Of a stretch of 32,617 bases of DNA, positions 1-32,617 are shown one piece after another. The stretch is from Eubacteriales bacterium (GTDB lineage Bacteria > Bacillota > Clostridia > Saccharofermentanales > UBA5734). Location: the NCBI GenBank assembly GCA_028684955.1, contig JAQUEY010000014.1:1-32617 (forward strand), read 5' to 3'. A model generated the notes under the pieces. It had not been told where the DNA came from. It ran no database searches and saw nothing but the letters and a program-made list of their open reading frames with translations. Positions within the stretch are counted from its first letter, which is position 1. Every line of letters starts with the position of its first letter. A program made the translations under genes and the position numbers.

Positions 1-10
1 GCCCCCCGCG

Positions 11-199
11 CTCCTCACCCCGCGCGCCGCACCCCGCTCGCGCCCCCGCGCGCCGCACCCCGCTCGCGCCCCCGTCCGCCGGCCTACCGGCCGCGGCCGG
101 TTCCGCCCGGCTCCTCACTCCGCGCGCCGCCCCCCCCCCGCTCGTGATCCCGTCCCCGGCCTGCCGGCCGCGTCCGGTCTCACCGCTCCTCACGTGGTC
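11..199. repeat. C-rich tandem repeat, about 75-base unit
   Basis: The octamer CTCCTCAC recurs at 11-18, 111-118 and 186-193 and marks the starts of successive units. The unit at 111-185 is 75 bases. The unit at 11-110 is 100 bases because it holds an extra 26-base direct duplication (18-43 repeated exactly at 44-69). Each unit carries CCGCGCGCCGC, CCGCTCG and a GGCCNNCCGGCCGCG segment with hairpin potential. A run of ten C lies at 130-139, so the minus strand is rich in G runs and could form quadruplexes. The block is far more C-biased than any gene in the window. Some frames are open for a short distance (frame 1 stops at 145-147), but the composition is repeat-like, so I treat it as non-coding. 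It is cut by the window edge. Confidence 0.75.
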
Positions 200-242
200 T
201 TTGTTACAGATCGTTTACATTTTCGCCATGATTTGTTACAGA
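200..242 (+). repeat. 11-base direct repeat upstream of the mraZ promoter
   Basis: TTTGTTACAGA occurs perfectly at 200-210 and again at 232-242, 32 bases apart, which is about three helical turns. The second copy ends two bases before the predicted -35 of mraZ. The placement suggests paired binding sites for an unknown regulator, but no regulator can be named from the sequence. Confidence 0.5.
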
Positions 243-244
243 AG

Positions 245-273
245 TTGAAAACGTCATGCTTTACGAGTAGAAT
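245..273 (+). promoter_or_regulatory. sigma-A type promoter of the mraZ (dcw) operon
   Basis: TTGAAA (245-250), a 17-base spacer and TAGAAT (268-273) match the housekeeping consensus at 5/6 positions each. Transcription should start near 280, leaving a leader of roughly 115 bases before mraZ. Confidence 0.75.
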
Positions 274-282
274 TTCAACTAA

Positions 283-329
283 GTGGTGAAAAGTAGTGTA
301 ATTTTCCATAATTGTGGATGATTGTGGTG
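283..329 (+). promoter_or_regulatory. candidate MraZ operator repeats
   Basis: GTGGTG-like hexamers occur at 283-288 (GTGGTG), 293-298 (GTAGTG), 314-319 (GTGGAT) and 324-329 (GTGGTG), spaced 10, 21 and 10 bases on one face of the helix. MraZ is known to bind short GTG- or TGG-containing direct repeats with about 10-base spacing in front of its own gene. The position just after the predicted transcription start fits autorepression. The assignment to MraZ is inference. Confidence 0.5.
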
Positions 330-396
330 CGTTTCACCCCGACCCAACTGGTCATTCTGCTGTTTGGCGGGATGCAATTCTGGATCGGAGGCTCGG

Positions 397-831
397 ATGG
401 CGCGTTTTACGCATACCATAGATGCAAAAGGCCGTGTGTTTGTGCCGGCCCGGCTGCGTGACAGCATCGGGGCATCTTTGGTTGTGACACTAAGCTTGGA
501 CGAGGGATTCTTGTCCGCCTATACGCCTGAGAATTTCCGCCAGATCCGTGAACAGATCGCCCAGCTCTCTGGGACTGATCCGGCTGTCCGGCGCTTGAAG
601 CGCCTGATCATCGGTGAAGCCATGCCCTGTGACCTGGATGGTCAGGGTCGTATTTCCGTCAGTGATGAATTGTGGGCCCAGATCGGGGTCAAACCAGGCG
701 ATGAGATTTGCTTCATCGATATGTTTGACAAGCTCGAGATCTGTGCCAAGGCTTTCTACGACCAGCAGAAAGAAGAGCAGGGGTCGCTCGCCCAGATGGA
801 CCTCACCCGTTTCGATGTCCGCGGTCTTTGA
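397..831 (+). CDS. mraZ: Transcriptional regulator MraZ
   Basis: A 144-residue protein, the usual length for MraZ, first gene of the division and cell wall cluster. MraZ is a DNA-binding protein of the AbrB-like fold that forms a ring-shaped oligomer and regulates its own operon. Both family half-motifs are visible: DAKGRVFVPARLRD near residues 10-23 and DLDGQGRISV in the second half. The ATG at 397 is chosen because GGAGG lies five bases upstream (387-391) and the protein then begins MARFTHTID, as is normal for the family. An in-frame ATG at 322 would add 25 residues unlike MraZ and lacks such a site. It overlaps rsmH by 17 bases, suggesting coupled translation. Candidate operator repeats lie in its leader. 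Confidence 0.96.
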   Translation: MARFTHTIDAKGRVFVPARLRDSIGASLVVTLSLDEGFLSAYTPENFRQIREQIAQLSGTDPAVRRLKRLIIGEAMPCDLDGQGRISVSDELWAQIGVKPGDEICFIDMFDKLEICAKAFYDQQKEEQGSLAQMDLTRFDVRGL

Positions 832-1777
832 GTTTTCCCATCTGCCGGTCCTATTCCGGCAGACTCTCGAGCAGCTGGCCATCGTTCCCGATGGCTGCTA
901 CATCGATTGCACGCTGGGCGGCGGCGGACATTCGTCGGCGATCCTGGAACGCCTCGGACCAAAAGGCCATTTGTATGGCTTTGACAAAGACACCGATGCT
1001 CTGGCTGCTGCTGGCGAGCGTCTGGCCGAGGTTCAAAGCAAAGGGACCTATCATCTGGTGCACACCGATTTTGGCAACATTGCCCAGGCTGTCAGGGATC
1101 ACGAGATTCCACTGGCCAACGGGATCCTGGCCGATCTGGGTGTATCTTCGTGGCAGCTGGACCAGGCCGAACGTGGCTTTTCCTACATGCAGGATGGTCC
1201 CCTGGACATGCGCATGAACCAGACCTATGGCCAGACCGCTGCTGACCTGGTCAATACAGCCAGTGAGGCTGAACTGACCCGGATCATCCAGGAGTATGGC
1301 GAGGAACGCTATGCCCGCCGGATCAGCCAGCAGATCATCCGCAGTCGCCAGGAACACCCGATCATGACCACGACCGAACTGGCTGCCGTCATCCGCCGGG
1401 CCATGCCGGCCCAGGCACTGCGTGAAGCCCAGCATCCGGCCAAGCGAACCTTCCAGGCGATCCGGATTGCGGTCAATGGCGAACTGACAGCCCTGGAGGA
1501 CTTGCTCCAGGCCATTCCTGCAGTCCTCGCCCCCGGTGGCCGGGCGGCGATCATCACCTTCCATTCCCTGGAAGACCGGCTGGTCAAGGATGCCTTCCGG
1601 ACTTGGGAATCGCCCTGCACCTGTCCGCGTGAATTTCCGGTTTGCATCTGTGGCAAAAAGTCTCTGGGCCATGTGATCACCCGCAAACCGCTGGTCGCAG
1701 ACGCGGTCGAGATGAAAGAAAATCCTCGTGCACGCAGCGCCAAGCTCCGTGTGTTTGAAAAAATGCCTGTCCAATAA
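815..1777 (+). CDS. rsmH: 16S rRNA m4C1402 methyltransferase RsmH (MraW)
   Basis: A 320-residue S-adenosylmethionine-dependent methyltransferase that modifies N4 of C1402 in 16S rRNA near the ribosomal P site. The SAM-binding motif DCTLGGGGHS is at about residues 31-40. The family stretch LADLGVSSWQLDQAERGFS follows, then AKRTFQAIRIAVNGEL and ITFHSLEDR in the C-terminal half. The Cys-rich CTCPREFPVCICGKK segment is typical of Firmicutes members. The ATG at 815 lies inside mraZ (17-base overlap) and gives MSAVFEFSHLPVLF, matching the usual N terminus. The frame is open further upstream, but those residues are unlike the family. No strong ribosome site is seen, consistent with coupling to mraZ. 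Confidence 0.96.
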   Translation: MSAVFEFSHLPVLFRQTLEQLAIVPDGCYIDCTLGGGGHSSAILERLGPKGHLYGFDKDTDALAAAGERLAEVQSKGTYHLVHTDFGNIAQAVRDHEIPLANGILADLGVSSWQLDQAERGFSYMQDGPLDMRMNQTYGQTAADLVNTASEAELTRIIQEYGEERYARRISQQIIRSRQEHPIMTTTELAAVIRRAMPAQALREAQHPAKRTFQAIRIAVNGELTALEDLLQAIPAVLAPGGRAAIITFHSLEDRLVKDAFRTWESPCTCPREFPVCICGKKSLGHVITRKPLVADAVEMKENPRARSAKLRVFEKMPVQ

Positions 1778-1813
1778 ACCATCACCACACTTGGAATGAG
1801 GAGGATCGAGCGC

Positions 1814-2389
1814 ATGCGTACATCAGGCAATCTGGCATATGACACAGATCTCACCAGCCGTGAAAATGCGCTGGACTGGGCATCACCCGCACCGAGCATG
1901 GCCCGCAGGATCCTTCTGGAAGAAGCCTTGACCAGCCGGCCGCATTTGCAGGAGAAAGCCCGCCAGGTCCGCCGTGAATTGGCAGTGCGCCGGATGAAAA
2001 GCCTTCTGGCACTGATCAGCATGGTCATCCTGATGGCCCTGATTTTTGGTGGCATCTTGTATCGACAGGCTCGCATCCTTGAAATGAATTTTGCCAATCT
2101 CAAACTGGAGCGCCAGATTGAGAAAACAGAACAGTCTTCCGGCCAGATCAGTGAATCCCTGGCCCGCCAGACAGACCTCGAGCGGATCCGCCGCCTGGCG
2201 ATTGACCGCCTCGGACTTCAGGTCCCAGCCCGCATGCAAGTTGTCACCGTCGACATCCCCGACTCCGACCGCGTGGTCTATGCCCGCACAGGTCATTCCA
2301 GCACAACCGAGGAAGCCCAGCTGGCAGCCGTTTTCAACGAGATCGAAGGTTTCTTCAAGACGCTTGAATTGCCAGGCCAGGATTCATGA
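1814..2389 (+). CDS. ftsL: Cell division protein FtsL-like (bitopic, coiled coil)
   Basis: A 191-residue protein with a long basic cytoplasmic N terminus (about 1-60), one membrane segment at about 63-82 and an extracytoplasmic coiled coil (about 84-122). The segment LERIRRLAIDRLGLQVP follows, the pattern at the end of the FtsL/DivIC family coiled coil. FtsL binds DivIB and DivIC and activates the FtsW-PBP pair at the septum. Sequence identity in this family is always low, so the call rests on topology, this motif and position between rsmH and a class B PBP. ATG 1814 is preferred over the in-frame ATG 1796 because GAGGAGGA (1798-1805) sits eight bases before it. The stop overlaps the next start as ATGA. 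Confidence 0.85.
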   Translation: MRTSGNLAYDTDLTSRENALDWASPAPSMARRILLEEALTSRPHLQEKARQVRRELAVRRMKSLLALISMVILMALIFGGILYRQARILEMNFANLKLERQIEKTEQSSGQISESLARQTDLERIRRLAIDRLGLQVPARMQVVTVDIPDSDRVVYARTGHSSTTEEAQLAAVFNEIEGFFKTLELPGQDS

Positions 2390-4788
2390 ACAAGGCCCGC
2401 CCCAAAACCAAGGATCGCTCCCGCTTTCGCAAACCCAGCCGTTTCGGGCTGGTTTTGTTCAGTCTGCTCTTGCTTGGCTTTGCCAGCTACCTGGTCTACC
2501 AGCTCTACCAGATCCAGATTGTCCACTATGCTGTCAATGCAGAAAAAGCTGCCGGGCAGCATTACAAGAAAGTTGCCGAAATGCCCGAACGCGGCATGAT
2601 TTATGACCGCAACGGCATCGAACTGGCTGGCATGACCTATGTCTACCAGATCGGCATCACCCCCAAGGATGTCCGTTCAATCAGTGAAAATCTGTCGCGT
2701 GATGCGATCGGTGCAGAAATCGCCAGGATCCTCGAACTGCCGGAAACTCAGGTGGTGGCAGCTTTTGAGAAGAAGGACAGCGCGTATGTCCAGTTGAAAA
2801 AGGACGTGGCCCGCGAACCAGCTGAAGCCCTGATGGCCTATCTGGGTGAACACGACATCGGCGGTTTTGCCATTGATTCGGAGCCGCGCCGCTATTACAC
2901 GAATGGGGACCTGGCCAGCCAGGTGATTGGATATACCCGTTACGATCTTGGCAACCTGGTTGGCCAGCTTGGCCTGGAGATGCACTACAACGACATCCTG
3001 ACCGGATCTCCGGGCTACACCTACGTTGAGACTGACAATTACATGAACAAAGGCGAATTACCCTTTTCAGTCCCGACCAGTTTGCGCGCCAAGGATGGAC
3101 TCAACCTGAATCTGAGCTTGGATATCAATATCCAGCGCATTGTCCAGGAAATCCTGGCTGAAGCCATCCTGAGCAATGACATCACCAATGGTGGATCAGC
3201 CATCGTGATGGATCCCTATACCGGCGGAGTCCTGGCCATGGCGTCCTATCCCTATTTCTCGAGTGCAGATCCGACTGCCCGTCCAGTGACACGAGAGGAA
3301 TCGACCTGGGATGGCTCAAGCCAGGAAAACATCAACTATCTCTCCAGTACGGTCTGGCGCAACCGGGCAATCTCGGATGCCTACGAGCCGGGTTCGACCT
3401 TCAAAACGCTTACCACAGCCATGGCTTTTGACGAAAATGTGACCCGTGAAACAGATATCTACAACGACAGCCCGATGTATGTCCTAGGCCAGGAGATCCA
3501 CTGCTACACCATTGTCGGCCACGGCATGGAAACGCTGCAGGAGGGCTTCTGGCATTCCTGCAACCCGGTCTTTGCCCAGATGGCCCAGAAACTGGGTGTC
3601 ACGCGGTTTTACCAGTACATCCGGGCGTTTGGTTTCCGTGATGTGACCGGGATTGATTTGCCCGCAGAGGCAACTGGACTGATCCACACCGACCCGACCG
3701 AACTGGACATGGCGACGCTGTCTTATGGGGAGTCTGCGACCGTGACACCCCTCCAGCTGGTCAACGCCTACACTGCCATCGCCAACGGCGGTAACCTGCT
3801 TCGGCCACGCCTGGTGTCATCGATCACCGACAGCACGGGTGCCGTGGTCCGCGAATTCGCGCCGGAGACCATCCGCAAGGTGATCTCGGAACAGACCTCC
3901 ACCCGGCTCAGAGAACTGCTTAAAGGGGTTGTCCTGCATGGAACTGGTTCAAAAGCCTATGTCGAAGGCTACCTCGTCGGCGGCAAAACGAGCACTTCGA
4001 CGGATGAACAAGGCAAACACACCTTGTCTTTCGTCGGCATTGCACCCATCGACAGTCCCCAGATTGTCACGCTGATCGTCCTGGACAAACCAGCCGATGA
4101 CAAACTGACATCGACCGTAGCAGCCAAAGCCCTGGGTGAAATCGTCTCCCAGACCCTGGAGTATCTGGGTGAAGCCAGAAACTACAGTGAACAAGATGTT
4201 TCACGCCTGACCAAATTGCGTGATGTCCCAGATCTGACAGGCATGACGCTGGCGCAGGCCCGCAAAGAGCTCAGCACCGTTGGACTCAATCTGGAGGCGG
4301 CTGATTCCGGCATGGGCGAACAATCGCAGATTCGTTCCCAGTCTCCAGCACCGAAAAGCCAGCTCCATTCGCGTGGCATAGTGGTCGTTTATCCCGATGC
4401 CGGCCCACATGAGGACTGGGTGGTCGTCCCTGATTTTTCAAAGAAGACGGTCAGTGAAGCCATCAGCGCAGCAGCTGGTAACGGGCTCAACATCCGGATT
4501 GAGGGAGATGGACTCGGACTGGCTGTCCGCCAGGATCCAGCCCCGACTCACGGGGAGAAATCTGATTCTACCAGCGCGAAGCCAGATCCTGCAGCAAGTG
4601 ATACGGATTCCAGTGAGGCTGCCAGTGATCCAGAGTCAGAGACCAGCAATAGCTCACAAGACACCCTGTTGACCAATGATGAAGGCCAGCTTTTGCGCGG
4701 CAGTGTGGTCCGGATCTGGTTTGAGGCTGCCGAAGAAATTGCTGTTGACCCTTCCGCTACGGTTGAAACTGAAGCAGCAAACCCCTAA
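2386..4788 (+). CDS. Class B penicillin-binding protein with PASTA domains (FtsI/SpoVD type)
   Basis: An 800-residue septal transpeptidase that cross-links peptidoglycan together with FtsW. It has a basic cytoplasmic start, a membrane anchor at about 20-42, a PBP dimerisation region, a transpeptidase domain (about 240-590) and two C-terminal PASTA-like domains (about 605-670 and 678-780). Catalytic motifs are STFK with Ser337 and Lys340, S391-C392-N393, and K534-T535-S536 where KTG would be expected. The second PASTA domain is split after QDPAPTHGE by about 41 Ser/Asp/Glu/Pro-rich residues (725-765) before LLRGSVVRIWFE resumes the fold. The start overlaps the ftsL stop by four bases. Whether it is a vegetative PBP2B/FtsI or a SpoVD-like paralogue cannot be settled here; as the only PBP in the cluster, the division role is more likely. 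Confidence 0.93.
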   Translation: MNKARPKTKDRSRFRKPSRFGLVLFSLLLLGFASYLVYQLYQIQIVHYAVNAEKAAGQHYKKVAEMPERGMIYDRNGIELAGMTYVYQIGITPKDVRSISENLSRDAIGAEIARILELPETQVVAAFEKKDSAYVQLKKDVAREPAEALMAYLGEHDIGGFAIDSEPRRYYTNGDLASQVIGYTRYDLGNLVGQLGLEMHYNDILTGSPGYTYVETDNYMNKGELPFSVPTSLRAKDGLNLNLSLDINIQRIVQEILAEAILSNDITNGGSAIVMDPYTGGVLAMASYPYFSSADPTARPVTREESTWDGSSQENINYLSSTVWRNRAISDAYEPGSTFKTLTTAMAFDENVTRETDIYNDSPMYVLGQEIHCYTIVGHGMETLQEGFWHSCNPVFAQMAQKLGVTRFYQYIRAFGFRDVTGIDLPAEATGLIHTDPTELDMATLSYGESATVTPLQLVNAYTAIANGGNLLRPRLVSSITDSTGAVVREFAPETIRKVISEQTSTRLRELLKGVVLHGTGSKAYVEGYLVGGKTSTSTDEQGKHTLSFVGIAPIDSPQIVTLIVLDKPADDKLTSTVAAKALGEIVSQTLEYLGEARNYSEQDVSRLTKLRDVPDLTGMTLAQARKELSTVGLNLEAADSGMGEQSQIRSQSPAPKSQLHSRGIVVVYPDAGPHEDWVVVPDFSKKTVSEAISAAAGNGLNIRIEGDGLGLAVRQDPAPTHGEKSDSTSAKPDPAASDTDSSEAASDPESETSNSSQDTLLTNDEGQLLRGSVVRIWFEAAEEIAVDPSATVETEAANP

Positions 4789-4856
4789 AATGGGTTACCA
4801 CACTGGCTACGGTTCGTCATCTGCCTGACCAGCCAGTTTTGAAGGAGTGTGACGCC

Positions 4857-6353
4857 ATGAATCTGCAAATGCTTGTCCAGGGCCTGCCCGTGCTCAAACA
4901 GGGTGGCGACTTGTCGATCGATATCAGCCAGATTGCCTATGATTCCCGCAAAGCGATCCGCGGATCGCTTTTTGTCTGCATCACCGGTTTTGTCACCGAT
5001 GGTCACCAGTACATCAGCCAGGCGATCAGCCAAGGGGTGTCAGCCCTGCTGGTGGAACGGCCAACGCCTGAATTGCTGGCTCCGGATTGCCCGGTCACCT
5101 GGATCCAGGTGGCAAACACGCGTCTGGGACTGGCTCATGTGTCGGACCGCTTTTTCGAGCATCCCTCCGGCAAGATGGAAATGGTAGGCATCACTGGTAC
5201 CAAAGGCAAGACCACGTCCACCTACATGACCCGGGCCATTCTCCAGGCTGCTGGCCGCAAAACGGGACTGATCGGCACTGTCGCCAACATCATCGGTGAC
5301 CAGGTGACCTATGCGTCACGGACCACACCAGAGTCGTATGACCTGCAAGCCCTGCTTGATGACATGGTCCTGGCCGGTCTTGACAGCTGCGTCATGGAAG
5401 TCTCCTCACAAGGCCTGATGCTGGACCGGGTGTACGGCTGTGACTACAAGGTTGGTGTTTTCACCAATCTCTACCATGACCACATCGGCCCGCATGAACA
5501 TGCCGACATGGAAGAGTATCTTGAGGCCAAGCTGATCCTGATGCGCCGCTGCCGGCAGGCGATCATCAATCGAGACCTGGATATTTTCCCAAAGGTGCGG
5601 GCGGCAGCGGATGAAGCGCACGTGCCGGTCCTGACCTATGGCCTGGCGCCAAAAGCTGATGTCCGGGCAGAAAATCTCCAGAAAACCATGGAAAATGGCC
5701 GTTCTGGAACTCGGTTTGACCTGGTTTCACCCTGGTTTTCCGGTTCGGTCTTTGTCGGCATGCCTGGCCGTTTCAACATCTACAACGCCTTGGCGGCGAT
5801 TGCGAGTGCCGCCTGCTGCGGAGCCGGACTGGCTTCTGTCCAGCAGGGCCTGTCTTCCATCGCCGTCCCGGGCCGAGTCCAGCCTGTGCCGACCGGGCGC
5901 GATTTCCAGCTGGTGGTCGATTATGCCCACAACGCAGCCAGCCTCGAGAGTTTGCTTTTGACCTTGCGAGAATATGTTTCCGGCCGGATGATCGTCTTGT
6001 TTGGCAATGGCGGTGACCGGGCACGCAGCCGGCGCTTTGAAATGGGCGAAGTGGCCGGAAGACTGTCTGACCTGACCATCATCACATCGGACAACCCGCG
6101 CACGGAAGATCCGCTGGCGATCATTGCCGACATCGTGACCGGAATCGCACCAACGGGTGGACGCTATGAAATCGTGCCGGATCGTCGTGAGGCGATCGAC
6201 CGGGCCATTGAGGTGGCGCGTCCCGGCGACCTGGTCATCCTGGCAGGCAAGGGCCACGAAAACTACCAGATTTTCAAAGACCGCACCATCCATTTTGACG
6301 ACGCAGAAACGGCATCCGAACTGCTGGCCGCCCGGTTTGGAATGGGAGACTGA
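4857..6353 (+). CDS. murE: UDP-MurNAc-L-Ala-D-Glu:meso-DAP ligase MurE
   Basis: A 498-residue cytoplasmic Mur ligase that adds the third amino acid of the peptidoglycan stem peptide using ATP. The P-loop TGTKGKTT is at residues 113-120. The central domain carries the family segments MEVSSQGLMLDR and VFTNLYHDHIG. The C-terminal DNPR motif (D412-R415, in SDNPRTEDP) is the established signature of meso-diaminopimelate-adding MurE rather than the lysine-adding form. ATG 4857 has GAAGGAG nine bases upstream; a TTG at 4839 in the same frame would overlap that site and is less likely. It follows the PBP after a 68-base gap with no visible terminator, so it is probably co-transcribed. Confidence 0.96.
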   Translation: MNLQMLVQGLPVLKQGGDLSIDISQIAYDSRKAIRGSLFVCITGFVTDGHQYISQAISQGVSALLVERPTPELLAPDCPVTWIQVANTRLGLAHVSDRFFEHPSGKMEMVGITGTKGKTTSTYMTRAILQAAGRKTGLIGTVANIIGDQVTYASRTTPESYDLQALLDDMVLAGLDSCVMEVSSQGLMLDRVYGCDYKVGVFTNLYHDHIGPHEHADMEEYLEAKLILMRRCRQAIINRDLDIFPKVRAAADEAHVPVLTYGLAPKADVRAENLQKTMENGRSGTRFDLVSPWFSGSVFVGMPGRFNIYNALAAIASAACCGAGLASVQQGLSSIAVPGRVQPVPTGRDFQLVVDYAHNAASLESLLLTLREYVSGRMIVLFGNGGDRARSRRFEMGEVAGRLSDLTIITSDNPRTEDPLAIIADIVTGIAPTGGRYEIVPDRREAIDRAIEVARPGDLVILAGKGHENYQIFKDRTIHFDDAETASELLAARFGMGD

Positions 6354-6357
6354 TGCC

Positions 6358-7908
6358 ATGGCCCGTCTGACACTAAACCAAGTCCTTGCCTACACAGGTG
6401 GCCACCTGTATGACTCCGGCAGCAGCTTGGCAGAACAGCCCTCTTTGTCCCATCCGGATATCGTATTCGAGGATGTCTCGACAGATACCCGGACAGTTGC
6501 CCGGGGGGACCTTTTCCTGGCTCTGCGCGGAACAAATTTTGACGGCCATTCGTTTCTGGCCCAAGCGATCGCCAGTGGAGCTACGGGGTTGGTCATTGAC
6601 GAAACAGCCGCCCAGTCCAGTCTGGGACCGGGGCTGGATCTGGCCGCAGCGATCGTGGTGGTCCCCGACACCATGAAGGCATTGCAGGACCTCTCATCTG
6701 GTTACCGCCAGACTCTGACAGCGCCTGTTATCGCGATCACGGGCAGTGTGGGCAAAACCTCAACACGGGGCATGGTGGCTGCGTGCCTGAAGCCGATGCT
6801 CCAAGTCTGCCAGACCAAAGCCAACAACAACAACGAAATCGGCTTGCCTAAAACGTTGCTGGCGGCAAGCCCGAAGGACCAGGCGATCGTCTTGGAAATG
6901 GGCATGCGCGGGCGTGGTGAGATCGAGCTGCTCAGCCAGATTGCCCGGCCGGACATTGCCCTGATCACAAACATTGGTGTGGCCCACATCGAGCGCCTGG
7001 GCAGCCAGGATGAGATTTTCCGGGCCAAAGCCGAAATCATCGCGGGTCTGGCTCCCGGGGCCCAGGTGATCTTGAACGGTGATGATTCGTATCTTTTCAA
7101 GTTTGCGCGGGAGATTGCTCCCTCGTACGCCGTCAGCCTGGTGTTCACGCAAAAGCCAGAATCGTTTGCCGGCCTTGAGGGTCTGACAGCGTTCTGGGCT
7201 GACCAGCTGAAACTGACGGGTCAACAGTCCACCTATGTCCTCGGGACCTGGCCTGAACGACCAGACCATCCCGTCCAGTCCTTGCTGCCCGTTACCTTGC
7301 CGGTTCCGGGCCGGCACATGGTCAGCAACAGCTTGTTTGGCCTGGCTGTTGTCGATTGTCTGGGCCTGGACCTTGTGACTGCTGCTGCAGGTGCCGCTCA
7401 ATTTGAAAACACTGGTAACCGGCAGCGACTCCTGACGGCTGGCCCGATCCTGGTCATGGATGATTCATACAATGCCAGCCCGGAATCAATGCTGGCCGCA
7501 CTTTCCACCCTCCAGGCCATCTCCGAAGGGCGACGACTGGTAGCTGCTCTGGGTGGCATGCTGGAGTTGGGGGAATATGCAGCCAAAGCCCATTTTGATG
7601 TGGGCCAGGCAGCTGCCCGCCACGGTTTTTCCTGCGTCCTGACACTGGGGCCCCAGGCTGATGAGCTTCTGGCAGGATTTGAATCGGTGCCGACGCCAGG
7701 AACTTGCACCCGTTTTACAGACCAGCCCGACTTGATTCAGCATCTGCTAGGAGCTTTGCAGCCGGATGATCTCCTGCTGGTCAAAGGATCACGCGGATTT
7801 GCCATGGAACAGGTGACTCAGGCGGTGCTCGATTTCTGGTCATCCGCGACAGCGGGGACAGGATACAACCCGCATACAGACAACATCCAGGGAGGTTCCA
7901 AGGCATGA
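6358..7908 (+). CDS. murF: UDP-MurNAc-tripeptide:D-Ala-D-Ala ligase MurF
   Basis: A 516-residue cytoplasmic Mur ligase that attaches the D-Ala-D-Ala dipeptide to complete the UDP-MurNAc-pentapeptide. The P-loop GSVGKTS is at residues 129-135, followed by the MurF-typical TKANNNNEIGLP and the LEMGMRGRGEI stretch. VMDDSYNASPESM marks the start of the C-terminal domain and LLVKGSRGFAMEQV its end. It is longer than many MurF proteins (about 450-460 residues); the extra length is spread over the region around residues 255-315 and the last 20 residues. The ATG at 6358 has GGGAG nine bases upstream. It starts four bases after the murE stop and overlaps mraY as ATGA. Confidence 0.95.
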   Translation: MARLTLNQVLAYTGGHLYDSGSSLAEQPSLSHPDIVFEDVSTDTRTVARGDLFLALRGTNFDGHSFLAQAIASGATGLVIDETAAQSSLGPGLDLAAAIVVVPDTMKALQDLSSGYRQTLTAPVIAITGSVGKTSTRGMVAACLKPMLQVCQTKANNNNEIGLPKTLLAASPKDQAIVLEMGMRGRGEIELLSQIARPDIALITNIGVAHIERLGSQDEIFRAKAEIIAGLAPGAQVILNGDDSYLFKFAREIAPSYAVSLVFTQKPESFAGLEGLTAFWADQLKLTGQQSTYVLGTWPERPDHPVQSLLPVTLPVPGRHMVSNSLFGLAVVDCLGLDLVTAAAGAAQFENTGNRQRLLTAGPILVMDDSYNASPESMLAALSTLQAISEGRRLVAALGGMLELGEYAAKAHFDVGQAAARHGFSCVLTLGPQADELLAGFESVPTPGTCTRFTDQPDLIQHLLGALQPDDLLLVKGSRGFAMEQVTQAVLDFWSSATAGTGYNPHTDNIQGGSKA

Positions 7909-8924
7909 ACCAGAATTGGTTTTCCATTCAATCCATCTGGATTTTTGCAGCGGTTTTGCTGCTGACCCTGCTATCAGGGCTGATCGGCCTGCCTTTGCTG
8001 CGCCGCCTTGGGGTCGGCCAGACCGTCCGTGATGATGGACCTAAAACCCATTATGTCAAAAGCGGCACACCGACCTTCGGTGGGTTCTTCTTCCTGGTAC
8101 CCCTGACCCTGGTGGCGATCGTTGCTCAGGTGATCTTCGGCGTATCCAGTTCCGATCTGGCCTTGCTTTTGATCCTGCTCGCGTTTGGATTTGCCGGGTT
8201 CCTCGACGACTATATCAAGGTCCGGATCAGTAAAAAGGGCCTGAGTGTCCGCCAGAAAACAGTGCTGATGCTGGCTTTTTCCATTGGGTTTACCCTCTGG
8301 TACATGCTGGCTCTGCCCGTTGAGCCCTTCCTGCTGGTCCCAGGTCTGGGGATGATTCCGATCCTCGGCTGGTGGAAAATCCCCTATGGGATTTTTGTGG
8401 TGATTTATCTGTTTTTCATCGCCAACTCAGTCAACCTGACGGATGGCGTCGATGGTCTGGCCAGTTCGGTCACCGTAATTGCCGGCCTGGCGCTGGCCGT
8501 GGCCGGTCTGGTTGTGCAGCACCTGGACCTTGATACGGCTCTCACAAAACCTGCTGGAACCATGAGTCTGTTGCTGGCAGCTGGATGCCTGGGGTTTCTT
8601 GCATTCAATCGCCATCCGGCCAAAGTGTTCATGGGGGACACCGGATCGCAAGCCCTTGGGGCTGGTGTGGCCGCGAGTGCCTTGTTCTACGGTGCTCCCT
8701 GGATTCTGCTGTTCATCGGTTTTATCTATGTCGCTGAATCCCTCTCGGTCGTGATCCAGGTGGCCTATTTCAAACGCACCGGTGGCAAGCGGATTTTCCG
8801 AATGTCCCCGATCCATCACCACTTTGAACTGGGTGGCTGGAAAGAAAACAAGATTGTGCTTGTGTTTTCAGCCGTGACACTGGTGGGCAGTGCCCTGGGT
8901 CTATCGCTTCTGGCTCTGGCCTGA
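7905..8924 (+). CDS. mraY: Phospho-MurNAc-pentapeptide transferase MraY
   Basis: A 339-residue polytopic membrane enzyme that transfers phospho-MurNAc-pentapeptide to undecaprenyl phosphate, giving lipid I. About ten hydrophobic segments are visible. Family motifs appear in order: KSGTPTFGG near the N terminus, LDDYIKVR with the conserved aspartates, NLTDGVDGLA, VFMGDTGSQALGAG, and SPIHHHFELGGW near the C terminus with the conserved histidines. GGGAGG precedes the start, which overlaps the murF stop by four bases. In Bacillus murD follows mraY, but here ftsW follows directly. Confidence 0.97.
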   Translation: MNQNWFSIQSIWIFAAVLLLTLLSGLIGLPLLRRLGVGQTVRDDGPKTHYVKSGTPTFGGFFFLVPLTLVAIVAQVIFGVSSSDLALLLILLAFGFAGFLDDYIKVRISKKGLSVRQKTVLMLAFSIGFTLWYMLALPVEPFLLVPGLGMIPILGWWKIPYGIFVVIYLFFIANSVNLTDGVDGLASSVTVIAGLALAVAGLVVQHLDLDTALTKPAGTMSLLLAAGCLGFLAFNRHPAKVFMGDTGSQALGAGVAASALFYGAPWILLFIGFIYVAESLSVVIQVAYFKRTGGKRIFRMSPIHHHFELGGWKENKIVLVFSAVTLVGSALGLSLLALA

Positions 8925-8942
8925 AGCAGACGGGAGGTAGTC

Positions 8943-10292
8943 ATGCAGACACGATCCATCCAGGCTTACCAGGGACAGCCAGCTGAAGCCGGCCGAGAGC
9001 GGGAGGTGCCCTACCTGCAGGTGCGCCCGCCCTTGCGCATCCATGGCGGACTGCTGGTCGTGACATTTATCATGGTCTGCTTTGGCTTGGTCATGCTGTT
9101 TTCCGCCAGCATGAGTGACAGCTTCAACGCCAATTCAGGCAATTCGATGTATTACATCATCAAGCAAGGTTCCATCACCCTGATCGGCCTGATCCTGGCC
9201 CTGATCATGGCAGTCCTGATTCCGGTTTCCTTCTTTGACCGTCCGATCATCACCATCGCAACCTATTTGTTGACGACCGGACTGCTGGTCTATGTCAAAT
9301 TCTTCGGCTCAATCGTCAACGGCGCCAAACGCTGGATCTTGATCGGACCTTTGAGTATCCAGCCTTCTGAATTTGCCAAATTGGCGGCGGTGATCTGCTT
9401 GGCAGGCTATTTTTCCCGCCTGCGAGCCCGGCGTCAGCGTGGTGAAATCCGCTATCGCTCATCGTTGCGCCGTTTCCTGGGTGACGGCTGGCGCGACATC
9501 CTGATTCCTGGCCTGATGATGGCTGTCTGGCTGGGTCTTGTCATCTGGCAGCCGCATGTGTCCGGCTTCGTCATCCTCAGCGTTGTCGTTCTGGCTTCGT
9601 TCCTGGCAGCCGGCCTGCCGCTGCGTTCCTGGGTCAGCGGCATTCTCCAGCTGCTGTTGATCCTGATATTGGTAGGGGCCATTGCCTTTGGCGCCTTTGC
9701 TGCTACCTTGAAGGACCAGACCATAAAGGAAGCCCTGGAGTCGAATTTCAGCCATGTTTTCAAACGGATCGAAACGTTCCGCAACCCGGAAGAAGCCAGT
9801 TCCGACGACTCCTACCAGGTCAACCAGTCCTTGATCGCGATTGGTTCTGGGGGCTTGACCGGCGTGGGCCTGGGCAATGGCCGCCAGAAATACAATTACC
9901 TGCCAGAAGCGCACAATGACTACATCTTTGCGATCATTGGCGAGGAACTGGGTTTTGTCGGTACGGTCAGCGTGATCCTGCTGTTCCTGATTTTCCATTT
10001 GATCGGAACCCGGATAGCCTGGCGGGCCATCAATCCCCACGCTGCGATCCTGGCTGCTGGATTCACGGTCCTGATCACGACGCAGGCCCTGCTCAATATT
10101 GGCGTGGCCACTCGCTCGTTGCCTGCAACAGGGATCTCGCTGCCGTTTTTCAGCTACGGCGGCACGTCGAATCTTTTTTTCATGCTGGCGATCGGCTTTA
10201 TCCTGGGAGTGTCGCGGACTGGCCAGATGCTGACAGGCCGTCAGCGCAACCTGATGGGTGAAATCAACAGAATTGCCAGAGGAGAGTCCTGA
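8943..10292 (+). CDS. ftsW: Septal SEDS glycosyltransferase FtsW
   Basis: A 449-residue SEDS-family membrane protein that polymerises lipid II into glycan at the septum in partnership with a class B PBP. About ten hydrophobic segments follow a charged cytoplasmic N terminus of about 30 residues. Hallmarks include NGAKRWILIGPLSIQPSEFA, PEAHNDYIFAIIGEELG with the conserved loop aspartate D326, and PATGISLPFFSYGGTS near the C terminus. FtsW, RodA and SpoVE are hard to separate by sequence, but a place between mraY and murG and downstream of the septal PBP favours FtsW. GGGAGGT lies just before ATG 8943. The stop shares one base with the murG start. Confidence 0.93.
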   Translation: MQTRSIQAYQGQPAEAGREREVPYLQVRPPLRIHGGLLVVTFIMVCFGLVMLFSASMSDSFNANSGNSMYYIIKQGSITLIGLILALIMAVLIPVSFFDRPIITIATYLLTTGLLVYVKFFGSIVNGAKRWILIGPLSIQPSEFAKLAAVICLAGYFSRLRARRQRGEIRYRSSLRRFLGDGWRDILIPGLMMAVWLGLVIWQPHVSGFVILSVVVLASFLAAGLPLRSWVSGILQLLLILILVGAIAFGAFAATLKDQTIKEALESNFSHVFKRIETFRNPEEASSDDSYQVNQSLIAIGSGGLTGVGLGNGRQKYNYLPEAHNDYIFAIIGEELGFVGTVSVILLFLIFHLIGTRIAWRAINPHAAILAAGFTVLITTQALLNIGVATRSLPATGISLPFFSYGGTSNLFFMLAIGFILGVSRTGQMLTGRQRNLMGEINRIARGES

Positions 10293-11407
10293 TGAAAGCT
10301 TTAAAAGTGGTGATCGCGGGTGGCGGGACCAGCGGTCACATCAACCCTGCCCTGGCGATAGCTGACCAGATCCGCCTCGACCACCCTGATGCCGAAATCC
10401 GCTTTGTCGGCACCGCCCGCGGCCTGGAAAGCCAGCTGGTTCCCAAAGCTGGTTATGATTTCACTCCGATCCGGGCCCGCGGATTGCCAAACCGGATCAA
10501 CAAGGCCTTCTTTGCTGCTGTGGCAGACTTTTTTGCCGGTAAGGCCCAGTCGCGCCGCCTGCTTAAGGACTTTCGCCCGGATGCAGTCGTCGGGACGGGT
10601 GGCTATGTCTGCAGTCCCCTGGTTGCAGCGGCAGCCAGCCTGAAAATCCCGGTGCTCCTCCACGAGCAGAATGCCTACCCGGGCCGGTCCAACCGGCTTT
10701 TAGCTCATCGCAGCTCGGTGGTCTGCATCAGCATGCCTGGAGCTGAGCGATATTTCCGGACCAAAGCGCCCATCGTGCTGACCGGTAATCCGGTCCGGTC
10801 GATCTTTTTCCAGCTCGACCAGGCTGCTGCGCGGGCCAGTCTGGGCTGGAACTCAGGTACACGCATCCTGCTGGCAACCGGAGGCAGCTTGGGCGCCCAG
10901 AGGATCAATGAAACAATCCTGGCCCTCCAGAAAGAGCCTGTTTTCCAGAAACTCCTCCAAGAGCAAACGGTAGAGGTCCATCTTGCCTGCGGCCAGCAAC
11001 AGTATGAAGCCGTCCAGGCGGCGGCTCATGGACTTGACTGGCTGCACGTCCATGACTACCTGCACGAGATGCCTCAGTATCTGGCTGGTGCTGATCTGGT
11101 CCTCAGCCGTGCAGGGGCCATGACCTGTGCCGAACTGGCCGCCCTGGGCAAACCTTCGATTTTGGTCCCATATCCTTTTGCAGCCGGGGATCACCAGACT
11201 GCCAATGCGAACGTGCACGAACAAACTGGTGCCGCAATCCGGATTGCCAATTCTGATCTGAATGCCGCGTGGCTTTCTGATCAACTGGAAACGCTTTTCA
11301 ACCAGCCCGGCCGTCTGGCTCAGATGAGCAACCAGGCGCACCTTTTGGCCATGCCAGACGCCGCAGCCAAAATCTGCCGCAGTCTTTATGCGACTATCCA
11401 GACGTAA
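10292..11407 (+). CDS. murG: UDP-GlcNAc:lipid I GlcNAc transferase MurG
   Basis: A 371-residue GT28-family peripheral membrane glycosyltransferase that converts lipid I to lipid II on the inner face of the membrane. The N-terminal glycine-rich loop GGGTSGHINPALAIA (from about residue 10), HEQNAYPGRSNRLLA, the second loop GGSLGAQRIN and the UDP-GlcNAc-binding region SRAGAMTCAELAALGKP followed by PYPFAAGDHQTANA are all present. Length is normal. The start is coupled to the ftsW stop as TGATG with GGAGAG upstream. Its last 20 bases overlap the start of ftsQ. Confidence 0.97.
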   Translation: MKALKVVIAGGGTSGHINPALAIADQIRLDHPDAEIRFVGTARGLESQLVPKAGYDFTPIRARGLPNRINKAFFAAVADFFAGKAQSRRLLKDFRPDAVVGTGGYVCSPLVAAAASLKIPVLLHEQNAYPGRSNRLLAHRSSVVCISMPGAERYFRTKAPIVLTGNPVRSIFFQLDQAAARASLGWNSGTRILLATGGSLGAQRINETILALQKEPVFQKLLQEQTVEVHLACGQQQYEAVQAAAHGLDWLHVHDYLHEMPQYLAGADLVLSRAGAMTCAELAALGKPSILVPYPFAAGDHQTANANVHEQTGAAIRIANSDLNAAWLSDQLETLFNQPGRLAQMSNQAHLLAMPDAAAKICRSLYATIQT

Positions 11408-12251
11408 ATCCAGTCTCAGGAAACGTCACCCCGACTGGACGACAACCCAGCCGGGGCATCACCGGAATGCCTTGGGCCGGAGCCTGACAGGCCTTCTGGC
11501 TGTGTTTGCCCTGGGTTTGCTGGTTGCTTTCCTTCCGGTTTTCCGGCTGAAAACATATCAAATTACCCCGACCCGGGCGATGACTGCTGCGGCGATTGAG
11601 GCATCTGTGCCGATACGACCCGGCGATCATCTGTTTCATGGACTCGGCCCTGGCCTGGACCAGTGGCTGGGGCTGCGCTATGGCTCGACAGAAGCGCTGC
11701 TGGTCCGGAATTTTCCCTACATCCGGACCGTGCGTGCCTATCTGGATTTCCCATCTCAGATGCGGATCGAGATTGAAGAGCGGGTGGAAGTTGCCTATGT
11801 ATCGATTCCGGATGGCTGTGTCCTCCTGGACAAGGAGGGTTATGCCTTGCTGATCCTGCCTGACCCGCCCGCTGGCATTCCCGTCATTGAGGGTGTGTCT
11901 GTGCGCTCGCTCAACCTCGGCCAGCCCCTGACCGTCCAAGTTCCGGACAGCATGAATAGCGCAGTCAGTTTGCTCGGTGCTATAATTGACGCGGACAAAG
12001 ACACCCGCACGCCACAAAAGCTGCTGTCCCAGGTCCGCCAGATCCGTCCACTGTCCAATGGCCGTCTATTTTTAACCTTGGTCTTGCCTGGTACAGGGGA
12101 TGAATTGACTGTAGCAGTCGAAAACAGCATGGACCAACTCGATGACATGCTCTGGCTGCGCTTTGCCATGGACCAGGGTGCGCTTGATAACCGGGGCAAA
12201 GGCGTCCTCGATCTGACAGGAACCCGCCGGATTTTCATTCCTGATGCGTAG
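11388..12251 (+). CDS. ftsQ: Cell division protein FtsQ/DivIB
   Basis: A 287-residue bitopic membrane protein with a very basic cytoplasmic tail (residues 1-30, many Arg/Lys), one membrane segment at about 33-51 and an extracytoplasmic part that begins with a POTRA-like region (VFRLKTYQIT onward) and continues with the FtsQ/DivIB beta domain. DivIB bridges FtsL/DivIC and the septal synthase. The conserved pattern RNFPYIRTVRAYLDFPSQMRIEIEERVEVAYV fits the family, which is otherwise poorly conserved, so position after murG is an important part of the call. ATG 11388 overlaps murG by 20 bases and no clear ribosome site is seen, implying translational coupling. Confidence 0.88.
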   Translation: MRLSRRKSSLRKRHPDWTTTQPGHHRNALGRSLTGLLAVFALGLLVAFLPVFRLKTYQITPTRAMTAAAIEASVPIRPGDHLFHGLGPGLDQWLGLRYGSTEALLVRNFPYIRTVRAYLDFPSQMRIEIEERVEVAYVSIPDGCVLLDKEGYALLILPDPPAGIPVIEGVSVRSLNLGQPLTVQVPDSMNSAVSLLGAIIDADKDTRTPQKLLSQVRQIRPLSNGRLFLTLVLPGTGDELTVAVENSMDQLDDMLWLRFAMDQGALDNRGKGVLDLTGTRRIFIPDA

Positions 12252-12261
12252 GAGGTAGAAC

Positions 12262-12630
12262 ATGTTTCCCTTGATTGGTCTGATCGTTGGCCTGCTGATA
12301 GGCTTGCTGCTCGATATTGATATTCCCAGCGCTTATTCATCCTATGTCGCTGTCGGCATTCTGGCTGCGATTGACTCAGTGGTTGGTGCCCTGGTCGCCA
12401 ACCTCCGGAATACCTTTAACACCAAAATGTTTGTCACAGGGTTTCTCGGCAACAGTGCCATCGCTGTGCTCCTGGCCGCTTTGGGGGACCAGCTCGATTT
12501 GCAGTTATCCCTGGCAGCTGTCTTTGCCTTCGGCAACCGGATTTTCCTCAACTCGTCCACGATCCGGCGCCTTTTGATCGAACGTCTGGAGCAGAAAAGA
12601 ATGCCCGTGAAAACCAAAGACCCGGTGTGA
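12262..12630 (+). CDS. sbp: Small basic protein Sbp (DUF1290 family)
   Basis: A 122-residue integral membrane protein, mostly hydrophobic with three to four predicted membrane segments and a basic C-terminal tail. It resembles the small basic protein that lies between divIB and ftsA/ftsZ in Bacillus and many Clostridia. The segments LIGLIVGLLIGLLLDIDIP and YVAVGILAAIDSVVGALVA and the ending NRIFLNSSTIRRLLIERLEQKR match that family. Its molecular role is not established; the strict linkage to division genes suggests a divisome or envelope function. TAGGAGGTAG lies ideally before ATG 12262. It is the last gene of the mraZ block; ftsA, which often follows, is absent. Confidence 0.88.
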   Translation: MFPLIGLIVGLLIGLLLDIDIPSAYSSYVAVGILAAIDSVVGALVANLRNTFNTKMFVTGFLGNSAIAVLLAALGDQLDLQLSLAAVFAFGNRIFLNSSTIRRLLIERLEQKRMPVKTKDPV

Positions 12631-12635
12631 TGGTT

Positions 12636-12658
12636 CTGCCGGCAGGCGCAAGATCTTG
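12636..12658. repeat. Two adjacent 10-base palindromes after sbp
   Basis: CTGCCGGCAG (12636-12645) and CAAGATCTTG (12649-12658) are both perfect palindromes, three bases apart. They are enclosed by TGGTT (12631-12635) and AACCA (12660-12664), which can pair. There is no T tract, so this is not a standard terminator. It could be a protein-binding site upstream of the ftsZ promoter or chance. Confidence 0.35.
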
Positions 12659-12690
12659 TAACCAGAATGAAAGCAAGACACCAAATATTG

Positions 12691-12719
12691 TTGTTTACCT
12701 GCAATAATTAGTGTAGAAT
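12691..12719 (+). promoter_or_regulatory. Promoter of ftsZ
   Basis: TTGTTT (12691-12696), a 17-base spacer and TAGAAT (12714-12719) lie in the AT-rich part of the 216-base gap before ftsZ. The -10 hexamer and the spacer length are the same as at the mraZ promoter. The leader would be about 120 bases. Confidence 0.65.
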
Positions 12720-12804
12720 CGTAACAAAAAGCACAACTTGTTGCCAAACATGGCTGTCCTTTGAGATTGACATTGATCACTGGCTTGATTGCCGGTTTTG
12801 TCCC

Positions 12805-12818
12805 GGATCAGGTGATCC
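12805..12818 (+). promoter_or_regulatory. Inverted repeat in the ftsZ leader
   Basis: GGATCAGGTGATCC forms a five-base stem with an AGGT loop in RNA, or a near-perfect palindromic operator in DNA. It lies about 12 bases before the ribosome site of ftsZ and could affect translation. No known element is recognised. Confidence 0.35.
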
Positions 12819-12830
12819 ACTTATCTAGCA

Positions 12831-12849
12831 GAGAGGGGTATTTCAATTG
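12831..12849 (+). promoter_or_regulatory. Ribosome binding site deciding the TTG start of ftsZ
   Basis: GAGAGGGG (12831-12838) is followed by eight bases and TTG at 12847. The next in-frame ATG (12874) has no purine-rich site before it, so the TTG is chosen. Confidence 0.65.
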
Positions 12850-14334
12850 GCTGATTATAAACTAAGCATCAGTATGGAAAATGATCACATTGCGACCATC
12901 AAGGTCATCGGCATCGGTGGTGGGGGGTGCAACGCGGTCGATCGCATGATTGAGAGCTCTGTCCAGGGGATCGAATTCATTGCGGTCAATACCGATAACC
13001 AGGTCCTGCAGCGATCCAAGGCGAGTAACCGGGTCCAGATCGGGGAGAAGATCACCCGAGGCCAGGGCGCCGGTGCCAACCCGGAGATCGGGGCCAAGGC
13101 TGCTGTCGAGTCCGCAGACGAGATCAGCGAACTGATCAAGGGCACCGACATGCTGTTCATCACAGCCGGTATGGGCGGCGGTACAGGCACCGGCGGCGCG
13201 CCGGTCATTGCCCAGATCGCCAAGGAACTCAACATCCTGACTGTCGGAGTCGTCACCCGACCGTTCCGTTTCGAGGGCTCCCGCCGCATGCAGAATGCCG
13301 AGCGCGGTATCCGGGAACTCGAGAAATTCGTCGATTCCCTGATTGTCGTTCCCAATGACAAACTGCTGGAGATTGCCGATGAAAACACCTCCCTCGACGA
13401 GGCCTTCATCCTGGCTGACCAGATCCTGCGCTATGGTGTGTCCGGTATCTCCGACCTGGTCGCTGTGCCTGGCCTGATCAACCTCGACCTTGCTGACGTC
13501 CGCCGCATCATGACCCAGGCCGGCGTCTGCCACATGGGCATTGGCCGTGCTTCTGGCGAAGGCCGTGCCGCTGCTGCGATCCGCCAGGCGATCAACAGTC
13601 CGCTTCTGGACACCACCATCGATGGTGCCCGTGGCGTCATCATGAACTTTACCGGTGGCCGCGACATGAAGATCCGCGAAGTCGACGAAGCCGCCTCGAT
13701 TGTGCGCGATGCCGTGTCCCCGGATGCCGACATCATTTTTGGTGCTACTCATGACGACGCCATGCAGGATGAGATCATGATCACCGTCATTGCCAGCGGC
13801 TTTGACCGTGACCCTGCATTCTCCGTACCCAAGCCAGCCCAGGTCGCCGCAGCCCCGGTCAGCCAGCCTGCACCGGCTCCGCAGCCGCAAGCTTTCGAGC
13901 GTCCACAAGCCCCGGCCAGTGACGCGTCATCCTATTTTGTGCCAGATATTTTCCGTGACACCGACAAATCCCAGCCATCCCAGGCTCCGGCTGACTCAAG
14001 CTCCAGCTTTGGTGGTTTTCACTCTGTCGGTCCGCTTGAGCCGTCTCCTGCGACGACTCCCGCAGCTGAACCGCTGCCGGTCCAGACTCCTGCCAGCGTC
14101 ATGACTGACAAACCTGCAAGCGATACCCAGGAAATTCCACGCTACGACAGTCTGTTCGGGTCTTCCACGGGTTATGGCAAGTCTACCTATACCGATTTGG
14201 CCAGCAACCATAAAGAGATCCCCACCAGACCGGCCGAGCCTGAGGCGCCTTCACGCCAGAATCGCGACAAGCAAAAACCGGCACGCAAGCTGCCTTGGTT
14301 CTTGCAGGACAACGATTCGCGCTACAATGACTGA
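12847..14334 (+). CDS. ftsZ: Cell division GTPase FtsZ
   Basis: A 495-residue tubulin homologue that polymerises into the Z ring. The nucleotide-binding loop [13 protein letters not shown] starts at about residue 22 and the tubulin signature [10 protein letters not shown] lies at about 110-119. The T7 synergy loop [11 protein letters not shown] needed for GTP hydrolysis is intact. The globular core ends near residue 325. A long, Pro/Ala/Gln/Ser-rich linker of about 155 residues follows, ending in [15 protein letters not shown], the conserved C-terminal peptide that binds membrane tethers and regulators. The linker makes this protein longer than the usual 350-400 residues. Start is TTG, supported by the ribosome site. 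It has its own promoter and probably leads the nrdR and two-component genes. No ftsA is adjacent. Confidence 0.97.
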
Positions 14335-14356
14335 CCAGACAAGGAGCACCTAGGAC

Positions 14357-14821
14357 ATGCGCTGCCCATTTTGCTCACATGGCGAAGATCGCGTGATCGA
14401 TTCCCGGCCTTCTGATGAAGGTTCTGCCATCCGGCGCCGGCGCGAATGCATCGCCTGTGGTGGGCGGTTCACGACCTATGAGAAGATCGAGACCCTGCCG
14501 CTTCTGGTGATCAAAAAAGACGGCAGCCGCGAACCGTTTGACCGGGACAAACTGATCTCCGGCGTTCTGAAAAGTTGCGAAAAGCGGCCGGTTTCGACTA
14601 GCCAGATCGAAACACTGGTCAACAACATCGAGACATCTAACCAGAATTCCCTCAAAAGGGAAGTGACATCACATGAGATCGGTGAGATGGTCATGGATGG
14701 ACTGAAAAAAATCGATGAAGTGGCTTATGTCCGGTTTGCTTCGGTCTACCGGCAGTTCAAGGATGTCAATTCCTTCCTGGACGAGCTCAACCAGATGATG
14801 CGCAAGCCTGACATCTTTTAA
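14357..14821 (+). CDS. nrdR: Ribonucleotide reductase repressor NrdR
   Basis: A 154-residue transcriptional repressor of ribonucleotide reductase genes that senses ATP/dATP. The N-terminal zinc ribbon has C3-x2-C6 and C31-x2-C34 with the invariant [17 protein letters not shown] segment. An ATP-cone domain covers about residues 49-139, beginning [16 protein letters not shown]. Length matches the family (about 150). AAGGAG lies upstream of the ATG. It starts 22 bases after ftsZ, with the response regulator 16 bases downstream, so it is likely in the ftsZ transcript. The nrd genes it would regulate are not in the window. Confidence 0.97.
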
Positions 14822-14837
14822 CTGGAGGACATCTTTT

Positions 14838-15548
14838 GTGAAAAAGGCACTCATCGTCGACGACGATCCGCATATCAGTGAATTATTGCGCCTGTACTTC
14901 GACAAGGACGGTTTTGATGTTGTCACCTGCTACGATGGCAACCATGCAGTGGAAATCTTTCCCCAGGCAGCACCAGACATAGTCATCCTCGACCTGATGT
15001 TGCCAGGCAAGGATGGCTATGATGTCTTGCGCGAGATCCGCCGGACGTCCAATGTCCCTGTGATCATGCTCACCGCCCGTGGTGACACACTTGACAAAGT
15101 GGTCGGACTCGAGCTCGGGGCGGATGACTATGTCCAGAAACCCTTCGAACCAAAGGAACTTCTGGCCCGGGTCAAGGCTGTTCTGCGCCGCGTAGAGACC
15201 CCTCAAGACCCACAGAAGGCCAGCCAGAACCATGGGTCATCGGAATGGGTCGAGTATCCGGGCATCCGCATCGACAAATCCCGCTACAGCGTCACTGCAG
15301 GCGGACAGAATATCGAAATGCCTCCCAAGGAGCTCGAGCTACTCTTTTTCCTGGCTTCCCACCCCAATCGAGTGTTCACCCGGGAGCAACTCCTGGAAAA
15401 CATCTGGGGGTTTGACTATTTTGGTGAGTCACGCACCGTTGATGTCCACATCAAGCGGATCCGTGAAAAACTCGAGGAGACAGGCGAACATCCGAACTGG
15501 CAGATCAAGACGGTCTGGGGCGTCGGTTACAAATTTGAAGCATTCTGA
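14838..15548 (+). CDS. OmpR/PhoB-family response regulator
   Basis: A 236-residue two-domain response regulator. The receiver domain (about 1-118) has the acidic pocket D8-D9-D10, phosphoacceptor D52 in ILDLMLPGKDGYD, T79 in MLTAR and K101 in QKPFEPKEL. A winged-helix DNA-binding domain (about 138-236) begins GIRIDKSRYSV and contains LTREQL-like FTREQLLENIWGFDYFGESRTVDVHIKRIREK with the recognition helix. It should be phosphorylated by the adjacent kinase. GTG start, supported by GGAGG (14824-14828) nine bases upstream. Similar proteins include WalR, PhoP and ResD; I cannot choose among them from the sequence alone. Confidence 0.94.
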   Translation: MKKALIVDDDPHISELLRLYFDKDGFDVVTCYDGNHAVEIFPQAAPDIVILDLMLPGKDGYDVLREIRRTSNVPVIMLTARGDTLDKVVGLELGADDYVQKPFEPKELLARVKAVLRRVETPQDPQKASQNHGSSEWVEYPGIRIDKSRYSVTAGGQNIEMPPKELELLFFLASHPNRVFTREQLLENIWGFDYFGESRTVDVHIKRIREKLEETGEHPNWQIKTVWGVGYKFEAF

Positions 15549-15568
15549 AACAAAGGCGTAGATCAAGC

Positions 15569-17089
15569 ATGCTTTGGCCGCGCCGCCTGATGAATTCCCT
15601 CTATGGCCGGACCATCCTCCAGCTGGCGATGGCTATTTTGATTGTCTTCTCCCTGATGGGCGTGGTTTACTACGGCATCGTGACGACCGCCAGTGCCCGC
15701 CAGCAATCGAGCCAGCTTCTGGCCAGTGCCCGGGCGATCGCAGAAATGGCAGGCCCTTCTTTTAATGCCAGCCAAGGCCGGGTCACCAGTTCGACCGTCA
15801 TCAGCTACCTCAACTTCACCGCCCGTTCGACGGGCGCTCTGGTCTGGGTGATCGACAGCACGGGCACCCTCGCCTACACAACCAGTGTCCCGGCAAGCAT
15901 TTCTACCCGGTTTGAATCCAGTGACGGTGAATGGATCGTACCAGCAACCTATCGCGGCGGTTCTACTCTGGGTAAATCCGGCCTGGCTTCGATCGGCGAT
16001 TTTCGCGGCCTTTTTCGCAGCACAGGCCAACGCTGGATCAGCACCGTCGTCCCGATTCCCTCACCGACTGGTGCCTATACGGGTGAAATCCAGCTCCACC
16101 GCCCGGTGGTGACGGAAAGCTTCAACAGTTTCCTGATGACCAACAGCCTGCTGTTTTCGATGCTGGTGGCTTTTTTCCTGGCCTTGCTTTTCCTGGGCCT
16201 TTTGTCGCGCAACATCACCCGGCCGATTCGGATGCTGGCCAACACGGCAGACAAGGTCTACCGCGGTGACCTGTCAGCCCGGGTCATCTTGCCCGGCATG
16301 GCCGCTCCTGACAAGCCCCACCAGCGTGCACTGGTTACCGATGACCTGATGGTTCTGGTCGAGACCATGAATTCGATGATCGAGAAACTGGAACACCAGG
16401 AGAGAAGCCGGCGCGATTTCATCTCGAGCGTCTCGCACGATTTGCGCACCCCCCTGACGTCCATCCGCGGTTTTGTCGAAGGCATGCTCGATGGGACAGT
16501 ACCCCCGGAAAAAACGGCTGTTTACCTGGAAATTGTCAAGCAGGAGGTGTTGCGCTTGCAGAACCTGGTCCAGACCTTGTCCGAGGCCAGCCGCTACGAG
16601 AGTGGTACTTTCTTGCTGGATGAACAGCCTTTCAACATCAATGCAGTCATCCGGGAAGATGTCTATGGACTGGAGTCTTTGATCAACGAAAAATCCATCA
16701 GTGTCCAGAGTGACTTCGATGAGTCCGAGCCTGGGCGCCTGAGCGTGCTCGGTGACCGGGAAGCCATCAGCCGGGTCGTCTATAACATCATTTCCAATGC
16801 AATCCGGTTTTGCCCGGCCGACGGAGTTATCGCTTTGTCCACTCGGCGAATCAAGGGCAGCCATCAGGTTGAAGTGATCATCGAAGACAGTGGTCCAGGT
16901 GTGGCAGAAAAGGACCGGCCGTTCATTTTTGACCGCTTTTATACGGCAGAACGGAGCCGGACCAGCAAGAGCTCCGGCCTCGGCCTGTTCATTTGCCGGA
17001 CCATTCTGGCAGCCCATGGCCAGCGCATCGTGGTGACCGACAGTGATCTTGGGGGAGCCCGCTTCAGGTTCACCCTGAAAACGCCGTAA
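15569..17089 (+). CDS. Sensor histidine kinase with HAMP domain
   Basis: A 506-residue membrane kinase. Two membrane segments (about 14-38 and 192-212) flank an extracytoplasmic sensor of about 150 residues that I do not recognise. A HAMP linker follows (NITRPIRMLANTADKV onward), then the HisKA domain with phosphoaccepting H290 in VSHDLRTPLTSIRGF and the HATPase domain with N box NIISNAIRF, G1 EDSGPGVAEKDRPFIFDRF and G2 SSGLGLFICR. There is no PAS domain between HAMP and HisKA, unlike WalK. It lies 20 bases after the response regulator. Only a weak ribosome site (AAAGG) precedes ATG 15569. Confidence 0.94.
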   Translation: MLWPRRLMNSLYGRTILQLAMAILIVFSLMGVVYYGIVTTASARQQSSQLLASARAIAEMAGPSFNASQGRVTSSTVISYLNFTARSTGALVWVIDSTGTLAYTTSVPASISTRFESSDGEWIVPATYRGGSTLGKSGLASIGDFRGLFRSTGQRWISTVVPIPSPTGAYTGEIQLHRPVVTESFNSFLMTNSLLFSMLVAFFLALLFLGLLSRNITRPIRMLANTADKVYRGDLSARVILPGMAAPDKPHQRALVTDDLMVLVETMNSMIEKLEHQERSRRDFISSVSHDLRTPLTSIRGFVEGMLDGTVPPEKTAVYLEIVKQEVLRLQNLVQTLSEASRYESGTFLLDEQPFNINAVIREDVYGLESLINEKSISVQSDFDESEPGRLSVLGDREAISRVVYNIISNAIRFCPADGVIALSTRRIKGSHQVEVIIEDSGPGVAEKDRPFIFDRFYTAERSRTSKSSGLGLFICRTILAAHGQRIVVTDSDLGGARFRFTLKTP

Positions 17090-17093
17090 ACTG

Positions 17094-17123
17094 TTCATAT
17101 CACATTCATTTCTATCCTATAAA
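17094..17123 (+). promoter_or_regulatory. Candidate promoter of the HtrA-like gene
   Basis: TTCATA (17094-17099), an 18-base spacer and TATAAA (17118-17123) lie in the AT-rich 83-base gap after the kinase. The -35 is weak. If real, transcription starts near 17130, which argues against an ATG start at 17128 for the next gene. Confidence 0.5.
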
Positions 17124-17172
17124 ATAAATGTGCTTGAACAGATCCAGACAGGACTTTGACGGAGGATATCGC

Positions 17173-18456
17173 GTGACAGTTCTGACAAACCGCACTCTAG
17201 GTCTGGCTGCCTTTGGTCTTTTCTCGGCAGTCATGGCATCCATGCTCACTTCCTGGCTATACACCGCTGGCCCTTTGGCAGCACCTGAACCGTCTGTTTC
17301 AGAAACGACTCAGGAGGCGACCTCGGCAGAAACCAGCCAGTCTGTCCTGGTGCTCCCCAAACCGAGCATCCTGGCCACTACTGCCAGCGTCCCCCAGAGC
17401 CAGGTACCAGAACCGACCCCGCTGCCATTGATTCCCCCCGAGATCCTCGGTGACCAGGCCAAGGAACAAATCGCACTTCTGGCCGAAGGACGCCTGGTCG
17501 AGGAGCTCTACAATCAAGTCGCCCCCAGTGTGGTCGGTATTCAGGTCGAGGCCCAGTCCGACACCTCGACGACCGTGATTTCCGACAGCGGATCCGGCGT
17601 CATTTACTCCGCCCAAGGCCAGATCCTGACCTCGGCAGATTTGTTGAAAATTGCCCTTGACCGCTCCGGTCAATTACTGGAAAACAGCCGCATTCTGGTC
17701 CGGGTCCAGCAAGAAAACCGCCTGTTCGAGGCCCAGCTGGCCGGTCTGGATGAGACCACAGGTGTCGCTGTCCTGACCATCGATCCTGGTTCGGCCGAAC
17801 TGGTTGCAGCCAGGTTCAGCCTCCAGAATACCCTCCGGGTCGGGCAGGTCGTCTTTTTCCTCAGCTTCCCGGACGACATGGTCAGCGAAGGCTGCCTGAC
17901 CAGCGGACTGGTGACAGCCTTGCACCAGCCGGTTCTGCTCGAAGATGGCACTAAGGTTGAGATGGTCCGCTCCAATGCACCGATCCTGGCCAGTGGCCAG
18001 GGCGGCCCCCTGCTCAATCTTGCCGGCGAGGTCGTCGCCCTGGCTAATTCGAGCCAGCTGAGCGAGACGTTCGAAAGCCTGAGCTACGCGATCGAGACGC
18101 CGACCGTCCTCGATGTGGCCGAACGCCTTCTGGGCGAATCCGCACCGGAAGGACAGCCCTGGCTGGGCATCGCCGTGCTCAAAGACGAGAGCTTTGCCGC
18201 GCTCAAGGACTTGTACGATTTCCCGGATGGCTTGTATGTCAGCCATGTCATTGAAGACAGTCCGGCCTATCTTGCCGATATTCGCCGAGGTGATATCATA
18301 ACAGAAGTGAACGGAGAGCCTGTCCGCCTCCACCAGAGCTTGTCTTCCATCCTGGCCCAGCATGAGCCAGGCGACCAGCTGACCTTGGGCATCTATCGCC
18401 GTTCTGACAAGCAAATTTACGCCATCAAAGTCTACCTGAAGGAAGCCAATGACTGA
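17173..18456 (+). CDS. Membrane-anchored HtrA-like protein lacking the catalytic triad, with PDZ domain
   Basis: A 427-residue protein with one N-terminal membrane anchor (about 8-30), a Ser/Thr/Pro-rich linker (about 32-100), a trypsin-like domain of the HtrA/DegP type (about 112-315) and a C-terminal PDZ domain (about 330-420). The scaffold is recognisable by APSVVGIQV, DSGSGVIYS, VAVLTI and QGGPLLN. At the three catalytic positions the residues are changed: ILTSADLL has D156 where the histidine of TNNHV is expected, TTGVAVL has G197 for the aspartate, and SGQGGPL has Q276 for the serine. Proteolysis is therefore unlikely; a binding or signalling role is inferred. GTG 17173 is chosen because GGAGGA ends six bases before it. 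It follows the two-component genes and overlaps nth by eight bases. Confidence 0.85.
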   Translation: MTVLTNRTLGLAAFGLFSAVMASMLTSWLYTAGPLAAPEPSVSETTQEATSAETSQSVLVLPKPSILATTASVPQSQVPEPTPLPLIPPEILGDQAKEQIALLAEGRLVEELYNQVAPSVVGIQVEAQSDTSTTVISDSGSGVIYSAQGQILTSADLLKIALDRSGQLLENSRILVRVQQENRLFEAQLAGLDETTGVAVLTIDPGSAELVAARFSLQNTLRVGQVVFFLSFPDDMVSEGCLTSGLVTALHQPVLLEDGTKVEMVRSNAPILASGQGGPLLNLAGEVVALANSSQLSETFESLSYAIETPTVLDVAERLLGESAPEGQPWLGIAVLKDESFAALKDLYDFPDGLYVSHVIEDSPAYLADIRRGDIITEVNGEPVRLHQSLSSILAQHEPGDQLTLGIYRRSDKQIYAIKVYLKEAND

Positions 18457-19081
18457 AAAAGAACGGGCAGCTGCGATTGTCGCCGCCCTGGAGCAACACT
18501 ACCCTGACGCCCTCTGCACCCTCGACTACCGGTCAGCCCATGAATTGCTGGTGGGTGCTATCCTGGCCGCGCAATGCACCGACTACAGGGTCAATCTCAT
18601 CACTCCCGCCCTTTTCGAGCGCTATCCGACTCCCCAAGCTTTCGCGGAGTCTGACCGCTCAGAACTCGAAGACCTGATCCGCTCCTGCGGCCTCTTCCGC
18701 AACAAGGCCAAGGCGATCCAGGCATCCTGTGCTGCGCTGGTGCGTGACCATGACAGTCAGATGCCTGACTCGCTCGAAGCGTTGACGCGCTTGCCGGGTG
18801 TCGGGCGCAAAATCGCCAACCTGGTCCTGGGTGACTGGTTTGGCCGCCAGGCTGTCGTCGTCGATACCCATTGTGCCCGGATCTCCCGCTTGCTCGGCCT
18901 GACGGAACAGACTGACCCGGCTGCGATCGAGCGTGACCTGGTGGCTGTTCTGCCGCCAGACAAGCAGACCGCCTATGGCCATCTGGTTGTCGCACATGGC
19001 CGTGAAATCTGCATCGCCCGCCGTCCCGGCTGCCAAAGCTGCCCCATCAAGCCCTTGTGTCACCATGGCCGGACTGCTTGA
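18449..19081 (+). CDS. nth: Endonuclease III (DNA glycosylase/AP lyase)
   Basis: A 210-residue base excision repair enzyme that removes oxidised pyrimidines and cuts at the resulting abasic site. The helix-hairpin-helix is LTRLPGVGRKIANLV with catalytic Lys121, followed by catalytic Asp139 in VVDTHCARISRLLG. The C-terminal 4Fe-4S cluster ligands have the exact spacing C-x6-C-x2-C-x5-C in CIARRPGCQSCPIKPLC. Length matches the family. The start overlaps the preceding stop by eight bases and its own end overlaps recG by 17 bases, so the three genes are probably translated from one message. Confidence 0.96.
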   Translation: MTEKERAAAIVAALEQHYPDALCTLDYRSAHELLVGAILAAQCTDYRVNLITPALFERYPTPQAFAESDRSELEDLIRSCGLFRNKAKAIQASCAALVRDHDSQMPDSLEALTRLPGVGRKIANLVLGDWFGRQAVVVDTHCARISRLLGLTEQTDPAAIERDLVAVLPPDKQTAYGHLVVAHGREICIARRPGCQSCPIKPLCHHGRTA

Positions 19082-21143
19082 GACCCCGGTCACAACCCTC
19101 CATGGTGTGGCTGGCAAGCGAGCAGCGATGCTGGCCCGGCTTGGGATCGCGACCTGGTATGACCTGGTCACCTGGTATCCGCGCGATTTCGAGGACTGGA
19201 GCACTGACCTTGCCATCACCCAGTTGGAGGATGGCAAGGAGCAATCCTTTGTCGCCACCTTTTCAGGCAAAATCCAGACCCATCGCAAAGGCCGCCTCAC
19301 CATCCTGCGCGGTGTTTTCCGCGATCAAACCGGTGCCATCCGGGCTGTCTGGTTCAACCAGCCCTGGATTTCAGACCGGCTGGTTTCCGGGGAAACGTAC
19401 CGCCTTTTTGGCAAGGTCTTGCGCAACGCCGGCCAATTCACGATCCAGAGCCCCGCTTTTGAACCAGCCGAGCCTGACAGTACAGGCAAACTCCGCCCCA
19501 TCTACCCTCTGACCGAGGGCTTGTCCCAGGGTATCCTCAGAAGTCTGATCTTGCCTTTGCTGCCCAAGGTGATCAGTCATCTGCCCGAGCCTTTGCCAGA
19601 CTGGATCCGGCGCGATTACCACCTGTGTGCAATCGATTTTGCCTTGTCCCGGATCCACCAGCCGTCCAGTCACGACGAAGCGCAGCTATGCCGGGAACGC
19701 CTTGTTTTCGAGGAATTGTTCCTGCTCCAGACCGGACTTTTCCTGTTGCGGCGGGCGCGCCAGAACAGCCAGAATGCCTTGCCCGTGCTGCCCGATGCAG
19801 CTATCCAAGGCCAGGTCAAACACGTCGAAGACAGCCTGCCTTTCCAGTTAACGACGGCCCAGCTCAAAGCCCTTGCTGATATCCGCCAGGATTTACGGCG
19901 TGATCTGCCGATGAATCGGCTGGTCCAGGGCGATGTCGGCTCGGGCAAGACGGTGGTTGCAGCCCTGGCAATGCTGGAGACGAGCCTGTGCGGCTACCAG
20001 GCGGTCCTCATGGCCCCGACAGCCATCCTGGCGACCCAGCATGCCCAGACCCTGGCCCGGTTACTGGCACACAGTGGTGAACCGATTGCCCTTCTGACCG
20101 GTGCAACCCCGACTGCAGAACGCAAGCGCATCCTCGCAGGCCTGGCAAATGGCTCGATCCGGCTCCTGGTCGGGACCCACGCCGTGATTGAAGACAAAGT
20201 GACCTTCTGCAATTTGGCCTTGACCGTCACGGATGAACAGCATCGTTTCGGGGTCAAGCAGCGCTTCCGCCTCAACCGCAATGAAGAGGCCCGCAGCCTT
20301 TCGCCGCATGTGCTGGTCATGTCAGCCACTCCGATTCCCCGGACCCTGGCCCTGATCCTCTATGGAGACCTCGACATGACGGTGATCGACCAGCTGCCCA
20401 TGGGACGCGAACCGATTGCCACCTATACAGCAAGGACTGGCGACCGGGGCAGGGTGGAGGACCTGGTGCGCCGCCAGACCGAGAACGGGCGGCAGGCTTA
20501 TGTGGTCTGTCCGATGATCGAAGAACAAGCATCACTCGATCTCGAGTCTGTCATCCAGACGTACAATCGCCTGGCCCAGGAAGTTTTCCCGGACTTGGCA
20601 GTCGGCCTTTTGCACGGTGGCCTCAAACCCGCTGCCAAAGACGCTGTCATGGCTGATTTTGCTGTCGGGAACATCCAGATCCTGGTCAGCACAACGGTCA
20701 TCGAGGTCGGTGTCGACAACCCCAATGCCACCCTGATGATCATCGAAAATGCCGAGCGTTTCGGCCTTTCCCAGCTGCACCAGCTGCGTGGCCGGATCGG
20801 CCGGGGTCCGTACAAATCCTATTGCATCCTGATGAGTGACAGCGATGAGGACCTGGCCCGGCAACGCCTGCGCACGCTCTGCCAGACCACGGACGGCTTT
20901 GAAATTGCCAGGAAAGACCTCGAACTACGTGGCCCTGGTGACTTTTTCGGAACGCGCCAGCACGGCCTGCCTGCCTTGCACCTGGCCAATCTCTATCGTG
21001 ACCGGGAGCTGCTCGGCAAAGCTCAGGCGGCGGCCCAGACATTGTTCCAGTGCGACCCGGATCTGGCACTCGCCGAGCACCAAGGCCTGGTGCGTGCCAT
21101 CGAAAGCCATTTCGGATCCGCTTTGCCGCACGTCCAGCTCTAA
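19065..21143 (+). CDS. recG: ATP-dependent DNA helicase RecG
   Basis: A 692-residue superfamily 2 helicase that remodels stalled forks and branch-migrates Holliday junctions. An N-terminal wedge/OB region (about 1-260) begins LETPVTTLHGVAGKRAAML. Walker A GDVGSGKT is at 289-296, the DEQHRFGVKQR box at 390 onward, SATPIPRTLAL is motif III, and TTVIEVGVDNPNATLM and QLHQLRGRIGRG are motifs V and VI. The C-terminal segment RGPGDFFGTRQHGLPAL is typical of RecG. ATG 19065 gives the normal N terminus; the frame is open 44 codons further upstream inside nth, but those residues do not resemble RecG. Confidence 0.96.
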   Translation: MAGLLETPVTTLHGVAGKRAAMLARLGIATWYDLVTWYPRDFEDWSTDLAITQLEDGKEQSFVATFSGKIQTHRKGRLTILRGVFRDQTGAIRAVWFNQPWISDRLVSGETYRLFGKVLRNAGQFTIQSPAFEPAEPDSTGKLRPIYPLTEGLSQGILRSLILPLLPKVISHLPEPLPDWIRRDYHLCAIDFALSRIHQPSSHDEAQLCRERLVFEELFLLQTGLFLLRRARQNSQNALPVLPDAAIQGQVKHVEDSLPFQLTTAQLKALADIRQDLRRDLPMNRLVQGDVGSGKTVVAALAMLETSLCGYQAVLMAPTAILATQHAQTLARLLAHSGEPIALLTGATPTAERKRILAGLANGSIRLLVGTHAVIEDKVTFCNLALTVTDEQHRFGVKQRFRLNRNEEARSLSPHVLVMSATPIPRTLALILYGDLDMTVIDQLPMGREPIATYTARTGDRGRVEDLVRRQTENGRQAYVVCPMIEEQASLDLESVIQTYNRLAQEVFPDLAVGLLHGGLKPAAKDAVMADFAVGNIQILVSTTVIEVGVDNPNATLMIIENAERFGLSQLHQLRGRIGRGPYKSYCILMSDSDEDLARQRLRTLCQTTDGFEIARKDLELRGPGDFFGTRQHGLPALHLANLYRDRELLGKAQAAAQTLFQCDPDLALAEHQGLVRAIESHFGSALPHVQL

Positions 21144-21161
21144 TCCACAAGGAGGATCCCC

Positions 21162-21713
21162 TTGCCCAGAATCATCAGCGGCCGCGCTGGCGGCATACCG
21201 CTCATCGCCCCCAAAGGCCAGGACACCCGCCCGACTGCCGACAAAACCAAAGAAGCTTTGTTCTCGATCCTGGCACCTCTGATTCCGGACTGCGCGTTCC
21301 TCGACCTGTATGCCGGCACCGGCCAGATTGGCCTCGAGGCGGCCAGCCGTGGTGCCCGTGCCGTTGTCCTGGTCGAGCAAGCCCGTGCTGGTCTTGCGGC
21401 TATCACCGCCAATCTGGAAAAAACCCGCCTGTCAGATGTGACCCGGGTCCAGCATGGTACAACGTTCACGGCAGTTCGCCAGCTTCTTGCCAGCGGCCAG
21501 TTCTTCGACCTGATCTTTCTCGACCCGCCCTACCAGAAAGCCATCGCCGATTTTGAACATCTGGCCCCCGACCTGGTCCGGCTGCTGGTCCCTGGCGGCC
21601 GCATCATCCTCGAGCATGATGCGAAATCAAAAGCCCCGGATTTTGTCATGGAATTGAAACGTACGAGAAGTTGTCAGTACGGGACGGCCATGCTATCCTT
21701 TTATCAAGTCTGA
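21162..21713 (+). CDS. rsmD: 16S rRNA m2G966 methyltransferase RsmD
   Basis: A 183-residue SAM-dependent methyltransferase that modifies G966 of 16S rRNA in the small subunit. The N-terminal MPRIISGRAGGIPL and RPTADKTKEALFSIL, SAM-binding FLDLYAGTGQIGLEAASRGA and catalytic DPPY (residues 121-124, in IFLDPPYQKA) are typical. It starts with TTG at 21162, supported by GGAGGA (21151-21156) five bases upstream and by the conserved N terminus. It lies 18 bases after recG and before coaD, a common order in Bacillota. Confidence 0.95.
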   Translation: MPRIISGRAGGIPLIAPKGQDTRPTADKTKEALFSILAPLIPDCAFLDLYAGTGQIGLEAASRGARAVVLVEQARAGLAAITANLEKTRLSDVTRVQHGTTFTAVRQLLASGQFFDLIFLDPPYQKAIADFEHLAPDLVRLLVPGGRIILEHDAKSKAPDFVMELKRTRSCQYGTAMLSFYQV

Positions 21714-21717
21714 AAGC

Positions 21718-21747
21718 CTTGACGGATCAGGCTTCCCCAGCGTCAAG
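21718..21747 (+). repeat. Inverted repeat between rsmD and coaD
   Basis: CTTGACG (21718-21724) pairs with CGTCAAG (21741-21747) across a 16-base loop in the 69-base gap. No T tract follows, so it is not a convincing terminator. It may be a processing or regulatory hairpin. Confidence 0.3.
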
Positions 21748-21782
21748 CTGAGTTCTAGAGTAAGCCCAACCAGGGGAGACCG

Positions 21783-22280
21783 ATGACTGTTTTTATTTAT
21801 CCGGGCAGTTTTGACCCATTCACCAATGGTCATTTCGATATTGCGCGTCGAGCGGCTGGTCTTTGCGACCAGCTTTTTGTCGCGGTCATGGTCAACAACC
21901 GCAAGAGCTACCATTTTACTACCGCAGAGCGCGTCGAGATGGCCCGCAGCGTGTTGAAGGACATCCCAAACATCACCGTCGAGTCGCACAATGGCTTGCT
22001 GGTTGATTTTTTTGCAGCCAAAAAGGCCCGGGCTGTCGTCCGCGGCCTCAGGAGTGAGTCTGACTTCCGCTTCGAAGCCGAACTCGCAGCAGCCAACAAA
22101 CTGCTCTTGCCTGCGTATGAGACCTGTCTGTTGCCCTGCCGGATCGACCTGGCTTTCAACAGCTCCTCGATCGTCCGTGAAGTGGCCGCCTACGGCGGTG
22201 ACATCACCCACATGGTCCCGCCGGTCCTCGCGCCCCTCATCATGGAGCGCCTGCGCAGGACAGAACCGCGGGACACCTGA
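21783..22280 (+). CDS. coaD: Phosphopantetheine adenylyltransferase
   Basis: A 165-residue nucleotidyltransferase that makes dephospho-CoA from 4'-phosphopantetheine and ATP, the fourth step of coenzyme A synthesis. The ATP-binding motif TNGHFD is at 14-19 after YPGSFDPF. VVRGLRSESDFRFE and the C-terminal NSSSIVREVAAYGGD are also diagnostic. The length is normal. GGGGAGA lies before ATG 21783. It follows rsmD, the usual neighbour, and precedes a coiled-coil gene. Confidence 0.97.
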   Translation: MTVFIYPGSFDPFTNGHFDIARRAAGLCDQLFVAVMVNNRKSYHFTTAERVEMARSVLKDIPNITVESHNGLLVDFFAAKKARAVVRGLRSESDFRFEAELAAANKLLLPAYETCLLPCRIDLAFNSSSIVREVAAYGGDITHMVPPVLAPLIMERLRRTEPRDT

Positions 22281-22314
22281 ACTTGACGCCTTCCTTTGGA
22301 GGAATGTATCCAAT

Positions 22315-22788
22315 ATGATCGATTCATCTCGTGCTGATTACGCCCAGAACCAAGACATCGAGTCCTTGCTGGAACGACTCGAAAGTCTGGTCATTTCCGC
22401 GCGTTCCGTCCCGTTTTCCGACAATTGCATGGTCGACCGCGAGGAAATGCTCGTTCTGATCACCATGATCCGTGATGAATTGCCTGGCGAACTCAAACAA
22501 GCCAAGTGGCTCCTCGAGCAGAACCGCCAGCTGATTGCCGAAGCAAGAAAAGAAGCTGAGGCCATCATGCGTGATGCCGAGGCCCGCATGTCCCGCATGA
22601 TCGACGAGCACGAAATCACCCAGAAAGCCCGCCTCCAGGCTGCTGACTTGCTGGAAAAATCCAATCAGGCCGCCCAGAAGATCCGCTCTGGCTCGATGGA
22701 CTATGCCAGAAAGCGCCTCAGCGAGATCGAAGAACAGCTTGGCACCATGCTCGCCATGGTCCAGCGCAACAAGAAAGACCTGATGTAA
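22315..22788 (+). CDS. Uncharacterised coiled-coil protein downstream of coaD
   Basis: A 157-residue, highly charged, mostly helical soluble protein with no membrane segment and no enzyme motif. Residues about 55-155 are rich in Glu, Lys, Arg, Ala and Gln in heptad-like spacing (for example QLIAEARKEAEAIMRDAEAR), consistent with a long coiled coil of the kind seen in DivIVA-like proteins or ATP synthase b/E stalks. I do not recognise a specific family. A coiled-coil gene after coaD is, as I recall, common in Clostridia, but its role is unknown to me. GGAGGA precedes ATG 22315 by 11 bases; a closer ATG at 22304 gives only four codons. The bidirectional terminator follows. Confidence 0.8.
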   Translation: MIDSSRADYAQNQDIESLLERLESLVISARSVPFSDNCMVDREEMLVLITMIRDELPGELKQAKWLLEQNRQLIAEARKEAEAIMRDAEARMSRMIDEHEITQKARLQAADLLEKSNQAAQKIRSGSMDYARKRLSEIEEQLGTMLAMVQRNKKDLM

Positions 22789-22822
22789 GATCGCGCCCCA
22801 CCGTTTACAGGATGACTGGGAA

Positions 22823-22851
22823 AAGGCCGCCACGGGAATCGTGGCGGCCTT
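22823..22851. terminator. Bidirectional rho-independent terminator
   Basis: A perfect 12-base stem (22823-22834 with 22840-22851, core GGCCGCCACG) closes a five-base loop. On the minus strand it is followed directly by a short T run (TTTTCCC), ending the ilvE transcript. On the plus strand the tail GGTTTCGTG is weaker. It lies between two convergent genes. Confidence 0.85.
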
Positions 22852-22900
22852 GGTTTCGTGTGAAAACTCTTGGTCAGGATGAACGGTTAAACCCTGCTTT

Positions 22901-23971
22901 TCAGACCTTCTCGATCCAGCCGTACTCGTCGATCCGGGTGCCATACTGGACACCAGTGATGATGTCGTAGAACTTCTGCGACAAGGGGCCGATCTTGCCA
23001 TCATTGAACGTCATCACTTCGTCTTTGTAGCGCAATTCGCCGACGGGTGAGATGACAGCGGCGGTCCCGGCGCCAAAAACTTCATTGACCCGGCCGGATT
23101 TGGCCAGGGTGATGAGTTCGTCGATCGCAATCTCACGCTCCTCTGTTTCAAGGCCGATTCGTTTGGCCAGTTCGAGGACAGTGCGGCGGGTGATACCAGG
23201 CAGGATGCTGCCATTGAGGGCTGGGGTGACGAGTTTGCCGTCAATGACGAAAAAGACATTCATCGAGCCAACTTCTTCGATGAAGCGGCGATGGACACCA
23301 TCGAGCCACAGGACCTGGACATAGCCCGTCTTGTAGGCTTTGGCCTGGGCGATCAGGCTGGCGGCGTAATTGCCCGGAGTCTTGGCAAAGCCGGTGCCAC
23401 CCTTGACTGCGCGGACATAGTCCTCTTCAACATAGATATTGACCGGAGACAGGCCCTGGGGGTAGTAGCGGCCGGAAGGAGAGAGGATGATCATGAAGCG
23501 GTAGGTGTGGGCTGGCCGGACGCCCAGGTAGGGATCGGTGGCGATGATGAAGGGCCGGATGTAGAGAGAGGTGCCGTCTGCCGTCGGAATCCAGTCCTGC
23601 TCGATCTTGAGCAGCTCTTTGAGGGCATACAGGCAGAAGGCTTCGTCAACCGGCGGGATGACCATGCGGGCATTCGAGACATTGACCCGCTCGAAGTTGA
23701 GCTGGGGCCGGAACAGGTTGATGGCCCCGTCAGCGGTCTTGTACGCTTTGAGACCTTCAAAAATGGCCTGGCCATAATGGAAGACCATGGCGGAAGGCTC
23801 GAGGCAGATCGGGGCATAGGGTTCGATGCGCGGGTTGATCCAGCCTTGACCTTCCACATAGTCCATGCTGAACATGTGATCGGTGAAGATCTGGCCAAAA
23901 CCGAGTGGGGCATCGGCAGCGGGTTTTTGCTTTGGTTTGCTGGCCCGGGTGACAGAAATGGCTGGAAACAT
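22901..23971 (-). CDS. ilvE: Branched-chain amino acid aminotransferase (PLP fold type IV)
   Basis: A 356-residue cytoplasmic PLP enzyme that interconverts Val, Leu and Ile with their 2-oxo acids. The segments MVFHYGQAIFEGLKAY, LYIRPFIIATDPYLGV, GTGFAKTPGNYAASLIAQAK with the predicted PLP lysine K197, and EEVGSMNVFFV match the longer BCAT subgroup shared with eukaryotic BCATs rather than the roughly 300-residue E. coli IlvE. NEVFGAGTAAVISPVG supplies the phosphate-binding end. AAGGGAG lies ten bases before the ATG on the minus strand. It is the only minus-strand gene here, divergent from uvrB and convergent with the coaD block, so it is a single-gene unit. An inverted repeat lies in its leader. 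Confidence 0.95.
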   Translation of the reverse strand: MFPAISVTRASKPKQKPAADAPLGFGQIFTDHMFSMDYVEGQGWINPRIEPYAPICLEPSAMVFHYGQAIFEGLKAYKTADGAINLFRPQLNFERVNVSNARMVIPPVDEAFCLYALKELLKIEQDWIPTADGTSLYIRPFIIATDPYLGVRPAHTYRFMIILSPSGRYYPQGLSPVNIYVEEDYVRAVKGGTGFAKTPGNYAASLIAQAKAYKTGYVQVLWLDGVHRRFIEEVGSMNVFFVIDGKLVTPALNGSILPGITRRTVLELAKRIGLETEEREIAIDELITLAKSGRVNEVFGAGTAAVISPVGELRYKDEVMTFNDGKIGPLSQKFYDIITGVQYGTRIDEYGWIEKV

Positions 23972-23993
23972 GATGTGTCAACTCCCTTTCGCA

Positions 23994-24036
23994 GCAAGTG
24001 CAGCACTGCGATGCAGAATCGTCCGGTTGCACTTGC
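23994..24036 (-). promoter_or_regulatory. Nested inverted repeat in the ilvE leader
   Basis: GCAAGTGCA (23994-24002) and TGCACTTGC (24028-24036) are perfect 9-base inverted arms. Inside them CTGC (24006-24009) and GCAG (24013-24016) pair over three bases. In the ilvE transcript this forms a hairpin ending about 22 bases before the start codon, close to the ribosome site. As DNA, the arms could be two half-sites 34 bases apart. Confidence 0.5.
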
Positions 24037-24048
24037 AATTTACCGTTC

Positions 24049-24078
24049 ATTATAATACTCCTTTCAGCTGGCGGGCAA
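24049..24078 (-). promoter_or_regulatory. Candidate promoter of ilvE
   Basis: On the minus strand TTGCCC (24073-24078), an 18-base spacer and TATAAT (24049-24054) read toward ilvE. The -10 is perfect and the -35 matches 4/6. The leader would be about 70 bases and include the inverted repeat. Confidence 0.55.
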
Positions 24079-24098
24079 TCGGCTGGCAGGTCTGGTTG

Positions 24099-24107
24099 TG
24101 CTATAAT
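24099..24107 (+). promoter_or_regulatory. Extended -10 promoter of uvrB
   Basis: TGCTATAAT is a perfect extended -10 element with TATAAT at 24102-24107. No good -35 is visible at 16-18 bases. The start would lie near 24114, about 45 bases before uvrB. Confidence 0.65.
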
Positions 24108-24157
24108 CGAAACAGAATTGACTGTTTTGTGCTTATTTTATTTGCAGGAGTCTTCCC

Positions 24158-26158
24158 ATGCCCGCATTCAGGATAGCCCCCGACATGAAACCGTGCGGCG
24201 ACCAGCCCCAGGCGATTGACCAGCTTGTCGCCGGCCTGGAAAAAGGTGAGCGTTTCCAGACCTTGCTTGGTGTCACCGGCTCGGGCAAGACCTTCACCAT
24301 GGCCAATGTGATCGAACGCGTCCAGCGCCCGACCCTGGTCATTGCCCACAACAAAACACTGGCTGGCCAGCTGACCGCCGAATTCAAGGCCTTTTTCCCC
24401 GATAATGCAGTCGAGTATTTTGTCAGTTATTACGATTACTACCAGCCGGAAGCTTATATCCCGTCGACCGATACATTTATCGAAAAAGACTCTGCGATCA
24501 ATGATGAAATCGACCGCCTGCGCCATTCCGCGACCGCTTCACTCCTGGAACGGCGCGATGTCATTGTTGTGGCCTCGGTCTCCTGCATCTATGGCCTGGG
24601 CGATCCGGAGGATTACAAAAGCCTGATGGTCAACTTGCGCCCCGGCATGGCCAAGGACCGCGACGCTGTCATCCGTGAGCTGATCGACATCCAATATGCC
24701 AGGAACGACTTCGATACCCGGCGCGGGACTTTCCGTGTCCGCGGTGATACGCTCGACATTTTTCCAGCCTCAGCGGAAAATGTCATGACCCGGGTGACCT
24801 TTTTTGGCGATGAGATCGAGAAGATTGTCGAAATCGACAGCTTGACTGGCCGTGTACTGACGACCCGCAACTATGCTTCGATTTTCCCAGCCAGCCACTA
24901 CGCAACTACCGAACTGAAAATGAAAAAAGCGGTGATTTCGATCCAGGAAGAGTTGGAAAACCGGCTTGAAGAATTGCGTGACCAGGGCAAACTGGTCGAA
25001 GCCTACCGTCTGGAACAGCGCACTCGGTACGACATCGAAATGCTGCGCGAGACCGGATTTTGCAAAGGCATTGAAAACTACTCGCGCCACCTGTCTGGCC
25101 GAGCTCCGGGCGAGGCGCCATTCACCCTGATCGACTTTTTCCCGGATGATTTCATCCTGATGGTCGATGAGTCCCATGTCACGATTCCCCAGATCGGCGC
25201 CATGTACAACGGCGACCGCTCACGCAAACAAGCGCTGGTTGATTTTGGTTTCCGCTTGCCGTCGGCCTTCGACAATCGACCCCTCAATTTCGCAGAATTT
25301 GAGAAAAAGATCGGACAGGGCGTTTTTGTCAGTGCCACCCCGTCCCGCTATGAGGCCGAACATGCCCGTGCTGTGGTTGAGCAGATCATCCGCCCGACCG
25401 GCCTGGTCGATCCATCAATCAGCATCCGGCCCGTCGATGGCCAGATCGAAGACCTGCTGGCCGAGATCCGTTCGGTCACTGCCCGCGGCGAGCGCACGCT
25501 CGTCCTGACCCTGACCAAGAAAATGGCCGAGGACCTGACCGGCTTTTTCAAGGAAGAAGGCCTCAAGGTTCAATATTTGCACTCGGACATCGATACGGTT
25601 GAACGCCTGAAAATCTTGCGCGACTTGCGCCAGGGCTTGTTTGATGTCCTCGTGGGGATCAACTTGCTGCGTGAAGGCCTCGATCTGCCGGAAGTCTCCC
25701 TGATTGCGATTCTCGATGCCGACAAGGAGGGCTTCCTGCGTTCGACAACCTCACTGATCCAGATCATTGGCCGGGCTGCGCGCAATGTCAACGGACATGT
25801 CGTCCTCTATGCCGATACCATCACCGAGTCGATGCACCAGGCGATCATCGAAACCAACCGCCGCCGCAGCATCCAGGAGGCTTACAACCGTGAGCACAAC
25901 ATCACCCCTCGCTCGATCGAAAAGGCGGTCCGAGCCGTCGTCGATACGGTTGTTGACGCTGCCGAGGAAGCCGGCCTCGATGAACAGGCGGCCGATTCGC
26001 TCCTGGAGCACAAACTGGACCGCCTCAAACCGGAAGAACTGGCCCGCATGGCCGTCAAGATCGAAAAAGAGATGAAAGATGCGGCAAAAAAGCTGGCCTT
26101 CGAAGAAGCCGCCCAGCTCAGAGACCTGCTGGTCTTGATCCGCGGCAAGCTGACCTGA
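24158..26158 (+). CDS. uvrB: Excinuclease ABC subunit UvrB
   Basis: A 666-residue DNA damage-verifying subunit of nucleotide excision repair; it receives damaged DNA from UvrA and recruits UvrC. Walker A GVTGSGKT is at 38-45. The damage-probing beta-hairpin [20 protein letters not shown] lies near residues 90-110. DESH is at 337-340, and the helicase motifs [17 protein letters not shown] and [16 protein letters not shown] follow. The C-terminal UVR domain (about 630-666, [15 protein letters not shown]) that binds UvrC is intact. GGAG lies seven bases before the ATG. uvrA, often adjacent, is not found downstream. Confidence 0.98.
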
Positions 26159-26184
26159 TTATAGCTCCGCGTGAGCGCCCGCTA

Positions 26185-26193
26185 TGATATAAT
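26185..26193 (+). promoter_or_regulatory. Extended -10 promoter of the phosphoglucomutase gene
   Basis: TGATATAAT (TATAAT at 26188-26193) is a perfect extended -10 without an obvious -35. The predicted leader of about 70 bases contains GTCTGGA (26211-26217) and TCCAGAC (26235-26241), a 7-base inverted repeat close to the 5' end of the transcript. Confidence 0.6.
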
Positions 26194-26270
26194 CAGTTCA
26201 CAATTCGACCGTCTGGAGGGCCCGCCTCACTGCATCCAGACCGTCGCCAATGAACGAGGAGGACGCCCTT

Positions 26271-28010
26271 ATGACTTTGGCACAGGAACGATACAATCGC
26301 TGGATAACCGACCCTGCTTTTGACGAGTCAACGCGCACCGAACTGCTGGGCGTGGCTCAGGATGAAAAAGAAATCGAAGACCGCTTTTATATGGATCTCG
26401 AGTTTGGCACCGCTGGCCTGCGCGGTGTTCTCGGCGCCGGAACCAACCGGATGAATCCCTACACGGTCGCCCGGGCCTCTGAGGGCTTTGCCCGTTTTCT
26501 CGCCAGCCAGGGTGAGGTGACCAAGGCGCGCGGCGTGGCGATCTCTTATGATTCCCGCCTGTTCTCGCGCGAATTCGCTGTGCTTTCCGCCCGGATATTT
26601 GTCACCCACGGGATCAAGGTCTATCTCTCCGACGAGCTGCGCCCCGTACCGATGCTGTCTTTTGCCATCCGCCATTTCCGCACAGCCGGTGGTGTCATGA
26701 TCACCGCCAGCCACAATCCAGCCAAATACAACGGCTACAAAGCCTACGGCGAGGACGGCGGCCAGCTGCCACCGGAAGCAGCCACGGTCGTCAGCGATGT
26801 CATGAACTCGATCGAGGATTTTCCGCCGCTTTTGAATTGCCTCAGCGAAGAGAACGCCCGCGCAACCAGCTTGTGGCAGGATTTTGGCGAAGATCTCGAC
26901 GCAGTCTATACCACCATGCTGGAAAAGCTGGCGATCAACCTCGAGGCCGTCCAGCGCCACCGCGACCTCAAGATCGTCTACACGCCTCTGCACGGTGCCG
27001 GCAACAAGCCCGTCCGCCGCATCCTGTCCCAAATTGGCTTTACCAACATTCTCGTTGTCCCTGAACAGGAACTGCCGGACGGCCGTTTTCCAACGGTTGC
27101 TTTCCCCAATCCAGAAGAGCGATCCGCCCTGGCGATGGCGATCGAGCTGGCCCAGAAAGAGGGCGCCGACCTCGTGATCGCGACCGACCCGGACGCCGAC
27201 CGGACGGGCGTTTGTGTCCGCACCCGCACGGGCGACTACCAAGTCCTGTCTGGCAACCAGATCGGCCTTTTGCTGATGGAATACATCCTGTCTGCCAAAC
27301 AGAAATCCGGCACCCTGCAGGATCAGTCATTTGTCGTCTCCACGATCGTCTCGACCAAACTGACCAAACGCATCGCCGAGGCCTATGGCGTAACATTGTT
27401 CGAATGCCTGACCGGATTCAAATTTATCGCCGAGCTGATCAAGCAACACGACGAGTTCGGCCCGATGCATTACCAGTTTGGTTTTGAGGAGAGTTTTGGC
27501 TATCTGGCCGGTACCGATGTCCGGGACAAGGACGCTGTCGTCGCCAGCATGCTGATCGGCGAAATGGCGGCCGCAGCTGCCGATGAGGGCAAGACCCTCT
27601 ATGACCTGCTGCAGGAAATTTTCCAGCGTTACGGCTATGCGGCGGAAAAAACCATCTCGATCACACTGGAGGGCAAGGAGGGCATCGCAAAGATCAAATC
27701 CGGCATGGCCTACTTGCGTGAAAACAAGCTCCAGGGTGTGCCTGGTGTCCCCGTCCGGGCAGTGCGTGACTACAAAACGCTCGACCGGATTGTGCTGACC
27801 GATGGTTCGAGCACCCCGATCGACATGACCCCGTCCGATGTCCTGCTTTTTGAGCTCGACGGTATCGACTGGTTCTGCATCCGCCCCTCGGGTACCGAGC
27901 CCAAGATCAAGATCTATTTCGGCATCTACGGCGAAGACCAGGCCCAGAACGAAGCCACCCTGAACCAATTGCGTAAGCAGGTCGAAGGCTATCTGCGCCA
28001 GCACCTCTGA
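26271..28010 (+). CDS. Phosphoglucomutase/phosphomannomutase (PgcA type)
   Basis: A 579-residue alpha-D-phosphohexomutase that interconverts hexose 1- and 6-phosphates, feeding glycogen, nucleotide sugar and cell envelope synthesis. The phosphoserine loop is TASHNP with S147, the Mg-binding loop DPDADRTGV with D306, D308 and D310, the sugar-binding loop GFEESFGYL, and the phosphate-binding loop RPSGTEPK at 538-545. The length matches the larger PgcA-like group of Bacillota (about 570-580). Whether glucose or mannose phosphate is preferred cannot be read from the sequence. GAGGAGGA seven bases upstream selects ATG 26271 over the in-frame ATG at 26250, which lies upstream of that site. dnaE begins ten bases after its stop. 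Confidence 0.93.
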   Translation: MTLAQERYNRWITDPAFDESTRTELLGVAQDEKEIEDRFYMDLEFGTAGLRGVLGAGTNRMNPYTVARASEGFARFLASQGEVTKARGVAISYDSRLFSREFAVLSARIFVTHGIKVYLSDELRPVPMLSFAIRHFRTAGGVMITASHNPAKYNGYKAYGEDGGQLPPEAATVVSDVMNSIEDFPPLLNCLSEENARATSLWQDFGEDLDAVYTTMLEKLAINLEAVQRHRDLKIVYTPLHGAGNKPVRRILSQIGFTNILVVPEQELPDGRFPTVAFPNPEERSALAMAIELAQKEGADLVIATDPDADRTGVCVRTRTGDYQVLSGNQIGLLLMEYILSAKQKSGTLQDQSFVVSTIVSTKLTKRIAEAYGVTLFECLTGFKFIAELIKQHDEFGPMHYQFGFEESFGYLAGTDVRDKDAVVASMLIGEMAAAAADEGKTLYDLLQEIFQRYGYAAEKTISITLEGKEGIAKIKSGMAYLRENKLQGVPGVPVRAVRDYKTLDRIVLTDGSSTPIDMTPSDVLLFELDGIDWFCIRPSGTEPKIKIYFGIYGEDQAQNEATLNQLRKQVEGYLRQHL

Positions 28011-28020
28011 TCGTTCGCAC

Positions 28021-31000
28021 GTGGCCTTTACACACCTCCACCTCCATACAGAATACAGTTTGCTCGATGGGGCGATCCGGATCAAAGACTTGCCGGATCG
28101 CCTGATTGAACTGGGCATGGATGCCTGCGCGATCACCGATCACGGCGTCCTTTACGGCACCGTTGATTTCTACAATGCTCTGATCGCCAAGGGCATCCGG
28201 CCGATCCTGGGCTGCGAAGTCTATGTCGCCCCGCGAAGCCACACGGACAAGGAAGGCAGCCTCGACAAGGAACCGTCGCACTTGATCCTGCTGGCTGAAA
28301 ATCAAACCGGCTGGCAGAACCTGATGAAACTGGTTTCGATCGGGTTCATCGATGGTTTTTATTACCGGCCCCGCATTGACCATGACTTGTTGCGCCAGCA
28401 TGCGTCCGGGCTGATTGCCCTCTCCGCCTGCCTGGGCGGGGAAATCCCCGGCGCCCTGATGGAACACGACCGGACTCGCGCCGTCCAGCTGGCCCAGGAA
28501 TACGACGGTATTTTCGGCCGGGGCAATTTCTACCTCGAATTGCAGCACAATGGTATTCCAGAGCAGGCTCTGGTCAATACTCAACTGATTGAGATCAGCC
28601 GCGATACAGGCATCCCGCTGGTTGCCACCAATGATTGCCACTATCTCATGCAGGATGATGCCCATGCCCATGAGGTCCTTTTGTGCATGCAGACTGGCAA
28701 GCGGTTGAGTGATCCCGACCGCATGCGCATGCAGTCGGACGCTTTCTACCTCAAGTCTCCGGAAGAAATGACCACTGCATTTGCCGCTCTGCCGGAAGCC
28801 ATTGCCAATACCGAACGCATCGCAGCCCGCTGCCAGGTCAAACTCGACTTTGACACGATCCACCTGCCGGCTTTTGCCACTCCGGATGGCATGCCCAATA
28901 CGGACTACCTGGAGCAGCTCTGCCGTCAAGGTCTCACCGAACGGTTGCTGCTTCACACGGATATCCCCCGCGAGGCCTACGAGAAGCGCCTTGCCTATGA
29001 GCTATCGGTCATCAACCGGATGGGTTACACCGACTATTATCTGATCGTCTGGGATTTCATCCGTTTTGCCCGTGATAGCCAGATCATGGTCGGTCCTGGC
29101 CGTGGCTCCGGTGCGGGGTCGCTGGCTGCCTACTGTCTCAAAATCACCAACATCGACCCGCTGAAATATTCACTGATTTTCGAGCGCTTCCTCAATGCCG
29201 ACCGCGTCAGCATGCCCGATTTTGACATCGATTTCTGTTATGAACGACGGCCGGAAGTCATCCGCTATGTCACCGCCAAATACGGCCAGGACCGGGTCGC
29301 CCAGGTCATCACCTTTGGTACATTGGCCGCCCGGGCTGCCATCCGCGACGTCGCCCGCGCCCTTGACGTCTCCTATGCCGAGACCGACCGCATTGCCAAA
29401 TTTGTCCCAGGCATGCCAGGTGTGACCCTGGCCAAAGCCCTCGAGCAAAGCAAAGAACTGCGCAAAGATTACGAAGAAAACCCGGTGACGCGCCAGGTGA
29501 TCGACTTGGCCCGCCGTTTCGAAGGCATGCCACGCCATGCCTCGACCCATGCCGCTGGCGTGGTCATTTCCAGCGAGCCCCTGACCAACCTTGCGCCTTT
29601 GTCCAGAAACGAAGACTCGATCGTCGTCCAGTATTCGAAAAACAACATCGAGCTGATCGGTTTGCTGAAATTCGATTTCCTGGGCCTTCGGACCCTGACT
29701 GTCATGCAGGACACCGCTGCCATGGTGGCCCAAAACCACCAGATCGTGATCGATTTCGATACGCTGCCGATGGAGGACCGGGCTGTCTATGCCATGATCA
29801 GCGAGGGCAACACCGAAGCAGTGTTCCAGCTGGAAAGTGGCGGCATGACCAGCTTCATGAAGGAATTGCGCCCGGAATCGCTCGAAGACATTATCGCCGG
29901 TATCTCCCTGTACCGGCCCGGCCCGATGGATCAGATACCACAGTACGTTGCAGCCAAGCACGATCCGGCCAAGATCCGTTACGACCACCCCTTGCTCGAG
30001 CCGATTCTCAACGTGACTTACGGCTGCATCGTCTACCAGGAACAGGTCATGCAGATCGTACGCGATCTGGCTGGTTTCTCGATGGGCCAGTCCGACAATG
30101 TCCGCCGCGCCATGTCCAAGAAAAAGCCGGCTGAGATGGCCAAGTACAAAACCTTGTTCCTGTACGGCGGTGTCGATGAAAAAGGCAATGAAGTTGCGGG
30201 TGCTGTCGCGCGCGGCGTCGATCTCGAGACGGCCGAAAAGATCTTCGACGATGTCATGGCCTTTGCTGGCTATGCCTTCAACAAATCACACGCTGCCGCC
30301 TATGCGGTCGTCGCCTATTACACCGCTTGGCTCAAGTATTATTATCCGGTCGAATTCATGGCTGCCATGCTCAACAGCTACCTCGGCAACCTGGGCCAGG
30401 CTGCCGCCTATGTCCGGGTCTGTCGTAAACTGGGCATTGCAGTCCTGCCGCCGGACATCAATGCCAGCCAGGCTCGTTTCACCACCGAAAACGGCAAGAT
30501 CCGCTTTTCTCTGGCGGCTGTAAAAAACGTCGGTGAAGCGGCGATCCGGACGGTCCTGGAGGACCGGACGGCCAATGGACCATACACCACCTATGGCGAT
30601 TTCCTGCGTCGGGCCAGTGCGTCTGACCTCAACCGTAAAATGATCGAGAGCCTGGTCCGTGCGTCGGCCTTTGATGGCTTTGGCCTTGCGCGATCCCAAT
30701 TGGTCGCCGTGCTCGACCCCTTCATGACTCAGCTGCAGAATGCTCGTCGCCAAAGCATGGAAGGCCAGATCAGCCTGTTTGCCATGGACGCGACTGCAAC
30801 CGACAACACCGAAGCCGAACCGAACTATCCAGCTTTGCCGGAATTTGGCCCGGCAGATCTGCTCGCGATGGAGAAGGAGATGCTCGGACTCTACGTGACT
30901 GGACACCCGCTCGACGAATACCGTACCGCGATCAATGCCCTGGCCACCCACGACAGCAGTGCCCTCCAGCAGCATGAGGGTGACGAAGAAATCGGTACGC

Positions 31001-31647
31001 TGGCCCTCAATGCCAAAGACCAGGACAAAGCGATTTTTGCTGGCCTGGTCGTGGCTCGCAAGGCACGCACAACCCGCAACAAAGAAGCGATGGCCATCCT
31101 GACCTTTGAAGACCTGGCTGGCACCTGTGAAGTGCTGGTGTTCCCGCGCGTTTTTGCCCAGTATGGTGGCTTGCTCCAGGAAGGCCAGCCCGTCCTCCTG
31201 GGCGGCCGGCTGAGCCTGCGCGACGATGACACCCCCAAATTCATCGCGGAACTGGCGCTGCCTTTGACCCCCGACCTGACCCGCCGCCCACCAGACTTCG
31301 ACCGGTATTTTGGCCCGGTAAACAGTTCTGCCAGCGATCGCGGCTCAAACGGTCCAGCATCTGGTCGTACAGCCAGCCGGGACAGTCGCCCGGTTGCAGC
31401 TGCTTCCAGCAGCGGTGCCGCCACCCGGACCCTGGCGATCCGTTATTGGGGTGAAAAAGACGATCCCGGTTACAAACGCCTCCTGGCCATGCTCCGGTTT
31501 TTCAATGGCCCGATGCGAGTCAAAGTCTACCTGGGCACCAGCCGGACGGGCCATGAGCTGCCAGCTGATTGCTGGATCGAGCCTGACGATAAAATCTTGC
31601 AGGAAATTGCCCGCAGATATGGCATGCCCAATCTTGCCTTGCTATAA
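28021..31647 (+). CDS. dnaE: DNA polymerase III alpha subunit DnaE
   Basis: A 1208-residue C-family replicative polymerase. The N-terminal PHP domain begins HLHLHTEYSLLDG (histidines at 5, 7 and 9), with ITDHGVLYG and ATNDCHY further on. The palm holds the catalytic acidic pair in PDFDIDF (D402 and D404). GPGRGSGAGSLAAYCL, FQLESGGMTSFMK, YRPGPMDQIPQY and NKSHAAAYAVVAY follow in the usual order, then a helix-hairpin-helix region, an OB domain (about 1004-1085), a Ser/Ala/Arg-rich linker (about 1098-1135) and a C-terminal domain. This is the DnaE rather than the PolC type, because no exonuclease is inserted. The GTG start has no evident ribosome site and lies just after the phosphoglucomutase stop, suggesting reinitiation. 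Confidence 0.96.
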   Translation: MAFTHLHLHTEYSLLDGAIRIKDLPDRLIELGMDACAITDHGVLYGTVDFYNALIAKGIRPILGCEVYVAPRSHTDKEGSLDKEPSHLILLAENQTGWQNLMKLVSIGFIDGFYYRPRIDHDLLRQHASGLIALSACLGGEIPGALMEHDRTRAVQLAQEYDGIFGRGNFYLELQHNGIPEQALVNTQLIEISRDTGIPLVATNDCHYLMQDDAHAHEVLLCMQTGKRLSDPDRMRMQSDAFYLKSPEEMTTAFAALPEAIANTERIAARCQVKLDFDTIHLPAFATPDGMPNTDYLEQLCRQGLTERLLLHTDIPREAYEKRLAYELSVINRMGYTDYYLIVWDFIRFARDSQIMVGPGRGSGAGSLAAYCLKITNIDPLKYSLIFERFLNADRVSMPDFDIDFCYERRPEVIRYVTAKYGQDRVAQVITFGTLAARAAIRDVARALDVSYAETDRIAKFVPGMPGVTLAKALEQSKELRKDYEENPVTRQVIDLARRFEGMPRHASTHAAGVVISSEPLTNLAPLSRNEDSIVVQYSKNNIELIGLLKFDFLGLRTLTVMQDTAAMVAQNHQIVIDFDTLPMEDRAVYAMISEGNTEAVFQLESGGMTSFMKELRPESLEDIIAGISLYRPGPMDQIPQYVAAKHDPAKIRYDHPLLEPILNVTYGCIVYQEQVMQIVRDLAGFSMGQSDNVRRAMSKKKPAEMAKYKTLFLYGGVDEKGNEVAGAVARGVDLETAEKIFDDVMAFAGYAFNKSHAAAYAVVAYYTAWLKYYYPVEFMAAMLNSYLGNLGQAAAYVRVCRKLGIAVLPPDINASQARFTTENGKIRFSLAAVKNVGEAAIRTVLEDRTANGPYTTYGDFLRRASASDLNRKMIESLVRASAFDGFGLARSQLVAVLDPFMTQLQNARRQSMEGQISLFAMDATATDNTEAEPNYPALPEFGPADLLAMEKEMLGLYVTGHPLDEYRTAINALATHDSSALQQHEGDEEIGTLALNAKDQDKAIFAGLVVARKARTTRNKEAMAILTFEDLAGTCEVLVFPRVFAQYGGLLQEGQPVLLGGRLSLRDDDTPKFIAELALPLTPDLTRRPPDFDRYFGPVNSSASDRGSNGPASGRTASRDSRPVAAASSSGAATRTLAIRYWGEKDDPGYKRLLAMLRFFNGPMRVKVYLGTSRTGHELPADCWIEPDDKILQEIARRYGMPNLALL

Positions 31648-31648
31648 T
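31640..31648 (+). promoter_or_regulatory. Extended -10 promoter for pfkA overlapping the dnaE stop
   Basis: TGCTATAAT (TATAAT at 31643-31648) overlaps the last two codons and stop of dnaE and is identical to the uvrB extended -10. No good -35 is seen. The start would be near 31655, giving a leader of about 63 bases. Confidence 0.55.
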
Positions 31649-31661
31649 AAATTCATCTGTG

Positions 31662-31689
31662 CCTGACGGCATCAGGGTTTCATTTTTGC
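31662..31689 (+). terminator. Weak hairpin with T-rich tail after dnaE
   Basis: CCTGA (31662-31666) pairs with TCAGG (31672-31676) over a CGGCA loop, then GTTTCATTTTT follows. The stem is only five base pairs, so it may be a weak terminator for dnaE or a leader hairpin of pfkA. Confidence 0.3.
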
Positions 31690-31717
31690 AACTGATGGAT
31701 CAAGGAGATGCAAATCC

Positions 31718-32617
31718 ATGGAAGAACAGAAGGTCATTCGGAACATTGGCGTCCTGACCAGCGGGGGCGACGCCCCAGGGATGAATGCAGCCATCCGTGC
31801 AGTCACCCGGACCGGTCTTTTCTACGGTTATCGGGTCTTTGGCATCCGGCGCGGCTACCATGGCCTCTGGCGTGGTGACATCGAAGAACTCAACCGTTCC
31901 TCCGTTTCCGAAAAACTCCAGCGTGGCGGCACTTTTCTGATGACAGCCCGTTCCAAGACTTTTAATTCCGAAGAGGGTGTCAACAGGGCCATCGAGATGA
32001 TCAAAGTGTTCAACCTCGACGCCATCATAACAATCGGCGGCGACGGAACATTCAAGGGCGCTCGTGAACTGGCCCGCAAAGGCGTCCCTGTCATCGGCCT
32101 GCCCGGCACGATCGACAATGACATTGCCTGCTCGGATTACACGATTGGCTACGATACAGCCATGAACACCGCCATGGAAGCCATCGACAAATTACGCGAC
32201 ACTGCATCTTCTCATGAGCGCTGCAGCGTCATTGAGGTCATGGGCCGGGCTGCCGGATACATCGCCCTCAACGTGGGCATCGCGACCGGCGCCGAAGTTG
32301 TCCTGATTCCTGAGAAACCTTTTGACTTCAACAAAGACGTGCTCAAGGCTGTCCTCGATGGTCGTAATCGCGGCAAGCATCACTACATCGTCGTAGTGGC
32401 TGAAGGCGCAGCCAAAGCTGACGAAATCGCCCACCAGATCGAAACCTTGACCGGGATCGAGTCCCGCGCGACCATTCTCGGCCACCTCCAGCGGGGTGGC
32501 AGCCCGACCCTGCGCGACCGCCAGATGGCCAGCCTGATGGGCCTGCACGCCGTCGAGTGTCTGCGGGACGGCCGCTATAACCGGGTCGTCGCCTACAAGG
32601 AGGGCAAGATCGTCGAC
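31718..32617 (+). CDS. pfkA: ATP-dependent 6-phosphofructokinase (3' end cut by the window)
   Basis: The first 300 codons of a glycolytic enzyme that phosphorylates fructose 6-phosphate to the 1,6-bisphosphate; the family is about 320 residues, so only a short C-terminal part is missing. The ATP-binding start LTSGGDAPGMNAAIRA, GGDGTFKGA, the catalytic PGTIDNDI with its aspartates, EVMGRAAGYIAL and LGHLQRGGSPTLRDR are present. Glycines in GGDG and PGTIDND, where PPi-dependent enzymes carry Asp and Lys, indicate ATP as donor. AAGGAG (31702-31707) lies ten bases before the ATG; another ATG at 31708 directly abuts the site in a different frame. A dnaE-pfkA order is common in Bacillota. Confidence 0.95.
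   Translation, partial: MEEQKVIRNIGVLTSGGDAPGMNAAIRAVTRTGLFYGYRVFGIRRGYHGLWRGDIEELNRSSVSEKLQRGGTFLMTARSKTFNSEEGVNRAIEMIKVFNLDAIITIGGDGTFKGARELARKGVPVIGLPGTIDNDIACSDYTIGYDTAMNTAMEAIDKLRDTASSHERCSVIEVMGRAAGYIALNVGIATGAEVVLIPEKPFDFNKDVLKAVLDGRNRGKHHYIVVVAEGAAKADEIAHQIETLTGIESRATILGHLQRGGSPTLRDRQMASLMGLHAVECLRDGRYNRVVAYKEGKIVD

Follow-up and report, generated by a model that had tools for sequence, protein, structure and literature searches.

The window, that is, the whole stretch of 32,617 nucleotides that was analysed, contains an HtrA-type gene (17173..18456, + strand) whose product, as judged by alignment, has lost all three catalytic residues and cannot cut by the serine mechanism. As far as our tools show, this is a real and conserved pseudoprotease, of a kind already known from MamO, but new in its lineage and in its two-component context. 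We favour, with a probability of roughly 0.55, the reading that this conserved dead HtrA has turned into an accessory of the two-component system next to it, namely a membrane-tethered, non-cutting PDZ chaperone or co-sensor which is controlled by the response regulator and gives feedback to the kinase. The protein is probably a peptide-binding partner of the signalling system instead of an enzyme, since its cutting residues are gone, the gene is under selection and linked to those of the regulator and the kinase, and it often has a switch-like promoter of its own. As to its origin, a protease of the HtrA family coupled to a two-component system is the best reading. The product would be a membrane-anchored PDZ sensor or scaffold, as the first-pass annotation had suggested; what had been missed there is the strongest clue, namely the two-component system to which the gene is linked and a promoter box of the regulator type.

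The pseudoprotease and its selective constraint

The frame is open from a GTG start and encodes 427 amino acids, and a GGAGG ribosome site lies directly 5' of the GTG, so that the full length and the good ribosome site first reported both hold. An alternative ATG at 17128, 45 nt upstream of the GTG and 3 nt past a conserved -10 box, is an unlikely start because it precedes the expected start of the transcript, and 17173 is the better choice. The Pfam domains Trypsin_2 (1.9e-16) and PDZ_2 (2e-14) both pass their cut-offs and give the architecture of the HtrA/Deg fold family (MEROPS S1C), a trypsin-like domain followed by a PDZ domain; the scores against the NCBIfam HtrA equivalogs were all far under cut-off. 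An AlphaFold2 model built from a 47-sequence alignment (mean pLDDT 78) has a helix at residues 4-31, taken as the transmembrane anchor, and then a variable linker (about 34-92, with low confidence around 40-92), the dead trypsin-like domain (about 101-322) and the PDZ domain (about 328-427), all encoded on the + strand. The best single-domain fold match of the model was DegS delta-PDZ, with a Z of 27.3 and an rmsd of 2.3 Å over 193 residues. The trypsin-like scaffold and the intact PDZ domain described earlier are thus borne out by Pfam and by the DegS-like model.

The catalytic positions were placed by sequence alignment and not by the AlphaFold2 model. In phmmer alignments to solved HtrAs (MucD and DegP-like structures), Asp156 (codon 17638..17640, +) falls on the His of TNNHV, Gly197 (17761..17763, +) on the Asp of the DVAVL segment, and Gln276 (17998..18000, +) on the Ser of GNSGG, and the same three residues stand in the H, D and S columns of intact relatives. 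These are the substitutions that had been read from the single sequence, and the His-Asp-Ser triad of active HtrA/Deg proteases is absent. No substitute His was seen in the catalytic region, and H251, in the protease domain, is not conserved in orthologues.

The dead HtrAs of the genera g3, g4, g8 and g9 (L021, L022, L023, L024, L025, L027 and L029) have two cysteines on either side of the former active site. One aligns with position 275 of the window protein, immediately ahead of the Ser position, and the other, 18 residues further along, with position 293. The pair was found in none of the intact HtrAs compared and is lost in the genus of the window; it could be a disulfide or a metal site in the collapsed cleft.

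Selection was measured by the Nei-Gojobori method on four congeners. Omega was 0.059 for the pseudoprotease, 0.055 for the kinase, 0.025 for the regulator and 0.079 for Nth, values that are rough given a dS of about 0.64, yet far from neutrality. Within the pseudoprotease the transmembrane helix had a dN of 0, and omega was 0.109 for the linker, 0.051 for the protease domain and 0.043 for the PDZ domain. One loop of HtrA PDZ domains binds carboxylates, and its WLG residues are invariant, together with many other PDZ positions, in 15 of the 15 family-1 orthologues. The orthologues thus share the catalytic loss on a fold held by purifying selection, as a pseudoprotease should; apart from genus g2, the loss of the triad is conserved. 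The earlier view of a functional pseudoprotease, not a decayed gene, stands on this omega, on open frames in 33 copies and on an old, shared loss of the triad.

Locus, promoter and distribution

The gene lies at the end of a division and cell-wall (dcw) cluster with the order mraW, a penicillin-binding protein with PASTA domains, two Mur ligases, mraY-like, ftsW-like, murG-like, a DUF1290 gene and ftsZ, after which come nrdR, the response regulator, the kinase, the pseudoprotease, nth and recG. The regulator (14838..15548, +; Pfam Response_reg and Trans_reg_C) is of the OmpR/PhoB family, and its best NCBIfam models (MtrA, YycF and PhoB) each score under cut-off. The membrane sensor histidine kinase (15569..17089, +) has an extracellular domain, HAMP, HisKA and HATPase_c by Pfam, and is best matched by a WalK-like model at a score far under cut-off. 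The start of nth (endonuclease III, HhH-GPD by Pfam; 18449..19081, +) overlaps the stop of the pseudoprotease gene by 8 bp. The YycF score of the locus regulator is 258 bits against a cut-off of 340, which no genome tested in the order passes. Other genomes of the order have a better YycF/WalR match (307-322 bits) away from this locus; in the genus of the window (G000 and G001) the locus regulator is itself the best match, and the usual WalR may be missing.

Between the kinase and the pseudoprotease gene lies a direct repeat, TGTTCA-N5-CATTCA (17092..17108, +), with an 11-bp period, and then a -10 element, TAAAAT (17120..17125, +), at a fixed 11 nt from the repeat, a spacing that is constant across genera. 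Regulators of the OmpR/PhoB type use 11-bp direct repeats, and this putative box would be bound by the regulator of the locus. A box that ends 11 nt before the -10, with no -35 present, would suit a promoter activated by a regulator. In genomes of family 1 the pattern TGTTCA-N5-CATTCA-N11-TAnnAT is found upstream of the pseudoprotease gene. Each of the five genomes of g1, the genus of the window, has a single exact copy of the repeat, at this gene, and beyond g1 it is nearly confined to the same gene; box and -10 together occur once per genome in eight further genomes, each time just 3' of the kinase. Reversed patterns gave zero matches, and the genomes without the kinase gave none. Much of family 2 (g11, g14, g16 and most of g15) has a weak box or none; in g10 the box is degenerate with two mismatches, in two g8 genomes it had no match, and in g2 it is inexact. 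The promoter is conserved at the level of sequence, as are the linkage and the gene itself. A regulon was also sought from one-mismatch matches to the box; the two other sites looked at in the window genome, which adjoin genes for a peptidase and GMP synthase and for an ABC substrate-binding protein and an AraC regulator, presented no clear theme.

The gene was found at the same locus in 14 further genomes of family 1 and, in family 2, in g10, g11, g14, g15 and g16, and the order regulator, kinase, pseudoprotease, nth is conserved in these two families of the order. A fragment of the gene lies at a contig end in the family-1 genome G020. The copy in g12 (L124 in G031, 2751-3611) is interrupted by a run of N; it has Ser at the His position and keeps the Asp, and also looks dead. 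In g5 and g13 the regulator, kinase and HtrA are all missing at the locus and nrdR adjoins nth, and in g7 the regulator is present and both kinase and HtrA are missing. Where a single contig of a sampled f3 or f4 genome carries regulator, kinase and nth, the kinase is followed by nth with no intervening HtrA. Conversely, no HtrA without the kinase was seen at the locus in any sampled genome whose contig spans both. The anchor is a transmembrane helix in family 1, g14 and g11, whereas lipobox-like signals (LSC, SGC and SSC, read by eye) occur in g10 and g15, where such signal peptides replace the helix (L118-L121 and L128-L133) and surface tethering is retained.

Intact HtrAs with His, Asp and Ser are common in the order; they occur elsewhere in nearly all well-sampled genomes that have a dead copy, and also in g5, g6, g7 and g13, which are without one. 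The window genome has one intact paralogue split over two contigs (G000:C183, 5050-6033, and G000:C41, 2882-3136), which match the corresponding parts of the G001 copy at identities of 97% and 94%.

Proposed role beside the two-component system

The sequence of events that we propose would begin with an envelope signal sensed by the kinase. The phosphorylated regulator would then act on the TGTTCA-N5-CATTCA repeat and turn on the gene's own promoter, and the product would be tethered at the membrane, outside the cell, by a transmembrane helix here and by a lipid anchor in some relatives. There the groove of its PDZ domain, perhaps together with the inactive cleft of the protease domain, would bind peptide ends that are exposed or envelope proteins that are unfolded, with no cutting, and the pseudoprotease would in this way serve as a chaperone or co-sensor with feedback on the kinase. 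Peptide binding, contact with the kinase and the sign of the action on it are what we infer. An accessory role is favoured by the fact that three lineages without the kinase (g5, g13 and g7) are without the HtrA too, by selection near the level of the kinase, and by an anchoring that is kept despite the switch in its type. More tentatively, at somewhat less than even odds, the dead HtrA may be the principal and perhaps sole target of the two-component system, a peptide-binding co-sensor or feedback subunit of the kinase; it would stem from a single ancestral conversion of a kinase-controlled HtrA protease into a signalling part, and both families would have retained it alongside the kinase. 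The neighbourhood could also come from shared linkage to the dcw cluster, nth and recG being equally syntenic.

Such a loop can be fed by a dead HtrA, as the engineered inactive HtrA S260A of B. subtilis indicates: there the output of the htrA promoter, that is, secretion stress, went down and amylase secretion went up (PMC10715036). The window protein would be a natural counterpart of this engineered form that dampens secretion stress. According to the authors of a study of C. difficile WalRK, the wal operons examined so far contain accessory genes for membrane proteins that modulate WalK (PMC9210968).

Intact HtrAs are present in most genomes as well, and a main rival is therefore that the dead copy is a partner of one of these, in mixed oligomers or through activation or inhibition, and that its link with the two-component system is shared regulation only. 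MamO does activate MamE, and pairs of pseudo and active forms recur in magnetotactic bacteria (PMC4794232). However, the four genera with intact HtrAs and no dead copy are at odds with this explanation, and absence of the dead copy tracks absence of the kinase and not of the HtrA paralogues; we consider it unlikely. We give a similarly low probability to a stand-alone extracytoplasmic holdase that would serve secreted proteins; the two-component system would induce it, and the kinase would receive no feedback from it. Inactive HtrA has chaperone activity in E. coli and, it appears, also in B. subtilis (PMC10715036), and a regulator-type promoter at the gene would suit such a role; yet a pure chaperone need not vanish in each lineage without the kinase, and a transmembrane helix with no replacement change in four species goes beyond the needs of a plain tether.

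Residual or re-purposed catalysis, by another nucleophile (such as the Cys275 of relatives) or an unusual triad, is very improbable: even though Ser is kept in g4, g8, g9, g11 and g14, and a Cys is adjacent in g3, g4, g8 and g9, the general-base His is gone throughout the clade and the Asp throughout family 1, and the window protein has Gln at the Ser position and no Cys near it. Still less credible is a degenerating gene retained for now by its position between the kinase and nth. Residues at the triad positions do drift (D/A/G/S/Q at one and Q/G/S/T/A/F/P/N at another), as is expected after loss of catalysis, but this explanation is already contradicted by the selection test, and open frames in two families, the conserved promoter and the invariant PDZ motifs also speak against it.

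The accessory that we favour has partial likenesses in several known systems. MamO of the alpha-proteobacterial magnetosome has an HtrA/trypsin-2 domain with a degenerate triad and is conserved beside active relatives, and it shows that roles other than catalysis are within reach of an HtrA pseudoprotease, the activation of an active partner among them (PMC4794232). In MamO there is also a transporter domain, and a di-His site that binds metal serves magnetite formation (PMC4794232), whereas the window protein has a PDZ domain, no transporter domain by Pfam and an adjoining two-component system; against the NCBIfam MamO profile it scores 32.7 bits, far under the cut-off of 800. In CssRS-HtrA/HtrB (Bacillus, Streptomyces) and CutRS-htrA3 (Streptomyces) a two-component system controls surface proteins of the HtrA family (PMC10715036, PMC12802291), but those are proteases, and here a naturally dead HtrA is apparently the only target with the exact putative box. 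In WalRK operons (YycH/YycI, C. difficile WalA; PMC9210968), as here, a WalK-like kinase is encoded beside an extracellular protein that is anchored in the membrane or by a lipid; by the YycF score, however, the locus is not a WalRK orthologue, and its accessory is derived from HtrA. DegS, which is among the best fold matches, shares the membrane-anchored protease-PDZ architecture and a signalling role. DegS signals by cutting RseA, which the window protein cannot do by a serine mechanism. The natural HtrA pseudoproteases in the literature searched were those of magnetotactic bacteria, and our search found no described HtrA pseudoenzyme of Firmicutes, most subscription journals lying outside its scope. 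The present one is ancient, occurs widely among uncultured Clostridia and is tied to one kinase by linkage, joint absence and promoter.

History of the catalytic loss

A tree from which the triad columns had been removed placed all 33 dead copies (15 of family 1 and 18 of family 2, every frame open) in one clade with a support of 100/98. Its neighbours are intact long-loop HtrAs, that of g2 at the locus and others at different sites in g4 and g5. Judged from these sequences, the loss of catalysis dates far back and is common to the dead copies. Apart from those of g2, every copy at the locus in both families has D, A, G, S or Q at the His position; the Asp position holds Gly or Asn in the dead copies of family 1 and is kept in family 2, and the Ser is retained in some copies and lost in others. 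Read most simply, catalysis was lost once, with the His going first, because the Asp is kept in family 2 and the Ser in several genera.

The intact triad at the locus is confined to g2 (two genomes). The first-pass annotation had named close relatives with an intact triad as grounds against it; none was found among close relatives, and only this more distant genus has such a copy. A grouping of the intact g2 copy with the dead copies of family 1 was rejected by the tree of the full domain (AU p = 0.00018), but the PDZ domain by itself was not decisive (p = 0.2), and the kinase is compatible with such a grouping (p = 0.37). The full-domain test may be biased by a relaxed constraint that is shared. 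The ancestral triad may have been kept in g2, or an intact copy may have been regained there; given the disagreement between the tests, replacement of the g2 copy by an intact paralogue and parallel losses both stand. A history in which kinase and HtrA travelled together against the species tree was hinted at by the topology, was not significant and was dropped. With its intact copy at the same locus, g2 offers a route to study the conversion of a protease into a signalling part. One g2 genome (G006) also has an HtrA fragment with an internal TGA (C251:3411-3662).
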